A stretch of 64,000 nucleotides of DNA from a virus. The DNA is taken from positions 1 to 64,000 of IMG/VR virus record IMGVR_UViG_3300044732_003010; one strand, given 5' to 3'. A model generated the notes under the pieces. That model was not told the origin of the DNA. It searched no databases and saw nothing but the letters and a program-made list of their open reading frames with translations. Shown piece by piece: positions 1 through 64,000 of the stretch. Both the position numbers and the translations under genes were made by a program. How positions within the stretch are numbered: the stretch's first letter is position 1; each line of letters begins with the position of its first letter.

Positions 1-62
1 GAGTTTCCTTCCTCTTATAGATTTAGCGACCCTAGCAACCTTCCTTTTTAGGAGTAAAAACA

Positions 63-1070
63 ATGCCTATAAAATCTTTGACAACAAGACAAGCCCGGTT
101 CCTTAGACTGGGTATAATTCGCAAAGGGGGAGAAAAAAAAGAAAACCCTAAAAGACCTGGCACTCTAATAAGCGGAGATGATTTAGAATATTTTCGCATT
201 GATTCTGATATTCAAGGAATCAACGAAAAATTTACCGCTATTTACGGGAAAGAGCCTAAGCAATTAGATTGCTTGTTACCTTTTCCTTATACAGACCAAG
301 TATTTCCTTGTTGGATGGAACAGTGGAATGATAAAGATTTAAAAACCTCTGGGTTAATGATTCGGTGCGACGAGGAAAAGCAACATATCTACCAACAAGC
401 TGGCAAAATGATTGCCACTAATCCTATCCCGTGCAAACGACAACAAAATCCTGACGGAAGTTATTCAGGGTGTAAATGCAAGCAAGTTGGGCGATTGCAG
501 ATTGTTTTACCTAAATTAGGTGAACTAGGATACTTTGAAGTCGAAACCCATTCAAAGTGGGATATTATCGGACTAACAGAGCAACTACTAGCTATTGAAA
601 CATCGGCTGGTAGTTTGATTGGTATCCCTTTTCTATTAGAACGCGGGTCAAGAGAGCTATCTTATCCCTTACCAGACGGAAAAAGGGGACGAAAGACTTT
701 TAGTCTTTTATCAATCCGTGTTCACCCTAATAGTGCTTCTCAAGTATTGCAAATAATCGAAACAAAAGCTTTTCAGCGATTTACGGGAAATGTAGAACCT
801 GTCAGAACTCTAACTCCTGCGTCAACGGGAAACGTAAAAATGTTCAACCCTTCGCAATCACTATCGGAAGATCGCAAGCAGGCTGGAATTACTTGGGCTG
901 TAAATCAAGGATTACCTCAACCAGAAGCTTTGCAAATCGCCCAACAAGCAACCTCTGAAAAAGAATTGGCCGACCTCCTGAAAAAAGCTATAGACGCAAG
1001 GCAAAAGCCAGTAATAGAAGTTCGCAGTGAAAATATTGATCCTGGTGAACTTCTCAGTGAAGATTTTTAA
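63..1070 (+). CDS. Gp3-like recombination directionality factor-like / metal-binding protein
   Basis: 335 aa. The N-terminus (MPIKSLTTRQARF..RLG.IRKGGE), the FRIDSD segment, the C-rich CKRQQNPDGSYSGCKCKQVG stretch and the GRLQIVLP..LGYFEVETHS core match my memory of a family seen in phages and integrative elements, named recombination directionality factor (Gp3-like) or 'hydrolase or metal-binding protein'. Such factors push a serine integrase towards excision. No integrase is visible, so the role is inferred. The start follows AGGAGTAAAAACA, the leader type shared by the next genes. The last ~70 residues look like a separate helical tail. Confidence 0.6.
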   Translation: MPIKSLTTRQARFLRLGIIRKGGEKKENPKRPGTLISGDDLEYFRIDSDIQGINEKFTAIYGKEPKQLDCLLPFPYTDQVFPCWMEQWNDKDLKTSGLMIRCDEEKQHIYQQAGKMIATNPIPCKRQQNPDGSYSGCKCKQVGRLQIVLPKLGELGYFEVETHSKWDIIGLTEQLLAIETSAGSLIGIPFLLERGSRELSYPLPDGKRGRKTFSLLSIRVHPNSASQVLQIIETKAFQRFTGNVEPVRTLTPASTGNVKMFNPSQSLSEDRKQAGITWAVNQGLPQPEALQIAQQATSEKELADLLKKAIDARQKPVIEVRSENIDPGELLSEDF

Positions 1071-1160
1071 TTAGTTGCCAGTTGTCAGTCGTCAGTTATC
1101 AGCAACCTATAAAAACTTGAAAAGCTAAAAAATCCAAAAATGGAAATTAAGGAGTATTAA

Positions 1161-1580
1161 ATGAATCTGAATCTCTTAAGTCGTGATTGGTGGGATGAAC
1201 TGACTTTCCAGCAAATACAAGAAATCTTGGTTGAAAGCAGCAAAAACCAATGGAAAGTTTTAAGTACAGGGCAAGTCGAAAGTATTTGCTTACATGGATT
1301 GGTAGCTAACCTAGTTTTTAGTGTAGGTATTGATCAAGTACAGCAATTAAGGGCAGATTTTGAGATTACTTGCGATTCTGGCAAGACTAAAAAAGTAATC
1401 AAAATTAATTTAACATTTGTAGAATTGAAATCTACAAACTTGCTATTTGAAACATTAACAAGTTTATCGGAATCAAATAATCCGTATATATGGATTAAAG
1501 GTAAGGCGATTAATTCTCCAGAAATTACGATTCTTGTTAACGAATGGGGAAAACGCTATGAAGACCTAAAAATGTCTTAA
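1161..1580 (+). CDS. hypothetical protein
   Basis: 139 aa, family not recognised. GGAGTATTAA precedes the ATG. Tryptophans cluster at the N-terminus (DWWDELTF), followed by alternating hydrophobic and polar residues that suggest mixed alpha/beta structure. No Cys/His metal site, signal peptide or membrane segment is seen. It is the second gene of a same-strand run with near-identical leaders, preceded by a TCAGTTATC-type repeat at about 1081-1107. Confidence 0.6.
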   Translation: MNLNLLSRDWWDELTFQQIQEILVESSKNQWKVLSTGQVESICLHGLVANLVFSVGIDQVQQLRADFEITCDSGKTKKVIKINLTFVELKSTNLLFETLTSLSESNNPYIWIKGKAINSPEITILVNEWGKRYEDLKMS

Positions 1581-1613
1581 AAGTAAAAACTAGCACAATT
1601 GGGGAGTAAAACA

Positions 1614-2015
1614 GTGAACATCAACTCGCATCTCAAAGAGCAGCTGTATAAGCTTATGATTAGAAATAAATATCTCGAATTACCTCTTGACTCAAAAAAT
1701 TGGATTGATAATTTATTAAAAAAATCTCAAACTAGCCAAATAACTAACAAGATATTAATCTGGTGGTGGGAAGGGGATATACAAAAAGGATACATCTATC
1801 TGTACTTATTCGATGGTAAATGGAATCTCTCTTTTATTAATCGGTTTAAATTTTGGGTTATAACTATTCTTATGCCTATATGTACAGGAGTTACTATTCC
1901 TTCTCCTCTTAAAAAAGATTTTGATCTTTTCAGAGAAGCTTTAACACTAGCGTCGATTTTTCTAGCAGAAAAAAGCTGGTATAAAGAAATAACCGACAAT
2001 ACAACTAAGGAGTAA
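1614..2015 (+). CDS. small membrane-associated protein, three-member phage family
   Basis: 133 aa from the GTG at 1614, chosen because GGGGAGTAAAACA precedes it; a TTG 15 bases upstream would bury the ribosome binding site. Paralogue of the next gene and of the minus-strand gene at 53578-53961. Shared pattern: an N-terminal helix with LPxxxKxxxDxL, a variable middle, then a hydrophobic stretch ending TGVTIPxPLKKDxxLF and an ASxFL helix. The hydrophobic stretch could be one membrane segment. Function unknown. Confidence 0.6.
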   Translation: MNINSHLKEQLYKLMIRNKYLELPLDSKNWIDNLLKKSQTSQITNKILIWWWEGDIQKGYIYLYLFDGKWNLSFINRFKFWVITILMPICTGVTIPSPLKKDFDLFREALTLASIFLAEKSWYKEITDNTTKE

Positions 2016-2019
2016 AAAA

Positions 2020-2436
2020 ATGAAAAACCTGACCTATCGAGTGCTAATCAACTTAAGCTACGCTGAGTTGCCAACAGAAGCCAAGCAATATGTCGATCGC
2101 TTAGTTCTTAAAACATCAAAAAACCCCTTTACATCAAAACTACTAGAAGGAGTTTATGAAAGCGTAATCAAAGCAGATGACAATGATATAGAATGTCTTT
2201 TAAGCAGTGCATTTATTGACGCTGATTCAGATAGGAAAGTAGGATGTTTTTGGCGTTTTAAAGCTGCTATATTCCAGTTTATCTTTTCGATTTTAACAGG
2301 TGTAGCAATACCTAATCTTTTCAAGAAAAACTATTGTCTTTTTCTACAATCTCTTGTTATAGCTAGTTACCTTGTAGAGGAGGGTTATGTCATTCTCCCA
2401 TTGTTTGGGACTACGAATAAAGCAAGAAACAACTAA
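2020..2436 (+). CDS. small membrane-associated protein, three-member phage family
   Basis: 138 aa, four bases after its paralogue at 1614. It keeps the family signature: LPTEAKQYVDRLV near residue 17, a hydrophobic segment FIFSILTGVAIPNLFKKNY and the helix LFLQSLVIASYLVEE. Closer in the N-terminus to the 53578 copy (LPDEAKKYVNDLV). Start follows GGAGTAAAAAA. Tandem duplication is the simplest origin. No function can be assigned. Confidence 0.6.
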   Translation: MKNLTYRVLINLSYAELPTEAKQYVDRLVLKTSKNPFTSKLLEGVYESVIKADDNDIECLLSSAFIDADSDRKVGCFWRFKAAIFQFIFSILTGVAIPNLFKKNYCLFLQSLVIASYLVEEGYVILPLFGTTNKARNN

Positions 2437-2463
2437 AAATAATCACAACTGAGGAGTAACAAA

Positions 2464-3525
2464 ATGAGCACAAAATCAAGAGACAAAATCAGAACTTATG
2501 GGTCTGCAAGAGGAGAGTTAATAGTAGTCGATCCCCAGCTAATTTCTTTTAGATTAGCTAACGGCGACTTTATCGGACCAAGAATAGGTCTTTATGACGA
2601 CGGCAAAATGCACGTCTTGCCTGATGAAACTCTTTTAACCTTTAGCCTCGATTTAATCGAGGCTATCGCAGGGGAAAACGGATGGAATACCCGCGTTACC
2701 TACGACTTGGAGTTGATTAAAGAACTAGCCGATAAGATACTGGCATCGGGCGTAATCTATCAACCTTTACACTTGATTGCAGACGGTGATCGACTGTTTC
2801 CTATGGACGGGCATCGAAGGGTATTAGCTTGGTTGCTTTTAGCCTCTCAAGGAATAATAATTCCTAACGTTCTAGCAATTATTAAGCCTTTGTCAGGCGG
2901 GCTAACCGTCCGGGACTTAGAGTATCAAATGCTCTCTTACGGCACTGATAGCGAAAAACTATCGGTGTACGACAAAGCGAAACTGATCAGACGGCATTTA
3001 CACGAGGATAGATTAGCTGGTTTAACTGAAGAACAGTCCTACCAACAGTTTTGCGAAAAAACTGGATGGAAAAAATCAGAATATGATCGGACTCTAGAAA
3101 TTTCTTCGATGTCTAGTCCGACATTAAAAGCAATCGAAGGTAAAGTATCGGAGACGACTTTACACAATCTTGTAAGGAAAAATGAACTAACACTCTCGGA
3201 GAAAGAAAATGTTCTTTTAGAGACTGTAGCTATAGCGGAAGAAAAAGGGATAAAAGCCACTGGAGAATTAGTTCAATCTGTAGCAGCTAACCTTATAGAG
3301 TCTAAAAATCCAACCTTTTTGGACTCCAATGGAACCGTAAAACCCAGTGACGAATTAGAGCCAAAACCCATTAAACTTACTCCGAAAGCTAAAGAAGTTA
3401 AATATCTATTAATGACTTTAGCAACCGAAGGAAATGCAAAACAAACAGACGATGATACAATGACCGTAGATTTTCCTGTAACTCTTTGGGAAAAACTTAT
3501 TGATTTTGTAGAGAGATTAAGTTAG
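2464..3525 (+). CDS. ParB/Spo0J-like nuclease-domain protein
   Basis: 353 aa. Residues ~85-170 form a ParB-like N-terminal domain: a stretch on alternative choices (IYQPLHLIADGDRLFPMDGHRRVLAWLL) carries the GHRR box typical of the family. A helical middle (YDKAKLIRRHLHEDRLAGLTEEQSYQQFCEKTGWKKS) resembles the ParB helix-turn-helix region, and the C-terminus is long and charged. In phages such proteins act in partition, as nucleases or as regulators; which applies here cannot be told. A second ParB-like gene sits at 51779. Confidence 0.75.
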   Translation: MSTKSRDKIRTYGSARGELIVVDPQLISFRLANGDFIGPRIGLYDDGKMHVLPDETLLTFSLDLIEAIAGENGWNTRVTYDLELIKELADKILASGVIYQPLHLIADGDRLFPMDGHRRVLAWLLLASQGIIIPNVLAIIKPLSGGLTVRDLEYQMLSYGTDSEKLSVYDKAKLIRRHLHEDRLAGLTEEQSYQQFCEKTGWKKSEYDRTLEISSMSSPTLKAIEGKVSETTLHNLVRKNELTLSEKENVLLETVAIAEEKGIKATGELVQSVAANLIESKNPTFLDSNGTVKPSDELEPKPIKLTPKAKEVKYLLMTLATEGNAKQTDDDTMTVDFPVTLWEKLIDFVERLS

Positions 3526-3577
3526 GATTAGTTGTCAGTTATCAGTAAAAAATTGCTAAATAAATTAAAAGAACCCG

Positions 3578-3874
3578 ATGATCCAATATCACGAACGCAC
3601 ACAAACTCAAATTAGACTGCTATCCCAAAAATTAGCAGATACAGTTGGTAGAGAAATATTTGCTTCTTTAGAAAGAGGAGATCAAGAAGATATTTTTGAG
3701 CAAATGCTTACAAGCCTCTACTATTCCTATAAATTTAATAGGCACATGACAAGCTGGTGTGGAACTGCATTCCAAGCGATTGAAACCCTGCTATCTAAAC
3801 TGGAAAAAAACAATGAACCAAAAAAATGCACTCAACCCCGAAATTCTACTGATGGCCACAAAACTAGCAGATAA
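3578..3874 (+). CDS. small helical protein, first of three tandem paralogues
   Basis: 98 aa. The core LLSQKLADTVGREIF...EDIFEQMLTSL...AFQAIETLLSKLE matches the two following genes, so three copies lie in a row. The tail after LLSKLEKNN reads through the start of the next gene in another frame, suggesting that tail is a by-product of the duplication. Two or three amphipathic helices, no known domain. Only a weak ribosome binding site (AAAAGAA) is seen. Confidence 0.55.
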   Translation: MIQYHERTQTQIRLLSQKLADTVGREIFASLERGDQEDIFEQMLTSLYYSYKFNRHMTSWCGTAFQAIETLLSKLEKNNEPKKCTQPRNSTDGHKTSR

Positions 3875-4031
3875 AGTCCACGATATTTTTCCCTTTTCTA
3901 GCAAAGAAGAAAAAACAGTCTTTTTTGAACTAATGCTTTTAGATTTGTCGCTTTTAGCTTCTCAAGACGGATGTGTAGCGGCAGGGAATGCGCTAAAGAC
4001 AATTGAAACTTTACTATCTAAGTTAGATTAG
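3813..4031 (+). CDS. small helical protein, second of three tandem paralogues
   Basis: 72 aa from the ATG at 3813, inside the end of the previous gene (62-base overlap). The alternative start further upstream gives an N-terminus antisense to the family pattern. The core ILLMATKLADKVHDIF...TVFFELMLLDLSLL..ALKTIETLLSKLD aligns with the neighbours. Translational coupling with the first copy is likely. Confidence 0.5.
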   Translation: MNQKNALNPEILLMATKLADKVHDIFPFSSKEEKTVFFELMLLDLSLLASQDGCVAAGNALKTIETLLSKLD

Positions 4032-4086
4032 TTTAAAATTAGCTATCAGTTATCAACTAAAAATCAAAACAATTAGGAGTAAAACA

Positions 4087-4356
4087 ATGACAAAGCCACT
4101 AATATTAAATGAGCCAGCCTCTTTTCAGCTTCAAGAAATGATCGAAAAATTATTAGAGCTAGAAGATGCTAATGGCTTCAATAAAGGGGAACAAGCTATT
4201 CTCTATGAACAAATGCTCGATAAATTAGTGTCTTTAGACTGTGTAGAAGCAAGATGCGCATTAGAAACGATTAAAGTTTTATTAATTGAGATAGGGCGCA
4301 TTACAGTTGATATACAAATTCTTAGTTATCAGTTATCATATGTAAGTGATCAATAA
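4087..4356 (+). CDS. small helical protein, third of three tandem paralogues
   Basis: 89 aa behind TTAGGAGTAAAACA. The core EMIEKLLELEDANGF..EQAILYEQMLDKLVSL..ALETIKVLLIEI matches the two upstream copies. The last residues (ILSYQLSYVSDQ) are encoded by a TAGTTATCAGTTATCA repeat, so the intergenic repeat seems to have replaced or extended the original end. Function unknown. Confidence 0.55.
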   Translation: MTKPLILNEPASFQLQEMIEKLLELEDANGFNKGEQAILYEQMLDKLVSLDCVEARCALETIKVLLIEIGRITVDIQILSYQLSYVSDQ

Positions 4357-4388
4357 TTAGTTAAAAAATCAAAACAATTAGGAGTATT

Positions 4389-4748
4389 ATGTCTTTTTTC
4401 GTCTCTTCAGATTGTCCTGCTCGTGAAACAGAGTGGCCTTGCCCTGACCCTGTACAACTGAGTCCAGAAAAAATAGAACAAGAAAAAAAACAGGCAGAAA
4501 AAAAGATTTTTAGAAGTGTTCATTCAAAAAGAATACTTGGGAGTCTAGAAAAAATTGAAATAGTTTACGGATATACAGTTTATGTATTTTCTGATGGCAG
4601 CCGATGGAACTTAAAGGATTATTATAGACATTTAGAAAGTATTCCCCTTTACGGTCCGTACTTAAGTGACTATGGAATTAACCGAAAAGATAAAGAAGGA
4701 TTTACTCCAGTTAGAACATATCAAGCAACAAATGATATGTTTCAATAA
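4389..4748 (+). CDS. hypothetical protein
   Basis: 119 aa after ATTAGGAGTATT. A charged helix (PEKIEQEKKQAEKK) is followed by a compact domain with YGYTVYVFSDGSRWNLKDYY and SIPLYGPYLSDYG. The P.YGPY..D motif also occurs in the small minus-strand gene at 53990 (AVPTYGPYVNDC), perhaps a shared motif. Last gene of the 5' run; a strong hairpin terminator lies 12 bases downstream. Confidence 0.55.
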   Translation: MSFFVSSDCPARETEWPCPDPVQLSPEKIEQEKKQAEKKIFRSVHSKRILGSLEKIEIVYGYTVYVFSDGSRWNLKDYYRHLESIPLYGPYLSDYGINRKDKEGFTPVRTYQATNDMFQ

Positions 4749-4760
4749 ATCTCAAATAAA

Positions 4761-4790
4761 GAACAGAGGGTTAACCCTCTGTTCTTTTTC
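4761..4790. terminator. bidirectional intrinsic terminator
   Basis: A perfect 24-base palindrome (GAACAGAGGGTT/AACCCTCTGTTC, 4761-4784) runs into TTTTT on the plus strand and has A-rich sequence on the other side. It lies between the plus-strand run ending at 4748 and the minus-strand repressor ending at 4793, so it probably stops both transcripts. Confidence 0.85.
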
Positions 4791-4792
4791 TG

Positions 4793-5398
4793 TTATGCTC
4801 CGATTAGTTTCTCCTGTAAATATTGGTAAACCTCTTTCTGTAAATCTTTTGGGGCAGAACACAGAAAAGCTTTCACATCTTCTAGATCGATCTCTTTAAT
4901 CATCTTCTGTAACTCATCTAGCTTTGAGTAAAGAGACTTAACTTCTTCAATTACAAGCTTTGCTTTAACTTGAGTATCAGCTTCCTGAAAAAGTTCGGGA
5001 ACTAAATTAGGATTTTTAACACAATCCTTTTTTTGATTGATTGGATCTTTTAGAAAATCCTGAATTGTTGGCCAGTCGCCATTAAGATAATTCACAAAAG
5101 AATCTGTATCAAGACCAAATACAGCAGCTAGTAATCGCATATTCCCTAGATCAGGGCAACTAGCGATATTTTTTAGCTCCCAGTTTTGAACCGCTCCCCC
5201 AGAAAATTCTGTGCCAGGTAATCCCAATCGCCGGCCTTCTTTTAGTATCCACTCAGTAAATTCGGCTTGGGTCATGCCTAGCCCCATCCTTTTTGCCTTA
5301 ATAGTATCGGACATTTTGCTTATCCCTTTTTCTGTCAAAGCCGAGGCTTTTACTCGTTTGCGGGGCGTTCCGTCGCTATTGAATCGTGGTGTAGCCAT
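4793..5398 (-). CDS. XRE-type repressor-like regulator
   Basis: 201 aa. A basic N-terminus (PRKRVKASALTEKG) precedes a Cro/CI-type helix-turn-helix at ~30-95: IKAKRMGLGMTQAEFTEWIL..., then GGAVQNWELKNI...LLAAVFGLD. The C-terminal half is helical and charged, perhaps for oligomerisation; no LexA-type peptidase motif is seen. It is divergent from the small RHH-like gene at 5516, the usual layout of a lysogeny switch. The intervening 117 bases hold an operator-like palindrome. Role as prophage repressor is inferred. Confidence 0.75.
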   Translation of the reverse strand: MATPRFNSDGTPRKRVKASALTEKGISKMSDTIKAKRMGLGMTQAEFTEWILKEGRRLGLPGTEFSGGAVQNWELKNIASCPDLGNMRLLAAVFGLDTDSFVNYLNGDWPTIQDFLKDPINQKKDCVKNPNLVPELFQEADTQVKAKLVIEEVKSLYSKLDELQKMIKEIDLEDVKAFLCSAPKDLQKEVYQYLQEKLIGA

Positions 5399-5515
5399 AA
5401 AAGTGTATTTTGATAAGATACCCTTATCTTACACTACCTTGCAAAAAACTTACAAAAAACTTACAAGCAATCTCGACTTTTATGATACAATATAGAAAAT
5501 TCTGTAAATTAAGCC
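5399..5515. promoter_or_regulatory. divergent control region with operator-like repeats
   Basis: GATAAG (5412-5417) and CTTATC (5423-5428) form an inverted repeat with 5-base spacing in front of the repressor gene. Two direct AAAAACTTACAA copies follow at ~5445-5465. The 9-mer CTTACACTA (5428-5436) reappears inverted at 5763-5771, in front of the primase gene. These fit repressor sites controlling both directions. Confidence 0.55.
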
Positions 5516-5740
5516 ATGTCTGCCAATCAAGATGCTCCAATAAAAGTTGTGTCAATCCGGGTTAAAAAAGAGCTATGGGCTGAGATGTGTCAAAGGTCAG
5601 AAGCTTTAGGCTTAAAAACCCAAGAGGCAATTGAAATTGCACTAAAGTCCTACCTTTCTATCCCCATTGATGCCGAACTCAGTGCCAGAAAAGAGGGCGA
5701 AAATGCCTTTTACAACTCTTTGCATAAATCTAAAACCTAA
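5516..5740 (+). CDS. ribbon-helix-helix-like small regulator
   Basis: 74 aa. KVVSIRVKKELWAEMCQRSEALGLKTQEAIEIALKSYL looks like a ribbon-helix-helix DNA-binding fold: a short beta strand with alternating residues, then two helices. It is the first gene rightward of the divergent control region, so it may act like Cro or an antirepressor. No partner toxin is adjacent. Fold assignment is by pattern only. Confidence 0.55.
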   Translation: MSANQDAPIKVVSIRVKKELWAEMCQRSEALGLKTQEAIEIALKSYLSIPIDAELSARKEGENAFYNSLHKSKT

Positions 5741-5762
5741 GCGTAGCAAGGATTTACAGGTG

Positions 5763-5777
5763 TAGTGTAAGTGTAGT
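5763..5777. promoter_or_regulatory. candidate second operator upstream of primase gene
   Basis: GTGTAGTGTAAGTGTAGT-type sequence contains TAGTGTAAG, the inverse of CTTACACTA in the divergent region at 5428. GTGTAAGTGTA recurs at about 9471-9481. Shared short words near several starts suggest a common regulator, but they are short enough to be chance. Confidence 0.35.
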
Positions 5778-5855
5778 ATTTACCGATCAAGAAAATTCTG
5801 CTAGGATAGTAAATACCTTGATTTGTTCTAATCCACCTTATCCCCCCAACAAAAA

Positions 5856-5873
5856 ACCCGCTCGGAGGCGGGT
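5856..5873 (-). terminator. hairpin terminator for leftward transcription
   Basis: ACCCGC (5856-5861) pairs with GCGGGT (5868-5873) around a TCGGAG loop. A run of A lies on its left, so on the minus strand the hairpin is followed by TTTTTT. No minus-strand gene is seen upstream; it may block leftward antisense transcription out of the primase gene. Confidence 0.5.
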
Positions 5874-5913
5874 CGTGTAAACAACACACTTTTCTTTTAT
5901 TTCAATAACATTT

Positions 5914-8796
5914 ATGGTAACACAATCCTCGAACCGTGTCAAGATCGATAAAAACAATCCTTGCCCCCACTGTGGTAAGCCTGATTGGTGCTATATGTAC
6001 ACATCTGAAGACGGCAATTTACTCTCGGTCTGCAACCGAGATCACGAACCTGCACCGGGATGGGAAAAATCTTCTAAATTAGATGGTCAGGGCAAGCCAA
6101 TCTACTATTTTAAGAAAGAAGTCAAGTTTTCCGACTACAAAACAGAAAAAACTCAATACTTCGTTTATCCTCCTCTTGCCAACGGATTGAAAATCCGTGT
6201 GTACCGGAAAGACTATCAAGAAGATGGTATTTGGAAAAAGGATATTAAACAGCAGCACTCTACAGACAATGGCAAAAACTGGAAGTGGGGCATAGATGAT
6301 ATTGAGTACAAAGATATACCTCTTTATCGTCAAGACCGCCTAGAAAAGGCTATTAAAGAAGGGACTCAGATATTTGTAGTAGAAGGCGAGACTAAGGTAG
6401 AGAAACTAGAATCTCTAGGATTAGTTGCCACTTGTAATATAGGCGGATCAAAAAAATGGCAACCGTCCCACACAGAAGCTTTAAAGGGAGCAAATCTGAT
6501 TTTATGCCCTGATCGCGACAAAGGGGGAGTGGCTCACTGCCAGAAAATTTATCAAGATTTCCCCGATGCAAAATGGCTTTATGCCTATCCAGATTCCCCT
6601 TTGTGGAATCATTTACCAGATTCTCAAGGGGTAGATATTCTTAATTGGATTGAAGAAAAGAAGGTAACTCTCGATACATTGTTAACTTCGATAGTTGATA
6701 AACCAAAAGAAATAAAAGAGAGCAAAGAAAAAGAAGTCACAGTAACAGAAACGATGACTTTTCAAGACCTAATAACAGCTATTGACGGCTGTATTGGACA
6801 GGAAGAAATCACCCGAACTCAGTGGCAAGAAAAAGTCGATCTGTGGGCAAAAGCCACTGGTAGGAAACCATCAGACATACGACATTTAATTGAAATCCGT
6901 AAAACAGAAATAGCAGAAGGGGATGCTATCAAATCAGGATTAGAAGGGTTCCTGAAAGGTAAGCATTATCAGCAGAAAGAGATTGATCTTTTTGAGATAC
7001 TTCCGAAACCTTTAGCCGAAGCGATTATAAGCCGTGCCAAGACATTAAATCAACCCCCAATCAGATTACTGCATTCTTTATGGCCAATACTAGGAGCTAT
7101 TTTAGGAAGTCGGTTTGCAATTAACCTCCGAACTACTGTAAGAGAAAGGGAATGCTGGAAGGAATACCCGATATTCTATTGTGCAGATTTAGGCGGGGTT
7201 TCTACTGGAAAAACCCTCACTCAAAACGAAGTTTGTCGGGTTTTGAAAAGAAAAGATTTAGCCGAGCAGAAAAGAGTTACTAAGGAACAATCCACCCTAG
7301 ACGATCTAAAAGCTGCGTGGCAAGAGATGTCAGCATCAGATCGCAAGGCAAACAAAGCAAACGCTGAAATCAACCCTCGTCTTTATGAGAAAGAACATTG
7401 TCAGGCACGTCGGTGGTTTTACGACGAAGGCACTCTTGATGGCATCCTAAAAACGATGTCCTCGCAACCTTCTTGGCAAGGTGGGGTAGTCGTCTATGAC
7501 GAATTATCGGGATTTTTTGAGGGATTAAATCAGTACCGATCAGGTGGTAAAGGGAATGATCGGCAACGAGATTTAAGCAACTGGAATGGCCCTATTCGAA
7601 ATACTTTTGACCGTGTAAACAAAGACAATCGATACTATTTAGATGGGCAAACACTTAATAAATTAGGTGGGATACAAGTCGAGAAGCTCAGGAAATATCT
7701 TGATTTATCTAATGATGTCGATGGGGCAGTTTCTCGGTATCTTTTCTTGCTACACGAACCCCTTGATCCTCGTCCTGGTAAGCCGCCAGAAGACCCTAAT
7801 TCTATCGATGAGTGTATCGAAAATATTATCAATCAAATCAGTGGAATTAGCCTAGAAGCTGATGAAAATGGGATTATCGATCCTTATAATTGCTGGTTTA
7901 GCGAAATCGGAGAAAGTTATGCCTGGGGTATCAAGTACCATTACGAGATACTTATTAAGAAGTATCGAGCGATTAATCCATCGTTTGCTTCCTATCTAGG
8001 AAAGCAAATGAAGACCTTTTTAAGGCTTACATTAAGCATCCATCTTCTCAATTGGATATTTGATCCAGATAATACTAATCTTTACAGTATTCCTGTACAA
8101 ACAGCCATTAAAGCTGCTAAGATGACCGACTTCTATATCAGTCAATTCTTGACAATTCAAGGAGTTACATCTCACGACGAGAATCCAGTACAGGGAATTT
8201 TATCCGAAATCTGGGAGATCGTTAAAAGCGCAGGTCAAATCAAGCCCCGGGACGTTGCCCAAAAATTCGGCGGGCGTAAAATTAATGGGGAAAAAGTAAA
8301 TACATCTATCGCCCGTACCCTACTTACTCAGCTAGAGCAAGCTGGCTATGGACGACTAGAGGTCAAATCAAGGGGTATGATACTGCACTATCAAGAGCCA
8401 AAAGAATTAGAAACTTTTGAGATAGAAGATGAATCCCTAGAATACCAATCAGAGATAAAAGAAGAAATTGTCCAGGCTCCCACTCCCACACCAAAACCCG
8501 AACCAGTTTCTGACACTGAGATAGTAGAAGTTGAATCAGGGCCAGTCGATGAGTTATCGGCCGATGGTGTCCATATCGATAGCCTCCCTGATCTTGAAAA
8601 AGAAACCGTATTAATACGAACGGCTGCATCTGTAGAGATAGGGGAGCGAATTATCCCACCGAGAGCAGTCGGGAAAGTTACAGAAGTAACTTTTGATAAT
8701 CAATGGCTTTTGAGGGTAGAAACTGTTTTAAATGGGTCTGTAATTACTTTTACAATTCCATTTTCTGATTGCTATTTGCAGGATATAAGCACCTGA
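5914..8796 (+). CDS. phage primase-helicase (zinc finger, TOPRIM, DUF3987-type ATPase)
   Basis: 960 aa. Order of domains: zinc finger CPHCGKPDWC at residues 17-26 with a further Cys near 41; a TOPRIM-like region (IFVVEGETKVEKLESLGL...LILCPDRDKGG, ~150-200); a linker; a DUF3987-type ATPase with Walker A GGVSTGKT (~428) and Walker B-like VVVYDELSGFF; an acidic, proline-rich linker; and a small C-terminal beta domain (AASVEIGERIIPPRAVGKV). It would prime and unwind phage DNA. The gene sits alone after a 173-base control region and heads the replication module. Confidence 0.85.
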   Translation: MVTQSSNRVKIDKNNPCPHCGKPDWCYMYTSEDGNLLSVCNRDHEPAPGWEKSSKLDGQGKPIYYFKKEVKFSDYKTEKTQYFVYPPLANGLKIRVYRKDYQEDGIWKKDIKQQHSTDNGKNWKWGIDDIEYKDIPLYRQDRLEKAIKEGTQIFVVEGETKVEKLESLGLVATCNIGGSKKWQPSHTEALKGANLILCPDRDKGGVAHCQKIYQDFPDAKWLYAYPDSPLWNHLPDSQGVDILNWIEEKKVTLDTLLTSIVDKPKEIKESKEKEVTVTETMTFQDLITAIDGCIGQEEITRTQWQEKVDLWAKATGRKPSDIRHLIEIRKTEIAEGDAIKSGLEGFLKGKHYQQKEIDLFEILPKPLAEAIISRAKTLNQPPIRLLHSLWPILGAILGSRFAINLRTTVRERECWKEYPIFYCADLGGVSTGKTLTQNEVCRVLKRKDLAEQKRVTKEQSTLDDLKAAWQEMSASDRKANKANAEINPRLYEKEHCQARRWFYDEGTLDGILKTMSSQPSWQGGVVVYDELSGFFEGLNQYRSGGKGNDRQRDLSNWNGPIRNTFDRVNKDNRYYLDGQTLNKLGGIQVEKLRKYLDLSNDVDGAVSRYLFLLHEPLDPRPGKPPEDPNSIDECIENIINQISGISLEADENGIIDPYNCWFSEIGESYAWGIKYHYEILIKKYRAINPSFASYLGKQMKTFLRLTLSIHLLNWIFDPDNTNLYSIPVQTAIKAAKMTDFYISQFLTIQGVTSHDENPVQGILSEIWEIVKSAGQIKPRDVAQKFGGRKINGEKVNTSIARTLLTQLEQAGYGRLEVKSRGMILHYQEPKELETFEIEDESLEYQSEIKEEIVQAPTPTPKPEPVSDTEIVEVESGPVDELSADGVHIDSLPDLEKETVLIRTAASVEIGERIIPPRAVGKVTEVTFDNQWLLRVETVLNGSVITFTIPFSDCYLQDIST

Positions 8797-8801
8797 TAGG
8801 A

Positions 8802-8830
8802 TTGACAATTTTAGGAGTCCCTGATAGGAT
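8802..8830 (+). promoter_or_regulatory. sigma70-like promoter (TTGACA / TAGGAT)
   Basis: TTGACA at 8802-8807, 17 bases, then TAGGAT at 8825-8830. It is embedded in a 14-base direct repeat, CCTGATAGGATTGA, at 8792-8805 and 8820-8833. It would drive the structured intergenic region and the small genes beyond. Confidence 0.5.
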
Positions 8831-9035
8831 TGAAGTGCTAGAGTAGCTTGGTAGCTAAAGGCTGAAACGGAGCCTTCAACCGAAAAGGGACTTAATGCAA
8901 AAAATAAAGTTATTTTTTGTTTTAAAACTGAAATTTGCGAATCCACCGAACTTGGCAAAGATTGAGTGAGGGAAGGGCGTTTCGTCAGGAGTAGATTTAA
9001 TTAAGTTTTGCGGGTTCGATTCCCGTCTGGGGACT
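8817..9035 (+). ncRNA. candidate structured RNA with tRNA-like 3' arm
   Basis: A 239-base gene-free stretch. Near its left end GTCCCT (8817-8822) can pair with AGGGAC (~8887-8892), enclosing GG(A)TTGA/TCAACC and two hairpins, TAGCT/AGCTA and AGGCT/AGCCT. At the right end GCGGG-TTCGATT-CCCGT (~9010-9026) is a textbook T-arm followed by CTGGGGA. GTCCCTG can also pair with this last segment, like a tRNA or tmRNA acceptor. A complete tRNA cannot be drawn and no convincing tmRNA tag is seen. Alternatives: remnant tRNA 3' end acting as an attachment site. Confidence 0.45.
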
Positions 9036-9239
9036 ATGATCGGACAATATATTCCTTCCCGATACCCTGAAAAGATTTATCGTGTTAATTCCTATGGTCA
9101 AATTTTCCCTCGGTGTAAACCATTGGGGATTATTAAGACTGCCATAGGAATCTACTATCACTTTGAATCAATTGATCGCCTCACAAAAGGAGAACATTTT
9201 TACTGTTTTAGAAAAGAAGATTTTCAAGAAATCTCTTGA
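9036..9239 (+). CDS. hypothetical small protein
   Basis: 67 aa, starting immediately after the tRNA-like arm with no clear ribosome binding site. Rich in aromatic and basic residues (YPEKIYRVNSYGQIFPRCKPLG); sequence suggests a small beta-rich domain. Family not recognised. First gene of a cassette of very short genes between primase and helicase. Confidence 0.5.
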   Translation: MIGQYIPSRYPEKIYRVNSYGQIFPRCKPLGIIKTAIGIYYHFESIDRLTKGEHFYCFRKEDFQEIS

Positions 9240-9262
9240 CAATTCTAGCAGAATGATATAAG
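9236..9262 (+). promoter_or_regulatory. TTGACAATTC-type promoter
   Basis: TTGACA at 9236-9241 and TATAAG at 9257-9262, 15 bases apart (short). The TTGACAATTC word recurs before several other small genes (20322, 29464, 42730). It lies 28 bases before the gene at 9290. Confidence 0.45.
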
Positions 9263-9289
9263 ATTTAAGTAATCAATTAAGGGGGAATC

Positions 9290-9478
9290 ATGAAGCTTAT
9301 TGCAAATATGAGCACTGCTAAAATTAGTTATTACGCTAATTTTTATGCTGGACAATATCGAAGTTCTAAAAAAGAATCTGGAGAAAATATACAAATAAAA
9401 CGTGACGTTTTATACTCTAAAATTCGGGAGTACAACAAAGTTTTAGAACAGCGTGGACTTGAAAAAGTAAAGGTGTAA
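9290..9478 (+). CDS. hypothetical small basic protein
   Basis: 62 aa after AAGGGGGAATC, with the promoter above in front. Mostly helical and basic (DVLYSKIREYNKVLEQRGLEKVKV at the C-terminus). No recognised domain. Confidence 0.5.
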   Translation: MKLIANMSTAKISYYANFYAGQYRSSKKESGENIQIKRDVLYSKIREYNKVLEQRGLEKVKV

Positions 9479-9485
9479 GTGTAAA

Positions 9486-9638
9486 ATGACAACAAACTCA
9501 AAAAAGCGACTATATTGTGTAATTTTTTGGCTAACGATTTTGGCTTATTTAGTAATTATATCGGCTTTATCATTAGATGCGAACGAAGCCTATAAAGACT
9601 ACAAAGTTAATTTGAGCCTATTGTACGGTATTGTTTAA
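9486..9638 (+). CDS. 50-aa single-span membrane protein
   Basis: A short reading frame starting 8 bases after the previous stop. Residues ~9-28 (LYCVIFWLTILAYLVIISAL) form one clear membrane segment preceded by lysines, so the N-terminus is probably cytoplasmic. Function unknown. Confidence 0.5.
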   Translation: MTTNSKKRLYCVIFWLTILAYLVIISALSLDANEAYKDYKVNLSLLYGIV

Positions 9639-9655
9639 AAAGTAAAGGTGTGATT

Positions 9656-9817
9656 ATGGAAAAAAAAACTAAAAAAGCATGGGCTAAATTATCAAGTCAG
9701 GATGACATTGATAAGAACAAAGGACTTATCAGAGGGACAGATGAGCAAGAGTCTGCCAAAAGATTTAAAGCGCACCTAGAAAATTGTAGAAAACACTTAA
9801 AGGATTGGAGACAATGA
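9656..9817 (+). CDS. 53-aa charged hypothetical protein
   Basis: Short frame starting MEKKTKKAWAKLSSQDDIDK. Highly charged, no membrane segment. Its TGA overlaps the ATG of the next gene (ATGA), so the two are probably translationally coupled. Family not recognised. Confidence 0.45.
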   Translation: MEKKTKKAWAKLSSQDDIDKNKGLIRGTDEQESAKRFKAHLENCRKHLKDWRQ

Positions 9818-9966
9818 GATACACGATCAGGACAATAGATAGAGAAAATAAGCCTTGCAAGATTAAAGCTTCTATGCACGAAAGCCGATTAATGGCTTAT
9901 TTAGACGCTTTAAGCCGCAACGGTCATCATGGTATCGTAGTAGAGGAATCAGTAGGTATTTCTTAG
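9814..9966 (+). CDS. 50-aa hypothetical protein
   Basis: Starts in the ATGA overlap with the previous gene. Pattern MRYTIRTIDRENKPCKI...IVVEESVGIS suggests a beta-alpha-beta mini-domain. No function assigned. Confidence 0.45.
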   Translation: MRYTIRTIDRENKPCKIKASMHESRLMAYLDALSRNGHHGIVVEESVGIS

Positions 9967-9991
9967 TAAATTTACCCAACAGGAGTAACAC

Positions 9992-10393
9992 ATGAACACA
10001 TGGCAAATAGCGGAAAAGTTATTTAATTTCTGTAAAGAAAAATACCCGGATTTAGACTGGAATTTTGATTTTACAGATAATGGCTACGAAATCATTCAAT
10101 GCTTAACTTTTTCTAATGACAGCATAGAGATTAGATACGGTTTTTGTACGGGATTAGACAGACGACTTAAGTGTGTTCAGTGGCAAGATAACCAAATAGG
10201 AAGGTTTAAAATTTGGATAAATCCTCCTACTGAGTTCTGTCATGATCGGTATGAAGACATTATAGTTTTTGAGAATCTTGCCTATTATAGACATGAGCTA
10301 TGGAGTGCAGAAGATTGGAAATTAGTTAGTCAATACCGAAAAATAATGTTAAATATTTTCACTTTCATTCTTGATGAAGTTAAAAATATCTAG
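9992..10393 (+). CDS. tandem-family protein, copy 1
   Basis: 133 aa after AACAGGAGTAACAC. First of four close paralogues in a row. Family pattern: N-terminal helix TWQIAEKLFNFCKEKYPDLDWNF, a beta-rich middle ending FKIWINPP, and a C-terminal helix QYRKIMLNIFTFILDE. Nothing suggests an enzyme. The shape (short helix, sheet, long helix) resembles small binding or immunity-type proteins, but this is only an impression. A strong terminator separates it from copy 2. Confidence 0.65.
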   Translation: MNTWQIAEKLFNFCKEKYPDLDWNFDFTDNGYEIIQCLTFSNDSIEIRYGFCTGLDRRLKCVQWQDNQIGRFKIWINPPTEFCHDRYEDIIVFENLAYYRHELWSAEDWKLVSQYRKIMLNIFTFILDEVKNI

Positions 10394-10394
10394 C

Positions 10395-10427
10395 ATTACT
10401 AGACAGAATATCTGTCTAGTAATTTTA
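10395..10427 (+). terminator. intrinsic terminator between paralogues
   Basis: ATTACTAGACAGA (10395-10407) pairs perfectly with TCTGTCTAGTAAT (10411-10423) around an ATA loop, then TTTT. A 13-bp stem is strong, so copies 2-4 either need their own promoter or depend on readthrough. Confidence 0.75.
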
Positions 10428-10444
10428 CCCAACAGGAGTAACAA

Positions 10445-10876
10445 GTGGACATAAAACAAGTAACAGGGAAAATATTAGAATTCTGTCACAGAAGTTATCC
10501 AAATTTAAGATGGAATTACTCTTATAGTGATATTGATAGTTGTAAGGATGTTTCACTTATTTTTGGCTCTTGCTCTTTGTTTAAACTAGAACTAGAAATT
10601 CGCTCATATGAAAAACAAGAGCGTTATTCTTACGAAAAAGAAGCTACTTACGATTATATACTAGGGTCGCTTCTAATATCTCAATCAGAAGAAAAATCCT
10701 TACTTCCCTGGTCAGGTAGTTTTCAAGTGAGTCTAAACCATAATAAGAATAGCGAGTTAGAGTTTATGATTGCAACCCATGACGAGTGGAATGATGATAG
10801 CTGGAGTGTAGTAAAACAAGCCAGAAAAATAGTGAGAGAAATCTTTAATTTTATTGAAGACGAAATCCAAGAATAG
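10445..10876 (+). CDS. tandem-family protein, copy 2
   Basis: 143 aa from a GTG behind AGGAGTAACAA. Same layout as copy 1: IKQVTGKILEFCHRSYPNLRWNY at the start, FQVSLNHN in the middle, QARKIVREIFNFIEDEIQE at the end. The middle is longer and diverged. The leader and first codons are almost identical to copy 3, pointing to recent duplication or gene conversion. Confidence 0.65.
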   Translation: MDIKQVTGKILEFCHRSYPNLRWNYSYSDIDSCKDVSLIFGSCSLFKLELEIRSYEKQERYSYEKEATYDYILGSLLISQSEEKSLLPWSGSFQVSLNHNKNSELEFMIATHDEWNDDSWSVVKQARKIVREIFNFIEDEIQE

Positions 10877-10889
10877 ACAGGAGTAACAA

Positions 10890-11249
10890 GTGGACATAAA
10901 ACAAGTAACAGAAAAAATATTCAATTTCTGTAAAGAAAAATACCCAGATTTAGACTGGAATTTTGACTCTGAAAATAATATAATTCAGTGTCCACTTTTT
11001 CCTGATGAATTAATAATAGAGGTTTTTCTGGATAGTCCGCTTAAGCGTATTTCATGCGAAGCATATCATGTAGGCACGTTTGAATTGTGGATAAACCCTG
11101 ACGATAGCAATAACTATCCTTATGAGAATCAAATAGCATTTGATTATATTAGAAAGTCAAAATCTGATTATTTTGACAACAAATACAGAGAAACTCGAAA
11201 AGTAATGCTAGGCATTTTTAATTTCATTCTCGATGAGATTCAAGAGTAA
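10890..11249 (+). CDS. tandem-family protein, copy 3
   Basis: 119 aa from a GTG after AGGAGTAACAA. The first residues match copy 2, then FNFCKEKYPDLDWNF matches copy 1, so it looks like a mosaic of its neighbours. FELWINPDDS and ETRKVMLGIFNFILDEIQE complete the pattern. Shortest of the four. Confidence 0.65.
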   Translation: MDIKQVTEKIFNFCKEKYPDLDWNFDSENNIIQCPLFPDELIIEVFLDSPLKRISCEAYHVGTFELWINPDDSNNYPYENQIAFDYIRKSKSDYFDNKYRETRKVMLGIFNFILDEIQE

Positions 11250-11262
11250 ATAGGAGTAACAA

Positions 11263-11637
11263 ATGGACACATGGCAAATAGCTTGGAAAATATTCAAATT
11301 TTGCAGGGAACAACACCCAAATCTAAGATGGGACATCAAATCTGTAAGAAAAGACTCAACATATATTTATGGATCAGATTCTTTTATTGAATTAACATTA
11401 AGGGTTCACAAAGAATGTGAATTTGAATATATTTTAGGTTCTTCTAAAATATCACCTCCTATGCTCTGGCTAGGCACGTTTCACGTTTGGATAAATTTTG
11501 AAAAAAATAGTGACATAGATTTTACTCTTTATGAGACAGACAAAATATGGGACGAAAAAGATTGGCTATTATCCAAACAATCTCGAAAAATAATGTTAAA
11601 TATTTTTAACTTTATTCTCGATGAAATCCAAGAGTAA
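11263..11637 (+). CDS. tandem-family protein, copy 4
   Basis: 124 aa after AGGAGTAACAA. IAWKIFKFCREQHPNLRWDI at the start, LGTFHVWINFE in the middle, QSRKIMLNIFNFILDEIQE at the end. Copies 2, 3 and 4 are spaced 13 bases apart, a regular tandem array. Confidence 0.65.
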   Translation: MDTWQIAWKIFKFCREQHPNLRWDIKSVRKDSTYIYGSDSFIELTLRVHKECEFEYILGSSKISPPMLWLGTFHVWINFEKNSDIDFTLYETDKIWDEKDWLLSKQSRKIMLNIFNFILDEIQE

Positions 11638-11660
11638 AAACATTACTAAGAGTTAAAATA

Positions 11661-11993
11661 ATGGCGACAAACAAAGAGTTAGGACTTCCGCCTAAAGGAA
11701 CGTATCCAGCTAAGGTAATTGAAGTTATCGATAATTTTAAAGTAGTAATAAACCGTGGTAAATTAAATTGTATCCGAATAGATACTTCTCATCTAGTTTA
11801 TTCGATTACAAACAAGCCAATATACGACCCGATAACTAGCGACTTCATTGGTCATCGTATTCTTTATAAAGGGTCAGGAATGATTATTTCTGTTGAAGAA
11901 AATACCTCTATTATTCAAGCTTGCAATAATTCTCGATACGACTGCAAGGAATTTGTCAATGTTTGTGTCGGCGATTTAGTTATTTGTATTTGA
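11661..11993 (+). CDS. hypothetical protein
   Basis: 110 aa. Residues 1-40 (LGLPPKGTYPAKVIEVIDNFKVVINRG) look like a small beta-barrel of the kind found in ribosome- or nucleic-acid-binding proteins; the rest is beta-rich with Cys residues near the end. It interrupts the run of tandem-family genes. No family recognised. Confidence 0.5.
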   Translation: MATNKELGLPPKGTYPAKVIEVIDNFKVVINRGKLNCIRIDTSHLVYSITNKPIYDPITSDFIGHRILYKGSGMIISVEENTSIIQACNNSRYDCKEFVNVCVGDLVICI

Positions 11994-12003
11994 GGTAATA
12001 ACA

Positions 12004-12480
12004 ATGGAACTATTAAAAAAAGCGTCACTTAAAGAAATCTCTGATTTCTTTAAAAAAACTTTTGAGCAGATGAGTATCTCCGGATACGATACAGTGGACA
12101 TCTCAGAGTGGGATACAGTCGCAGACGACAAATGTATTCGTTTAATAGGAACTTTGGTAATTAAAGAAGATTATCTTTACAAAACTTATGGTAAGTTAAT
12201 AAAAAACAAAAAGTATGAAGTTTTGATTGAATGTCGAGAAATTTCGACTGAATATCAATTGATAAACAAATGCTTTGAAAAAATCACAATAGAAGGTACG
12301 TTAGGCGGGTCTTTGGTTGTCCTGCATTGGAACTACAGTCTTGACAGAAACAATGAAACCTCAAGATATAATCTTTATCCAAGCGGAAACAAAGAAGAGT
12401 TCGATATTTTGATTCCAGAAGCAACAAAAATAATGGAAACTATTTTAGGTTTTATCAAAACAATTAAAGCTGAGGATTAA
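12004..12480 (+). CDS. distant member of the tandem family, copy 5
   Basis: 158 aa. Diverged, but the plan is kept: N-terminal helix KEISDFFKKTFEQM, a beta-rich centre with WDTVADDKCIRLIGTLVIK, and a C-terminal ILIPEATKIMETILGFIKTI. The last motif parallels SRKIMLNIFNFI of copies 1-4. Homology is suggested, not proven. Confidence 0.5.
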   Translation: MELLKKASLKEISDFFKKTFEQMSISGYDTVDISEWDTVADDKCIRLIGTLVIKEDYLYKTYGKLIKNKKYEVLIECREISTEYQLINKCFEKITIEGTLGGSLVVLHWNYSLDRNNETSRYNLYPSGNKEEFDILIPEATKIMETILGFIKTIKAED

Positions 12481-12485
12481 CGCTA

Positions 12486-12947
12486 ATGAACAAAACAGAA
12501 GCATTAAAACAAATTGAGGTTTTTTGTAGAGAAACTTTTAGTCAGTCTAATTACTCAGAATGGCAAATAAAGACGGAAGACGGATTTTCCTATCTACAGG
12601 GAACACTGGAAATTTTTTGTCAAAGTCTAACTCAATGTCAATACGGGGTATGGATTGAATATCAAAATAAATATTCTAAAAAATTAATAGTTACAGTAGA
12701 AGCTTGTTTAGCTTTAGAGTATAATTCTGTACCTTATCTTAGTTGGGTTGAAATAAAATCAAACAGGAAAAAAATACAGGGAGATGGTAAACATTTGTAT
12801 ATTTTACTACCAGAAACAAAAAAAATAATAAAACCTATCTTAGACTTTATCGAAAATGAAATACAAATCAAAATAGATTTGTCTAAAAAGGTTGAAAAAG
12901 GTAGTTGCTTACAATTGACTATGGATTTTATTAAAACCAAAATATAA
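12486..12947 (+). CDS. distant member of the tandem family, copy 6
   Basis: 153 aa, 5 bases after copy 5. LKQIEVFCRETFSQSNYSEWQI at the start and LLPETKKIIKPILDFIENEIQ near the end echo the family. About 25 extra C-terminal residues. Closest to copy 5. It ends 14 bases before the helicase gene, so the cassette is embedded in the replication operon. Confidence 0.5.
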   Translation: MNKTEALKQIEVFCRETFSQSNYSEWQIKTEDGFSYLQGTLEIFCQSLTQCQYGVWIEYQNKYSKKLIVTVEACLALEYNSVPYLSWVEIKSNRKKIQGDGKHLYILLPETKKIIKPILDFIENEIQIKIDLSKKVEKGSCLQLTMDFIKTKI

Positions 12948-12961
12948 TCTGAAATAAAAAC

Positions 12962-14785
12962 ATGACACTAGCACTACAAGCACAAACACTTTTCGTACCG
13001 ACTAAACCACAAATTCAATTAAGAGATGACCAAAAAGCTCTTAAAAGAGAACTGTATGACGCTCTAAAAATCTACAAAAGAGCCTTAGTCGTTGCCCCTT
13101 GCGGATGGGGAAAAACAGTATTTTTTTGTCAAATAATCTACGACGCTACTGTAAAAAGGCAGCGTCGGACTTTAATCGTAGTACCTTTTACGGTACTTAT
13201 TGAGCAAACCCTAGAAACTTTGGGGAAATTTGGACTATCTGCTGGGGTAATTGCTGGTAACTACAAAGAAGATAGAAACCAATTAGTACAAATTGCAACG
13301 ACTCAAACCTTATCTAGAGGACGAGATATTACTTGGTTTAATCCCGAAGTAATACTAGCCGATGAAGTTCATCTATCAGCTTACTGCCAATGGTTTAAAG
13401 ATAGCTTTCCCAATCTTAAAAACGGTAAGCAAACAACCTCAATTAAAGACATTCGTGACGAATTAGCAGTATTAGGTATCGCTGTAGAAAGAGAGGACAT
13501 AGAACCTTACAAAATTACTTTTGAGGAAGCTAAAGAAAAATGCAAACACCTTAGTCTAGTTCACGCTGAGTCAAAAGAGATATTACAAGAAATAAACTCA
13601 GCATGGGAAGTAATTCGGAAACAACAGCACCTTTTTTCGGGGAAAACCCTACCAGTAGATAATCGTCTCGTAATTGGTCTAACAGCAACCCCGTGGCGGT
13701 TATCGAAACGTGAAGAGCTAGGAGATATATTTGAGGTTCAGGTAACTGGGCCTACTCCAAAAGAAATGATTGAACGGGGCGCGCTTGTCGGTTGCGTTTA
13801 CTTTGGGACTAAAAATAAAATAAACACTAAAGGGGTAAAAATTAATGGCGGTGACTTTGATGCTAGTCAGTTAGAGATTCGTTGTCTTGAGGCGGTAAAA
13901 TCAACAGTTTCCGAGTATCGCAGGCTCGGTCAAGGGAGACAGTTCGTTTGTTTTGCTGCGGGTGTAGAACACGCTAAAAGCCTCTGTACAGAATTTAACG
14001 AGAGGGGTGTTCCCACGGCCATTATCACAGCCGAAACACCAGAGCAGGAAAGAAGAGAAATATTTAGAAAAGTAGCTGAATTAAGATTGCGGGGGATTGT
14101 AAATATTAATACCTGCGGAATAGGATTTAATTTGCCCGCAATTTCTTGTATAATTCATGCCAGACCAACTAAGAGCAGAACTCTTTATATTCAGATGACT
14201 GGTCGCGGTCAACGGCTTTGTAGCTGGCTAGGCAAGATTGATTGTCTGATTTTGGATCAAGCGGGGAACGTAACCGAGCATGGATTTATCGAGGATGTAA
14301 AGTATCCTCAACTTTCTACGTCCTCTGATACCCCAAAAGGGCAAGCTCCGACTAAAGAGTGCGAAAATTGCAATAAAATAACCTACGCTTCCGCTCGTAT
14401 TTGTCCTCACTGTGGCCACGAATTTCCGACAAAAGAAAAAAAACAAATCGCCAACGAAAGACTAGAGATTATAATTCACGATAAAGATAGAGAATTATAC
14501 CTAGCCTACAAGTACGCTCTCAGACAAGCTTACAAAAAAGGTGAGCATATTGAAAGTGTCCGGGGATGGATGATCAAAACATTTAAAAATCCTAGACTAA
14601 GCAAAGACTGGATGCCCCCTAAATCTTGGAAGTTACACGCAATCTTCAAAAAAGACTATACTGTAAATGACTTGAATAATTACGAGGCTTACTTGAAAAG
14701 TCTTTGCAAAATTGAAAACAATAACTGGGTAAAAGCCAAAATGGCAGAGGAATTTGGAGATGGCTGGGACAATATTCGGCTCTAA
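12962..14785 (+). CDS. SF2 DEAD/DEAH-type helicase with C-terminal zinc ribbon
   Basis: 607 aa. Walker A APCGWGKT (45-52), motif II DEVH (134-137), motif III LTATPWRL, and motif VI QMTGRGQRL mark a superfamily 2 helicase of the SSL2/UvrB-like branch. CENCNKITYASARICPHCG (~462-480) is a four-cysteine zinc ribbon, followed by a helical C-terminus. An ATP-driven translocase for replication, recombination or repair is expected. The tail-protein gene at 14760 overlaps its end. Confidence 0.85.
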   Translation: MTLALQAQTLFVPTKPQIQLRDDQKALKRELYDALKIYKRALVVAPCGWGKTVFFCQIIYDATVKRQRRTLIVVPFTVLIEQTLETLGKFGLSAGVIAGNYKEDRNQLVQIATTQTLSRGRDITWFNPEVILADEVHLSAYCQWFKDSFPNLKNGKQTTSIKDIRDELAVLGIAVEREDIEPYKITFEEAKEKCKHLSLVHAESKEILQEINSAWEVIRKQQHLFSGKTLPVDNRLVIGLTATPWRLSKREELGDIFEVQVTGPTPKEMIERGALVGCVYFGTKNKINTKGVKINGGDFDASQLEIRCLEAVKSTVSEYRRLGQGRQFVCFAAGVEHAKSLCTEFNERGVPTAIITAETPEQERREIFRKVAELRLRGIVNINTCGIGFNLPAISCIIHARPTKSRTLYIQMTGRGQRLCSWLGKIDCLILDQAGNVTEHGFIEDVKYPQLSTSSDTPKGQAPTKECENCNKITYASARICPHCGHEFPTKEKKQIANERLEIIIHDKDRELYLAYKYALRQAYKKGEHIESVRGWMIKTFKNPRLSKDWMPPKSWKLHAIFKKDYTVNDLNNYEAYLKSLCKIENNNWVKAKMAEEFGDGWDNIRL

Positions 14786-15425
14786 TGGATTATTACTGGC
14801 ATCTTCCCAGGAATACAAAGAACAAATAGCGAACGAGCTATTTAGACTTATTTCTATAGGCTCTGCGCCTATTCTTTCCCGTACCCTTGCCACACCCCCA
14901 AGTCCTCAAAATATAGATAGCTACTATATTGTCCCCGCAGGAGCTACTGGGGCATGGGTGGGGAAGACTAATCAGATAGCTTATCCCGTAATTGGCTTGA
15001 ATGGATTGCCTACAGGAACTTGGAAATTCTGGCAGCCTTTTGTCGGACTAACAGTTTTTCTTGTTTCTGGAGAAGCAATATTTTTTAATGGAACAAACTG
15101 GGTACTTGTTTCTAGTTTTGATCAATACTCTGGGGATATAGAAGCTCCTGCTGCTCAAATCTACCCTCTTGATTTCGCTTTATTAAGAGGTTATAATATC
15201 CTAAGTTTTAGTGCGGTAACTCAATCTGGTACAGCTACTATATCGGTTAAAATCAATGGAATAGATGTCCCTGAGTTAACCGATTTATCTATTACTTCTA
15301 CTCGATTAACCGTTTCTGTGACAACAGAAAATTTTGTTAACATAGGAAACAGAGTAGAACTTGCTGTTTCTGCTGTTAATAGCCCGAAACATTTATTTTT
15401 TACTATAGGGAGAAAATATGTCTAG
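14760..15425 (+). CDS. tail-associated protein with DUF2793-like domain
   Basis: 221 aa from the ATG at 14760, with AGAGG nine bases upstream; it overlaps the helicase gene by 26 bases. PPSPQNIDSYYIVPAGATG...WKFWQPFVGLTVFLVSGEA matches the DUF2793-type repeat of phage tail proteins. The C-terminal half is beta-rich (SVKINGIDVPELTD). It opens the tail-hub module and probably belongs to the distal tail or fibre. Confidence 0.6.
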   Translation: MAGTIFGSNGLLLASSQEYKEQIANELFRLISIGSAPILSRTLATPPSPQNIDSYYIVPAGATGAWVGKTNQIAYPVIGLNGLPTGTWKFWQPFVGLTVFLVSGEAIFFNGTNWVLVSSFDQYSGDIEAPAAQIYPLDFALLRGYNILSFSAVTQSGTATISVKINGIDVPELTDLSITSTRLTVSVTTENFVNIGNRVELAVSAVNSPKHLFFTIGRKYV

Positions 15426-15594
15426 ATGGTTGTTTTTTCCTTTTCTTAATCCTTTTATTCCTGACGGCGAATTTAAAAGTTGCCAACTAAGCAATGCTAT
15501 TGTTAATAGTATGCGTCCTGTGGATACCGTAAATGGTACTTTTCTCTATTGCTCTTTTGATATAATTAATTCAGGATTTGATAGAACACCATGA
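15418..15594 (+). CDS. 58-aa gene made from a duplicated 3' end
   Basis: Starts inside the end of the previous gene. Its last ~30 residues (PVDTVNGTFLYCSFDIINSGF) are almost the same as the end of the gene at 16513-17292, and the DNA (about 15500-15594 versus 17199-17292) is clearly duplicated. It may be a degenerate fragment left by recombination rather than a working gene. Confidence 0.4.
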   Translation: MSRWLFFPFLNPFIPDGEFKSCQLSNAIVNSMRPVDTVNGTFLYCSFDIINSGFDRTP

Positions 15595-16511
15595 CTAACT
15601 TAACTAATCAAGATAACGTTGGTAATTACTATTTTGGTTATAGAGCCAATAATTTGCCCTTTGACAATGCCCAAATAGCATTAAATGCACCAACTCTTGT
15701 GAATTGGATTAATGCTTGTTTTGGAGACACTTATGCCGTAGTAAGTTCCGGTACGAATAGTTTTAATCTTATACTGCCTCATCCTAACGAAGTTCTTACT
15801 CCACCAGCGACATCTGTTACGCCGTGGCCAGATAGTAAACGCAGATTTACAGAGAGTGATATAAACGGCATAGCTTCAGGAAGCTCTAATAATCCGGTTT
15901 CCTATTTAATACCAGGCGGCGGACAAAGAAGTATTGATTTAAACTCTAATCCAAATTATGTCTATTACGCAGTATTAAATAATTTTTCTTTAAATATCTT
16001 TTATTGTCGATATAATTCATCTGGGTTAATTCCTGATGTGGCTAGTGTATTTACAAGCATAGGATTTTTAAAAAATCCTTTATATCCATCATCTAGTTTT
16101 GTCCGAAATGCCTATTATTATAGTTTAGGTTGTTCTGAGAATAACTGGACGAATGGTGGAGGCCACCCTGAAGTCTTGGGAGTTCAAGCCCCATCACTCA
16201 AATATTTAAGAGTTCCGAATGTGTCAACTCCTGTTACCGCCGATCCAATTGCAAACTATGCTATTTCTTGTCAGACGGCTACCCCCGGAGCCAACACCAC
16301 AGATTTGGTGCTTCGAGACGATGAGGCTCCAAACAAAGCCATCGGAATTGTTTCTAATGTACTCAAAACAACCCTAAATATTCCCGTGGGACAAATCTAT
16401 AGAAATACAGGGGTTGATCCTGATGGTTCCGATAATCCGAGTTGGATGTGTGTCGGAAAAATGGGGAACGAATCTATATTAATGCGAGCATGGGCTACAG
16501 GGTTAGTTTAG
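15591..16511 (+). CDS. hypothetical tail/virion protein
   Basis: 306 aa, overlapping the previous stop (ATGA). Rich in Asn, Ser, Gly, Pro and aromatics, low in Lys, typical of beta-structured virion proteins. GGGQRSIDLNSNPNYVYYA is notable. No family recognised; it lies between a DUF2793-like protein and the DUF2460-like protein, so a distal-tail role is likely. Confidence 0.55.
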   Translation: MTNLTNQDNVGNYYFGYRANNLPFDNAQIALNAPTLVNWINACFGDTYAVVSSGTNSFNLILPHPNEVLTPPATSVTPWPDSKRRFTESDINGIASGSSNNPVSYLIPGGGQRSIDLNSNPNYVYYAVLNNFSLNIFYCRYNSSGLIPDVASVFTSIGFLKNPLYPSSSFVRNAYYYSLGCSENNWTNGGGHPEVLGVQAPSLKYLRVPNVSTPVTADPIANYAISCQTATPGANTTDLVLRDDEAPNKAIGIVSNVLKTTLNIPVGQIYRNTGVDPDGSDNPSWMCVGKMGNESILMRAWATGLV

Positions 16512-16512
16512 C

Positions 16513-17292
16513 ATGATCTATTATCACGTTTTTGGAACTGCTAGAGAAAAAAGCTTAAATGGAAGTCAAGATAATCCTATATTTTGGCGTACTGGCATAC
16601 CGATTTCGTGGGACAAAGAACCGACATTAAAGCCTGTTGGTGGAATTAATCTATTTGGTCAATTTTGGAAAATAACCAGCAAATACGGGCAACAAGTAAG
16701 TATTTTCTTTATTCCTTCTAATCAGTATAACTCTCGCTATACTGGTTCAATTGCTGACACAATCCCCTTAGAGAGAACCAGTAAAAACTACACTTATTCT
16801 GGTACTGTAAGCGAGCCCAAGAAACTTGCTTACAATGTTATAATAATTGACATCATTCGTGTCACTGATCCAGTTGATTTTCCTGATGATCCTTACCCAG
16901 TAAATATTCCTCAATTTCCTATTATTCCAGATAAAGACTATCAAACAGAAATTCAGTTTTCTAATTCTTTACTAGAAAATACAAATGGGGCAGAACAACG
17001 AATAGTGGAATGGTCTAGTCCTGTTAGAGTGTTTAATCTTGCTCGAACTACGTTACAACCTGATGATTTAAATGCTATTCTTGACTTTCATGAAGAAATG
17101 AAAGGATCGAAAAAAGACTTTCTTTATCGTGACCTTTCTGATTATCAAGTAAAAGGAATTTATGAGTGGCTAATTTATTGTCGATTAAGCAATGATAATG
17201 TTAATAGTTTCCGTCCTGTAGATACGGAAGATGGTACTTTTCTTTATTGCTCTTTTGATATAATTAATTCAGGATTCGATAGAACACCATAA
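16513..17292 (+). CDS. DUF2460-like tail hub protein (N-terminal part)
   Basis: 259 aa. The C-terminal half, NGAEQRIVEWSSPVRVFNLARTTL..DDLNAILDFHEEMKGSKKDFLYRD, recalls the N-terminal region of DUF2460 tail proteins (distal tail/hub of long-tailed phages and GTA-like tails). It ends GTFLYCSFDIINSGFDRTP, a segment that recurs at the end of 15418-15594 and in weaker form at the start of the next protein. Confidence 0.55.
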   Translation: MIYYHVFGTAREKSLNGSQDNPIFWRTGIPISWDKEPTLKPVGGINLFGQFWKITSKYGQQVSIFFIPSNQYNSRYTGSIADTIPLERTSKNYTYSGTVSEPKKLAYNVIIIDIIRVTDPVDFPDDPYPVNIPQFPIIPDKDYQTEIQFSNSLLENTNGAEQRIVEWSSPVRVFNLARTTLQPDDLNAILDFHEEMKGSKKDFLYRDLSDYQVKGIYEWLIYCRLSNDNVNSFRPVDTEDGTFLYCSFDIINSGFDRTP

Positions 17293-17306
17293 ACAGCGAT
17301 TTTAAC

Positions 17307-19043
17307 ATGACTTCTTTTATCCCAAATGGTAATTTTGTTTATTGTCGTTTCGATATAGATAATTCAGAGTTTAGTAGAAATGCTACCGAGCTTGTTACCG
17401 AATTCTACACAGAAGGAGTATTTTCCCCGGAACACGATGGGGTGAAAACAGAATTTATTTTGATTAAAAAATATTCCTGCGGCAATAACGTTCATCACAG
17501 GCCTATTCTTTATCCAGATATTGATAGCCTAAAAATCTATCAAGGAACTACAGAAATACCACCGTCAGAATATATAGTAGCTCCTGGTAAAATAGTTTTT
17601 AATAATCCGCCTCCTAGCACCCCCAAATTAACTTGGGAAGGCACTTTTAAAGTATTATGTCATTTTGAAGAAGATAAATTAGATTATCAGCCTATCACAA
17701 AAAATAGAAATAACGCTATTTTTTCTATCCCTAAATTAATTTTACGAGAATCAAGAATTGAACCTGAAATTGCATTGCTACCTGGTGATGTTTTTTATCC
17801 AAATTTAAATCACGATTTTAATTTAAATCTGACTAAAAGGTGTACAATTTCTCCTAAATTTGAGACAAATATTATTAGCTTATCTAGTGGAGAAAGAAAA
17901 AGATTTTCTCGGAGAAATATTCCCTCTGATATTAGCTCTTTACAACAAAGAAAAACTTTATCTCAAAAAGATATTGATTATTTGATTGCCCTATGGTTGT
18001 GTGCTAAGGGGGCAGGAGCGAGATTTCGTTATCCTGATTTAGTTAACGATTTATCAATTTTGTCCCGATTTAACTCTGTTTCTTTGAGCTACCAAAACCA
18101 AACCTCTTTACAAATTTATTCACTTGGAGAATTACAGATTAGGAGATTTACCGAAGAAATACAACAAGATTCAGGGTTAGAAGATTCTTTTGCAAATCCT
18201 GTTTTAACGCTTTGTTATTGCGTTTTAATTGAACTTACAAACGGAGAAAAGCTCGGTTATACAAATTTTTCCCAAGACTTAAAAATTGGTGGGGTAGTAT
18301 TTCGGGCAAAGCAAGCTCTTGATCCGACTGCAATAGAAAAGCAATTAGGAATACAATCGGATAATCAAGAATATAGAGGTGCTTTTAGTGATAATATTGA
18401 CGAAAATTTACTTTTTTCTGATAGATTTAGAGAAGCTAGAATTATCACAGCAATTGTTGATTGGCAATATCCTCCTAATTCACTCTTGGATCTTCCAGAC
18501 GAGCAAATACAAATAGGTTATGTGGGGGAGATTAAATCACTTGGTGGCGAAAGCTATACGCTTGAAAATCTTACTGCCTCTAGTATTAATTTAAGGCAAA
18601 GTAGAGATGAAAAAACATCACTTTTTTGCCAATGGGCTTTTGGACAGGATAACGGTGATAACTCAGGATGCCGTAAACAAGTACCATTTTACGAGACTCA
18701 GGTTGCTGGTGTTAATAGTCGGAGAGACTTTGAGGTGTGGGGAGAATATCAAAATCTTGCTTGGGGAAAATGCACATTTACAGACGGAGCAAATAAATCA
18801 GCTACTTACGCAATTTACCGAACTGTTTCAATATTTGGAGGTAAAACTAATATTCAGTTATTTACTGAAGCATCTGGCCCCGTAGCTACCCACGATGGCG
18901 TAATCCTTACTGCTGGCTGTGACAAAACTTACAATACTTGTAAAAACACTTGGAATAATGCTATAAATTTTGGAAATATCCCCAGTTTTGGCAACTTTAT
19001 GCCTGGGAATGACTTTTTGTTAAGCTCTCCAAAGCAAAGCTAA
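17307..19043 (+). CDS. fused DUF2460/DUF2163-type tail hub protein
   Basis: 578 aa. Residues ~25-125 resemble the DUF2460 C-terminal region (GVKTEFILIKKYSCG..., LTWEGTFKVLCHFEEDKL). Residues ~300-575 match the DUF2163/BR0599 hub family: LCYCVLIELTNGEKLGYTNF, a beta-rich core, and a Cys-containing end (DNSGCRKQV, LTAGCDKTYNTCKNTW). In GTA-like and many long-tailed phages these are two proteins at the tail tip; here they are in one chain. It would connect tail tube and fibres. Confidence 0.7.
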   Translation: MTSFIPNGNFVYCRFDIDNSEFSRNATELVTEFYTEGVFSPEHDGVKTEFILIKKYSCGNNVHHRPILYPDIDSLKIYQGTTEIPPSEYIVAPGKIVFNNPPPSTPKLTWEGTFKVLCHFEEDKLDYQPITKNRNNAIFSIPKLILRESRIEPEIALLPGDVFYPNLNHDFNLNLTKRCTISPKFETNIISLSSGERKRFSRRNIPSDISSLQQRKTLSQKDIDYLIALWLCAKGAGARFRYPDLVNDLSILSRFNSVSLSYQNQTSLQIYSLGELQIRRFTEEIQQDSGLEDSFANPVLTLCYCVLIELTNGEKLGYTNFSQDLKIGGVVFRAKQALDPTAIEKQLGIQSDNQEYRGAFSDNIDENLLFSDRFREARIITAIVDWQYPPNSLLDLPDEQIQIGYVGEIKSLGGESYTLENLTASSINLRQSRDEKTSLFCQWAFGQDNGDNSGCRKQVPFYETQVAGVNSRRDFEVWGEYQNLAWGKCTFTDGANKSATYAIYRTVSIFGGKTNIQLFTEASGPVATHDGVILTAGCDKTYNTCKNTWNNAINFGNIPSFGNFMPGNDFLLSSPKQS

Positions 19044-19122
19044 GTTTTTCTAAAAAATTAATTTCAATGCATAAATAACAGTAAAAGCTCTAGAATAGTT
19101 TTATTGATGTTTCCCTTCTGCC

Positions 19123-19527
19123 ATGTATTATATTTCTGTTGCCAACCAAAGCCATCCCCCTTATGTCGAGAATCACGATTTAAAAATAAATTTTGACGAT
19201 CTTGGGACTGTCGTGGCTATCGCGATAGCATTACTTAGTATGTTTTCAAAAAATACTAAATCACAAGCCAAAGAACTTGATCACGAAACCTTCGAGAAAA
19301 CATCAAGGAAGATGGAAACTCTTGAACAAAAACTAGAGAAAATGGTTGAAAAACTATCAACAGGAATAGAAAAATTGACTACATTAACAGCGCAACTTGA
19401 CAAAGAGATAAGTCTTATTAAAGCCAAACAAGAAACTTTCTCTTCTATTTCTGATCAAATAGAAGGACTTCGCAAAAGACAGGAAGAACTTGATATACGA
19501 ATCGGAATACTTGAGCATAAACCTTAA
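19123..19527 (+). CDS. membrane-anchored coiled-coil protein, candidate holin/spanin-type
   Basis: 134 aa. One hydrophobic segment (LGTVVAIAIALLSMF, ~26-41) is followed by a long heptad-rich coiled coil (METLEQKLEKMVEKLSTGIEKL...). It lies just before the endolysin gene, the usual place for a holin or other lysis helper. A single span plus coiled coil would also fit a spanin-like or virion protein. Lysis role is inferred from position. Confidence 0.55.
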   Translation: MYYISVANQSHPPYVENHDLKINFDDLGTVVAIAIALLSMFSKNTKSQAKELDHETFEKTSRKMETLEQKLEKMVEKLSTGIEKLTTLTAQLDKEISLIKAKQETFSSISDQIEGLRKRQEELDIRIGILEHKP

Positions 19528-19558
19528 CAGAATTGTCAACTTTACTAACTAAATTACC

Positions 19559-20317
19559 ATGAAATTTCTAGAAGCGAATCGCAACACTATTTTAAAATCG
19601 CACCTAACAGACTCCAGTTCCGAAAGTCTTCCCCAAGACTTTAGAACAATCCAAATTAAAGCTGGACAAAAAGTGATTTATAATCAGATTGTCAAAAGAG
19701 AAAAAAATCACTATTTGCTAGAAATAAAGCCCCCGATTGAGGGTAAATTTAATTGGTACGCTTTTGCTAGTCACTTTGACGACCCTAATCCCCCTGTAGT
19801 CCGCAAGGATCAAGTTGAGGGTGTGTTTAATAGGCTTAACGATAAAATTACTGATTTTCAGTTTCAAAAACTAGATGAGTGCCTTAAGAGATTTGACATT
19901 ACCACAGTACAAAGAATTCGACATTTTTTAAGCCAAATAGCCCATGAATCAGCTGGCTTAAGGTTTATGGTAGAAATCCACGACGGCTCAAATTATGAAG
20001 GACGAAAAGACTTAGGGAATACCAGACCTGGTGACGGCAAAAAGTTCAGAGGTGTAGATGCTATTCAAATGACTGGCAGAGCCAATTATCTGGCATTTGC
20101 TAACTATATAGGCGATCAGCGTGTTATGGAAGGTTGGCAATATGTCAGCGAAAGATATTTATTTTTACCATCTGGACTTTGGTGGATGAACAATAAAATG
20201 AACGAGTTGTGTGACTGTGGGGCAACCGTTGAACGAATTACCCGTCGTGTCAACGGTGGTACAAATGGACTAGCCGAAAGAAAACGATATTATGAGAGGG
20301 CGTTAAGATTTATCTAA
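19559..20317 (+). CDS. endolysin, glycoside hydrolase family 19 with SH3-like N-terminus
   Basis: 252 aa. Residues ~1-75 form an SH3-like wall-binding domain also found at the start of the 44940 protein. The catalytic part has FLSQIAHESAGL (likely general acid Glu130), GRKDLGNTRPGDGKKFRG, QMTGRANY and RRVNGGTNGLAERKRYY, all characteristic of GH19 chitinase-like lysozymes. It would cut the peptidoglycan glycan chain at the end of infection. No signal peptide, so export needs a holin. Confidence 0.88.
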   Translation: MKFLEANRNTILKSHLTDSSSESLPQDFRTIQIKAGQKVIYNQIVKREKNHYLLEIKPPIEGKFNWYAFASHFDDPNPPVVRKDQVEGVFNRLNDKITDFQFQKLDECLKRFDITTVQRIRHFLSQIAHESAGLRFMVEIHDGSNYEGRKDLGNTRPGDGKKFRGVDAIQMTGRANYLAFANYIGDQRVMEGWQYVSERYLFLPSGLWWMNNKMNELCDCGATVERITRRVNGGTNGLAERKRYYERALRFI

Positions 20318-20321
20318 AATC

Positions 20322-20350
20322 TTGACAATTCAAAAAGTAATCTGTATTAT
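20322..20350 (+). promoter_or_regulatory. TTGACAATTC-type promoter
   Basis: TTGACA at 20322-20327, 17-base spacer, TATTAT at 20345-20350: a near-consensus sigma70 promoter, 23 bases before the gene at 20373. Confidence 0.7.
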
Positions 20351-20372
20351 TTAGTTAGGTTAAGAGGTCATC

Positions 20373-20633
20373 ATGAAAAAAGAATTTCGTCCGTTAATTC
20401 TAGAGACAGTAGAAGGTTATAGAGAATTTATTAACTGTTACGAAATTGTTACAGTCACTCACTGTCCCGTAGGGGATAATTATGTAGTTGATGCGACCTC
20501 AAAAGTAGGGATAGCAATATCTAAAGAAGCTGGAAATATCTTGATGCAACTACTTGTCGATCCCCTTTTCTTTTCTTCTGATTCCATTGACCAAATAAAA
20601 TTCATTAAAACCAATGGTGATTTTCTTCATTAA
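20373..20633 (+). CDS. hypothetical protein
   Basis: 86 aa. Behind its own strong promoter and followed by a hairpin terminator, so it is a one-gene unit between lysis and head modules, a layout typical of independently expressed phage accessory genes. Sequence (LETVEGYREFINCYEIVTV..., SKEAGNILMQLLVDPLFF) gives no family. Confidence 0.6.
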   Translation: MKKEFRPLILETVEGYREFINCYEIVTVTHCPVGDNYVVDATSKVGIAISKEAGNILMQLLVDPLFFSSDSIDQIKFIKTNGDFLH

Positions 20634-20667
20634 AATAAATTTTTTCAGTGTTCTCCTTGGGTGATTT

Positions 20668-20699
20668 AAAACAGACCATCAACAAAATGGTCTGTTTTC
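20668..20699. terminator. intrinsic terminator
   Basis: AAACAGACCAT (20668-20678) pairs with ATGGTCTGTTT (20687-20697) around CAACAAAA, with A-rich sequence before and TTTT after. It closes the 20373 unit in front of the portal gene. Confidence 0.75.
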
Positions 20700-20719
20700 T
20701 TATATCATAGACATAGTGC

Positions 20720-22003
20720 ATGGCAGTTCTAATGGCAAAAAAGAAGAAAAAGGATGACAAATTAAGAGGCTCTCAGCGATCCCTTACTTCACCTAGTATC
20801 GTGTCGGTATCACGTCGCTACGATTTGGAGATTACGGAAAATCCTATCCGTGATCCGAGAATATCAAGAGAATTAATCGAACTTAATCAATGGTGCTATG
20901 AAGTGATCCACGCCCTTGACATGGCCGCTTCTGATACCTTTGCATCTGACGATGGAGACGATCAGGGATGGATAGTGGCAAAAACCCTTGATGATGAAGA
21001 AACTCCTATTAACCCAGAAGTATTTGCCATTGCAGAAGATATTAGGTTAAGAAAACAGAATTTTTCAACCTACATGATTGGTGGGGATAGACTCAAGAAA
21101 GCCCTAAGATGGGCATTAGGGAAGGGAGAATGTTTTCTAGAGTTAGGCATTGAACGAGAAGGGTTATCTGCCAACAAGTCTAAAGATTTTGGTGTAGCAA
21201 AGACTCTTTATTTGCCTACCTTTGAGATGTTTAGGAAAGAAACAGATCAAGGGGAACTAATTGGGTTTGAGCAAAGGAAATACGTTTCGGAATCTGATCC
21301 TGATTATTTTTTTGAACCCTATAAAATCTGTCATATTCGCCATGAACCTGATTTTCTTTATGGTCGCTCTCTTTGGTTAGCTTCTTTAGATGCTTGGGCT
21401 GATGTTAAACAAGCTTTCGATAATTTGATTAGGGCATCCAATGACTTAGGAGTTTCCCCGACTCTTCATATTATGCCAGGAGTATCTAGAGAACAGTCTG
21501 AGAGTTACGAACGAGACTTAGGAATCCGTAGGAAAAGTGGTATTATAACCGACCATATTCTCAGCTATCCTGGGCAAGATATTCGTAAAATGGCTAATTT
21601 TAACCCTGATTTAACAGGGCTAATTGATACTCTTTTGCAATGCCGGTACAAGCTAATTATCCCTGGATTTCCGACCTATTTCTTCCCAGGATTAGAATCA
21701 AAAGGGGGAACTAAAGAGTTATCCCGGTCGCCTGATCGTCGCTATTCTAGGATGAGATACGGATGGTGTCAGCTTCTTAGCGGTGCTATCAAACAGGTAA
21801 TTGACACAGAAATCATTCTCAGAAAAGGATTAGATTTTTATGCCGAAAATGCTAGAAATAAATATCGGATACTGTGGCCAGAATGGAGTGAATCTATTGA
21901 TGGTATGTCTGGGGGAGAAGTTGAAGACACTGACTCTGATTTAACCGATGAAGAAACTAATAAACAACCTGTTAAAAAAATAAATATAAATCAAAATGAT
22001 TAA
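20720..22003 (+). CDS. phage portal protein
   Basis: 427 aa; an ATG 12 bases downstream (MAKKKKKDD) is an alternative start. LIELNQWCYEVIHALDMAASDTFASDD, the LGVSPTLHIMPG region and FPGLESKGGTKELSRSPDRRYSRMRYGWCQLLSGAIKQVIDTEI recall the stem and wing of portal proteins. Position at the head of the head module, before the gpF-like and capsid genes, supports this. It would form the dodecameric DNA channel. The methylase gene overlaps its end by 8 bases. Confidence 0.7.
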   Translation: MAVLMAKKKKKDDKLRGSQRSLTSPSIVSVSRRYDLEITENPIRDPRISRELIELNQWCYEVIHALDMAASDTFASDDGDDQGWIVAKTLDDEETPINPEVFAIAEDIRLRKQNFSTYMIGGDRLKKALRWALGKGECFLELGIEREGLSANKSKDFGVAKTLYLPTFEMFRKETDQGELIGFEQRKYVSESDPDYFFEPYKICHIRHEPDFLYGRSLWLASLDAWADVKQAFDNLIRASNDLGVSPTLHIMPGVSREQSESYERDLGIRRKSGIITDHILSYPGQDIRKMANFNPDLTGLIDTLLQCRYKLIIPGFPTYFFPGLESKGGTKELSRSPDRRYSRMRYGWCQLLSGAIKQVIDTEIILRKGLDFYAENARNKYRILWPEWSESIDGMSGGEVEDTDSDLTDEETNKQPVKKININQND

Positions 22004-23390
22004 TCAAATTATTCACGGTGATTGTTTTGATGTTTTAAAAAATATTCCTGATAATTCCATTGATTTAATCCTTACCGATCCTCCCTATGGACTTTCGTTC
22101 ATGGGTAAAGATTGGGATCATGGTGTACCCGGTGTACAGTTTTGGATTGAAGCTTTACGAGTCGCTAAACCAGGAGCGCACCTATTTGCTTTTGGTGGGA
22201 CTCGTACTTTTCACCGATTGGCAGTAGCGATCGAGGACGCTGGTTGGGAAATCAGAGATACAATTATGTGGGTCTATGGGTCGGGGTTCCCTAAGTCACA
22301 CGATGTAAGCAAGGCGATTGATAAGTGCAATGGCGAAACGGGCCGACTGCACAAGTTCACGGACTGGATGAGAACCACGGGGCTTACTGCGCGGCAGCTT
22401 GATCAGATTACCGATACCAACATGGGCGGACATTATTTGACAGCGGCCAGCCAACCTGCGATCCCCACTGCTGCCCTGTGGGATATGGTTCGGCCGCACT
22501 GTGGCGAGGTTCCGGCATGGGTTGATGAGATAGTGCAGCGGATTGAAGCCGAGCGTGAGGTTGTGGGTAAGAGCATAAGTGGTAAGACCGCAATATGGCA
22601 AGAACAGGGAGGCATGGGCGACTTTAACATCACCGCCCCCGCCACCCCCGAAGCGAAGCAATGGCAAGGCTGGGGGACTGCTCTAAAGCCGGCATGGGAA
22701 CCAATCATTGTGGCTCGTAAACCTCTCGCTGGCACGGTAGCTGAAAATGTCCTACAGTGGGGAACTGGGGGGATTAATATCGATGGGTGTCGGGTGGGGA
22801 CGAATGACGGACTTGAGCGCCCTTATGGCGGCGAGAACAAGGTTTATGGCAGCTATGGTATGGAACGCGGAACCAGGACCGGCGATGCGCTCACCGGCCG
22901 CTGGCCTGCCAACTTCATCCACGACGGCAGTGAGGAGGTGGTGGGGTTGTTTCCGCAGACGGCAGCCAGCAAAAGCGGGGGCAAAGCTGGCTGGCAAGAC
23001 CAGTACGTAGGCGGGCCGTATAAGTTGATTGAACGCACCGGATACGACGAGGCCCCCGGCAGCGCCGCACGTTTCTTCTACTGCGCTAAGGCCAGTAAAT
23101 CCGAACGCGGTGAGGGCAATATTCATCCTACGGTAAAACCACTAGCATTAATGAAATATCTCACAACTCTAGGGTTGCCTCCCAGTGGGACAGTCTTAGA
23201 CCCTTTTTGTGGTTCTGGCACTACTGCATTAGCCTGTAAGGAATTAGGTAGAAATTATATCTGTATCGAGAAAGAGTTAGAATATTATCGAATAGCTTGT
23301 AACAGATTAGACCAACCTATAGAACTTATTCCAGATGAACCGATAGAGGAAATAATAGATAATTCTCCATTACAGTTAAAACTGTTTTAA
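21996..23390 (+). CDS. site-specific DNA methyltransferase (N4/N6 type), mosaic
   Basis: 464 aa. DPPY at residues 28-31 and, near the C-terminus, LDPFCGSGTTALACKELGRNYICIEKE (AdoMet-binding motif) give the order of a beta-class DNA methylase. The centre, with WQGWGTALKPAWEPIIVARKPL, is typical of phage methylases of this type. The DNA from about 22290 to 23110 is strikingly GC-rich, while both ends are AT-rich like the rest of the phage: a recombination mosaic. It probably protects phage DNA. No cognate nuclease is seen. Confidence 0.85.
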   Translation: MINQIIHGDCFDVLKNIPDNSIDLILTDPPYGLSFMGKDWDHGVPGVQFWIEALRVAKPGAHLFAFGGTRTFHRLAVAIEDAGWEIRDTIMWVYGSGFPKSHDVSKAIDKCNGETGRLHKFTDWMRTTGLTARQLDQITDTNMGGHYLTAASQPAIPTAALWDMVRPHCGEVPAWVDEIVQRIEAEREVVGKSISGKTAIWQEQGGMGDFNITAPATPEAKQWQGWGTALKPAWEPIIVARKPLAGTVAENVLQWGTGGINIDGCRVGTNDGLERPYGGENKVYGSYGMERGTRTGDALTGRWPANFIHDGSEEVVGLFPQTAASKSGGKAGWQDQYVGGPYKLIERTGYDEAPGSAARFFYCAKASKSERGEGNIHPTVKPLALMKYLTTLGLPPSGTVLDPFCGSGTTALACKELGRNYICIEKELEYYRIACNRLDQPIELIPDEPIEEIIDNSPLQLKLF

Positions 23391-23424
23391 ATTTGATAAA
23401 ATACAGTAAAGCCAAGAGATAATT

Positions 23425-23634
23425 ATGACAAATCTAAAAGCTTATGTTGTTTCCGATTCTAATAATCATGTTCTAGTCGCCAATATGACCGAACTGGAGG
23501 TTATTGAAGCTTTAAAAGATGAGGTGTCTAAGCTAAAAGCTCAGTCGGTGAACTTAACAAAGCAGAAACAGAAGCGTAAGTGGATTAGGGAACTGTCAAG
23601 AGTTATTTCTTGTCAGTCAAGAGTTATTATTTAA
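23425..23634 (+). CDS. hypothetical small protein
   Basis: 69 aa. Helical, lysine-rich (ELEVIEALKDEVSKLKAQSVNLTKQKQKRK). The 3' end contains two copies of TCAAGAGTTATT, giving SRVI repeated near the C-terminus. Family not recognised. Confidence 0.45.
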   Translation: MTNLKAYVVSDSNNHVLVANMTELEVIEALKDEVSKLKAQSVNLTKQKQKRKWIRELSRVISCQSRVII

Positions 23635-23650
23635 TTTAAAGAGAAAATCC

Positions 23651-23875
23651 ATGAATAACAATAACTTTGACGCTATTATCGAAGATTTGAGTATCGAAGA
23701 CTTGAGAGCCGAATACGCCGAATTAACCGACTCATACGATAGCCTGATGTTTGATTATGAAACATTAAAATTAAAGATAAAAATGTTAGAAATTAAAAAC
23801 CGTAACCTAAAAGCTAAACTCAATAAATCAGAAAAAACCCAAGAATTAGTTTATGACGGATTAGGAGATAAATAA
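23651..23875 (+). CDS. small coiled-coil protein
   Basis: 74 aa. IIEDLSIEDLRAEYAELTDSYDSLMFDYETLKLKIKMLEIKNRNLKAKL is a clear heptad-type coiled coil. Acidic N-terminus, basic middle. Between portal/methylase and gpF-like genes, perhaps an assembly factor. Confidence 0.5.
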   Translation: MNNNNFDAIIEDLSIEDLRAEYAELTDSYDSLMFDYETLKLKIKMLEIKNRNLKAKLNKSEKTQELVYDGLGDK

Positions 23876-23876
23876 T

Positions 23877-24047
23877 ATGACAGATAAATTTAACCCAGAA
23901 GATAAAAACTTACAGCCAATTAGTCAGTTGCTAGGGAGAGCCGAAGTAACAGCTAATGACATCCAAAAAGCTATCGATGACTGGAAAAAGAAACCTCCGG
24001 ATGATGAATTTAAAAACCTATTAGAACCTGAAATAAGTTATGAGTGA
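23877..24047 (+). CDS. 56-aa hypothetical protein
   Basis: Short frame starting MTDKFNPEDKNLQPISQLLG, 1 base after the previous stop; its end overlaps the next start by 8 bases. The tight packing in the head operon is the main evidence for translation. Predicted helical. Confidence 0.45.
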   Translation: MTDKFNPEDKNLQPISQLLGRAEVTANDIQKAIDDWKKKPPDDEFKNLLEPEISYE

Positions 24048-24684
24048 TTTTTCTTTTAACCCTGCAACTCGACGCTATCGAGACAATCGAACGGGGAGAT
24101 TTGTCTCTACTGAAAAAGTTAGACAAATCTCCCAACAAACTATTAATGCCCGTACTCAAAAAACAGATAAACTTACCCGTGACCTTTTACAGGAAAAAAT
24201 AACTGTCAGCGAGTGGGAAGAGAAAATGTCGTTTGAGATTAAAGACTTGACTATTCAGCTTTATCGAGTTGGCAAGCCTGATATGAACGCTTCTGACTAT
24301 GGCAGAATTGGTCAGATGCTTAGAACACAATACGCACGATTAAGAAAGTTTTCCCGTGATATTATTCTTGGTACTCAATCAGAGGCTCAAATAATCAACC
24401 GCTCTAAACAGTACGTTGCCAAGTCTAGGGAAGCTTTTGAGGAGGGAAGCCGGAGAGGACACGCTCTAGTCAACAAGTGGGAAAAGAGAATAATTACCAA
24501 AAAAGAATCTTGCCAAGAGTGTCTTTTTTATGAAAGTGCCGGCTGGCAGCCTATTGGAACACTCCCCCGACCGACTGAAAGATGCACTTGTCGGGCTAAT
24601 TGCGGTTGTTACTTTATTTTTTCTAACTCTAGGACACGACCTACTCAGAATATGCTTTCGTTAAACTTTGGATGGACCCAATAA
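24040..24684 (+). CDS. Mu gpF-like minor head protein
   Basis: 214 aa. The N-terminus (FNPATRRYRDNRTGRFVS) and a central helical region are followed by a Cys cluster, CQECLFYESAGWQPIGTLP.. and CTCRANCGCYF, as found in the C-terminal domain of phage Mu gpF-like head morphogenesis proteins. It probably joins the portal during head assembly. Start overlaps the previous stop. Confidence 0.65.
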   Translation: MSDFSFNPATRRYRDNRTGRFVSTEKVRQISQQTINARTQKTDKLTRDLLQEKITVSEWEEKMSFEIKDLTIQLYRVGKPDMNASDYGRIGQMLRTQYARLRKFSRDIILGTQSEAQIINRSKQYVAKSREAFEEGSRRGHALVNKWEKRIITKKESCQECLFYESAGWQPIGTLPRPTERCTCRANCGCYFIFSNSRTRPTQNMLSLNFGWTQ

Positions 24685-24686
24685 AA

Positions 24687-24710
24687 AACGCAGGGTATCA
24701 ATCCTGCGTT
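24687..24710 (+). terminator. hairpin after gpF-like gene
   Basis: AACGCAGG (24687-24694) pairs with CCTGCGTT (24703-24710). No good T-run follows, so termination may be weak. The next ~155 bases are gene-free and include GGTTGG...CCAACC that could fold, then the protease gene. Confidence 0.45.
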
Positions 24711-24866
24711 GTTTCCTCAGCTATACACTTTCTATGGAGACAAATATTTTGTATTGAAATTTTATATTTATAGGTTGGGCTGGAGACGACACTATTAATA
24801 TAGATCAACCAACCATAAACGTCAAGTCTTTAGATAGAATTATTTATATAAGTATTTTTTATTGAC

Positions 24867-25586
24867 ATGGAACTAAAACTAACCCGCGCTGAATTAGAGA
24901 TATTGCTACAGACCCGTCATCCTACCGACGACGAGATGCAATTAATCAATCAATTCAAACCCTACGGACTCGATCCGTGGGAATCATCGGAACTGATGCG
25001 ATTTGCTTTAATTGCTTCAAATAACTTAATTCACAGTTCTGGCCAGGTATGGGATAAAAATGTTTTAGAAACTATGGTAGCTAGTTACCCTGGATGCGCT
25101 TTGATGATCGATCATGAATGGAAAGATCAGACCAAAACTTTTGGGATGATCTATGATTCTTTTATTTATTCCTTGCCTCGTGTAAGCAAAGAAGGGATAG
25201 CACGAATCCTCGAAAAATCTCCTAATCCAAACGAAGATTATCGAATAATTCAAAAAGACGGCTATCATCAGGTCTTGGTTTTCGGTTTTGTAGAAGCGAC
25301 TCACCCGATTATTTCAGAAATTTCCTATGGCAGAAAAGCCGATGTTTCAATGGGGGGAATTTTTTATGGCGAGTCGATTTGTCCTATCTGCGATATTCCT
25401 TACAGTGATCCTAAATGTCCTCACTACCCCCCGTATATGGCAGGGCTAGTAGATGAAGAAACCCTAACCCCTTACTATCGCCGTTCCGGAAAAATGGATT
25501 CTATCGAATGCAGTTTTGTTGCCAGTGGCAGTTGTCGCCAAGCAAGATTAATAGATTCCCGTCTCAATACTTTTGTTTTTACCTAA
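24867..25586 (+). CDS. capsid maturation protease-like protein
   Basis: 239 aa. VFGFVEATHPIISEISYGRKADVSMGG followed by CPICDIPYSDPKCPHYPPYMAG matches the region of head maturation proteases where a beta-strand with VS.G is followed by a C..C...C.H knuckle. Position directly before scaffold/capsid supports this. The catalytic triad cannot be fixed by eye. It would trim the scaffold. Confidence 0.55.
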   Translation: MELKLTRAELEILLQTRHPTDDEMQLINQFKPYGLDPWESSELMRFALIASNNLIHSSGQVWDKNVLETMVASYPGCALMIDHEWKDQTKTFGMIYDSFIYSLPRVSKEGIARILEKSPNPNEDYRIIQKDGYHQVLVFGFVEATHPIISEISYGRKADVSMGGIFYGESICPICDIPYSDPKCPHYPPYMAGLVDEETLTPYYRRSGKMDSIECSFVASGSCRQARLIDSRLNTFVFT

Positions 25587-25641
25587 AACAGAAAGTTCTG
25601 TAGTACAATTATATCTAATAGTTAGTGATCAGCAATCAGTA

Positions 25642-27516
25642 ATGAATACCCTAAAAGAAATCAAACGGGTTACTCCCGTAGTTATTAAAGATTCAGCAGA
25701 AGGAAGTGATACTCCTTCTCAAGAAGAAATCTACACTCTGACTCGAAAAGCCACTTTTCGAGGTGATTTAAAGTCTTCTGAGGGTGGTGTACCAGTTAAA
25801 AATTCCGACCCTGATCCCACTCCCGCCCCAGTCTTTGATCCCAAAATGATTCAAGAGATTGTACAAAACACCGTAGCAGAAACCGTAGCTTCGGTAAAAC
25901 AAGCGATGGAATTGGAAAAACAATCGGCACTAGAATCCCAAAAGCAACAGTTTGAAACTACGAAAGCTACCCTAGAAGCTTCTCTCAATTCTGCCACGGA
26001 AGCTATCCAAGAATCCCACAAAAAAATCGCTCAACTAGAAACTAAAGTCACTGAGTCGGAAAAAACGATTAATAACTTTGCTGACTTAGGAAAGCTTTAC
26101 GGTTCTCAAACACCCGAAAAAATGCAGTTGCCTAACTTCAATAAAACCGTCGCTCATGATGCTGATAAAATTACAGGTGCGCTTGACGAAACCTTTGATT
26201 TGATTGAAGACATTCAGAAAAATTCTGGTGTAATCTATTCGGCTCCTGTAATGGGCGGTAATCAGACAGTAAACCTGTACGATAAAGTACGATTAGATCG
26301 CCATGTTAAAAATAACCGGCAACAGATTGTCAACTCTTTAGATGATTGGGGTCGCAAACAAGGCTGGTTCAGAGGGACTCGTTCGGCTCCTGTAATGGGC
26401 GGTCAAGTTTCAAAAAATGCCCCAACGACTGCGGCGGATTTGCCTCCGTTTTTTCTTGACACTTTGTCAGCAATTCTCCGTACAACTCAAATCCCTGGGT
26501 TTGCCTTTTGGCAGATTCCTAATTACGCATTAGACTTTACGGCTCGTAATGGAACTGTTATCCGAATTCCTCGATTAAATTACCTAACAAGTTCCCCGTC
26601 GGTAAGCGATTATCAACTATCAGGAAAGGGTGAGTATGCTGATCTGACTTCTGAATCAGATAATAATAGTGCGTCTAGCGTATCGGCAGAAATCTTTGAA
26701 TATGGGCGCGGTAAAGTAGGTGCTACTACTGCAATCCGACCTGTTTCTATCCCAACTTTCACTGAATATTTTAGTGCGATGGGAATGATTGATTGGATGC
26801 AGAATACGCTGTATTACGACTATGCAAGTTTTGATAATACCATGATCAAAACGATGCTTGATAGCACGTCACTGCATTTGTATAACAAAAAAGGCAGTCT
26901 TGTTACTTCTCCTACTGGATTATCAGCAACAGGAGATGATGGAACTTTTACCAAAGGATTCTTGCGGCGATTATATCAATACGCCCACGATAACAAGTTC
27001 CAGATGTATCCCGACCAGACGTATTTGCTATTCTTAAATTCGACTCAAATTCTGCAATTAAAAGAGAGTTATAATGACGATTGGCAAGCAAATACGACTC
27101 GCGATCTTGACGCTTTACTAAATATTCTCAATCCATCCTATATTCCCCCTGGGGATACTGGAAGGGTTAACTCGTATTTAGGGTTGGTAGAAAAATTCCA
27201 TATTTTTGAAACTGGGCAAAGCGTCGGTGTCGGAGCGGCTGGTCAACCCGGTGTTCAAAGTGAAACATTGGGCGGTTCTTTAGGTGCTAGAACTACCCGT
27301 ACTGGTTATTTAATTGGAGCCGGTGCGTTAGGTGTTGGTGTAGGGATGCCGTTTCAAATCACTTTTGATAATGTCACTCAATTTGATCGTCGGATTCGCG
27401 CAACTTGGTTAGCGTGGCTCGGCTACAAAACTCTTGACGTTGATCCCGTAGGTACTGGGGAAGCCTCTCAGCAGTTACGAGTAGCTGAATTACGCACCCT
27501 AGATGTAGCGGTATAA
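25642..27516 (+). CDS. fused scaffold and major capsid protein
   Basis: 624 aa from the ATG at 25642; the longer frame starts at a TTG and includes repeat-derived residues. Residues ~75-165 form a coiled coil (VKQAMELEKQSALESQKQQF...) like scaffold proteins; the rest (~270-624) looks like a capsid domain: FFLDTLSAILRTTQIPGFAFWQI, SDYQLSGKGEYADL, TFTEYFSAMGMIDWMQNTLYYDYASFDNTM. SAPVMGG occurs twice (~216, ~258) and may mark processing or linker sites. A fusion would be cleaved by the protease upstream. Confidence 0.7.
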   Translation: MNTLKEIKRVTPVVIKDSAEGSDTPSQEEIYTLTRKATFRGDLKSSEGGVPVKNSDPDPTPAPVFDPKMIQEIVQNTVAETVASVKQAMELEKQSALESQKQQFETTKATLEASLNSATEAIQESHKKIAQLETKVTESEKTINNFADLGKLYGSQTPEKMQLPNFNKTVAHDADKITGALDETFDLIEDIQKNSGVIYSAPVMGGNQTVNLYDKVRLDRHVKNNRQQIVNSLDDWGRKQGWFRGTRSAPVMGGQVSKNAPTTAADLPPFFLDTLSAILRTTQIPGFAFWQIPNYALDFTARNGTVIRIPRLNYLTSSPSVSDYQLSGKGEYADLTSESDNNSASSVSAEIFEYGRGKVGATTAIRPVSIPTFTEYFSAMGMIDWMQNTLYYDYASFDNTMIKTMLDSTSLHLYNKKGSLVTSPTGLSATGDDGTFTKGFLRRLYQYAHDNKFQMYPDQTYLLFLNSTQILQLKESYNDDWQANTTRDLDALLNILNPSYIPPGDTGRVNSYLGLVEKFHIFETGQSVGVGAAGQPGVQSETLGGSLGARTTRTGYLIGAGALGVGVGMPFQITFDNVTQFDRRIRATWLAWLGYKTLDVDPVGTGEASQQLRVAELRTLDVAV

Positions 27517-27536
27517 ACTTTATCTTTCTAACAATT

Positions 27537-27761
27537 ATGGCAAGCAAAGAAACCCTCGAAGAAACTTTACCCACTGTGACAGGTGGAACTAAAAACCTTC
27601 CCCTGACAAATGGAACCAATGAAGTTACTTATAACAATCTGAAAGCGCTAGGTTATCCAGTCTGTAACCGGTGTAAAGGTCAACTCAGAACTGATCTCGA
27701 TCATCGTCCATTTTGTCCAGTTAACGACACCAGTTGTCCTCTATTGAGCAAAATTTCCTAA
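27537..27761 (+). CDS. small zinc-binding-like protein in head module
   Basis: 74 aa. The C-terminus has CNRCKGQLRTDLDHRPFCPVNDTSC, a plausible zinc knuckle. The rest is Thr/Asn-rich. It lies between capsid and connector genes, so it may be a head decoration or assembly protein. Its TAA overlaps the next ATG. Confidence 0.5.
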   Translation: MASKETLEETLPTVTGGTKNLPLTNGTNEVTYNNLKALGYPVCNRCKGQLRTDLDHRPFCPVNDTSCPLLSKIS

Positions 27762-28432
27762 TGATTTTTAGCATCGATGACCTCTCTATTTTCGCACCAT
27801 CAGTATCTTTACCAGAAGATGCCGTCACTGGTGCGATTTACTTTGTCCAGTCAATTATCGAAGGCGATAGAGGAGCGGATCGACCTTTAGAAATTACCCG
27901 CCATAGAGAAAAACTAAAAGTTAATCTAAAATTCCAAAATTTTAGATTAACTTATGTCAGCATAAATACTCCAATTATCAGCAATCCTGCTCCGATAATT
28001 AAAGCTAGATTAGGCAATATTACCGATGGATTTAATCGGGCTATCGCTCCTGATAGTTGGCAAGTTTTAGGTTCTAACGACTACATAATCGATATAGACG
28101 GGCAAATTCACCTATCTACTGCGATTGGTAGATCGTGGGGGTATGGCGGCTATCACGGCTATAGTCGTGAACCATATCCTGAGTTTTCCGAGGCTGATGT
28201 GGAGTACTCCAGTGGCATTGATTTCTCTCAAGATACCCGACAAACAAAAGAGATAAAAGCAGCTTTTGGCCGTATTTTAGATTGGGTATGTAATACTGGT
28301 TCTTTTAGAGGTGTTTCGTCAGTTGAATTACCTTTTGAAGAGGCAAAAATCAATTATGGGACTGGTCAACTTGGTACAATTCCTGATGATTTGCTAATGA
28401 TATTTAAAAAGTATCGCCCAATAAGATTATGA
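27761..28432 (+). CDS. head-tail connector-like protein
   Basis: 223 aa from the ATG overlapping the previous stop (TAATG). IDDLSIFAPSVSLPEDAVTGAIYFVQSIIEGDRGADRPLEIT resembles the start of adaptor (gp6-like) proteins, which begin with a helix followed by a loop. The position after the capsid gene is where the connector is normally encoded. Assignment depends on position more than on motif. Confidence 0.5.
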   Translation: MIFSIDDLSIFAPSVSLPEDAVTGAIYFVQSIIEGDRGADRPLEITRHREKLKVNLKFQNFRLTYVSINTPIISNPAPIIKARLGNITDGFNRAIAPDSWQVLGSNDYIIDIDGQIHLSTAIGRSWGYGGYHGYSREPYPEFSEADVEYSSGIDFSQDTRQTKEIKAAFGRILDWVCNTGSFRGVSSVELPFEEAKINYGTGQLGTIPDDLLMIFKKYRPIRL

Positions 28433-28839
28433 AAGCAATTTTTATCTGTCCACTTCCGCCGACTCTTAATGAACAAATAAGATACGCTCGTGCAAATAAA
28501 TTTAAAAGCGCAACTACTAAAAAAGAATGGGACTTTGATATACAAAAACTTATTATAGAACAAAAAATTCCACGTTTTCCTGACAAAGTATGGATGCTTT
28601 ACGAATGGCGAATTAAAAACTTTGGACGTGACCCTGATAATGTTTGTGGCAGCGCAAAATATGTTAATGACGCACTGAAAAAGACAGGAGTTATTGTTGA
28701 CGATAATTTAAAATATATCTATGGATACGATTCAATATTCACAAAATGGACGAAAGACGAATTAAAGTTAACAATTAGTGATAAACCAATTCTAAACAAA
28801 ATTTTTATAGAGGATGATAATAGCAATGTTATATCTTAA
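28429..28839 (+). CDS. RusA-family Holliday junction resolvase
   Basis: 136 aa. PLPPTLNEQIRYARANKFKSATTKKEW, then FGRDPDNVCGSAKYVNDALKKTGVIVDDNLKYI, the RusA core in which Asp residues bind the catalytic metal. It would resolve recombination or replication branches before packaging. It sits among head genes, as RusA often does in phage genomes. Start overlaps the connector stop. Confidence 0.85.
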   Translation: MKAIFICPLPPTLNEQIRYARANKFKSATTKKEWDFDIQKLIIEQKIPRFPDKVWMLYEWRIKNFGRDPDNVCGSAKYVNDALKKTGVIVDDNLKYIYGYDSIFTKWTKDELKLTISDKPILNKIFIEDDNSNVIS

Positions 28840-28987
28840 ATTAGACCCGTCTATTGTCTGTGTTTTGATTGTTTTCGCCTGCTTGATTCATTCTTTCTTT
28901 ACTCCTGAAACTACTGACACCTACGGCAATGTTATCGTAGCAATTGTTTCAGGATACCTCGGCTACTTAAAGGGTTCCGACACTTAA
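28826..28987 (+). CDS. 53-aa two-span membrane protein, holin-like
   Basis: Short frame overlapping the RusA end. Two hydrophobic segments, SIVCVLIVFACLIHSFF and YGNVIVAIVSGYLGYL, separated by PETTDT. Size and topology are like a small holin or antiholin, though no endolysin is adjacent. It ends 4 bases into the convergent minus-strand gene. Confidence 0.5.
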   Translation: MLYLKLDPSIVCVLIVFACLIHSFFTPETTDTYGNVIVAIVSGYLGYLKGSDT

Positions 28988-29418
28988 CTACCCTGATCAA
29001 ATCTTGCATAAAGTTTAATTCTCCGTCCTAGTTTTGCGGCAATTCCTAGCTGCTGGCTTGTCGGAGACTCAAACACATTTAACTGTCTGACAAGACCGAT
29101 TCTGTTATTAATTGTTACTTGTAATTCCCCTGTAGCCTGAATTGGGAACGGGTAATCTTTAGGCTTTACCAATCTTCCCTCAAAATATTCACAATCGAGA
29201 TAACTACCTTCTTCTACTTCTGCCACAGGCGGTTTTGACTGTTGCAACCAACAAGCAATTACTACAGACTCTATAGAAGATGCTCGCATAATAGGATTAC
29301 CAACGGCATCGGTAGTCATGGTAGAGCCTGCAGCTACAGAAAAGGATAGAGAAGCATTAGCCTTAATTGTGGGATTTTCTAGAAACTTTCCCGCAACTCC
29401 AATAGCACTGTCGAACAT
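28984..29418 (-). CDS. hypothetical, possible virion protein
   Basis: 144 aa from the ATG at 29418. The only minus-strand gene in the head region. Beta-rich (NPTIKANASLSFSVAAGSTM..., YPFPIQATGELQVTINNRIGLV). It could be a head-closure or tail-terminator protein, but no family is recognised. No good ribosome binding site is seen; a TTG further upstream is possible. Confidence 0.5.
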   Translation of the reverse strand: MFDSAIGVAGKFLENPTIKANASLSFSVAAGSTMTTDAVGNPIMRASSIESVVIACWLQQSKPPVAEVEEGSYLDCEYFEGRLVKPKDYPFPIQATGELQVTINNRIGLVRQLNVFESPTSQQLGIAAKLGRRIKLYARFDQGS

Positions 29419-29463
29419 TTGTATTGATATAAATTTTTCTAATTTTAGTGTATCAAAATTATC

Positions 29464-29492
29464 TTGACAATTCAAGTAAGAAGGCGTATAGT
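29464..29492 (+). promoter_or_regulatory. TTGACAATTC-type promoter
   Basis: TTGACA (29464-29469), 17 bases, TATAGT (29487-29492), divergent from the minus-strand gene and upstream of the short membrane peptide at 29529 and the gene at 29662. Confidence 0.65.
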
Positions 29493-29528
29493 TGAGTTAT
29501 GGTAAATTTGTAGAAACAAGATAAAATT

Positions 29529-29624
29529 ATGTCAAAACAATTACTGATAGATTTAACATTTTTCATGTTAAATATTGCGATAGTAGTTCTATGGGTTTCT
29601 TGGCTTTTCTTAGAAAGAAGTTAA
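29529..29624 (+). CDS. 31-aa single-span membrane peptide
   Basis: MSKQLLIDLTFFMLNIAIVV.. continues to ..LFLERS. One span covers nearly the whole peptide. It lies right behind a strong promoter. Toxin-type or regulatory membrane peptides look like this, but nothing more specific can be said. Confidence 0.4.
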   Translation: MSKQLLIDLTFFMLNIAIVVLWVSWLFLERS

Positions 29625-29661
29625 CTTATAAAGCCAAATAGTTGTCTAAAGGAGGTACATC

Positions 29662-30300
29662 ATGGACAAATCCAAGCTTCATAAAACCTCGTTATCTCTT
29701 GGAGTAAAAATGGGAACCACATTAAGTTATGTAGTTTTTTGTAACTACTGTGGTTTTGAAATTCAAGAATGTCCAGACATTAAAAGCATTGAACTGCTAA
29801 AAAATGTTATACAGGAAATTGTCGAGGTTAATCCGATAAAAAAGTACACGCAAGCAAACTGGAAAAATTGGATAAAAACCAGTCAATTAATTATTCCAAA
29901 TTTTAATGGCGTATGGGAGGAATTAAAGAAAATTAGGCAAAACTATTTCAGAAAAACAATACAAGAAATGTGGCAAAAAATGAACGACTTTGACTACAGT
30001 CAATACGAATATGATATATACGAAAAACGATGGGACGAGAAAGCGTGGGATGAATTTCAGAAATCATGGGAAAAAGATTGCAGAGAAAGACAAAGAAAAC
30101 TGGCTAGAGAGCTAGCCCACACTAACGACCTGTGGGAAGTTTTAGTAAAGACAAAGCAAAAAATCACCTACTCTCATTCCCTAACAGATAATTTAAGCGA
30201 TCTTGATCCTTGGACAAGAAACTTAGTGGGAGTTGTTGATTTAGGCTCAGAAGACTCAAAAGAATCGTATATTGATTATTTAGTGGAGAAGTATCAGTGA
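29662..30300 (+). CDS. hypothetical protein
   Basis: 212 aa after AAAGGAGGTACATC, a near-perfect ribosome binding site. The N-terminus has a possible zinc pair CNYCGFEIQEC; the middle is Trp- and charge-rich (WDEKAWDEFQKSWEKDCRERQRKLAREL) and surely helical. No family recognised. It overlaps the broken toxin gene by 4 bases. Confidence 0.55.
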   Translation: MDKSKLHKTSLSLGVKMGTTLSYVVFCNYCGFEIQECPDIKSIELLKNVIQEIVEVNPIKKYTQANWKNWIKTSQLIIPNFNGVWEELKKIRQNYFRKTIQEMWQKMNDFDYSQYEYDIYEKRWDEKAWDEFQKSWEKDCRERQRKLARELAHTNDLWEVLVKTKQKITYSHSLTDNLSDLDPWTRNLVGVVDLGSEDSKESYIDYLVEKYQ

Positions 30301-30438
30301 AGCAAGTCTTATTCGATAGTGATGTATTGCTAGATGTTTTGGGTAAGCGTAAACCACGTTTTCGAGCAAAGAGCATCTGTACAAGCATTAAATACAGTTA
30401 AGACAGGTAAAACTCAAGCAGAAAAAGATATTAATTGA
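30297..30438 (+). pseudogene. VapC-like PIN-domain toxin, frameshifted and truncated
   Basis: GTG-initiated VKQVLFDSDVLLDVLGKRKPRF matches the first strand and helix of PIN-domain VapC toxins, with the first catalytic Asp. After ~22 residues the frame breaks; the continuation ASVQALNTVKTGK is found in another frame and then stops. About three quarters of a normal VapC is missing, including the other acidic residues, so it cannot work. Confidence 0.65.
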
Positions 30439-30458
30439 TAATCGAAAAGAGCTAAAAC

Positions 30459-30661
30459 ATGAGTATCAAACAATTTCAAATAGAGTTTAGTGGGAAAAGC
30501 TCAGAACGTCTCGAAGAAATATCTCAGCAGTTGAATTTATCGGGGCTGAAATTATTCGCAAAGGATTAAAGTTTATGGCTTTATACGCTAAATCTCAGGT
30601 AAAAAAAGATACTCGGTTAATACTCGAAAAAAATGGCGATCAAAAAGAGATAATCATCTAA
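30459..30661 (+). pseudogene. RHH-like antitoxin, frameshifted
   Basis: MSIKQFQIEFSGKSSERLEEISQQL reads into LSG, then the frame shifts; the other frame continues EIIRKGLKFMALYAKSQV and DTRLILEKNGDQKEIII. The joined sequence looks like a common cyanobacterial ribbon-helix-helix antitoxin. The total length, 203 bases, is not a multiple of three. Next to the broken toxin, this is a dead toxin-antitoxin pair. Confidence 0.6.
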
Positions 30662-30676
30662 AAGAGGTGTTATGGT

Positions 30677-30955
30677 ATGGATGCGAATCTAATAAAAAAC
30701 CTTAAAAAAGACTTAATAGAATTAAGAAGTCAAATTTGGGATAAAATGTCGGATGCTCAAAAAGAACAATATTATCAAGATGAAGCTAACAATGCTATCA
30801 GCCTTGAAAACATTATTTCTTTTGTACATGAATACTCTGATAGAATAAAAAAAGAAATTGATAATCCTAATTTTCAGAATTTATTTGACAGAAGATTAGA
30901 GATGAAAATCACTTGTTTTGACAATTTTTGGGAGGAATTAGACAATGGAAGATAA
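30677..30955 (+). CDS. hypothetical helical protein
   Basis: 92 aa. Entirely helical and charged (DLIELRSQIWDKMSDAQKEQYYQDEANN...). Its end overlaps the next start by 11 bases. Family not recognised; part of an accessory run leading to nblA. Confidence 0.5.
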   Translation: MDANLIKNLKKDLIELRSQIWDKMSDAQKEQYYQDEANNAISLENIISFVHEYSDRIKKEIDNPNFQNLFDRRLEMKITCFDNFWEELDNGR

Positions 30956-31139
30956 ATTCACGCTAGAAGATTACATCTATGTTCCCATTGAACCAGAAAT
31001 GGCAAGAAAGCTACTCAAACATCACGGAAAAGACTGGGAACCCTTTGACGAATTTAACGGTTTTTATCATTGTCTAAAACAAACATTGGAAGACTTTGAT
31101 AATAGATTTGAGCCTCAAAAAGAAGAGTCTGAATTTTAA
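30945..31139 (+). CDS. hypothetical small acidic protein
   Basis: 64 aa. Acidic and aromatic (FTLEDYIYVPIEPEMARKLLKHHGKDWEPFDEF). Overlaps the previous gene and ends 13 bases before nblA, so these probably share one transcript. Confidence 0.5.
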   Translation: MEDKFTLEDYIYVPIEPEMARKLLKHHGKDWEPFDEFNGFYHCLKQTLEDFDNRFEPQKEESEF

Positions 31140-31152
31140 CTTAGGAGTAATC

Positions 31153-31356
31153 ATGTCTCAACCTATCGAACTTTCTTTAGAACAGCAGTTCAATATTCGT
31201 TCTTTTCAGATTCAGGTAGAACAAATGAGCCAAGAGCAAGCGCAGGATTTCCTGATCAAGCTTTACGAACAAATGATGGTCAGAGAAAATATGTACAAAG
31301 CTTTTCTTAAACATCAATGGGGATTAAGTGATAATCCGTGGCAAAAAACAAAGTAA
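31153..31356 (+). CDS. nblA: phycobilisome degradation protein NblA
   Basis: 67 aa behind TTAGGAGTAATC. MSQPIELSLEQQFNIRSFQI..VEQMSQEQAQDFLIKLYEQMM...MYKAFLKHQWGL is an NblA almost throughout. In cyanobacteria NblA is the small helical adaptor that brings phycobiliproteins to a Clp protease, bleaching the cell. Freshwater cyanophages are known to carry it. Here it would free amino acids or limit light harvesting during infection. Full length, no defects. Confidence 0.93.
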   Translation: MSQPIELSLEQQFNIRSFQIQVEQMSQEQAQDFLIKLYEQMMVRENMYKAFLKHQWGLSDNPWQKTK

Positions 31357-31411
31357 TACTACAGTGCCAGTTGTCGGTTATCGGATCAATGTACACTAAC
31401 CCAAAAAACCA

Positions 31412-31708
31412 ATGAGAACCATCTGGAAGTACCCTATAGATACAACTCCTTGTTGCGAGATTGAAATGCCTTTAAACGCAAAGATATTATGCGTTCAGTT
31501 GCAGAATAATATTCCTACACTTTGGGCATTACTAGAAACAGAAGAACCTAAGAGGATTTTTGATATTTTGACTTACTATACTGGTAGCTATTGGATAGAT
31601 AAAAAAGGACAATACATTGGAACTTATCAACTAGCTGGATTGGTATATCATGTATTTGTTAGACCTCATCCTGTATCTCCTCGGCTAAACCTTTCGTATA
31701 TTTGTTAA
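31412..31708 (+). CDS. DUF7352-like protein
   Basis: 98 aa. MRTIWKYPIDTTPCCEIEMPLNAKILCVQLQNNIPTLWALLETEEPKRIF...YIGTYQLAGLVYHVF fits the DUF7352 pattern (RTIWKYP, AKIL.VQ.QN..P.LWAL, IGT.Q....VFHVF). The family is widespread in phages and bacteria with unknown role; a small beta-barrel is likely. Preceded by a short TCAGT-type repeat region. Confidence 0.65.
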   Translation: MRTIWKYPIDTTPCCEIEMPLNAKILCVQLQNNIPTLWALLETEEPKRIFDILTYYTGSYWIDKKGQYIGTYQLAGLVYHVFVRPHPVSPRLNLSYIC

Positions 31709-31920
31709 AGTTTCTGATCGCATCCCTAATATTTGCCTTTCGTAAAAAATTCTCAAATAAAGAGGGACTTATAACTATCGCAGAAATTGACAAAAGAATA
31801 TTGATTCTTTTTCAAAAAGTAAGAGAATTGCTTGCCAATGAAAAAGAATCAATCAAAAAAACATTAGCAGAAATAAAATCTTTTGAACAAAGTAGAGGTA
31901 AAATCAATTATGACTCTTGA
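31702..31920 (+). CDS. hypothetical small protein, TTG start
   Basis: 72 aa if read from the TTG overlapping the previous gene; no ATG is available. A hydrophobic start (LKFLIASLIFAF) then a long helix (TIAEIDKRILILFQKVRELLANEKESIKKTLAEIK). No ribosome binding site, so translation is uncertain. Confidence 0.35.
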   Translation: MLKFLIASLIFAFRKKFSNKEGLITIAEIDKRILILFQKVRELLANEKESIKKTLAEIKSFEQSRGKINYDS

Positions 31921-32053
31921 AGAAATCAACGCAAAACTGGACTTGCTTCTAGAAGAAATAGAAAACTGGAAACCTAAATCTGATTTATTTCCGAAAGAAA
32001 TAGAAACTTGGAAGCAACCCAATATTAAAGAAAAGGGAAAAGCCAATGTTTAA
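31910..32053 (+). CDS. 47-aa helical protein
   Basis: Short frame MTLEEINAKLDLLLEEIENWK..., overlapping the previous end and the ThyA-like start by 8 bases. Two related segments, EEIENWKPKSDL and KEIETWKQPNI, suggest a small internal duplication. Confidence 0.45.
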   Translation: MTLEEINAKLDLLLEEIENWKPKSDLFPKEIETWKQPNIKEKGKANV

Positions 32054-33590
32054 TGCAATCTACAAGCCCAATCAGTTGATTTTAGGCAGTGGCTATATTG
32101 CTATCTGTACAGGATGGACTCCTGCTAAGTCAGTAGCCGCAAAACTCGATCCCTCTGATTATGCTGTGATTGGCAATCTTTATAGTGCATCAAGGGGAAT
32201 TAACTTTTTAGTTCGCAATTTGTTAGCCAATCCTCACGTTCGCGATCTTGTTGTAATGGATTCAACCCAAGAAGACAAAAATTCTGGTAGTGTTCAATGC
32301 TTGAAAGATTTCTTTGAGAATGGAGTTTATAAAGGGAAAAATGATGTAGGGAAAGAGTGTTGGGTAATTGATTCTTTAGTGAAAGGATATATTGATATAG
32401 ATATTCCTTTAGAAGTTTTAAATCAATTACGGTCTTCTGTTACTTTAAGAGATAGTCTCACAACTTACGCAATTCTGATGTTGAGGCTATCAGTTTATGG
32501 TGCTAATAAACCGTGGGCAGAACCAATGGTTTTTCCCTACAATGAACCTACATCAGAGGTAAAACCTGGACCGCTCTATGGTCATCGGATCGAAGGTAAA
32601 ACCATTGCTGAAACTTGGATAAAAATACTGCAAAGAATCAAAACTACTGGCACTATCAGACCTACTGGCTATGACGGTAAATGGCAAGAATTAATTGATT
32701 TAATGGCGATAGTTACCGATGAACCAGAAGACTTTTATTTTCCAGAACCTAATTACTTACCTTTAGATAAAAAATATCTAAAGAACTATATCCCACAAAT
32801 ACTTGATGATGCCAATTATCGGGAAGGAGTTAAATATACCTACGGTCAAAGATTACGCTCTTGGTTTGGTCAGGATCAGATTAAAGCAGTTATCACAAAA
32901 TTAATCAAAGAAATCGACTCTGCCAGTGCCGTTATGTCCCTTTGGGATAGCGGGAGTGGAAACTATCAAATACTTGCCGAACATGATAGTTGGCGTGGAC
33001 ACGATCATAATACAATCGCGCGAGGAGAAAGAAAAGGGGGTGACTCAGATCATAATCACGGCGGTTCACCTTGCCTTAATCATACCTGGGTAAGAGTAGT
33101 AGATAATGAACTGTCTTTAACAGCTACCTTTAGAAGTAATGATATGTTTTCCGCTTGGCCGGCTAATGCAATGGGATTACGGGCTTTACAGCGTCATATC
33201 AGAGATGAAATTGCTAGTGAATCTGAGTACGATTTAACAATGGGTCCACTGATTACTATTAGTCAATCAGCCCATATTTACGATGACTGTTGGGAAACCG
33301 TAGAACAATTACTTGCTAATCAATACCAATCAATTATTAGTCAAGAGTTTCGAGGCTACAGTGACCCTGCTGGTAACTTCTTAGTAGAAACAGATGGCAA
33401 TAATATCACAGTCAGCCAGCTAACTCCTAGTGGTGAATTTGTGGGAAAATGGGAAGGTAAGAATCCTTTGAAGCTAATCCGTCAAATAATTGCCGATTGT
33501 CCCAGTATTCAATCTTTTCATATCGGCTACCTAGCTAGAGAAATTGAACGGGCATCTCAACTAAAAACAAATTACACTCAGGATAAATAA
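32046..33590 (+). CDS. thyA: thymidylate synthase (ThyA-like, long form with DUF4346-like N-terminus)
   Basis: 514 aa. The C-terminal part has SPCLNHTWVRVVDNELSLTA then FRSNDMFSAWPANAMGL, lining up with the ThyA catalytic Cys (Cys343 here) and the RS.D.F...P.N substrate-binding segment. The N-terminal ~180 residues (LGSGYIAICTGWTPAKSVAAKL..YAVIGNLYSASRGINFLVRNLL) resemble the DUF4346 domain seen in archaeal-type enzymes. It makes dTMP from dUMP, matching the NrdAB genes that follow. Typical bacterial ThyA is about half this length. Confidence 0.8.
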   Translation: MFNAIYKPNQLILGSGYIAICTGWTPAKSVAAKLDPSDYAVIGNLYSASRGINFLVRNLLANPHVRDLVVMDSTQEDKNSGSVQCLKDFFENGVYKGKNDVGKECWVIDSLVKGYIDIDIPLEVLNQLRSSVTLRDSLTTYAILMLRLSVYGANKPWAEPMVFPYNEPTSEVKPGPLYGHRIEGKTIAETWIKILQRIKTTGTIRPTGYDGKWQELIDLMAIVTDEPEDFYFPEPNYLPLDKKYLKNYIPQILDDANYREGVKYTYGQRLRSWFGQDQIKAVITKLIKEIDSASAVMSLWDSGSGNYQILAEHDSWRGHDHNTIARGERKGGDSDHNHGGSPCLNHTWVRVVDNELSLTATFRSNDMFSAWPANAMGLRALQRHIRDEIASESEYDLTMGPLITISQSAHIYDDCWETVEQLLANQYQSIISQEFRGYSDPAGNFLVETDGNNITVSQLTPSGEFVGKWEGKNPLKLIRQIIADCPSIQSFHIGYLAREIERASQLKTNYTQDK

Positions 33591-33989
33591 ATGCCAACAC
33601 AAATCATCCCAAAAGGACAATCCTTTCCCGACGGCACTTATCTGTATAAATGCCCTTGCTATGTTAATCCTTGCAACCTGTGTTTTAACGGCAATGAGAC
33701 TGCTATAATTAACTCTTTAAAGACAGCAAAAGGACAACAATATTATGGCAACTTAAAAGCTTATTTGGCTATAAAAGGACAGATCATTATATCTACTGCA
33801 AAGTCAATAAAAGAAAAAAATAACGGCAAATTTACAATGATTAATATTACAGAATTAGCTGATACTCTAGGGTTTCCTAGAACACGAATTAAACCTTTAA
33901 TAGAATATTTAGAAGAGTGTGGCTTTATAAAAGCTGGAACTTATGATAGACTGAGAATATCAATCAATTGGCAACCGACAAAGATGTAA
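33591..33989 (+). CDS. hypothetical protein, Cys cluster plus winged-helix-like end
   Basis: 132 aa, one base after thyA. CPCYVNPCNLC near residue 21 could bind metal. Residues ~85-130 (TMINITELADTLGFPRTRIKPLIEYLEECGFIKAG) look like a winged helix. A regulator of the nucleotide operon is possible. Confidence 0.5.
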   Translation: MPTQIIPKGQSFPDGTYLYKCPCYVNPCNLCFNGNETAIINSLKTAKGQQYYGNLKAYLAIKGQIIISTAKSIKEKNNGKFTMINITELADTLGFPRTRIKPLIEYLEECGFIKAGTYDRLRISINWQPTKM

Positions 33990-34058
33990 TTACTTCAAAT
34001 TAAATTACATGGTAAACGAGAAAGAACCGAATGGAAAGGAGTGTTTAATTAAAATAAA

Positions 34059-34655
34059 ATGGAATTAAAGGAATTAAGGCAATTTTGCTGTGATAGAATT
34101 GCTAACGGACATAAAACTATCACTCTAGAAACAGAATCAACTCGATTGCTAGTAAGTCACGGTCCTATCGGAGAACTCTGCTGTATTAATAAACGAGGCA
34201 AGCACGTTGTTTTGTATGATGCTTTAAAAGTTTTACAGTTTCTAGATAAGCTTGAAAATCAAGAAATAAAATCAAAAATTAGGAGTAAAGAAATGACTAA
34301 AAAAGATTTCCCAACACTAGCAGTTCTAAGTATTACTAGCGGGCGATTACTGACACAACCAAAAGACGCAAGCGAAGGTAACGGCTTTGATCAGATATAC
34401 GAAGTATTAGAATGGATGACTGACGATTTGCTAAATCGTCCCAATTGGTGCGATTTGGCAGAAGAGTGTAAGCAGTGGATTTATCAATGGCATCCTGAGA
34501 TTATCGAGGCAGACAAATGGATAGAAAACAAATTGATAGAAAAATGCGAAGCTGAGGACGTGAAAGCTTGCCAAACTGCAATGCTTGCAAAGTTTGGTGA
34601 GACGATCACGTTACAGAAAATTCCACAAGGCTATCACAATTTTAAAAATCTGTAG
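34059..34655 (+). CDS. two-domain protein with internal start; C-terminal DUF7736-like
   Basis: 198 aa. The first ~75 residues (ELKELRQFCCDRIANGHKTITLETESTRLLVSHGPIG) are one small domain. At 34293 an in-frame ATG follows AATTAGGAGTAAAGA, the phage's standard leader, and starts a second domain (FPTLAVLSITSGRLLT...GFDQIYEVLEWMTDD, DUF7736-like). Either two genes fused by loss of a stop, or one gene giving two products. Confidence 0.6.
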   Translation: MELKELRQFCCDRIANGHKTITLETESTRLLVSHGPIGELCCINKRGKHVVLYDALKVLQFLDKLENQEIKSKIRSKEMTKKDFPTLAVLSITSGRLLTQPKDASEGNGFDQIYEVLEWMTDDLLNRPNWCDLAEECKQWIYQWHPEIIEADKWIENKLIEKCEAEDVKACQTAMLAKFGETITLQKIPQGYHNFKNL

Positions 34656-34665
34656 GAGTAAATAA

Positions 34666-36930
34666 ATGATTAACGTAATTCAAAGAAGTGGAGAAACTCG
34701 TCCTTTAGACATCACTAAAATTCGACGAGTAGTTGAATGGGCGTGTGAAGGGTTAGAAGTAAATTCCCTCGCTTTAGAATCAGGATTAACTTCTCGATTA
34801 CGAGATGGCATTACTACGCGAGAAATTCAAGAAAATTTAATCAATGTTGCCACACAATTGTTTTGTGTAGAAGAAACCGATTGGAAGTATGTAGCCGGAA
34901 GACTTCACATCTGGGGATTATGGAAAGATACAAGGATTAAAAGAGAATTTGGCGGCTATTTATCTCGTACGGTTTTTAGAAGATTAGAAGGAACCGACTA
35001 CGCTAAATATGTTCAGTGGCAAGTGGGTAGAGGTATTTATGATCCAAAAATCACAGAAATCTATGACGAAAACGATTTAAAGATTGCGGGGGAGTGGATA
35101 TACCCAGAATACGATAAAGATTTTGACTACGCTGGTGCGATCATGCTGTCAGAAAGGTATTTACTTGATTGTGAATTACCTCAAGAGGCTTTCCTGACTT
35201 GCGCTTTATTGCTTGCGAGTGTAGAGGAAAACCCAGAGAATAGATTAAGAATTGCGTTTCAAATTTACTTAGCTATAGCTCAAAGAAAAATCTCTTTAGC
35301 TACTCCAATTTTAGGCAATCTAAGAACCCCTAATGGTTCTTTAAGTAGTTGCTTCATCGTAGCAATGGAAGACAATCTAGAGAGTATTTTTAGCGAGATT
35401 ACTAATACTGCTCGCATCTCTAAGAATGGTGGCGGTGTTGGGGTAAATGTAAGTAGAATCCGTGCCACTGGTAGCTGGGTAATGGGGAAAGCTAACGCTT
35501 CTGGTGGGATTATACCCTGGATTAAATTACTCAACGATACAGCTATTGCAGTCAATCAAGGGGGAAGACGCGCCGGGGCTGTCACTGTTGGGGTTGATAT
35601 TTGGCATCTAGACGTGCCAGAATTTCTGGAAATGCAGACAGAAAACGGTGATCAAAGACGTAAAGCTTATGATGTTTTCCCCCAATTAGTTATTCCCGAC
35701 GAATTTATGCGTCGGGTAGTAGATAAATCTGAGTGGACATTAGTTGATCCTTATGAAATTCGGGCAAAACTAGGGATAGAATTAGCAGAATTATGGGGCG
35801 AAAAATTTGAAGATGCTTACAAATTAATTGAAGATAATCTAGGGACAGAAATTACTCTCTACAGAAAAGTTAACGCTAGGGAGTTATTTAAAGATGTTAT
35901 GCGCTCTCAAGTCGAGACAGGTATGCCCTATCTTGCCTTTAAAGATACCATTAATCGGGCTAATCCTAATAAACACGACGGGTACATCCCTCAAGTTAAT
36001 TTGTGCTGTGAAAGCTTTTCTAATGTCACACCGGGTAAAACAGCCCATTGCTGTAATTTAGTTAGTCTTAATCTTGCTAACATTGACACTCCTACTAATT
36101 TATCAGAAATGTGTCATCTTGCTGTCAGGATGCTTGACAATACTATCGACCTCACTTGTCCCCCAATTGGCGAGGCTAAAGAACATAATGATAAATATCG
36201 AACGATTGGAGTTGGGGTTATGGGATTAGCTGATTGGTTAGCTAAACGTAAATTATCGTATAAATCTTTTGTATTTATCAACAATTTGTTTGAAAATATT
36301 AGCTATTTTTGTACTCAAGCTTCAATAGAATTAGCTAAAGAACGCGGACATTATCAAGCCTTTTCTAGCAGTGAATGGGATCAAGGTAAATTATTAGGGA
36401 CTAAACCATTAGATTGGTTTAAGTCAAATTTTTACCATAAATCTCACCATTTTTATAAATGGCAACGACTAGCTTCCGATGTACAACGCTACGGGATTAG
36501 AAACTCCCATATTACCGCTATAGCCCCCAATACCACATCATCTTTAATTCAGGGTTGTACTGCCAGTGTTTTACCTGTCTTTAAGCGGGTATTTACAGAA
36601 AAGAACTCAAAGGGTGCTATCCCTAATTGCCCTCCTTTTATTAAGAAATTTTTTTGGTATTATCAAGAGAATCAAAATCTTGATCAAAAGATTGTCGTTC
36701 AGGCAGTTGCTGAAATGCAAAAATGGATTGATACAGGGATTTCTATGGAATTACTATTTAACCTTAATCAGGGTGTTTATTTTCCTGACGAACCTAACCG
36801 CGTATTAACAGTTAAAGAAATTTACGAGACTCTAGTTTTAGCGTGGGAATCAGAATGTAAAGCAGTCTATTATGTACGGACTGTTCAAAAGGATAATTTT
36901 AAAGATAGCTGTTCTAGTTGTGCTAATTAA
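34666..36930 (+). CDS. nrdA: ribonucleotide reductase, class Ia alpha subunit
   Basis: 754 aa. An N-terminal ATP-cone (VIQRSGETRPLDITKIRRVVEWAC) is followed by the catalytic barrel: SSCFIVAMED (first redox Cys), NLCCES (Asn-x-Cys-x-Glu active site), HCCNLVSLNLANI, and a C-terminal SCSSCAN redox tail. It converts ribonucleoside to deoxyribonucleoside diphosphates. Preceded by GGAGTAAATA. Makes dNTPs for phage DNA with the beta subunit at 37279. Confidence 0.93.
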   Translation: MINVIQRSGETRPLDITKIRRVVEWACEGLEVNSLALESGLTSRLRDGITTREIQENLINVATQLFCVEETDWKYVAGRLHIWGLWKDTRIKREFGGYLSRTVFRRLEGTDYAKYVQWQVGRGIYDPKITEIYDENDLKIAGEWIYPEYDKDFDYAGAIMLSERYLLDCELPQEAFLTCALLLASVEENPENRLRIAFQIYLAIAQRKISLATPILGNLRTPNGSLSSCFIVAMEDNLESIFSEITNTARISKNGGGVGVNVSRIRATGSWVMGKANASGGIIPWIKLLNDTAIAVNQGGRRAGAVTVGVDIWHLDVPEFLEMQTENGDQRRKAYDVFPQLVIPDEFMRRVVDKSEWTLVDPYEIRAKLGIELAELWGEKFEDAYKLIEDNLGTEITLYRKVNARELFKDVMRSQVETGMPYLAFKDTINRANPNKHDGYIPQVNLCCESFSNVTPGKTAHCCNLVSLNLANIDTPTNLSEMCHLAVRMLDNTIDLTCPPIGEAKEHNDKYRTIGVGVMGLADWLAKRKLSYKSFVFINNLFENISYFCTQASIELAKERGHYQAFSSSEWDQGKLLGTKPLDWFKSNFYHKSHHFYKWQRLASDVQRYGIRNSHITAIAPNTTSSLIQGCTASVLPVFKRVFTEKNSKGAIPNCPPFIKKFFWYYQENQNLDQKIVVQAVAEMQKWIDTGISMELLFNLNQGVYFPDEPNRVLTVKEIYETLVLAWESECKAVYYVRTVQKDNFKDSCSSCAN

Positions 36931-36987
36931 CCATGAATATCATTTTTTTTGTTATTTTATCAATACTCGAAAAAATAAATAATCATT

Positions 36988-37269
36988 ATGGCAATAATAA
37001 TTATTAACTTTCTAGCAACTATTGTATTAAGTATATTTTTACTTTATACTGCTTTAATTTTTGCTGTTGTCTTGTGTAGAGTGTTTTTTAGATTTAAGAC
37101 TAATTTAATCTACACAGTTAAACAATTCAAATACTATTTAACAGATGAATATAATCGGATTAGTTCTTGTAAATATTATAATCCTGAAACCCATAAAGAC
37201 TTTAATCTAAAATGTAGCGTAAATCCTTCTATTTCTTGTGTACAATGTAAAAACTGGGAGCTAAAGTAA
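36988..37269 (+). CDS. DUF6464-like membrane protein
   Basis: 93 aa. One long membrane region at the N-terminus (IIIINFLATIVLSIFLLYTALIFAVVL) then a Cys motif CKYYN...FNLKCSVNPSISCVQCKNW, which matches the cyanobacterial DUF6464 pattern (C..NP...L.CAVNP...C..C). It lies between nrdA and nrdB. Function unknown; further sign of a cyanobacterial host. Confidence 0.6.
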   Translation: MAIIIINFLATIVLSIFLLYTALIFAVVLCRVFFRFKTNLIYTVKQFKYYLTDEYNRISSCKYYNPETHKDFNLKCSVNPSISCVQCKNWELK

Positions 37270-37278
37270 AGTAAAACT

Positions 37279-38346
37279 ATGTCATTGATCAGTCTTAGCA
37301 ATAAAATGCCCATTTCCCCGATCTTCAATCTGTCGGGAGATGATGCAATCGAAAACCGTTCGATCTGGTTTGGTAACACCACCAACTTGATGCAATTAAA
37401 TGATGTTCGCTATACTTGGGCGGTAGGTTTATATCAACAAATGCGCGAAAATTTCTGGATTCCGCAAAAAATAGATATTACTCAAGATATAACTGACTAT
37501 AACAATTTAACTCTTGACGAAAGACGTGCCTATGATGGTATTTTGTCTTACCTAACTTTTCTTGATTCTGTACAAACCTGTAACATTCCTCACTTAAAAG
37601 GTAGCGTCACTGCACCAGAAATTAGTCTTTGTATGGCAGAACAAATCTCTCAAGAGGCTATGCACAATCAAAGTTATCAATACTTGATTGAAACTATTAT
37701 TCCCTCAAACAAAAGGGCTGAAATTTATGATTTATGGCGCACTGATAAAGTTCTTAAGGATCGCTGTGAATTTATTGCTAGTTCTTATCAACAATATATT
37801 GACAGCCCAACACAGAGTAATTATTTTGGTTCTCTGTGTTCTAATTATATTCTAGAAGGACTGTATTTCTATAATGGGTTCCAGTATTTTTATAATTTAG
37901 CTTCTAGACATCTAATGGCTGGAAGTGCCGATATTTTTAGGATGATTAATCGAGATGAATTGAGTCATGTTCGTTTGTATCAAAAATTAATTATAGAAGC
38001 ATTGCATCTATTTCCAAAAGAGTCAATTAAAGAAGGTATAGCAAGTTCTTTCTTGGAGGCTGTTAATCAAGAAATTAATTGGTCCAACCATATTATCGGT
38101 AATCGAATACTGGGCATTACTGAAGAAAGTATAGATCACTATACCAAATACCTTGCCAATATTCGACTAAAAGCCATCGGCTTAAATCCAATTTTTACCG
38201 AGGACAAATACAAAAAATCTCCTTATTCTCATTTAGAAAAATTCTCTGATACTCAAGGGGAAGGTCATACCAAATCAAACTTTTTTGAAGCTACTGTTAC
38301 CAGCTATGTTATGTCTTCTGGATTGAGTGGATGGGATGATATTTAA
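37279..38346 (+). CDS. nrdB: ribonucleotide reductase, beta subunit
   Basis: 355 aa. Di-iron ligands are in place: Asp96 (FLDSVQ), Glu126 and His129 (EAMHNQSY), Glu in ILEGLYFYN, and Glu/His in RDELSHVRLY. Tyr133, four residues after His129, fits the radical tyrosine. A class Ia/b-type R2 that generates the radical for NrdA. GTAAAGTAAAACT precedes the start. Confidence 0.92.
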   Translation: MSLISLSNKMPISPIFNLSGDDAIENRSIWFGNTTNLMQLNDVRYTWAVGLYQQMRENFWIPQKIDITQDITDYNNLTLDERRAYDGILSYLTFLDSVQTCNIPHLKGSVTAPEISLCMAEQISQEAMHNQSYQYLIETIIPSNKRAEIYDLWRTDKVLKDRCEFIASSYQQYIDSPTQSNYFGSLCSNYILEGLYFYNGFQYFYNLASRHLMAGSADIFRMINRDELSHVRLYQKLIIEALHLFPKESIKEGIASSFLEAVNQEINWSNHIIGNRILGITEESIDHYTKYLANIRLKAIGLNPIFTEDKYKKSPYSHLEKFSDTQGEGHTKSNFFEATVTSYVMSSGLSGWDDI

Positions 38347-38601
38347 GCATCAGAGACAAGCGGCGCTCGATTTTTAAAAGGGTGGTTTGTTGGCACAAGA
38401 GACTGCAAATCACGTAGATGCTTCCAAGCAAAATAGCCTTTAATGGCATCAAGTGCGCTGTAGGCAATCCATCAATCTTTGAAATTTTTGGCATCCGATT
38501 ACTGTTCTTGATTTCCTTGATGGTGAGGGATAGAGTCGGGAAATCAGTGGCAAAATGTGGCACGCAACCCTGTCAATCAATCTTGCAAAAGCCTAAATAA
38601 T
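38347..38601. other. degenerate stretch between nrdB and tail fibres
   Basis: 255 bases. No convincing gene. One minus-strand frame reads ALDAIKGYFAWKHLRDLQSLV but is cut by stops on the 5' side, so this may be the remains of a lost gene, possibly a transposase. It has somewhat higher GC than its neighbours and separates the plus-strand nucleotide genes from minus-strand tail genes. Confidence 0.35.
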
Positions 38602-38799
38602 TTAGCCGTATTGATAAATTCCATTATTTTTTATTGCCGGATCCGACTGCTGATAAATTCCATTGATTTTAATGAAAGGTACTGCAAGTTGATAAGCTCC
38701 ATTGACCTTAACGTAACTTTGGGTAAATTGAATTAAATCAATAATGGGAATTTGTCCAATTTCTATTGTTGCGGGATCAAATAAACGCCGTGAAGCCAT
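38602..38799 (-). CDS. small tail protein with three short repeats
   Basis: 65 aa from the ATG at 38799, behind GGGGAGTAATCGT. Three copies of a (K)xNGxYQ unit: YVKVNGAYQ, FIKINGIYQ, IKNNGIYQ. Such repeats are common in phage tail-fibre and head-fibre proteins. Last gene of the minus-strand tail cluster. Confidence 0.55.
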   Translation of the reverse strand: MASRRLFDPATIEIGQIPIIDLIQFTQSYVKVNGAYQLAVPFIKINGIYQQSDPAIKNNGIYQYG

Positions 38800-38803
38800 A
38801 CGA

Positions 38804-39601
38804 TTACTCCCCAAAAAAAAGAGAACCTGAAACAGAATGAGCGCCTGTCCCTGGATATAAAAAAATAGACAAACAAGCGTTTGGGAAGGTTTTGCAAAGG
38901 CTTCCAATAAATCCCCCAGTACTTACAGCGTCAATCGGCTGACTGAATGACACCGACATCATAGCCAAAGGCTTAAATAATGCCACCCCAAAATTACCAG
39001 CCGTGCCAGTGCTGGCTGATAAAGTTACTGACCTCACTTCCCGCACACCAGTATCTCCAGGAGCAAGAGGTATCAAATGTATTCTACCCGCTGCTCGATC
39101 AGGTGTCGAGCCAGAGAAAGACATCGGAGGGCTAATTCGCTCCGATATCCCATTTTGATTGATATAATTAATCGAAGATGTAGAAATTGTTTGTCCTATA
39201 GTTGCCCAAGTAATTAAGCCAGCAAATACCCCTTCCCCATTTACATATCTTGTTAGGGGTGCTGATGGCAAATTTGTGGTTTGCTCTGTGGTCAAAATAG
39301 CATTTAGCCCGCCAGAAATATTAAGCAAATCTACCAGGATCAAAGTGTGTGTTCCTAGAGAATTAAATTCGCCTCCCAGCAACAACAACTCACTTGTGCC
39401 TAATAAATTATTATTTATCCCATGCAGGCTGGTATTATCTAGCGCAATACTTGAAGAAGGAATAGAAGCCGTAGTAGGAAAAAATCTGGAGATTAATATT
39501 AATTTAGCAGCCATTGTCTGCGTTGTTATATTAGCTTGAAAATTTTCTGCATTTTGCAAAGAGATTTGGCTAAGATAATCTTGATAATTATTAATAGGCA
39601 T
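38804..39601 (-). CDS. tail structural protein, paralogue of next gene
   Basis: 265 aa from the ATG at 39601. The segment PGDTGVREVRSVTLSASTGTAGNFGVALFKPL matches the neighbouring gene at 39604-40443 (LGDTGIRAIEKIALSASTGTAGNFGIILAMPI). Beta-rich, low in Lys, Ser/Thr/Gly-rich, as expected for a virion protein. A pair made by tandem duplication; could be tail-tip or fibre parts. Confidence 0.65.
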   Translation of the reverse strand: MPINNYQDYLSQISLQNAENFQANITTQTMAAKLILISRFFPTTASIPSSSIALDNTSLHGINNNLLGTSELLLLGGEFNSLGTHTLILVDLLNISGGLNAILTTEQTTNLPSAPLTRYVNGEGVFAGLITWATIGQTISTSSINYINQNGISERISPPMSFSGSTPDRAAGRIHLIPLAPGDTGVREVRSVTLSASTGTAGNFGVALFKPLAMMSVSFSQPIDAVSTGGFIGSLCKTFPNACLSIFLYPGTGAHSVSGSLFFGE

Positions 39602-39603
39602 TT

Positions 39604-40443
39604 TTATTTCTCCACAAAAGCCAAGCATCCAAAAATTTCTGGGGCAGTTGCCACTCCCGCTCGAAACATATAAGAAAGACAAGCATTCGGGTGGATCGCC
39701 GGGATGCCTGGCAACCCTGTCGTGTAATCGCGCCAACCCATCACCCCTGCCGAAGTCACAGGCTGCCAAGATATCGGCATCGCAAGGATGATGCCAAAAT
39801 TACCAGCCGTACCAGTGCTGGCTGATAAAGCAATTTTTTCGATTGCTCTGATTCCGGTATCCCCTAAAGCTAAAGGAATTCTTTGTGTGCGAGTCGCTTC
39901 TCGAAATCCAGTTCCTCCGATATTAATGGATGATACTCTTCCTGGTACACCTGCTTGATTGGTGTAGGTCATAGTCAAGTTGGCACTGGTTGTGCCAACT
40001 TGACTATAGATTTCGTAAAAAGCAATATTTCCAAGTCCATTCGTATTTCGCGTCAGAGCGGTAGAACCTTGAATCGGCTGATCCGTGGTTATTGCAGCGC
40101 TCAATCCTCCTATATGAAACAAGCGATCATACAGAAGATAAATTCCAGCAACAGTAGAGGTAATTCCAGCCTGAATTAAAAATTTTTCCTGCGAATTGCT
40201 AGGAGCAAGAAAAGGCATCGATCCAATCATCGATCGGACTGGAATTTCGGCAATTGTGGGAATAGCCCCACCACTCGGAAGGCCGTCGTATTGCCACAAA
40301 GAATGATCTCTCCCGGCGACTGGTACTGCGGCACTGGCTCCCCCGATTCGTGGAACTTTATGAAAAAAAAGATTATCGGGATTGCCATTGTTGCCCCCCG
40401 ATTGCCTATTAATTAAATCTGATAATCCACTTAAAGCGGCCAT
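39604..40443 (-). CDS. tail structural protein, paralogue of previous gene
   Basis: 279 aa. Shares the LSASTGTAGNFG block and overall layout with 38804-39601, including LSAAITTDQPIQGSTALTRNTNG versus LNAILTTEQTTNLPSAPLTRYVNG. The N-terminus (LSGLSDLINRQSGGNNGNPDNLFF) is distinct and may attach the protein. Confidence 0.65.
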   Translation of the reverse strand: MAALSGLSDLINRQSGGNNGNPDNLFFHKVPRIGGASAAVPVAGRDHSLWQYDGLPSGGAIPTIAEIPVRSMIGSMPFLAPSNSQEKFLIQAGITSTVAGIYLLYDRLFHIGGLSAAITTDQPIQGSTALTRNTNGLGNIAFYEIYSQVGTTSANLTMTYTNQAGVPGRVSSINIGGTGFREATRTQRIPLALGDTGIRAIEKIALSASTGTAGNFGIILAMPISWQPVTSAGVMGWRDYTTGLPGIPAIHPNACLSYMFRAGVATAPEIFGCLAFVEK

Positions 40444-40646
40444 AATTCTCTCGCAGATACAAACGCGTGAACTTCGACTATAAAAGTTGATAAATTCAAG
40501 AAATTAACTGGACTGGCTACGATTAGCCTTGAATCTGGTAAAAATTGAGGCAAAATCTCAACACCTTCATCTTTATACCATTTGCAATGCCAGTCGCCCG
40601 CATCGGATTGAAAAGTGTAAGATTCTACTGTTTCTATGATTTTCAT
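40431..40646 (-). CDS. small tail-module protein
   Basis: 71 aa from the ATG at 40646. KIIETVESYTFQSDAGDWHCKWYKDEGVEIL then LIVASPVNFLNLSTFIVEVHA: beta-rich, probably a structural or chaperone protein. Its end overlaps the start of 40443 by 13 bases. Confidence 0.5.
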   Translation of the reverse strand: MKIIETVESYTFQSDAGDWHCKWYKDEGVEILPQFLPDSRLIVASPVNFLNLSTFIVEVHAFVSARELWPL

Positions 40647-40668
40647 AATTTTTATCGAAGGGATTAAG

Positions 40669-40857
40669 TTAGGTGGAAATTTGAAAATACAGGGATCCGT
40701 CCGGATATCCATCGCTATTATTAGGAGCCGCAGTTCCGTAGGTAATAATTGGAATGGTTGGTTTCCCGGAAATATTAGCCCAAGTCATGTAATTTGATAC
40801 CCATCGGGATGTAGCAATGCTATCTAAGGTGTCAATTGGTCCGAGATACTCTTTCAT
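40669..40857 (-). CDS. small fibre-associated protein
   Basis: 62 aa. Contains ITYGTAAPNNSDGYPDGSLYFQIST, a motif common at the ends of phage fibre or collar proteins (GT..P....G..GD.Y.). Probably a fibre segment encoded separately. Confidence 0.5.
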   Translation of the reverse strand: MKEYLGPIDTLDSIATSRWVSNYMTWANISGKPTIPIITYGTAAPNNSDGYPDGSLYFQIST

Positions 40858-40860
40858 GCA

Positions 40861-41670
40861 CTAAGCTAATAATTTGGCTACAAAACCATTTACGGAGGGT
40901 ACTGCTGTAGAAGCAAAAGTTAAACGAATTGAAGTATTACTTAATCGTTCCGTAAAAACTCCTACAGTATCCCTATTACCGCTATTGCGAATTACTTCTA
41001 CGCTGGGATTAGTATCAGTCAAGGTGTGCGTGATCACAAACACCGTATTAGTGCCATCTCCAAAAGGATTAGTAGTTACTGATCGCCGCTTGCCAGACCA
41101 ACTGGCAAGCAAGGAAGGTGTGACATATTTGGCTGTGTCTGTTCCCGCTTCTAGTTCGGCTAAAGTAGCTCGCTGTACTTTTCCCGACGTGGTTTCACTT
41201 GCGTCAGGAACTCCGGCCCCATGAACTTGCCAGATTATAGGAGAAGTTCCCAAAGTCACGGATTGAGTAATCTGCCTGTAAGTCACTCCGTCATCAGTAT
41301 TTCCAGTACCAGAAGCTACGGTAACAATAGCGTTTCTCAGTTCGGCTCCTGTACTAGCGTCAGCAGTGCGGGTAGCCGGAACAGAAGCTCCGTTCCAATT
41401 GTATAACCCGTTCTCTGTATTATTAGTTTGATTTGCGGCAATAAAGCGAGAGTTGGCTAGAGTCATCGTGACCCCACCAATTACTGACCCAGGGGCATTT
41501 AAATTGATATTTGATGGGGCAGAAGCGAATACTGCATCTTTGTAGTCAAATCCTTCCAGGAGAGCATTTAAAGTGCCAAAATTGACCAAATCGCTAGGAT
41601 TTTCTGGGGCAACAGAAGCCCGAATTTTTCCTTTAAATTCAGTGTCAGACCAAAATTCGATGAATGTCAT
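40861..41670 (-). CDS. tail fibre protein
   Basis: 269 aa after GAGGTAAAAATC. FDYKDAVFASAPSNINLNAPGSVIGGVTMTLANSRFIAANQTNNTENGLYNWNGASVPATRTADAS is the well-known fibre module (NL..PG..I.GV....G.R.L..NQ....NG.Y.WNG....RT.DA). Then SGKVQRATLAELEAGTDTAKYVTPSLLAS is the tail-collar/fibre repeat. It binds the host surface or links to the receptor protein. Confidence 0.8.
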   Translation of the reverse strand: MTFIEFWSDTEFKGKIRASVAPENPSDLVNFGTLNALLEGFDYKDAVFASAPSNINLNAPGSVIGGVTMTLANSRFIAANQTNNTENGLYNWNGASVPATRTADASTGAELRNAIVTVASGTGNTDDGVTYRQITQSVTLGTSPIIWQVHGAGVPDASETTSGKVQRATLAELEAGTDTAKYVTPSLLASWSGKRRSVTTNPFGDGTNTVFVITHTLTDTNPSVEVIRNSGNRDTVGVFTERLSNTSIRLTFASTAVPSVNGFVAKLLA

Positions 41671-41675
41671 GATTT

Positions 41676-42119
41676 TTACCTCGATAAAATTGCATAACCA
41701 CTAAAGGGACTACTAAAAATAATTTGAGTAGTATTTAAAGAAAGGTTTTGTACAAAAGCTTCTATTTTTACTCCTCCTGAACTAAAAACTTGAGTTTGTG
41801 GCTCAAAGTTCAAGCTGTGAACGATTGTCCAGATTGCAGAAGGAGTAGCTTGGGTGTGCTTATAAAAAGCACTTCCTTCTCCCGGACTACCGGGAGAACC
41901 CCGAACATCAACAGCAGAGCTAATTGAAGAAACTAATCCAGATATTCCAATATACCCACCCGTTGCAGGGGGAGTGCCCGAACCTCCTATCCAATTAACT
42001 ACCTGAAAAACCCGGCGATTACCATCAGTAACTAGGGACAAAACAGGCGACCATCCAGCACCTCCAAGAGTAGCTGAAACAATTACTTGCCTAGAACTTC
42101 CAGTTATTTCAATTGGCAT
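41676..42119 (-). CDS. tail fibre-associated protein
   Basis: 147 aa from the ATG overlapping the previous stop. Gly/Ser-rich, with VRGSPGSPGEGSAFYKHTQATPSAIWTIVHSLNF, a collagen-like short stretch followed by a fibre motif (W.I.H.L). Part of the fibre set. Confidence 0.6.
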   Translation of the reverse strand: MPIEITGSSRQVIVSATLGGAGWSPVLSLVTDGNRRVFQVVNWIGGSGTPPATGGYIGISGLVSSISSAVDVRGSPGSPGEGSAFYKHTQATPSAIWTIVHSLNFEPQTQVFSSGGVKIEAFVQNLSLNTTQIIFSSPFSGYAILSR

Positions 42120-42670
42120 CAAACTTCCCCCCTAACGACTACGGGAATTAAATCTAGTCCTAAAGGTTCAACAACGAGCCGATTAGCAATAGTTTTAGAT
42201 GCCTCTAAGTCAGCTTGCCAGTAATCTCTTCCTGCTTTTGGTTGTGCAATTTCCTTAAAAGCAATAGGAGTAACTTCCATTCCATCCGTAACGTTGCTGT
42301 CAACGATTAGACGAAAATAAGTATAATCTTGATATTCAATTGGATTTTCTCCATCTTCATTAGAAGGTAAAATAAAATCCCCAAACTGCAATTCATCAAC
42401 TCGCCCAACTGCCATGCGATCTTCTCCAAATTGCTTTGCTACATAAAAATTAATGTTCCATGTAGTAAAATCTCCCTGAATAAAAAACTCCTCATCCCAA
42501 GTCGATCCCTTTTTAATCTCAACAACAATTTCACTGGCAATCGTAGGATACGATTGCCCTTTAAGAAAATAGTTACCAGTAAGGACTTTTTGAGCCATCG
42601 ATGAGGTGCGTACTGTTTCTTGTATTATATCTTGAATTTTGTTTTTTGAGATATAATAAAAAGTAATCAT
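42119..42670 (-). CDS. tail fibre module, first gene of minus-strand cluster
   Basis: 183 aa. An internal ATG at 42598 (MAQKVLTG) is an alternative start, but AAGG sits upstream of the ATG at 42670. GSTWDEEFFIQGDFTTWNINFYV resembles the proteins that precede fibre genes in siphophages (GD..T...I....). Start of the tail-fibre transcript; the promoter would lie within 42671-42760. Confidence 0.5.
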   Translation of the reverse strand: MITFYYISKNKIQDIIQETVRTSSMAQKVLTGNYFLKGQSYPTIASEIVVEIKKGSTWDEEFFIQGDFTTWNINFYVAKQFGEDRMAVGRVDELQFGDFILPSNEDGENPIEYQDYTYFRLIVDSNVTDGMEVTPIAFKEIAQPKAGRDYWQADLEASKTIANRLVVEPLGLDLIPVVVRGEV

Positions 42671-42729
42671 ATTTATACCTTATACTACTGCGCTTTTTAT
42701 ACCACCCGGGAGCGCGGTTATTTTTTGTC

Positions 42730-42758
42730 TTGACAATTCTATTAAGACTATGAGAAAA
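42730..42758 (+). promoter_or_regulatory. TTGACAATTC-like element, weak -10
   Basis: TTGACA at 42730-42735 followed at 17 bases by AGAAAA, a poor -10. It points right towards a terminator at 42782, so any transcript would be very short. Confidence 0.3.
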
Positions 42759-42781
42759 TTTTTTTAAAGATTGACTTGGAT

Positions 42782-42812
42782 TACCGCCCTACGAGGGAGC
42801 GGTATTTTTTTA
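42782..42812 (+). terminator. hairpin terminator
   Basis: TACCGC (42782-42787) pairs with GCGGTA (42799-42804), with CCT/AGG inside, then a T-run. It isolates the tail-fibre start from the repeat array to its right. Confidence 0.6.
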
Positions 42813-42834
42813 TCTATCCGTATTACATATACTA

Positions 42835-43560
42835 CAAATACTACAGAGCGATTGTTAGATTGTAAATAGATTGTAGATAAGGTTATCTACAATCGAAAGC
42901 TTTACAGGGTATAGGTTTTAGACTTTGTAGATATTGTCGATGCCTTATAGAGGAAAAGAGAGAAAAGAAGATATACAGCAAAGTCAGCAATAAAAGTGAT
43001 TAAACGCAAAACTGACTCTATTGACAAAATGCTGTATTTTTGGCTAATTAGAGGATTTTAGAGGCGAGAAGTGCTTTATCTCTAATTTGTTCTTTTTGTG
43101 ATTGATTGTAGATAAGGTTATCTACAATCAAAATCCTTACCCCGACTAGGTTTTAGGCTTTGTAGATATTGTTGATGCTCTATAGAGAAAAAAAAAGATA
43201 AAGAAAACAAACAAGGTCAGCAATAAAAAAACAGACTCAACAGTAAAACAAAAAAAATACACACGGGGTAATTATTAACAATATCTACAAAGAAGTACAG
43301 AAATAATGAAAGCTATATATATCAATACTTTTACCCTTTTTATCTTTGTTAATAAGGGTATTTACAACCTATTTACAAACTAACAATCTAATTAATCGAG
43401 GTCAGCAATAAAAACATAAAAAATCCTGACACGGGAATAAGGCTAACAATATAAACAAAGTCTGAAATCTATATATATCAAGGGTTTTATTGTTAATAAG
43501 AGTATCTACAATCTATCAACAATCTAACAACCAGCCAATCTCTGAACATTACCCACTAAT
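42835..43560. repeat. left palindrome array
   Basis: About 730 gene-free bases built from repeated pieces. GATTGTAGATAA-GG-TTATCTACAATC, a perfect 26-base palindrome, occurs at 42869-42894 and 43104-43129; related, less perfect copies lie near 43347-43368 and 43489-43512. GTCAGCAATAA occurs at 42983, 43217 and 43401. The main unit repeats every ~235 bases. The same pieces are present, inverted, at 57280-57790. Fits a replication or segregation site, or a protein-binding array. Confidence 0.75.
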
Positions 43561-43582
43561 CTCCGAGCATTAGACAACAAAA

Positions 43583-43607
43583 AACCCCTGTAGTCTCTAC
43601 AGGGGTT
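43583..43607 (-). terminator. intrinsic terminator after 43691 gene
   Basis: AACCCCTGTAG pairs with CTACAGGGGTT around TCT; on the minus strand it is followed by a T-run. It ends the minus-strand gene at 43691 and separates it from the array. Confidence 0.75.
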
Positions 43608-43690
43608 AGCTTTATCAGTTATGTACCAGTTATGGTGTCAATTTCTATTTTTTATTTTAGCAGTAAACAACCTTGTTTACTGATTTTCCC

Positions 43691-44215
43691 CTAATATCCC
43701 CCCATTAACTCGATTTGTTCCTCTAGAGTAGAGTTCTCGCTCTCAAGCTTTTTAATTCGGTCTTTTAAGCCGAGGATTTCATCGATATAGTCAACTTCTC
43801 GATAATCCAATTCGTCGATTTTGGCAGTCAATTCAGCGACTTGGCTCTCAAGTTGCTTGTTAGTCTCAATTGCCTCACTTTTGACCTGAAAACCGGCTAA
43901 GGTGTGAAGGAATAAGCGAACGCCCAACTGCATTACTTTTAGGGCTAGTTCGTGATTGTCTTTAATTAGCCACTGGCAGATTAAATTTTCTGGGATCAAT
44001 GCAACGGTTCGTAACCCACTTGCTGTCTCGATTTGAGCCTGTTCAAGACCCTTTTCACGCAAACCACTCATGGTCAAACGGCGAGAAATAGTCGAAGGTA
44101 TTTTCCCCGACATCCGGGCATATCCACTAATTGAGGCAAAGCTCTCACCGGTCTCGGTATTAATAATTAATTCAATACCATCGTGATCAAAACGCTGTAA
44201 ACTAGAATTAGTCAT
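43691..44215 (-). CDS. phage antirepressor/KilA-N-like protein, left copy
   Basis: 174 aa. LQRFDHDGIELIINTETGESFASISGYARMSGKIPSTISRRL is near-identical in layout to the 56531 protein: a short beta-rich N-terminus and a helix-turn-helix-like segment. It then shares LIPENLICQWL..DNHELALKVMQLGVRLFLHTLAGF with that protein and ends in a coiled coil. I know this family as frequent in cyanobacterial genomes but without a firm function; DNA binding is inferred. The promoter, leader hairpin and downstream array are shared too. Confidence 0.7.
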   Translation of the reverse strand: MTNSSLQRFDHDGIELIINTETGESFASISGYARMSGKIPSTISRRLTMSGLREKGLEQAQIETASGLRTVALIPENLICQWLIKDNHELALKVMQLGVRLFLHTLAGFQVKSEAIETNKQLESQVAELTAKIDELDYREVDYIDEILGLKDRIKKLESENSTLEEQIELMGGY

Positions 44216-44246
44216 GATTTACTCTGTAGTAGTAATTGTGATGAGT

Positions 44247-44279
44247 CCCCCGTTAACGCGGGGGCATACCAATATTATA
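44247..44279 (-). promoter_or_regulatory. promoter and leader hairpin, left copy
   Basis: On the minus strand TATAAT (44279-44274) is followed after 9 bases by CCCCCG-CGTTAA-CGGGGG (44264-44247). The right copy has the same spacing but CCCTCG/CGAGGG, so the sequence changed while the pairing was kept. This hairpin lies in the 5' end of the mRNA. Confidence 0.65.
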
Positions 44280-44292
44280 CCGTATTTAAAAT

Positions 44293-44532
44293 ATGCCTGA
44301 CAAATTTGACGGGTGTGGTGGGTATTCAGCAAAAATTGACCGATTACCGGGTATTCCTCCTGATTTCAAGTCGAATGTCGTCAAACCACCACAATCTAGG
44401 GTTATTGTTTTACTGAAAACCAGAGAGATCAGAGAAATCTCCGATGATCAGCTAGAGTCTTTCCTTGAGGAAAACCAAGATTTAATTCAAGATCGACAAT
44501 CACCCAGAAAAAGACCGATTAGAAAACTTTAA
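44293..44532 (+). CDS. hypothetical protein
   Basis: 79 aa. DKFDGCGGYSAKIDRLPGIPPDFKSNV is Gly/Pro-rich; the rest is charged and helical (REIREISDDQLESFLEENQDLI). Divergent from the left KilA-like gene and 4 bases before the PadR gene. Not recognised. Confidence 0.5.
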   Translation: MPDKFDGCGGYSAKIDRLPGIPPDFKSNVVKPPQSRVIVLLKTREIREISDDQLESFLEENQDLIQDRQSPRKRPIRKL

Positions 44533-44536
44533 AGCA

Positions 44537-44830
44537 ATGACAAACAAAGAAATCCTTGTTTTGCAGACTCTTTACAATAAAGAATTGTCGGGATTACAGA
44601 TAATTGAATCTATAGCCAATACTAAAGGTAGAAGCCTTGATATTGGCTCGTTTTACCCTGTATTTCAGAAATTAGAGGAAAAAGGACTCATTAAATCTCG
44701 ATGGGGAACCGAGCGATCTAACGATAGAGCCGGTGCTAGAAAAAGATACTATCGACTTACCCAATCAGGAGAAAAATCCCTTGCTGATATTCAAGGATTT
44801 GATAATTCTCTTAATTGGAATTTTACTTAA
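44537..44830 (+). CDS. PadR-family winged-helix regulator
   Basis: 97 aa. KEILVLQTLYNKELSGLQIIESIANTK...LDIGSFYPVFQKLEEKGLIKSRWG...RKRYYRLTQSGEKSL is a standard PadR DNA-binding domain with no C-terminal dimer domain. Probably a small autonomous regulator; its target is unknown. Confidence 0.8.
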   Translation: MTNKEILVLQTLYNKELSGLQIIESIANTKGRSLDIGSFYPVFQKLEEKGLIKSRWGTERSNDRAGARKRYYRLTQSGEKSLADIQGFDNSLNWNFT

Positions 44831-44834
44831 TTAA

Positions 44835-44907
44835 TGTGGGGTCTAGGAGTCGAACCTAGTGTTTTAGGCTTATGAGGCCTATGTGGAAACCATTTCACTC
44901 ACCCCGC
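44835..44907 (-). tRNA. tRNA, anticodon CAT (Met or Ile)
   Basis: 73 bases. Acceptor GCGGGGT pairs with ACCCCAC (one C-A mismatch), anticodon stem TAGGC/GCCTA with loop CTCATAA (anticodon CAT), T-stem CTAGG/CCTAG with loop TTCGACT. The D-arm is short (GTG/CAC). No CCA encoded. Elongator Met or, with a modified C, Ile(AUA). Only complete tRNA seen. Confidence 0.85.
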
Positions 44908-44939
44908 TTTTATAAGCTAACATATCAAAAAACAAAATG

Positions 44940-45608
44940 TCAAGTGTATTGTACTGATAAGTTTACTGTTTTTTGTTCCTGGCTTAGACCAGCCAAATAA
45001 CCAACTATTTGGTTATTAAAGATTTGACTATTTCTAACTACAATACAGCCCGCGCTTCCAGGTACATTAGCGTCTCGATGTAATCCAATTTCTGATCGAG
45101 AAAACCCTGATCCTTTGTAAGGATCAGGCGTAATATGAAAAAACATCCCCTCAACACCTTTTGTATCTAACCAATACCCCCTAGTATTGATTTGCCAATG
45201 ATGTCCTTCTGGTATTTGTCCCTTGCCTACAATTTTTTCGGCACCTCGGTATTGATACCCAATTGCGCCACTGGTAGCCACTACTTCAATTGCGATATCA
45301 TCTCCTCGATAAAATTGCAAAATTCCTTCAATCAACCTAGGAGATCGACCTACAGGAAACTTAAAAACGGCTGTCACGGGTAAGGTGTTAGGTAAATCAG
45401 ATAAATCCCAATGTGGCTTAAATACCCACCAATCACCAGCGCCGTAGCTAAGTTTTACTTGAATGTGTAATCCATATTCAAGTAAAACTTTATCTACAGA
45501 ATAATTTCGATTTTTTTCTACAAAAATCAACTCATCTTTTTTCAAATCAGACACTTGCTCTGGAGTTTTTTTCAGATAAGTGTTAAATATTGCTGTAATT
45601 TGCTTCAT
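44940..45608 (-). CDS. cell-wall-active protein: SH3-like domain plus L,D-transpeptidase-like domain
   Basis: 222 aa. The N-terminal ~75 residues (TYLKKTPEQVSDLKKDELIFVEKNRNYSV...GDWWVFKPHWDL) share the wall-binding layout of the GH19 endolysin. The C-terminus ends GFSRSEIGLHRDANVPGSAGCIVV, with a His and S-x-GC motif recalling the YkuD-type L,D-transpeptidase catalytic region. It may alter host peptidoglycan. Not near lysis genes; next to an XRE gene. Confidence 0.6.
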   Translation of the reverse strand: MKQITAIFNTYLKKTPEQVSDLKKDELIFVEKNRNYSVDKVLLEYGLHIQVKLSYGAGDWWVFKPHWDLSDLPNTLPVTAVFKFPVGRSPRLIEGILQFYRGDDIAIEVVATSGAIGYQYRGAEKIVGKGQIPEGHHWQINTRGYWLDTKGVEGMFFHITPDPYKGSGFSRSEIGLHRDANVPGSAGCIVVRNSQIFNNQIVGYLAGLSQEQKTVNLSVQYT

Positions 45609-45643
45609 TTATCCTAGCTCGCATTTTCCTTAATTCTAGCTTT

Positions 45644-45847
45644 TCAATCAATCCGATAGACAATTTCATTGGGCTGTATCTCGTACCTATCACAGATTGC
45701 CTGCAAAACTGTGATAGACGGCAAGTGATCAGGATTTTGGGATAGCTTGTATCCCGTGGACATCGCAATCCCTGTTTGCTGAACGAATTTATAGATTGTG
45801 ATGCCTCTAGATTCTGTAAATTCTTTGACTCTGTTTTTTAGTACCAT
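45644..45847 (-). CDS. XRE-family DNA-binding protein
   Basis: 67 aa. VKEFTESRGITIYKFVQQTGIAMSTGYKLSQNPDHLPSITVLQAICDRYEIQPNEIV is a compact Cro/CI helix-turn-helix with the usual second half for dimer packing. Divergent from the 46009 gene, with a palindromic promoter between. Confidence 0.8.
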   Translation of the reverse strand: MVLKNRVKEFTESRGITIYKFVQQTGIAMSTGYKLSQNPDHLPSITVLQAICDRYEIQPNEIVYRID

Positions 45848-45898
45848 TGTATTAGTTTTGTGTCTCTATAATTTATTATAACTTTTTTGGGAATATGC

Positions 45899-45928
45899 TT
45901 GACAATATTACTGCCTTTACGGTAATAT
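45899..45928 (+). promoter_or_regulatory. promoter with inverted repeat over -10
   Basis: TTGACA (45899-45904), 18 bases, TAATAT (45923-45928). ATATTAC (45905-45911) and GTAATAT (45922-45928) form an inverted repeat across the spacer, so a regulator could bind on top of the promoter. A likely operator for the adjacent XRE gene. Confidence 0.6.
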
Positions 45929-46008
45929 ACAGATATAGAGAAAAGCGACCACCGCCAATTCCACTTAGTGTGATCGCCTTTCCGTCAACCCTTATCAGGT
46001 CAAAAGCC

Positions 46009-46446
46009 ATGTTAGCATCCAATTCTCTTTCTGTCAAATCTAATTGCGTCCCCGTTATGTCTGGCAATTTCACTATGATTGCCAGAGGTCAAAAGCACCA
46101 GGTTTCTCTTAAAGTGTGGGGAGAAGGACAGATTACCACTCTCCGAGTTATTTGTCAGCAAACTGGTAAAGAATGGTTTTTCGATACCTTTAATGGCAAG
46201 TTAAGCCGTGGTTTCAGTCCTGACGGAAAACTCCCCAACTGCGAATTACCTGAGATTAAATTTCAACCCGTCAAAAAAGCTTTTGTTATTTCCCCTACGA
46301 TGGGATTCGTGGATTGTGGCGGACGCTACCATGAAATTCCTAGTAACGAACCTACAGACGATTTTATTGATGATGATACCGAGCCGTCGGATTTAAGTCG
46401 GTACAGCAAACCAATGACCGATCCGACGACATGGCAAGAGTTTTAA
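46009..46446 (+). CDS. hypothetical protein
   Basis: 145 aa from the ATG at 46009 (weak AGGT upstream); ATGs at 46057 and 46075 are alternatives. NFTMIARGQKHQVSLKVWGEGQITTLRVICQQTGKEWFFDTFNGKLSRGF is beta-rich; the C-terminus is acidic (DDFIDDDTEPSDLSRY). Family not recognised. Confidence 0.5.
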   Translation: MLASNSLSVKSNCVPVMSGNFTMIARGQKHQVSLKVWGEGQITTLRVICQQTGKEWFFDTFNGKLSRGFSPDGKLPNCELPEIKFQPVKKAFVISPTMGFVDCGGRYHEIPSNEPTDDFIDDDTEPSDLSRYSKPMTDPTTWQEF

Positions 46447-46500
46447 TTAGTTATCAGTTATCAGTTATCAGTAAACAGCAACCTATTAAGAGTAAAAACC

Positions 46501-46883
46501 ATGACTATTATCAACGCTACCCCCACAACATCACCATATTAAACAAAGCTGGCATCACCCAAGATGAAAAAAAACAGTTTCTGGGAAACAAAGAGGCGAT
46601 TGTGGTTCTCAAGGAAATCCCAGCATCCGGGATTCTCCCGCGGGTCAAAATGTCCAACGAACCCGCAGAACCCATTGACGGTATCCCAGTAGAAACCGTT
46701 ATCTACGGGGAGATCGAGGGACTCCCTAAGTATCAGGAGGAGGTGTACTATATTGTCTCAGGATTAGTGGCAGCGGCAGCCGCTAAGATAGGGCGCACAG
46801 ACTGCCTTGCCCCTGGTGCAATCGTCCGGGATGAGTCTAATCCCTCGAACGTTCTAGGGTGCTTGTTCTTACAAAAGCCCTAG
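46501..46883 (+). pseudogene. cyanobacterial hypothetical family, frameshift at a C-run
   Basis: The natural start is the ATG at 46501 (MTIINATP), but the frame is lost in a run of five C near 46521. One more C would join it to HNITILNKAG...LKEIPASGILPRVK...DGIPVETVIYGEIEGLPKYQEEVYYIVSGLVAAAAAKIG..CLAPGAIVRDE, a layout I know from many cyanobacterial proteins. The longer frame upstream (from 46431) is repeat-derived and unlikely as a start. Sequencing error, decay or programmed slippage are all possible. Confidence 0.55.
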
Positions 46884-46885
46884 CC

Positions 46886-46947
46886 GATCCGAAACGGGAA
46901 CCTTTCCCGTATGCCTAGCGGCTCAATTCTAGGCACTGATGAGGATA
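46886..46947 (+). ncRNA. hammerhead ribozyme-like RNA (type II arrangement)
   Basis: All core parts are present in order. GAAA at 46891-46894 opens stem III, ACGGGAA (46894-46900)/TTCCCGT (46904-46910) with a 3-base loop. GTA (46909-46911) is the NUH cleavage triplet. Stem I is TGCCTAG (46912-46918)/CTAGGCA (46929-46935). CTGATGA (46936-46942) is the conserved box. Stem II closes with ATCC (46887-46890)/GGAT (46943-46946). The A15.1-U16.1 pair is A46894-T46910. Cleavage is predicted after A46911. Stem II is short, and a competing GGATAG/CTATCC hairpin exists. Confidence 0.72.
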
Positions 46948-46966
46948 GAAGGAGTTACGGCTATCC
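46943..46966 (+). other. hairpin competing with ribozyme stem II
   Basis: AGGATAG (46942-46948) can pair with CTATCCT (46961-46967), taking bases from the ribozyme's stem II. A second hairpin, GGGAGG/CCTCCC, follows at ~46973-46991. These could switch the ribozyme on or off or form the end of the cleaved RNA. Confidence 0.45.
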
Positions 46967-47014
46967 TAAAATGGGAGGTGCAATTCCTCCCTCTACAAAT
47001 CGATATATTTGAAC

Positions 47015-47287
47015 ATGAACATGAACGAGGAATCCAGAAAAATACTAGGAACAATTGCAAGGCTAGAGAACGCATCGTATCTTTTGATTGCTATCTTAAT
47101 CGGAATGGTAGTGTTTGGAGTAGGTCAAACACTACACAAAGCTAATCACTACCTTGCATCACAAGGACACGAAAACCCAAAAGTACTATTGCTTCCATCT
47201 TGGAGGTGTGGAACATTTACCGAATTGAATTTCCATCAGAACGACGGAAATAGAGGATATTTGTGTGCAAAACAGATAAGGAGGTAG
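47015..47287 (+). CDS. single-span membrane protein
   Basis: 90 aa from the ATG at 47015 (47021 is an alternative). Residues ~16-38 (NASYLLIAILIGMVVFGVGQTL) form one membrane segment; the rest is Cys- and His-containing (WRCGTFTELNFHQNDGNRGYLC). Just downstream of the ribozyme-like RNA. Function unknown. Confidence 0.5.
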   Translation: MNMNEESRKILGTIARLENASYLLIAILIGMVVFGVGQTLHKANHYLASQGHENPKVLLLPSWRCGTFTELNFHQNDGNRGYLCAKQIRR

Positions 47288-47402
47288 GTTGTCCAATCAG
47301 TACTCAACGAAGTGAAACCTAATAAGATGATGCTGTAGCAAATGCAGATTGGCGCATAGAAGATTAAGGTTATCAGTAAACAAATTATTTAGGAGTAAAA
47401 CA

Positions 47403-47870
47403 ATGACAATGATGGATATAGGACAATTCCCTAAGATTGACTCAGAGCCACAAGAGTTCAAGTTAAACTGGTACGAAACAAAGTTAATTTATCCTTTTAA
47501 ATACTCAGAAGGAGTTCATTATTTTATTCAAAAGGATCAAGAATGGATAATCGACGAAATTGCTAAATGGGTAAAGGAAAGAGAACATTGCAAAGAAGAT
47601 TTTCCTTTAATTATTGACTGGAAACTAAAAATAAGTTCAAATTCAGATCATTTTGCTACACTAACCTGCGAAAATCGCCAAAATGCCGACTTTAAGTTTG
47701 CCTTTTTTGCATTTTTCCCAAATACTGATATTGAGTTATTCTACGATGGTAATCCCATAGACGAAGTTAACTTTTGTTTGTTTAATATAGCCGATTCTTC
47801 TAAAACGGAATTAATGCTTGAAGAAGAATGGATGTATTTACGTAGTATTACATCAAGACTATTTACTTAG
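47403..47870 (+). CDS. hypothetical protein
   Basis: 155 aa after AGGAGTAAAACA, the phage's standard leader. Aromatic-rich (FKLNWYETKLIYPFKYSEGVHYFIQKDQEWIIDEIAKWV) with a beta-rich centre. No family recognised. Confidence 0.55.
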   Translation: MTMMDIGQFPKIDSEPQEFKLNWYETKLIYPFKYSEGVHYFIQKDQEWIIDEIAKWVKEREHCKEDFPLIIDWKLKISSNSDHFATLTCENRQNADFKFAFFAFFPNTDIELFYDGNPIDEVNFCLFNIADSSKTELMLEEEWMYLRSITSRLFT

Positions 47871-47920
47871 TTTCGATCAGCTATTAGTTATCAGTCAACA
47901 ATCATCAACCAAACAAAAAA

Positions 47921-48472
47921 ATGAAACCTCTGTATAAATTAGGCAAATATCACAATCTAAAACGTCTAAACAAGATAGTAGAATTGAGCAGTTCTACTAC
48001 CTTTTCTGCGAGAGCAAAACACAATTGGGTTAACAATCCTTTTTCAGAGTTGTTTGATCCTTATTCTCTATGGTGGACATTGGGGGTGGAATGGCACGTT
48101 GACGACATTGATAAAGATAAAAAATATTCAATTATTTTAGTTGTTCAGAGTGACAACTACGAACTCTACTCTTCTACAGTAAACAATGATACTTTAGAAA
48201 AACTCTTGAAAGATTATACTCCCTTTAAAAGTATGGATGATCAAATAAACTCTTTATTAGTCCAAAGAAAAGATACTCAAAAATTAGTCTTAAAAGCGGG
48301 AGATATTTTGCTGCTGGACATATCCTGCTACCATAAGCTGGAAAACACAAAAAAAACAGAAGACCCCTTTATGTTTATTACCTTAGATATTGACCTTATT
48401 CCAAGAGTCAAGGAAGCGGTCAAGGTTGTCAATTATTTTGTTCACGATTTTTTTGTAATCAATGAGGAGTAA
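47921..48472 (+). CDS. possible 2-oxoglutarate/Fe(II) dioxygenase-like protein
   Basis: 183 aa. WTLGVEWHVDDIDKDKKYSIILVVQS has H-x-D, and LKAGDILLLDISCYHKLEN has a later His, the pattern of the double-stranded beta-helix Fe(II) oxygenases. A distal Arg (IPRVKEA) might bind the cosubstrate. The match is to the overall pattern, not a named family. Substrate unknown. Overlaps the next gene's leader. Confidence 0.4.
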   Translation: MKPLYKLGKYHNLKRLNKIVELSSSTTFSARAKHNWVNNPFSELFDPYSLWWTLGVEWHVDDIDKDKKYSIILVVQSDNYELYSSTVNNDTLEKLLKDYTPFKSMDDQINSLLVQRKDTQKLVLKAGDILLLDISCYHKLENTKKTEDPFMFITLDIDLIPRVKEAVKVVNYFVHDFFVINEE

Positions 48473-48476
48473 AGCA

Positions 48477-48827
48477 ATGGAAGAAGAAATTGAAGAATGT
48501 ATGTCTCCAAGCCATCGTCATTTTTGGCTTTGCTGGTATCAATTATCTCTCCTAGAGAAAAAGGTCTGCTTTTATTTTCTCTGTGGGTTTGATAACAAAG
48601 AAATTGCTAAAAAACTTTTACTAAAAACTGAAATAGTAAATGACTATACGACGGCAATTTTAAAAAAATTTAATATTTCAACTCAACCTAAGTTTATGTT
48701 CTTTTTTTATCAGCATACAGGATGGGATATAGCCAAAGACATGATTGACGATGACGAAAAAGAACAATGCGCTTTATGGGGTGTTCAAAAATGTCTAATT
48801 CCGCCTAGAATATGGAAAAATATGTAG
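48477..48827 (+). CDS. LuxR-type helix-turn-helix protein
   Basis: 116 aa from the ATG at 48477 (GAGGAGTAAAGCA upstream). LSLLEKKVCFYFLCGFDNKEIAKKLLLKTEIVNDYTTAILKKFNI is a LuxR C-terminal DNA-binding domain. No sensor domain; the flanking regions are short. A small phage regulator. Confidence 0.65.
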   Translation: MEEEIEECMSPSHRHFWLCWYQLSLLEKKVCFYFLCGFDNKEIAKKLLLKTEIVNDYTTAILKKFNISTQPKFMFFFYQHTGWDIAKDMIDDDEKEQCALWGVQKCLIPPRIWKNM

Positions 48828-48841
48828 TTTAACGAAAATCT

Positions 48842-49120
48842 ATGACTAATACCATTGAAAATAAATATACACCAGATTGGGTTTCTCTACCGGGAGAAAC
48901 CCTTAGTGACATCCTAAAAGAAAGAAAAATAACTAGAACTGAATTTGCTAGTCGCATAAAGTTGCCGAAAAAGACTATTAATCAACTCATAAAAGGTAAG
49001 GCAAAAATTACTGTTCGTATTGCTTATAAAATGGAATTAGCTTTAGGCGTACCTTCTGCTCGTTTCTGGATAGAGCGTGAAAGACTTTATCGAGAGTCTC
49101 TAGTAAATCAAATTGATTAG
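48842..49120 (+). CDS. HigA-type antitoxin-like XRE protein
   Basis: 92 aa. PGETLSDILKERKITRTEFASRIKLPKKTINQLIKGKAKITVRIAYKMELALGVPSARFWIERERLYRE is the HigA pattern. No HigB-like toxin is adjacent, so it is an orphan: it may neutralise a host toxin, or act as an ordinary regulator. Confidence 0.75.
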   Translation: MTNTIENKYTPDWVSLPGETLSDILKERKITRTEFASRIKLPKKTINQLIKGKAKITVRIAYKMELALGVPSARFWIERERLYRESLVNQID

Positions 49121-49149
49121 AATATTTTTACAACTGTTAACGAGGATTT

Positions 49150-49347
49150 ATGAATCTGTACCTAATTAGAGATTCAGTTACATCATTTGGTCTTTTTATT
49201 GCAGCAGAATCAGAAACAAAGGCTATCTGGCATTGGTGCAATTATTTTAATAGTGATAATGACAATCCAATCGAAATAGAAGAAATTAACATTAATACTT
49301 CTGGTATCGTTTGGGAATGTGGGTGGACTACTGATACTAACCCCTAA
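49150..49347 (+). CDS. hypothetical small protein
   Basis: 65 aa after AACGAGGATTT. Begins NLYLIRDSVTSFGLFIAAESETKAIWHW, a beta-alpha pattern with several tryptophans. Overlaps the end of the terminase gene (convergent) by 11 bases. Confidence 0.45.
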   Translation: MNLYLIRDSVTSFGLFIAAESETKAIWHWCNYFNSDNDNPIEIEEININTSGIVWECGWTTDTNP

Positions 49348-50992
49348 AACCGCTCCTAAACCGATTAACAGGAGCAGAAGTAACAATCGTGCTAATAACC
49401 TTTTCATGTCCCTGAAACTCATTTTCAAGGGAATAAAATGCTCCCGATAGGCTATCTACAATGTCATTAGTCGGGGGTGTTTTTTTGCTACCATCAAAAC
49501 CCTGGCAGGCATTTAAAAACCGAGTGTTCCATGTCCCATCTCTTAAGATAAAGATTTGTCCCCGACTAGCTGCCGTGGCTACTGGTAAAGCTCGTGTTAG
49601 CTTATCCCCTTGAGGTACGATCGCTTTAACATCATGGTTCGGATGATTTTCTCTAATTACATTAGTAATGGTATTTTCAACAAATTTACCGCTCGATCCC
49701 CCTTCCTGTTCCCATCTTACGGCTACAGTTTTCCCGTCCAATTCAGCAGTATTTTTAAGCATTAATTCAACTTCCCCTACCTTTTTCTGCTCACAGATAT
49801 TATCGGCAATCACATAAGCAAATTCCTTAATCTCAGTTGAATCTGACAATGTGTCCTTAATTCTTTGGTATTTGTAAATAAGAGTGCCACTGGTATAACA
49901 ATGATAGTTTTCGGCATTCTCTTTGGCAGTTGCCGCTAAATCCCAGAATCTTACTTTACCTATTAACTTCCAATCATCGGGTATTTTATCGAGAATCTCA
50001 AACCAAGTCCGATCAAATACTGTACCAGCTTCGTATTTAATCTTCCAGTTACCTCTAAGAAGTCTTTCTCGTTCAACTTGATGAAGTGAATAAAGGTTAG
50101 CTAAGTAGGTAGGGTTAACTTTTATCAGTTCTCTATTATCAAAAATTGTGGCAGGAATAAAAGTAAAACTCTTGATTAAGTCTTCTGGTTTAATGCTTAT
50201 TTCTTCATTTAATAAAAACTTTTTTTGAATATCATTAGGAATCATTTCAAAAAGCTTATCTTTAAGACTAAATTTATCAATTAATTCTTGTTTATTATCA
50301 GCCCAATAAACCGTATCTCCCTGCCTAATAAAGTATCGAACTATTCCCGACCTTTCTTCAATAGCATAACCGTCTTTTGGGTTGATCCACCAAGAGATAA
50401 AACTAGCTACCCATGAATCAGCGTCGGGGTTACAGGTTGCTCTAACAGCGGGTTTAATTCCTGATACAGACCGGTTTCTAGAGAGAAGATAGAAAAACTG
50501 TTCCTGCGTAAAATGGGTTAGTTCGTCAAAACCGATCCTAGTAATCTGAGAGCCTTGATAAATATGAACGGTTTTTTCATGCTGTAAATGCCTAAAAGAT
50601 ACCCTAGCACCACTAGGAAACCGCCATTCAAGACTAGGTTTTTCTATAAAAGTACCCTTGATAGGATAATAGATTTTACGACTTTCATCCACTAATCCCC
50701 CAGCTTGAGTAAATTCAGGATAAGTCCGGCGAAACATGACAGCCCGGTAATCAGGATTGTCGATATATTCTTGACGAACAAAATCAGTTAATAAGGCTCT
50801 GGTCTTTCCTGCTCCTGCGGCTCCACCGAATATAATTACATCAGCGTCAATTTTCCCAAATAAAGCTTGTTTTCCCTCTTGTAATTGAGGAAAAACAATT
50901 TCTTCTTTGGTGTTAACAAGTCGATATTTTTCGGTCGCTGTTTTTATCTTTGAGAGATTTTTTAATGATAATTTACTCGCTTTCATCGTCAT
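49337..50992 (-). CDS. terL: terminase large subunit
   Basis: 551 aa. Walker A GGAAGAGKT (56-64), a Walker B-type IGFDELTHF, and the motif III-like RATCNPD form the packaging ATPase. The nuclease half has VRFWDLAATAK (first Asp), the VRWEQEGGSSGK region and NDIVDSLSGAF (last Asp). It cuts and pumps phage DNA. The start lies within the end of the small subunit gene (20-base overlap). It runs opposite to head and tail genes. Confidence 0.9.
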   Translation of the reverse strand: MTMKASKLSLKNLSKIKTATEKYRLVNTKEEIVFPQLQEGKQALFGKIDADVIIFGGAAGAGKTRALLTDFVRQEYIDNPDYRAVMFRRTYPEFTQAGGLVDESRKIYYPIKGTFIEKPSLEWRFPSGARVSFRHLQHEKTVHIYQGSQITRIGFDELTHFTQEQFFYLLSRNRSVSGIKPAVRATCNPDADSWVASFISWWINPKDGYAIEERSGIVRYFIRQGDTVYWADNKQELIDKFSLKDKLFEMIPNDIQKKFLLNEEISIKPEDLIKSFTFIPATIFDNRELIKVNPTYLANLYSLHQVERERLLRGNWKIKYEAGTVFDRTWFEILDKIPDDWKLIGKVRFWDLAATAKENAENYHCYTSGTLIYKYQRIKDTLSDSTEIKEFAYVIADNICEQKKVGEVELMLKNTAELDGKTVAVRWEQEGGSSGKFVENTITNVIRENHPNHDVKAIVPQGDKLTRALPVATAASRGQIFILRDGTWNTRFLNACQGFDGSKKTPPTNDIVDSLSGAFYSLENEFQGHEKVISTIVTSAPVNRFRSGFRG

Positions 50993-51737
50993 CGCTTATC
51001 CTAGTGGGAACCATTACATCATCATCAAATTCTGCACTATCACGAATAATCGAGGTCAGTCCGTCATCGAGTTTCTCTATACCAGAATGTCCTATAAGTT
51101 TTCCGTCAGGGTCAATAACAGCTAATCCGTGCTTTTGAACAATATTAATTGCGTACTCGATGGTGTCAAAACCTAAAACTTTTTCAAAGGTATCAGTCAA
51201 TGTTTTAGCCATAGTCACTGCGTCTCTATGATTCCAATTTCCGTTAGGTTCAATTGTTATGGCAATCGGTCGGCCCGATTCATCTACAGAATCTATCCGA
51301 CGGCGAGAAATCGGATAATTAGTCATCTGTTCAATCTTTTCGAGGTTTTTTAGAGTAATCTTTAGAGTCTTCTCTCGGATTTCTCGTAAAATGCTATCAG
51401 TGTAAGCTTGTTGCTCTTGAATTTTTAAAAGCCAATAGGCTTTTGCTCTTTCTTCCCACCGATAATTTTTGTGTGCTAACTGCCAGTCATCGGGGACAGT
51501 TTTAGCTCGTTTAAATTTAGTCTTCTCTATCTGTTCCCCAGAAGCTTCCCCACAGTTACTGTAAGCTCGGTTTAAAGTGCGATAGCCTGATGGAATAGGA
51601 AGGTAAAAAATCTGAAATCTTTCAAACCAATCAGGGGTTTCTAGTTCTTGCTGTTCCCAGATAGGATATTTGGTAAACTCGATTACCTCTTCATGAATAG
51701 AGTATGTACGCTTTCTGCCTCGATTAGTGACAACCAT
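50973..51737 (-). CDS. terminase small subunit-like
   Basis: 254 aa directly upstream of terL. YRWEERAKAYWLLKIQEQQAYTDSILREIREKTLKITLKNLEKIEQM is a helical segment typical of DNA-binding or oligomerising terminase small subunits of this size class. It would recognise the packaging site. Call rests on position and general pattern. Confidence 0.65.
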   Translation of the reverse strand: MVVTNRGRKRTYSIHEEVIEFTKYPIWEQQELETPDWFERFQIFYLPIPSGYRTLNRAYSNCGEASGEQIEKTKFKRAKTVPDDWQLAHKNYRWEERAKAYWLLKIQEQQAYTDSILREIREKTLKITLKNLEKIEQMTNYPISRRRIDSVDESGRPIAITIEPNGNWNHRDAVTMAKTLTDTFEKVLGFDTIEYAINIVQKHGLAVIDPDGKLIGHSGIEKLDDGLTSIIRDSAEFDDDVMVPTRISDDDESE

Positions 51738-51778
51738 TGGTTATTATAGTAGTAGAGTTACTTAATCTTACATCAATC

Positions 51779-52483
51779 ATGACAGATAAATTAGAAATTG
51801 AGTATCGACGGCTTTGCGACCTAAAACAACTAAAGGGTAATTCCAAAAAACACGCCACTGAAAACACCATAGCTTCAATATTGGAGTTGGGATTTAAAGA
51901 CCCAATTGGCTACGATCCGAGCTTAAACGGCGGAAAAGGGGGGATTACTGAGGGTCATGATCGGTGTGCCGCACTATTAGCAATTAAAAAGCGCAAAATA
52001 GATCGACCTAGAGGTATAGATATTGACAATGATGGGGAGTGGATGGTTCCTATTTTAGTAGGAGTTCACGCTAAAAATGAGGCTCAAGCTATAAAATACT
52101 CGATTATTCACAACCATTCTACGATTCACGGGGCGGGGCTTGACCTTGCTACGGAATTAAAGCTTTTTGATACTGACTTACTAATTAGCCAAGCTGAATA
52201 CCTTGATGAAGAGGGGGAGAATTTAGGAGTAATCGGCGATTTAAATTCAATCCTAGAAGCTTTAAATACTTCAGATAATTTAGATAATTCTGATAATTTT
52301 GAATCGAATATAACAGATAATTTTTCGGGAAAAAACAAAGAAATTGACATCGAGGGTATGGATGGGCAAATGATAATTAAATTAAGTTATACCGAAAATG
52401 AATACTGGCAAGTAAAAGAACAATTAAGTAAAATAGCATCGACACCCGAACAAGCAGTATGGAAGCTTTTAGGTAATGACTAA
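51779..52483 (+). CDS. ParB-like nuclease-domain protein
   Basis: 234 aa from the ATG at 51779. LCDLKQLKGNSKKHATENTIASILELGFKDPIGYDPSLNGGKGGITEGHDRCAALLAI is a ParB N-terminal domain, with GHDRCAA in place of GHRR. The middle has an acidic Asn/Asp-rich linker (NTSDNLDNSDNFESN). Followed with 8 bases overlap by the C5 methylase. Such ParB-like/methylase pairs are common in phages. Confidence 0.75.
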   Translation: MTDKLEIEYRRLCDLKQLKGNSKKHATENTIASILELGFKDPIGYDPSLNGGKGGITEGHDRCAALLAIKKRKIDRPRGIDIDNDGEWMVPILVGVHAKNEAQAIKYSIIHNHSTIHGAGLDLATELKLFDTDLLISQAEYLDEEGENLGVIGDLNSILEALNTSDNLDNSDNFESNITDNFSGKNKEIDIEGMDGQMIIKLSYTENEYWQVKEQLSKIASTPEQAVWKLLGND

Positions 52484-53522
52484 ACATAAATTTGCATATA
52501 AGTGGAATTTGTCAGATGGATACCCAGCACCCGGAATTGAAAAACATGGGTTAAAAGTATTTGGTACTTTTATCTGTGGCGGTGGTTCGACTATGGGTTA
52601 CAAGTTAGCAGGTTTTGACCATTTAGGAGGTGTTGAAATAGACTCGCAGGTAGCTGATGTATATAAAGTTAACCACAATCCTAAATATTTATTTATTGAA
52701 GATATAAGAGATTTTGCTGATCGTACAATCTTTCCTAATGAACTTTATAACCTAGATATTTTAGATGGCTCACCTCCCTGCTCTTCATTTAGCATGGCAG
52801 GAAATAGAGAAAAAGACTGGGGGAAAGAAAAGGTATTTAGGGAAGGTCAGGCTAAACAGCGACTTGATGACCTTTTCTTTGATTACATACGATTAGCAAA
52901 AAAACTACAGCCAAAGGTCGTTATCGCTGAAAATGTTAAAGGAATTATTCAAGGTAATGCCAAAGCGTATGTAAAGCGAATAAAAGATGAATTTGAAAAA
53001 GCAGGATATAAAGTACAGTTATTTCTTTTGAACGCTGCGAGCATGGGAGTGCCTCAAAAACGTGAGCGAGTATTTTTTATTTGCCAAAGGAATGATTTAA
53101 ACTTTAAAAATCTAGAGTTAAGTTTTGATGAAAAATCAATTATTTATAGTGAATTTAAGTCAACAAAATTAGGAAAAGAATTAACCAATGAAACAAAAGC
53201 TGTATGGGATAAAAGAATAAAAACAGATCAAAATTTAGAGAGTATTCACGAAAGAATTGGAAACAAAAGAAAAAGATTTCAAGCTAAATTTATTCACGAT
53301 AACCAGATTTCTCCTACTATATTAGCAGGTGAAGATTCTGTCCCAATAAGATTTGATCATCCAAATAGAATAACAATGGATGAAGTTAAAATGATTGGTA
53401 GCTATCCGCTTGATTACAACTTTAAAAATATTAAACCAAATTATTTAACAGGAATGAGTGTGCCTCCTGTAATGACTGCACAGATAGCGCATCAGATTTA
53501 TTTACAGTGGTTTACAGAATAA
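52476..53522 (+). CDS. cytosine-C5 DNA methyltransferase
   Basis: 348 aa. Motifs in order: FGTFICGGGSTMGYKLAGF (AdoMet site), DGSPPCSSFSMAG with catalytic Cys102, AENVKG (152-157), QKRERVFFI, then the target-recognition region and NYLTGMSVPPVMTAQIA. Probably protects phage DNA from host restriction. Complete; no restriction enzyme nearby. Confidence 0.9.
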   Translation: MTKHKFAYKWNLSDGYPAPGIEKHGLKVFGTFICGGGSTMGYKLAGFDHLGGVEIDSQVADVYKVNHNPKYLFIEDIRDFADRTIFPNELYNLDILDGSPPCSSFSMAGNREKDWGKEKVFREGQAKQRLDDLFFDYIRLAKKLQPKVVIAENVKGIIQGNAKAYVKRIKDEFEKAGYKVQLFLLNAASMGVPQKRERVFFICQRNDLNFKNLELSFDEKSIIYSEFKSTKLGKELTNETKAVWDKRIKTDQNLESIHERIGNKRKRFQAKFIHDNQISPTILAGEDSVPIRFDHPNRITMDEVKMIGSYPLDYNFKNIKPNYLTGMSVPPVMTAQIAHQIYLQWFTE

Positions 53523-53539
53523 TCAGTACAAAAGTATCC

Positions 53540-53563
53540 ACAGTGACAGTTTATCAAGTGTCA
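53540..53563. promoter_or_regulatory. GTGACA-N10-TGTCAC dyad, left copy
   Basis: GTGACA and TGTCAC flank TTTATCAA-like sequence just after the C5 methylase. The reverse complement of this 22-base word occurs at 55612-55633, so the pair flanks a 2-kb block of small minus-strand genes. Candidate operators or recombination sites. Confidence 0.5.
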
Positions 53564-53587
53564 CTCTTTGGTAATTGTTACCAAAGA
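53563..53587 (-). terminator. hairpin at end of minus-strand gene
   Basis: CTCTTTGGTAA pairs perfectly with TTACCAAAGAG around TTG, 11 bp. It covers the stop of the gene at 53578. No clear T-run on the minus side, so it may also protect or separate convergent transcripts. Confidence 0.5.
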
Positions 53588-53961
53588 GTTCGAGTATTGT
53601 ATCTTTCATCGTAACTACTTTCCACTAAAAAGTTTGAAGCTATTGCCACGGACAACATAAAAAGATTATGGTTTTTTCGAAGACATTTAGGAATAGAAAT
53701 GCCTGTTGCTATTAAAAACATACTTGTTGCTATATTAAATTTAAACTGATCCAACCAATTACGTTTTTTAATTGGGTTTTGTATGTTACTTAACAATAAA
53801 TCCATTTTACCATTCTTGATAGTTTTATCATAAAAATTTTTCAATACCGTTGATTTAGGGTTTTGTCTTGCTTCGTTTACTAAGTCATTAACATATTTCT
53901 TGGCTTCATCAGGTAAATTAAAAAATTTGTCTTGAACTTTCATTGCGCGTTGAATATCCAT
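53578..53961 (-). CDS. small membrane-associated protein, third family member
   Basis: 127 aa. LPDEAKKYVNDLVNEA near the N-terminus and FLIATGISIPKCLRKNHNLFMLSVAIASNFLVE at the C-terminus match the pair at 1614 and 2020. Family members thus lie in two distant clusters. No function known. Confidence 0.6.
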   Translation of the reverse strand: MDIQRAMKVQDKFFNLPDEAKKYVNDLVNEARQNPKSTVLKNFYDKTIKNGKMDLLLSNIQNPIKKRNWLDQFKFNIATSMFLIATGISIPKCLRKNHNLFMLSVAIASNFLVESSYDERYNTRTLW

Positions 53962-53989
53962 AAATTTAGAACCTGTAAACTTAGGTTTA

Positions 53990-54250
53990 TTATATCAAAT
54001 TATTTCGTTTTAGATAATCTGTGTAAACGTCTGTTCCCATTATTTTCAAAAAATCAATGCAATCGTTTACATAAGGCCCGTAAGTGGGAACCGCGTCCCA
54101 ATAATGATAAAAATGATAAAGGTCAATAACTTTGCTGCCTAAAGTGTGCAAAGTCTCTCCTGTAATTTTACCATCAATCTCTTTTACAATTGCTTCGATT
54201 TTTTCAACCGATGCAATTTCGCCAGCAAAGATGTTTTTTATTAATCGCAT
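53990..54250 (-). CDS. hypothetical protein
   Basis: 86 aa. IFAGEIASVEKIEAIVKEIDGKITGETLHTLGSKVIDLYHFY then AVPTYGPYVNDC. The P.YGPY..D motif is shared with the gene at 4389. Its start touches the stop of the next upstream gene (54251). Confidence 0.5.
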   Translation of the reverse strand: MRLIKNIFAGEIASVEKIEAIVKEIDGKITGETLHTLGSKVIDLYHFYHYWDAVPTYGPYVNDCIDFLKIMGTDVYTDYLKRNNLI

Positions 54251-54580
54251 TTATTTAAACCAGACAAACTTGTGATGGCAGTCCTGGCAATAAAATTGCC
54301 TATTTCCTGCTTTAGTATCGGGTAATTGGTGAAGATTGTGGCTGTGGCACCTGGGACAATGCTCTTCCTCTGGGGGGAGCAATTCTCCCAATTCCAGGCA
54401 CCGATAAACTTTATAAACGGCGCGGCGGACGTGTTCTTGTTGCACGCCTAACTTTTCGGCTAATTTTTTACTAGCTTTGTACCGATAAAACTTGTGCTTT
54501 TCGGTAAGGGGCAAAGGAAGAATTCCGTAGAAATCAGCCCATGCCCGATAAATGTTAGCTTGTCTTGGTGTGATCGGCAT
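54251..54580 (-). CDS. helix-turn-helix-like protein with C-terminal zinc ribbon
   Basis: 109 aa. ITPRQANIYRAWADFYGILPLPLTEKHKFYRYKASKKLAEKLGVQQEHVRRAVYKVYRCLELG aligns with the 56013 protein. Then CPRCHSHNLH...FYCQDCHHKFVW is a zinc ribbon of the transposase/InsA type. DNA binding is likely. Overlaps the gene at 54555 by 26 bases. Confidence 0.6.
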   Translation of the reverse strand: MPITPRQANIYRAWADFYGILPLPLTEKHKFYRYKASKKLAEKLGVQQEHVRRAVYKVYRCLELGELLPPEEEHCPRCHSHNLHQLPDTKAGNRQFYCQDCHHKFVWFK

Positions 54581-54917
54581 AATCAAAACTGTAATACTTC
54601 CAATAATCCTCTCTCAATTGCTGAAAGTCAATCAAGCCTATTTTTAAATAAGATTTATTGGGATTAAACTGCTGAGGTATTGTATATTTTCCTCGTTTTT
54701 CTTGCGCCCAATTTATCAAATCGTTATTACTCGGCATAGTATCTGTCTGTCCAGCATCAATCCATTTAAGTCTTGCAATCTTTTCAAAAATTTTGCAATA
54801 CCGAGCCGCTTCATGAGAATCGTGAAGATACCCCATTTTGCTGTTTTCGTTCCAGTTTTCTTCAATTTCTTTAAGAAGAAGTTCGGATTCTTTAATTTTT
54901 TGCGAAATAGTAGTCAT
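54555..54917 (-). CDS. hypothetical protein
   Basis: 120 aa. N-terminal helix (SQKIKESELLLKEIEENW), then HDSHEAARYCKIFEKIARLKWIDAG. Charged, no known domain. First gene of the three-gene run 54917-53990 (minus). Confidence 0.5.
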   Translation of the reverse strand: MTTISQKIKESELLLKEIEENWNENSKMGYLHDSHEAARYCKIFEKIARLKWIDAGQTDTMPSNNDLINWAQEKRGKYTIPQQFNPNKSYLKIGLIDFQQLREDYWKYYSFDYADHTKTS

Positions 54918-55086
54918 AATTTCCCCCCCCTACTTAAGCTTCGGGGTATCCCTAATAGGGATTATTAGATAAAGCGCACGCAACTACGACTATAGTTCAT
55001 AGTTTCAATTCCTAATAGGAGTTCTTTGTGCAACTACCTTAAGTAAATCACCTAATTCGTAAAAATAGGTGTTTTGCTGTGCCACT
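54918..55086. other. short intergenic region with inverted repeat
   Basis: ATCCC-TAATA-GGGAT at ~54949-54963 and a further CCTAATAGGA at ~55010 are small inverted repeats. Nothing else is seen; it may carry the promoter for the 54917 gene. Confidence 0.35.
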
Positions 55087-55548
55087 TTAGGCACTGGCAC
55101 GCTGAGAAAATCGGTAACATACCTCTTGATAGGAAATACACTGAATCTCTCCCTTAATATTTTCAAATACCCAATAATCGCCATCGCTATCTCGATAAAT
55201 AGCATTTAAATCAATAGGAATCTCAAAAGTTGCTGACACCTCTCCTTTTTTACCTTCAAATTTTCGGCTTACAGGTTCCATAAATTGCTTTTTGTAGCCA
55301 CCATATTTAATATCTTTTTCGCTAGATATTTTAGCGATCCACGCTTTCCAAGCTCGTTTGGGAGTTTCGAGGGTAAGAGTGCGAGTTTTAGGCAATCTTT
55401 TAAAGCTTACGATAGTATTTTTTTGAAGCTGTTCAATTGCGGCTTCTACTGCTAAGATTTTAATCACTAATTTGGCTTTATTACGATTGCCATGAGTCGC
55501 TCGTAATTGAGCATTTAACTTGTTTAATTTTGTTTTTAGGGTATTCAT
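55087..55548 (-). CDS. protein sharing an N-terminal domain with 57861 gene
   Basis: 153 aa. The first 40 residues, MNTLKTKLNKLNAQLRATHGNRNKAKLVIKILAVEAAIEQL, match the start of the 57861 protein (MNTLQTKLARLESQL...GNRAKAKIVIEILKVESAIERL). The rest differs: basic and aromatic, ending with YRDSDGDYWVFENI. So a mobile N-terminal module is joined to different bodies. Function unknown. Confidence 0.6.
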   Translation of the reverse strand: MNTLKTKLNKLNAQLRATHGNRNKAKLVIKILAVEAAIEQLQKNTIVSFKRLPKTRTLTLETPKRAWKAWIAKISSEKDIKYGGYKKQFMEPVSRKFEGKKGEVSATFEIPIDLNAIYRDSDGDYWVFENIKGEIQCISYQEVCYRFSQRASA

Positions 55549-55611
55549 GTTTATTTCCTATTTATCCATACTTTAATCTAATCACCTATTCCCATATCGT
55601 GGGAGTTAGAT

Positions 55612-55633
55612 TGTGACACTTGATAAACTGTCA
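55612..55633. promoter_or_regulatory. GTGACA-N10-TGTCAC dyad, right copy
   Basis: GTGACACTTGATAAACTGTC.. continues to AC at 55633; the reverse complement of the copy at 53540-53563. CTTTG follows both copies in direct orientation, because the core is nearly symmetric. It sits upstream of the minus-strand gene at 55548. Confidence 0.5.
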
Positions 55634-55676
55634 CACTTTGCCAACTATCTGAAAATTATCATGATATATTTAAAAT

Positions 55677-55954
55677 ATAAGCACTAAACCGAGTGCATCC
55701 ATTAATTAGAGCCTCCATAAGCTACTGGGCGGATCAGTAACCGATTTGAAATAGTAGTCGGCTGGTGAGACTGGTTAATGAAGTGCATCCATTAATTAGA
55801 GCCTCCATAAGCTACTGGGCGGATCAGTAACCGACTTGAAATAGTAGTCGGCTGGTGAGACTGGTTAATGAGTCGTTCTAAGCTTGCTGGTGTAAACCCA
55901 GTAACCGATTTGAAATAGTAGTCGGCTGACGCACGCACTTGGTTTAGTGCTTAT
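55677..55954 (+). ncRNA. tandem-repeat structured RNA enclosed by a 20-bp helix
   Basis: ATAAGCACTAAACCGAGTGC (55677-55696) pairs over its whole length with 55935-55954 (one G-U). Inside are two 90-base direct repeats (55692-55781, 55782-55871) differing at one base, then a partial third copy (55899-55928). Each repeat has CATTAA/TTAATG as outer stem and CCGAYT...AGTCGG as hairpin; the single difference (T55745 to C55835) changes a G-U to a G-C pair. No known riboswitch or ribozyme recognised. It may be made from either strand; the plus-strand gene at 56013 follows. Confidence 0.7.
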
Positions 55955-56012
55955 TACTTTAAATAGATTCTTAGTTACTCTAGCGATTTACTGTCACTGG
56001 ATTTGGGCAAAA

Positions 56013-56258
56013 GTGATAACACCTAGACAAGCCTACATCTATCTAGTGTGGGCAAAAAACAACAATCTTGACCCAGTGCCTGTTACTTCCCGGCATCGGA
56101 ACTATCGCTTTAGAGTGGCATCAACTACAGCAGAATTAGGAATAGGTAAAGAACGAGTTAGGCAAGTTTTGGCTAAAGTCCTTGAACTGCTATCAAAAGG
56201 AAACCAAATTGAGGAGGCAACCGACCTAATACTACAAGAGTACAAAAAATTTAATTAA
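56013..56258 (+). CDS. helix-turn-helix-like protein, short form
   Basis: 81 aa from the GTG at 56013, matching where the 54251 homologue begins (V/MITPRQAYIYLVWAKNNNLDPVPVTSRHRNYRF...ELGIGKERVRQVLAKVLELLSKG). The longer frame upstream would start inside the RNA's closing helix. No zinc ribbon. It is the first gene after the structured RNA, so one may control the other. Confidence 0.6.
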   Translation: MITPRQAYIYLVWAKNNNLDPVPVTSRHRNYRFRVASTTAELGIGKERVRQVLAKVLELLSKGNQIEEATDLILQEYKKFN

Positions 56259-56260
56259 TC

Positions 56261-56292
56261 AAAACCCGTCAATCAATTGACGGGTTTTTAGT
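56261..56292 (+). terminator. intrinsic terminator
   Basis: AAAACCCGTCAA (56261-56272) pairs with TTGACGGGTTTT (56277-56288) around TCAA and runs into T. It ends the 56013 unit. Confidence 0.8.
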
Positions 56293-56413
56293 TAGTATTG
56301 TTAACAATCTGTTAGCAGTGTATTAACAGTGAAAAGTATTGATATATATACGTTTTATTAGTTTGTTGTTTTTGTTAGCAGGTTCCCTAATTTTCGTTTT
56401 TTTTGTGTCCAGA

Positions 56414-56445
56414 TTCCCTAATATAGAAAATTCTATATTAGGGAA
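56414..56445. promoter_or_regulatory. 32-base perfect palindrome
   Basis: TTCCCTAATATAGAA (56414-56428) and TTCTATATTAGGGAA (56431-56445), two bases apart, are perfect inverted repeats, upstream of the promoter of the right KilA-like gene. A further half-site TTCCCTAATTTT lies 32 bases left. Looks like a dimer-binding operator. Confidence 0.65.
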
Positions 56446-56465
56446 TAATTGATTATTTAATGTAG

Positions 56466-56498
56466 TACAATATTAATATGCCCTCGTTGACGCGAGGG
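56466..56498 (+). promoter_or_regulatory. promoter and leader hairpin, right copy
   Basis: TACAAT (56466-56471), 9 bases, then CCCTCG-TTGACG-CGAGGG (56481-56498). Spacing, hairpin position and the following CTACTGTAGAGGCTAAC leader line up with the left copy. No good -35 is seen, which suggests activation or the palindrome upstream. Confidence 0.65.
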
Positions 56499-56530
56499 AC
56501 TAACTAAGTCAACCTACTGTAGAGGCTAAC

Positions 56531-57235
56531 ATGGCTGATCTAATTTTACAACGTTTTGATCACGACGGCATCGAGCTAATTATCGACACTCAGACCGGTG
56601 AAAGCTTTGCCTCAATCAAAGGATATGCTCGTATGTCAGGGAAAAGCCACAACGCTATCACTATGCGATTAAACCGGCTACCTAAAGAAGATAGCAAGGG
56701 GGTAACTTCTGAATCTCCAAATCACCCTCAAATTCAAACAGGGAGCGGGTTACAAGGGGGTAACACAATGGGGTTAGGATTAGGATTGCTAAAACAGGCT
56801 CAAATTCAAACAGAGGGCGGGTTGCAAGGGGTTTATCTAATCCCAGAAGACCTAATCTGTAAGTGGTTGCCAAAGGATAATCCTGAGTTAGCCTCTCAAG
56901 TGCTTAAGCTAGGAGTCCGATTATTCCTTCACACATTAGCTGGTTTTCGCGTCAAGAGCGAGGCAATTACAGAGGTAAGGCAACTTGAGAGCCAAATCGT
57001 CAAACTAAGCGAAGAGAAGCAAATACTAGAGGAGTTGATCAAAACTCAAAAGACTATGATCGCTGACTTTAGCAGTAAAAACTCGATGCTTGACTATAAG
57101 CGGCTAGTGATCGAAGAATTACACGCTGAAAAAGAGCGCGATATAGCTAAATTTAACCTACTCGAAACCGAACGAGAAAAAGCACGGGGATGGCGAGGCG
57201 GTCGAATGCTCATGAGAAACGATAAAAAACAGTAA
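56531..57235 (+). CDS. phage antirepressor/KilA-N-like protein, right copy
   Basis: 234 aa. LQRFDHDGIELIIDTQTGESFASIKGYARMSGKSHNAITMRL and LIPEDLICKWLPKDNPELASQVLKLGVRLFLHTLAGFRVKSEAI align with the left copy. It has an internal direct repeat (PQIQTGSGLQGG and AQIQTEGGLQGV, from ~30-base DNA duplicates) and a longer coiled coil. DNA binding is inferred; the two copies may control each other. Confidence 0.7.
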   Translation: MADLILQRFDHDGIELIIDTQTGESFASIKGYARMSGKSHNAITMRLNRLPKEDSKGVTSESPNHPQIQTGSGLQGGNTMGLGLGLLKQAQIQTEGGLQGVYLIPEDLICKWLPKDNPELASQVLKLGVRLFLHTLAGFRVKSEAITEVRQLESQIVKLSEEKQILEELIKTQKTMIADFSSKNSMLDYKRLVIEELHAEKERDIAKFNLLETEREKARGWRGGRMLMRNDKKQ

Positions 57236-57250
57236 AAATACCTAAACCCA

Positions 57251-57284
57251 TATAAACCCCCTATGGACTCATAGGGGGTTTATA
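57251..57284 (+). terminator. hairpin terminator after right copy
   Basis: TATAAACCCCCTATG (57251-57265) pairs with CATAGGGGGTTTATA (57270-57284) around GACT, 15 bp. It matches the terminator at 43583 in position relative to gene and array. Confidence 0.7.
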
Positions 57285-57294
57285 GTTTGTTGGT

Positions 57295-57745
57295 TTGTAA
57301 ATAGATTGTAGATAAGGTGATCAACAATAAAAAGCATTGATATATATAGGTTCTAGACTTTGTTAGTATTGTTACTCTATTTCCCCGTGTCAGGATTTTT
57401 TATCCTTTTCTTATTGTCCAGTTCGTTTATCTCTCCCTATTTTTTCTCTCTCTGTATAGAGTGTCGACAAGATAAACAAACCTCGAAATCTATACTCTGC
57501 AAGGATTTCGATTGTAGATAACCTTATCTACAATCTATCTACAGACTAACAGACTTATTGCTGACTTTGGTTTTTTCTTTCTATTGCTAAACTTAGTTAT
57601 CTCTCGCAGTCTTTTTATTGTCCAGCCTGGTATATTTTCTTATCTTTTCTTTTTCCCTATAAACCATTGACAACGTTAACAAAGCCTAAAACCTTTACTC
57701 TGCAAAGGTTTCGATTGTCGATCACTTTATTAACAATCTATCTAC
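57295..57745. repeat. right palindrome array, inverted relative to left
   Basis: GATTGTAGATAA-CC-TTATCTACAATC at 57510-57535 is the reverse orientation of the left palindromes; weaker copies at 57304-57328 and 57713-57738. TTATTGCTGAC (57555-57565) is the inverse of the left GTCAGCAATAA. CCCGTGTCAGGATTTTTT at ~57386 is an inverse copy of a left segment near 43425. Gene-free apart from the promoter at its end. Confidence 0.75.
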
Positions 57746-57788
57746 AATGATAACGAGTAAATATACTTAGTACATCTGCTCAGAAAAG

Positions 57789-57831
57789 ATTCTCCCATCT
57801 ACTTGACTTTGTTGGGAGAATGATCCACAAT
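57789..57831 (+). promoter_or_regulatory. class B promoter-operator, copy 1
   Basis: ATTCTCCCA (57789-57797) and TGGGAGAAT (57813-57821) flank TTGACT (57803-57808); CACAAT (57826-57831) is the -10 at 17 bases. Same design at 59428 and 60930. A regulator binding the arms would cover the -35. Confidence 0.75.
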
Positions 57832-57860
57832 AGAAAAGCAAGAATACACACAACGACGAC

Positions 57861-58427
57861 ATGAACACTTTACAAACTAAATTAGCTCGATTGGAATCTC
57901 AACTTAAAATTACAAAAGGCAATCGTGCCAAAGCTAAGATTGTTATAGAAATTCTAAAAGTAGAATCAGCTATTGAGCGGTTAAAGCCCAAAAAAGAAAT
58001 AAAAGTAAAAAATATAACTGTTAAAATCCCTGTTAGTGTTTCTACCCTTAAAAAACACTGCTGCAACGTGCCATCTCCTAAACTGACAGACAAAGAAATT
58101 ATTGACGGATGGAAGTATTCTTTGGCTGCCCAATCAATGCAAAGAGACCTTAGAACACAAAAAGATATTCAATGGGGAGATCGCCATCTCCTTCTACAGG
58201 TAGTTTATTGGGTTAATCAATACCAGCAAGAAATGGATAAAAGGGGATTAACAGAAAAATACTGTCTATGGATCGAGAAAAAACAAGCATTTAAAGACGA
58301 ATTTCATCGGAAACCAGAAAAGGCAATTAATGAATCTAAGCCTCAAATTAATATAACCGAAACTCAAGTAATTGACCCCAAAACCAAGCAATTAGAATTA
58401 AATCTCTTTTGTGAGATGCCTGCGTAA
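57861..58427 (+). CDS. protein sharing an N-terminal domain with 55087 gene
   Basis: 188 aa, 30 bases after the class B promoter. The N-terminal module (TKLARLESQLKITKGNRAKAKIVIEILKVESAIERL) is shared with 55087. The rest is helical and charged (WKYSLAAQSMQRDLRTQKDIQWGDRHLLLQVVYWVNQYQQEM), ending in an acidic tail. No family recognised. Confidence 0.6.
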   Translation: MNTLQTKLARLESQLKITKGNRAKAKIVIEILKVESAIERLKPKKEIKVKNITVKIPVSVSTLKKHCCNVPSPKLTDKEIIDGWKYSLAAQSMQRDLRTQKDIQWGDRHLLLQVVYWVNQYQQEMDKRGLTEKYCLWIEKKQAFKDEFHRKPEKAINESKPQINITETQVIDPKTKQLELNLFCEMPA

Positions 58428-58601
58428 ATAAGCCTCAAGAAGTAATTGATAACACAAAATTTACCAAACAGACCGTATCTATTCTAAACAGAGAAGGTGA
58501 ACCAAAAAAGTCCGAAAGCTTGTTTATATTGTCTAAAATTCAGTGACCTAAGCAAGTCAGTAAACTGCTTAATTTAAGTACCTCACTTAGGAAAATAAAT
58601 C

Positions 58602-58985
58602 ATGAACACAGAACAAACTATTAAAAAGTTTAAAGCCAGCAAACTTCGTATTTACGAAGATGGTTACATCGGGCCTCACGGATGGTACTGGGGAAGTCAC
58701 ACAATTGCTAGTTTTATAGCAAAAGCTATTCAGACAAAACACGGTCATAATATGACTGACGTTCTAAATTATACCACTATCTATGTCTCAGAGCTAGTTA
58801 AGGTTCCTGCGGGGGGTTTAGCTTGCGGATGTCATGACACACTCTACAGCGTGACGGCTTTAGTTGATTTGCCCCTAGAGTTGCCGACGGAAAAAGAGAT
58901 ATACGCCGCTTACAAACACAATAACGCCCATTTCAACGGCGTAGAGGCTATAAAAGGCGGTTATCACTTTTATAGCATTTGGTAA
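58602..58985 (+). CDS. hypothetical protein
   Basis: 127 aa after ACTTAGGAAAATAAATC. Two-part sequence with YEDGYIGPHGWYWGSHTIASFIAKAI and GGLACGCHDTLYSVTALVDLPLELPTEKEIYAAYK; a Cys-x-Cys-His pair is notable. Not recognised. A weak CCTAAG...CTTAGG repeat lies just upstream. Confidence 0.55.
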   Translation: MNTEQTIKKFKASKLRIYEDGYIGPHGWYWGSHTIASFIAKAIQTKHGHNMTDVLNYTTIYVSELVKVPAGGLACGCHDTLYSVTALVDLPLELPTEKEIYAAYKHNNAHFNGVEAIKGGYHFYSIW

Positions 58986-59000
58986 TAAGCAACTAAGTCA

Positions 59001-59022
59001 AAACGGGGATAATTCCCCGTTT
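59001..59022 (+). terminator. hairpin terminator
   Basis: AAACGGGGA pairs with TCCCCGTTT around TAAT (9 bp). It lies between 58602 and 59048 genes. The following T-run is short. Confidence 0.55.
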
Positions 59023-59047
59023 CGTATTAACACTAACAAAAACCACT

Positions 59048-59428
59048 ATGATCTTAATCTTATCTCTTGAATTGGAAGATTTTGAAGTTTTAAAATCTTC
59101 TATTCAGAAAATCGACAACATTGACACTAACTTAAGTCTTGTTAAGCTACAAGATTACTCTTTATCGGGCATAGCCTTGACAAGAGTAGCTTTAATCTGT
59201 GATAAGCCTCCTCAGATAATCGCAAAAAAAGGAATCAACTTTTCTACAGAAGCAGTTATCCCTGAAACCAAATACTGCGTTGCTTGCTTAGTTTTAGGTA
59301 AGTTTACGCCACTCAATACCCGTAACAATTCTGGATACTGCTTGGAACACCGAGAACTCGATCCTAAACGAAAACAGGATCAACACCAACGTTACAAACA
59401 AAGACGTAGTACAAACGTTCAGAAATAA
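59048..59428 (+). CDS. hypothetical protein with Cys/His finger
   Basis: 126 aa. The C-terminal half has CVACLVLGKFTPLNTRNNSGYCLEH, a CxxC...CxxxH set that could bind zinc, then a basic tail (KRKQDQHQRYKQRRS). Nucleic-acid binding is plausible. Its end overlaps the next promoter's left arm. Confidence 0.5.
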   Translation: MILILSLELEDFEVLKSSIQKIDNIDTNLSLVKLQDYSLSGIALTRVALICDKPPQIIAKKGINFSTEAVIPETKYCVACLVLGKFTPLNTRNNSGYCLEHRELDPKRKQDQHQRYKQRRSTNVQK

Positions 59429-59470
59429 TTCTCCCATCTACTTGATTTTATTGGGAGAATTTTGTAAGAT
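59428..59470 (+). promoter_or_regulatory. class B promoter-operator, copy 2
   Basis: ATTCTCCCA (59428-59436), TTGATT (59442-59447), TGGGAGAAT (59452-59460), TAAGAT (59465-59470, 17-base spacer). Drives the gene at 59505. Confidence 0.75.
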
Positions 59471-59504
59471 AAGACTAGGCAAACAAACACAAGAGGACAA
59501 AGTT

Positions 59505-60887
59505 ATGACTTCCATTAATGATGATTGGTTACTTTACGAGTATGAAACATTGGTACTTATCAAGCATATCGAAAAAAATCTCAATCAAATTAACCAAAGA
59601 TACTTTGAGGGAAACCACGGAATACTAAGCGTCACCGATAACGGCAATTATGTTACAGTCAAAAGACAGGGTTTATCTGTTGCTGACTATGACACTCAAA
59701 AGCTTTTTGACGCACTAGAAAATTTTAGTCAAGAAGAGTACGAGCTTTCCTGTTACGATCTTTGGGATTATTTCGATCATTGTAAATACACCCCACAAGA
59801 GGACAAAAAAATGACTTCAAATATCGAACTTTACGAAAAAGCCACAATTATCAGGTTTTTCCAAAGCACCCTCAATCAAATTAACCAAGAGTGTTTCGGA
59901 GAAAAATTGTCAGTCACTGATAACGGTGATTATGTTACGGTCAAAACGCAAGGGTTATTTGTTGCAAATTATGACATCCAAAAGCTTTGGAACGCACTAG
60001 AAAACTATGATCAAGAGGACTGTGTTAAATTTGATAATTTGTGGGATTATCTTGATAATTGTAAATACATCCTTCCAGAAAATCAGGAAACTGAAAATGA
60101 GTTAAAGACTGATGACGAGTTATCTTTTTCTGAAAAAACACAGGTTGCCCTCGTTGATTTGTTGTTAAGTGAACCTGACTTAGAATACCAAGAGTTCAAT
60201 AAAGCATGGATTGAAAAGGAAACCTTAAAATGGGAAAATATTGAATTGACTCAATCTATTCAAGAGATGCACAATCTCAGACGGCGTGAACTTAAAGAAG
60301 GATCTGAGATTATTAACCACTTGACGGCCCGTATTCATGAATTAAAACAGGACAAAGAGTCTAGTGGAGCATGGATTGAAAACTTAAAGCAACGAATACA
60401 TGATCTTGAATGTACAGTTTCTCTACTGCAAAAAGAAACAAATCAAATAACAGTTCTAAACGAATCTGTTACTCAATTACAAATTCGTATTTATCAACTG
60501 GAACAGGAAAACAAGCAACTAAAAACCAATCAACTAGAAACCAAACTAGAACCTAAACTGACGGATAACAAGGCTAAAAAACCTAAATTTAAATTACCAG
60601 AAAACTTTGCTGACTACCAACAAGAGTGCGACGACTTAATTGACGCATTGTCTTGCTTTTACAATATCAAAAAAGGTAAATGGGGAAAAGACATTCTCCA
60701 GTTTATTCTTACTCCCAACGATACCGAAAAAGCAAAGCATCCATATCCTGACAAGTGGAAAGCAGGGCTATATTTACATGGACAGTGGACAGTCGATAAA
60801 GTCAATCTATCCGACCCTGATGAATGGAAAGACTGGTTTATGGATGTCAACGACTTTGCTGACGCTAACGACATAGAGATTAGTTAG
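59505..60887 (+). CDS. large coiled-coil protein with duplicated N-terminal domain
   Basis: 460 aa from the ATG at 59505 (AGAGGAC upstream). The first ~105 residues and the next ~100 are two copies of one domain: LNQINQRYFEGNHGILSVTDNGNYVTVKRQGL and LNQINQECFGEKLSVTDNGDYVTVKTQGL, each ending in LWDYFDHCKY/LWDYLDNCKY. A long coiled coil follows (LTQSIQEMHNLRRRELKEG...), then a C-terminal domain (FADYQQECDDLIDALSCFYN). Function unknown; structural or regulatory scaffold. Confidence 0.6.
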   Translation: MTSINDDWLLYEYETLVLIKHIEKNLNQINQRYFEGNHGILSVTDNGNYVTVKRQGLSVADYDTQKLFDALENFSQEEYELSCYDLWDYFDHCKYTPQEDKKMTSNIELYEKATIIRFFQSTLNQINQECFGEKLSVTDNGDYVTVKTQGLFVANYDIQKLWNALENYDQEDCVKFDNLWDYLDNCKYILPENQETENELKTDDELSFSEKTQVALVDLLLSEPDLEYQEFNKAWIEKETLKWENIELTQSIQEMHNLRRRELKEGSEIINHLTARIHELKQDKESSGAWIENLKQRIHDLECTVSLLQKETNQITVLNESVTQLQIRIYQLEQENKQLKTNQLETKLEPKLTDNKAKKPKFKLPENFADYQQECDDLIDALSCFYNIKKGKWGKDILQFILTPNDTEKAKHPYPDKWKAGLYLHGQWTVDKVNLSDPDEWKDWFMDVNDFADANDIEIS

Positions 60888-60929
60888 TTTCTAGTTATCA
60901 GTTATCAGTAGTACACTTGTTCAGAAAAG

Positions 60930-60972
60930 ATTCTCCCAGATAGTTGACATTACTGGGAGAACGATCCATAAT
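60930..60972 (+). promoter_or_regulatory. class B promoter-operator, copy 3
   Basis: ATTCTCCCA (60930-60938), TTGACA (60944-60949), TGGGAGAA (60954-60961), CATAAT (60967-60972, 17-base spacer). The strongest -35 of the three. Drives a 47-aa gene. Confidence 0.78.
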
Positions 60973-61004
60973 AGAAAGTAACCAAAACACAGAAAAACAA
61001 GATT

Positions 61005-61148
61005 ATGGATAACGCTAAACAACCAATCGAAACAACACAAATTTCTGAAATTAAAAAAGCTCGAATTTTCTGCAAAGAGATTGAGCAAATAACTCAATCT
61101 CTAAATCAGGAAGCACAAACAGTGCTAGGCAAATATCCGACGCTGTAA
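61005..61148 (+). CDS. 47-aa helical protein
   Basis: Short frame MDNAKQPIETTQISEIKKAR..., charged, one long helix. A class B promoter ends 32 bases upstream. A TCAGTTATC-type repeat follows the stop. No ribosome binding site beyond AAAAACAAG. Function unknown. Confidence 0.5.
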   Translation: MDNAKQPIETTQISEIKKARIFCKEIEQITQSLNQEAQTVLGKYPTL

Positions 61149-61299
61149 TCAGTTATTAGTTATCAGTTGTCATCCGTCAAAAAGTGTGTGATTGCTTTAT
61201 TAGCTTGATTTTCCGAGATTTTTGGCAGTCCTGCGATCAGTGTAACTATAGGTAAATCTACAAACTACAAAAAGATAATAAAAAAGTTTGACAAAACAC

Positions 61300-61335
61300 T
61301 TGACATACAAACATATACCTGTCATTATAGGTATA
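61300..61335 (+). promoter_or_regulatory. class A promoter-operator, copy 1
   Basis: TTGACA (61300-61305), 17 bases, CATTAT (61323-61328). TATACCT (61314-61320) and AGGTATA (61329-61335) flank the -10. A 66-base stretch from 61297 to the leader is identical to that at 62371, down to the AAAGGAG ribosome binding site. Confidence 0.8.
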
Positions 61336-61363
61336 TACCAAAAAACCAAAGGAGTTCACGATT

Positions 61364-61828
61364 ATGACTACTGCTACCATCGACAAAATTGATTCTCAAG
61401 TCGCTGACATTCAAAATGAGATTGATTATCTCAAATCTCAAATTGAGATTTTCCAAGCCAAGCTATCTGATTTAGAAAATTTAAAAGCGCAAAAAGAAGC
61501 GCAAAAAGAAAGAGTTCAAAAGTTTGAAGACAAAACCTCAAAAGTATTGACAGAAGCAGAGTCCCTAAATGTAGAGATTCCTTCAAAAGAAGAATTTGAA
61601 AAAGTCTATGATATTCCTTATTATCAGGGCGGACTGACCGATCAAGAACGAAAAATCCTTTGGAAGCTTCCCTATCATTTGGAAGAGGTCATTGCTGAGG
61701 ATCAATGTGTAACAAAATCTCGGTTATCTGGGATTAAAAGCAGTCTTTACAAAAAATTTGAATTGCAAGGTACACCTTGTCAAAAAACCATCGCACTTAA
61801 AGCTATGTCTGTTATGTATCTTAGCTAG
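61364..61828 (+). CDS. coiled-coil protein
   Basis: 154 aa. A long N-terminal coiled coil (VADIQNEIDYLKSQIEIFQAKLSDLENLKAQKEAQKERVQKF) and a small C-terminal domain (PYYQGGLTDQERKILWKLPYHLEEVIAEDQ). Its promoter and leader are identical to those of the FGE-like gene, so both are made together. Function unknown. Confidence 0.6.
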   Translation: MTTATIDKIDSQVADIQNEIDYLKSQIEIFQAKLSDLENLKAQKEAQKERVQKFEDKTSKVLTEAESLNVEIPSKEEFEKVYDIPYYQGGLTDQERKILWKLPYHLEEVIAEDQCVTKSRLSGIKSSLYKKFELQGTPCQKTIALKAMSVMYLS

Positions 61829-61862
61829 TCTAATCGGGGTTTAAAAATATTTCTTAAACCCC

Positions 61863-61900
61863 TTGACAACATACAAACATATCCCCTACAATGGGGATAT
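61863..61900 (+). promoter_or_regulatory. class A-like promoter with different palindrome
   Basis: TTGACA (61863-61868), 18 bases, TACAAT (61887-61892) exactly between ATATCCCC (61879-61886) and GGGGATAT (61893-61900). Same design as class A but other arm sequence, so probably another regulator or a changed specificity. Confidence 0.75.
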
Positions 61901-61929
61901 AGAAAAACAAACACAAAAGAGTTAAACAG

Positions 61930-62193
61930 ATGAACGGGTTAAACACATTAAAGGAATTTGCTCAAAAATTCAAAAATGTCACTATTGGTTCTCACGAACA
62001 CGGGCAACTATTTGTTAAAACAGAAAGAAGTCTTACAAGGCTAAAATCTACCGAATTAGTAGCACTTGCAAGCAAAATAGGACTAATTACTTCAACCATT
62101 AACGGGAAAACGTTAGGTTACACCAAAGATCAATGGATTGATCTACTGTTACAGTATTCTCATCTATCATTAAATGACAATGCAATGTCCTAA
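61930..62193 (+). CDS. hypothetical small protein
   Basis: 87 aa. LNTLKEFAQKFKNVTIGSHEHGQLFVKTERSLTRLKSTELVALASKIGLITSTINGKTLGYTKDQWIDLLLQ: compact mixed fold; the second half resembles a short helix-turn-helix or SAP-like domain. Its stop overlaps the next start. Confidence 0.5.
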   Translation: MNGLNTLKEFAQKFKNVTIGSHEHGQLFVKTERSLTRLKSTELVALASKIGLITSTINGKTLGYTKDQWIDLLLQYSHLSLNDNAMS

Positions 62194-62377
62194 ATGTCAA
62201 TCACAGAAAATCTCTAAAAAAGGGTTCTCTGTGTCAGGAAAACAGAGATACCGATGCAAGGATTGCAATCATCATTTTACTGGTAATCCGGCAGGAAAAC
62301 CCCCCCACACTGATTCAATGACTAACGCCGAAAGATGTCGTCGTTATCGGTTGAAAAAAAAACAAAAAAACACTTGA
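62174..62377 (+). CDS. InsA-like zinc-ribbon protein
   Basis: 67 aa overlapping the previous gene by 20 bases. MQCPKCQSQKISKKGFSVSGKQRYRCKDCNHHF is the zinc ribbon found at the N-terminus of IS1-type InsA proteins and related regulators; the rest is very basic (ERCRRYRLKKKQK). Alone, with no transposase, it is likely a DNA-binding regulator. It resembles the ribbon at the end of 54251. Confidence 0.65.
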   Translation: MTMQCPKCQSQKISKKGFSVSGKQRYRCKDCNHHFTGNPAGKPPHTDSMTNAERCRRYRLKKKQKNT

Positions 62378-62409
62378 CATACAAACATATACCTGTCATT
62401 ATAGGTATA
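62374..62409 (+). promoter_or_regulatory. class A promoter-operator, copy 2
   Basis: TTGACA (62374-62379), CATTAT (62397-62402), with TATACCT (62388-62394) and AGGTATA (62403-62409) flanking the -10. It drives the variable FGE-like gene. Confidence 0.8.
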
Positions 62410-62434
62410 TACCAAAAAACCAAAGGAGTTCACG

Positions 62435-63070
62435 ATGACCGAAAAACTACCCAATCAAGTCGCATTAGAAATGGTGAACTTACCAGCAGGTGAGTTTCTC
62501 ATAGGCTCTCCTGATAGTGATCCCGATGTTCAAAATCATCAAAAGCCTTCACACCAAGTTAAAGTCAACAGTTTTGCGATTGGCAAATATCCGGTGACTC
62601 AGGAACAATATCAAGCAGTAATGGGAACCAATCCCTCTCACTTTAAAAATAATCCCCAAAATCCGGTAGAACAGGTTAGTTGGGACGATGCTAGAGCTTT
62701 TTGTCAGAAATTGAGTCGAATAACCGGTAAAACCTATCGCCTACCCACAGAAGCGGAATGGGAATATGCTTGTCGAGCAGGTACAACTACTACATATTAT
62801 TTTGGTGATGATGCTAATCAGTTAAGAGATTATGCTTGGTATAGCGAAAATTCTAATGACACAACTCATCCCGTAGGACAGAAAAAGCCCAATGGTTGGG
62901 GACTGTATGACATGAGTGGTAATGTTTGGGAGTGGTGCGAAGATAGTTGTCTGCGCGGCGGTTCTTGGTTCATCAATCCGAGGTACTGTCGCAGTGCGGT
63001 TCGTTTCTGGCTCTTCCCCGGCTTCCGCTTCAACTTCAGCCTCGGTTTTCGAGTTGTCTGCGACAATTAG
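62435..63070 (+). CDS. FGE/SUMF1-fold protein with DGR-type variable C-terminus
   Basis: 211 aa. VALEMVNLPAGEFLIGSPDSDP, KYPVTQEQYQAVMGTNPSHF, NPVEQVSWDDARAFCQKLS, YRLPTEAEWEYACRAGTTTTYYFG and GLYDMSGNVWEWCEDS are the formylglycine-generating-enzyme fold, a C-type-lectin relative. The end, LRGGSWFINPRYCRSAVRF.. to GFRVVC, is where cyanobacterial diversity-generating-retroelement targets vary. The segment between WEWCEDS and LRGGSW is shorter than usual. Probably a ligand-binding display protein, not an enzyme. Placement beside phage genes suggests a receptor-binding role, unproven. Confidence 0.8.
   Translation: MTEKLPNQVALEMVNLPAGEFLIGSPDSDPDVQNHQKPSHQVKVNSFAIGKYPVTQEQYQAVMGTNPSHFKNNPQNPVEQVSWDDARAFCQKLSRITGKTYRLPTEAEWEYACRAGTTTTYYFGDDANQLRDYAWYSENSNDTTHPVGQKKPNGWGLYDMSGNVWEWCEDSCLRGGSWFINPRYCRSAVRFWLFPGFRFNFSLGFRVVCDN
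62951..63069 (+). other. diversity-generating retroelement variable region (VR)
   Basis: Residues 173-211. At positions where related proteins carry Asn (AAC), codons here are NNC: TTC179, ATC180, TAC184, TTC191, CTC193, TTC194, TTC197, TTC199, TTC201, AGC202. TGG192 and GGC196 fit AGG and GAC changed only at A. TTGTC-TGC-GACAA (63054-63066) is a hairpin at the 3'-end, as DGRs often have. No template repeat or reverse transcriptase is in the window. Confidence 0.72.
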
Positions 63071-63117
63071 TCAGTTATCAGTTATCAGTTGTCAGCAACG
63101 AATCAACGGGAGTAATT

Positions 63118-63486
63118 ATGCTATCATTTCAAGAGTTTCAAGAACAAGTTTTGAACGTTCTTAGTCCAAGTGAAAGAGAATGTAAGTTTTGGAAAAGTTG
63201 CTCAAGTTTCTCGGCAGATATTAATTATCATGGCGTAGAATATGTATCTTTTCAGGTAAGATACATAATAGACGAGAAAAACTGCAATTGCGGGCAGTGG
63301 TTTATTCAAAAAACTTACACGCAAGAATGTAACACTTTTTCGGATTCTTTAACTCAAGGCATAGAAACTATTGGTAAACAAACCACAGAATGTATTAACG
63401 GTGAGTTACAAGTTTTTTTTAAAATTCAAAAAGGATGGAGAAACGTTAAATTTAAAGAATTGTTTGAGTCTTTAATGATAAATTAA
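63118..63486 (+). CDS. hypothetical protein
   Basis: 122 aa from the ATG at 63118 (GGGAGTAATT upstream). FQEFQEQVLNVLSPSERECKFWKSCSSFSADINYHGVEYVSFQVRYIIDEKNCNCGQWF: beta-rich with a Cys-x-Cys-Gly loop. A TCAGTTATC repeat separates it from the FGE-like gene. Not recognised. Confidence 0.5.
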   Translation: MLSFQEFQEQVLNVLSPSERECKFWKSCSSFSADINYHGVEYVSFQVRYIIDEKNCNCGQWFIQKTYTQECNTFSDSLTQGIETIGKQTTECINGELQVFFKIQKGWRNVKFKELFESLMIN

Positions 63487-63509
63487 TATCTCACCACGAG
63501 ACATAAGAG

Positions 63510-63537
63510 TTGACTATCCGTAATCGGTTAGTCTAAA
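63510..63537 (+). promoter_or_regulatory. possible promoter with inverted repeat
   Basis: TTGACT at 63510-63515; GACTA and TAGTC (63512-63533) flank CCG...CGG, an inverted repeat. A TATAAT at 63543-63548 is too far for this -35, so the true promoter is unclear. Confidence 0.35.
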
Positions 63538-63546
63538 GTTGCTATA

Positions 63547-63578
63547 ATAGCTGTAAGTTATCCTTACAGCTATTTTTT
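63547..63578 (+). terminator. terminator directly before a start codon
   Basis: ATAGCTGTAAG (63547-63557) pairs with CTTACAGCTAT (63563-63573) around TTATC, then TTTTTT, and the ATG of the next gene is at 63580. Stops upstream transcription; it also leaves that gene without a leader or ribosome binding site. Confidence 0.7.
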
Positions 63579-63579
63579 A

Positions 63580-63978
63580 ATGATTAACTGGAATCTAGGA
63601 AGACAATTAGCCATTGAGTCTTTTAATGAAATGGTGGGCGAATTTGCCCAAGAGATTAACTTTCAGATAAAAGATACTAAATGGAACTGGCCACGGGAGA
63701 CTGTACGAAAAAATGGCGGTGTAGTTGGCTCACCCCGGGACATTGTAGATACAGGTGAGCTAAAAAATAGCCAATTTATTGAAGATGTATCAGATACCTA
63801 TAAAGTAATCGGGTACACGGCTGATCATGCCGCTCTTGTCCATGAAGGGTATCAAATAGAGCGTAACGATGGGACGGTGACAGATGTTCCCGCCCGCCCA
63901 TTTATCGACACGGCTATAGAAGACTATAATCCAATTGAGGCTTATAGTGAAATCTTAAAGGAAAAATTAAATGAGTGA
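63580..63978 (+). CDS. HK97 gp10-like head-tail/tail completion protein
   Basis: 132 aa. WPRETVRKNGGVVGSPRDIVDTGELKNSQF, then VIGYTADHAALVHEGYQ and VPARPFIDTAIEDYN, the gp10-like layout (RDIVDTG.L, Y...HA..VH.GY, ARPF...A). It lies at the head-tail interface. It overlaps the next ATG. The expected tail-tube and tape-measure genes are not in the window and may follow. Confidence 0.75.
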   Translation: MINWNLGRQLAIESFNEMVGEFAQEINFQIKDTKWNWPRETVRKNGGVVGSPRDIVDTGELKNSQFIEDVSDTYKVIGYTADHAALVHEGYQIERNDGTVTDVPARPFIDTAIEDYNPIEAYSEILKEKLNE

Positions 63979-64000
63979 ATCAGAATTAAGAGATATTTTA
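63971..64000 (+). CDS. partial gene cut by window end
   Basis: ATG at 63971, MSESELRDIL so far; overlaps the gp10-like stop by 8 bases. Position after gp10 suggests a tail completion or tail-tube gene, but only ten codons are visible. Confidence 0.4.
   Translation, partial: MSESELRDIL

Follow-up and report, generated by a model that had tools for sequence, protein, structure and literature searches.

Natural hammerhead ribozymes of type II were first described by Perreault et al. (2011), in a survey where bacteria carried them as frequently as types I and III, and often within prophages (PMC3088659). For prophage representatives, cleavage of a cloned polycistronic RNA was shown and processing of the message was proposed, while in the haloviruses HF1 and HF2 a ribozyme is located 13 nt upstream of a start codon, with a mapped mRNA 5' end no more than 3 nucleotides from the cut site (PMC3088659). 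In the same survey, four of 18 hammerheads conforming to the consensus were inactive in vitro, and no biological role of phage hammerheads was proven (PMC3088659). The type II hammerhead and its occurrence in phages are established knowledge since 2011, and these precedents make the cyanophage hammerhead presented here a further example, not a new kind of ribozyme. In the literature searched, we found no mention of hammerhead ribozymes together with Microcystis.

The DNA analysed (the window) is a stretch of 64,000 nucleotides from an 88-kb virus record of IMG/VR. Reading of its positions 46500-47400 finds, at 46887-46946, a complete type II hammerhead (stem II open) without any mismatch in the core, and the RNA between the two flanking genes would very probably cut itself. 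The locus is made of the following features:

46431..46883, forward strand: upstream gene, PHROG 21731 (unknown function), with its stop codon TAG at 46881-46883, 7 nt before GAAA
46887..46890, forward strand: 3' strand of stem II, AUCC, pairing with 46943-46946 (AUCC/GGAU, 4 bp) in the RF02276 alignment
46891..46894, forward strand: core nucleotides G12 A13 A14 A15.1 (GAAA), invariant in all homologous loci
46894..46910, forward strand: stem III hairpin of 7 bp, ACGGGAA/UUCCCGU with loop CCU, A46894-A46900 pairing with U46904-U46910 in the MFE fold
46909..46911, forward strand: GUA triplet, with the cut predicted after A46911 by analogy with the hammerhead family
46912..46935, forward strand: stem I hairpin of 7 bp, UGCCUAG/CUAGGCA with the 10-nt loop CGGCUCAAUU, U46912-G46918 pairing with C46929-A46935 in the MFE fold
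46936..46942, forward strand: core nucleotides C3-A9 (CUGAUGA), invariant in all homologous loci
46943..46946, forward strand: 5' strand of stem II, GGAU, which together with the preceding GA makes a GAGG Shine-Dalgarno-like stretch in compact variants
46943..46966, forward strand: anti-stem-II hairpin GGAUAG/CUAUCC, long form only
46947..47014, forward strand: extra leader of about 65 bp, part of the long form and absent from the compact sub-lineage
47015..47287, forward strand: downstream gene, for a protein of 90 aa that by eye appears to have one membrane segment near its N-terminus
47288..47372, forward strand: conserved non-coding tail of about 85 bp at the right end of the cassette, with no Rfam match

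The locus reads, in order, TAG (46881-46883), AUCC, GAAA, a hairpin, GUA, a second hairpin, CUGAUGA and GGAU. Aligned over positions 1-66 of RF02276, the Rfam type II model, this is the succession stem II 3' strand, GAAA, stem III hairpin, UH, stem I hairpin, CUGANGA and stem II 5' strand, with stems II, III and I of 4, 7 and 7 bp around the core. Stems I and III are present in the MFE fold, and all three stems form in transcripts ending at 46950 (ViennaRNA). An earlier note, made from the letters of the window, had given coordinates, stem lengths, a mismatch-free core and a predicted cut site that agree with the present reading. Many type II hammerheads are accelerated by a pseudoknot between loop I and the tail. 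The best candidate for such a pairing here, GGCUC/GAGUU (three Watson-Crick and two G-U pairs), is matched by 22% of shuffled tails, and a pairing search of loop I against the tail of compact variants gave no convincing pseudoknot.

In the search with a type II covariance model that the earlier note had proposed as a check, RF02276 matches 46887-46952 over its full length with 30.0 bits, under its gathering score of 37. The corresponding E value is 5e-4 when 701 bases are compared with all 4227 families, and about 1.6e-5 for this single family over the whole 88-kb record; six related records score 27.7-30.9 bits. As a consequence of the score, the hammerhead goes unlisted when the window is scanned with Rfam at its default setting. 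This cut-off sets a limit for annotation; it does not describe the ribozyme itself. Seven other structured hammerheads with a stem II of 4-6 bp also fall under it (two in L270, and one each in L272, L273, L280, L282 and L284), whereas those with a stem II of 2-3 bp, tested alongside, pass. The low score here is explained by this behaviour of members whose stem II has 4-6 bp, and does not put the identification in doubt. This indicates that the default Rfam cut-off misses type II hammerheads of that sort, and the seven sequences without an Rfam call form a possible subgroup that is absent from annotation. When windows are shuffled, the core pattern alone, with stems disregarded, has an expectation of 0.08 per window, and the 18 stem pairs come in addition.

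A strict type II pattern has at least 120 matches in viral contigs and 102 matching stretches in GTDB genomes, none of the latter with a cyanobacterium in its title. The earlier note had called type II the least common natural layout, an argument that is out of date in view of the published frequencies (PMC3088659) and of these counts. Pattern scans and a second scan provided 164 other distinct type II sequences with all three stems. Across this class (163-164 sequences) variable stem pairs covary strongly, as expected of real ribozymes; pair 2 of stem II, for example, is paired in 100% of cases, against 43% when shuffled. Among the 147 members with usable flanks, 119 have an ORF that stops shortly ahead of the ribozyme (GAAA comes a median of 5 nt later) and an ORF started by ATG behind it, a context found at 24% of random positions. 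The window element fits this stop-hammerhead-start position. In some bacterial sequences, probably prophages, type II hammerheads form tandems of two to four copies spread over a few kb (L169, L170, L172, L176 and L194), an arrangement of a kind already reported in 2011 (PMC3088659).

The upstream gene is frameshifted in this record, as the earlier note had noticed, and the shift relative to homologues is near the start of the gene: from ATG 46501 it reads MTIINATP and then meets a stop, where homologues read on. Repeats of TTATCAGT in window positions 46431-46540 precede this gene, whose likely start is ATG 46501. Its product matches proteins of Ma-LMM01 and MaMV at 68-69%, and the region has matches of about 75% to MaMV-DC and others. 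Judged from sequence similarity, the ribozyme-bearing phages are relatives of the phages of Microcystis, a bloom-forming cyanobacterium. The downstream 90-aa protein has no Pfam or PHROG match and no match in annotated phages and plasmids, and no promoter-like site was found between the two genes. Elsewhere in the window, a tRNA gene (44835-44907, reverse strand; Rfam RF00005, 52 bits) has an anticodon that looks like CAU by eye.

The same locus occurs in several states among relatives. Where the upstream gene is not followed by the membrane-protein gene, as in L004, L013, L021, L022 and phage Ma-LMM01, the hammerhead is missing too, so that ribozyme and membrane gene travel as one cassette. 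The flanking sequences show the ribozyme, the membrane gene and the 85-bp tail to have arrived as a single block. The tail is conserved nearly as well as the membrane gene; we considered it as a further ribozyme or Rfam RNA and dropped the idea, as it folds no better than shuffles and has no counterpart in Rfam. No attC-like core sites of an integron-like cassette end were seen by eye. Excision of the membrane gene as a unit by a second hammerhead was likewise set aside, as searches of the 88-kb record for types I, II and III gave no acceptable match; a weak type I-like match there (80693-80731, 14.8 bits) was taken as noise. Just downstream of the cassette site, L021, L022 and L041-L045 have an inverted repeat ATTCTCCCA...TGGGAGAAT around a TTGACT -35-like box, which recurs in these several loci and looks like a promoter with an operator. 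The cassette itself exists in two forms. Compared with the window, a compact sub-lineage (L014, L016, L017 and L041-L046) has the ribozyme alone in the gap between stop and start codon, as in ...CUGAUGAGGAUAGC-AUGAACGAGG... or, alternatively, GGAU-AUGAAC. In the long form, to which the window belongs, the ribozyme is followed by about 65 further bases, with the hairpin that competes for GGAU.

Conservation across these forms is strong. In IMG/VR contigs fetched by searching with both flanking genes, the hammerhead is at the same place, with the core CUGANGA ... GAAA ... UH unchanged, in 22 of the 22 that contain the 5' end of the membrane-protein gene together with upstream sequence; the exceptions are L031, which starts after the site, and L047, whose membrane gene is truncated and which is without the ribozyme. 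The 19 distinct sequences give a nucleotide diversity of 0.011 for the ribozyme, while at four-fold sites it amounts to 0.091 in the membrane gene and to 0.294 in the upstream gene. The ribozyme is thus about nine times less diverse than the silent sites of the gene that follows it. Its few changes are all in loops or stem pairs: in stem III, C-to-U at 46907 still leaves a G-U pair, G46896A breaks one pair of that stem, and GGAC in place of GGAU (L019 and L041) makes stem II slightly weaker. Within the phage clade the element varies so little that compensatory changes are absent from all stem pairs, and the clade-level evidence is therefore conservation, not covariation. The comparison of homologues that the earlier note had suggested thus bears it out in the 22 contigs as far as conservation goes; covariation is seen at the level of the type II class as a whole and not below it.

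The absence of compensatory changes would be expected of a clade young enough for a chance resemblance to have been conserved merely through recent spread of the cassette. This explanation is already very unlikely. It has to face an E value of about 1e-5 for the RF02276 match, silent sites that vary some nine times more within the same cassette, and a position that agrees with the general one of type II hammerheads. The central claim of the earlier note, a type II hammerhead between two genes of a phage transcript, is upheld by the covariance-model score, the exact core, conservation and position together.

We consider it likely, with good confidence, that this type II hammerhead of a Microcystis phage cuts a polycistronic mRNA and separates the membrane-protein message from the upstream gene. 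The ribozyme would fold on the nascent mRNA as RNA polymerase passes, and cut it after A46911. The upstream message would be left with the stem III hairpin at its end and a 2',3'-cyclic phosphate, and the membrane-protein message with a 5'-OH and the stem I hairpin at its start. The likely benefit would be two separate messages, each with a hairpin-capped, protected end. In compact variants, cutting may also unpair the ribosome-binding stretch GAGGAU from stem II, beside the start codon; accessibilities computed with ViennaRNA were mixed, so that release of GAGGAU as a consistent effect in all variants was rejected, and we infer no more than that it may occur. Against cleavage we counted the G46896A and GGAC variants, which weaken their stems slightly while the clade offers no compensation, the ViennaRNA fold of the finished long-form transcript, which breaks stem II, the lack of a convincing pseudoknot between loop I and the tail, and the four of 18 consensus hammerheads that were inactive in vitro (PMC3088659). 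The fold might also have been kept as a structured leader, as a protector of the RNA end or for translation control of the membrane gene, cleavage being irrelevant in vivo. The compact variants lend themselves to this proposal, as the element abuts the start codon and the GAGG stretch could serve as a ribosome-binding site, but the long form keeps the same ribozyme nucleotides with its start codon 72 nt away, and the catalytic nucleotides without a pairing role (CUGAUGA, GAAA and A17) are as invariant as the stems. We hold it to be improbable.

Granted that the RNA cuts, the long form raises the question of regulation. The earlier note had suspected that a hairpin just downstream might compete for stem II and switch the ribozyme. 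The hairpin exists, and in ViennaRNA it wins: stem II has a probability of 0.69-0.92 in transcripts that end at 46946-46958, which falls to 0.13 at 46962 and to 0.00 at 46966, where the competitor reaches 0.99. Stem II could then form only while about 46947-46962 is transcribed, before the 46943-46966 hairpin captures GGAU, and polymerase speed, a pause or a ribosome would set the balance between cutting and uncut read-through. The good conservation of the insert in which this hairpin lies (pi 0.029) is in keeping with such a regulated ribozyme. However, the compact sub-lineage has kept the ribozyme without the hairpin, which means that a switch is no part of the conserved design; no covariation bears on the hairpin; and the nearest-neighbour model leaves out the core and tertiary contacts that stabilise a ribozyme. 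Regulation of this kind in the long form appears unlikely. A broader scheme, quite unlikely as a whole, would have cutting set by timing: the hairpin gained by one sub-lineage would give a transcription window of about 16 nt and a tunable ratio of cut to uncut RNA, while in the sister sub-lineage cutting would be coupled directly to release of the abutting gene's ribosome-binding site.

What is new here is the cyanophage setting, in viruses that infect an ecologically important host, together with a clear test of conservation and natural comparisons of loci with and without the ribozyme and of compact and long forms. The locus is a clean natural comparison, with no-cassette loci, a compact form, and a long form with its leader and competing hairpin. 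The element shares with the type II family RF02276 the permuted layout, the core, stems I and III as hairpins, an open stem II and a position between phage genes. It differs in a stem II of 4 bp, where 2-3 bp were commonest in the survey, in GUA instead of GUC, in having no clear loop I-tail pseudoknot, and in its 30 bits, below the gathering score. With HHphage of HF1/HF2 it shares a place upstream of a start codon in a viral genome, that of HHphage being 13 nt away and in an operon (PMC3088659); HHphage has changes in its core, whereas the element described here keeps the consensus core intact and belongs to a cyanophage. Like the tandem prophage hammerheads that flank blocks of genes (PMC3088659, Figure 3), it is a ribozyme placed between adjacent genes of one transcript; unlike them, it is present as one copy per phage, with no second type I, II or III hammerhead in the record.
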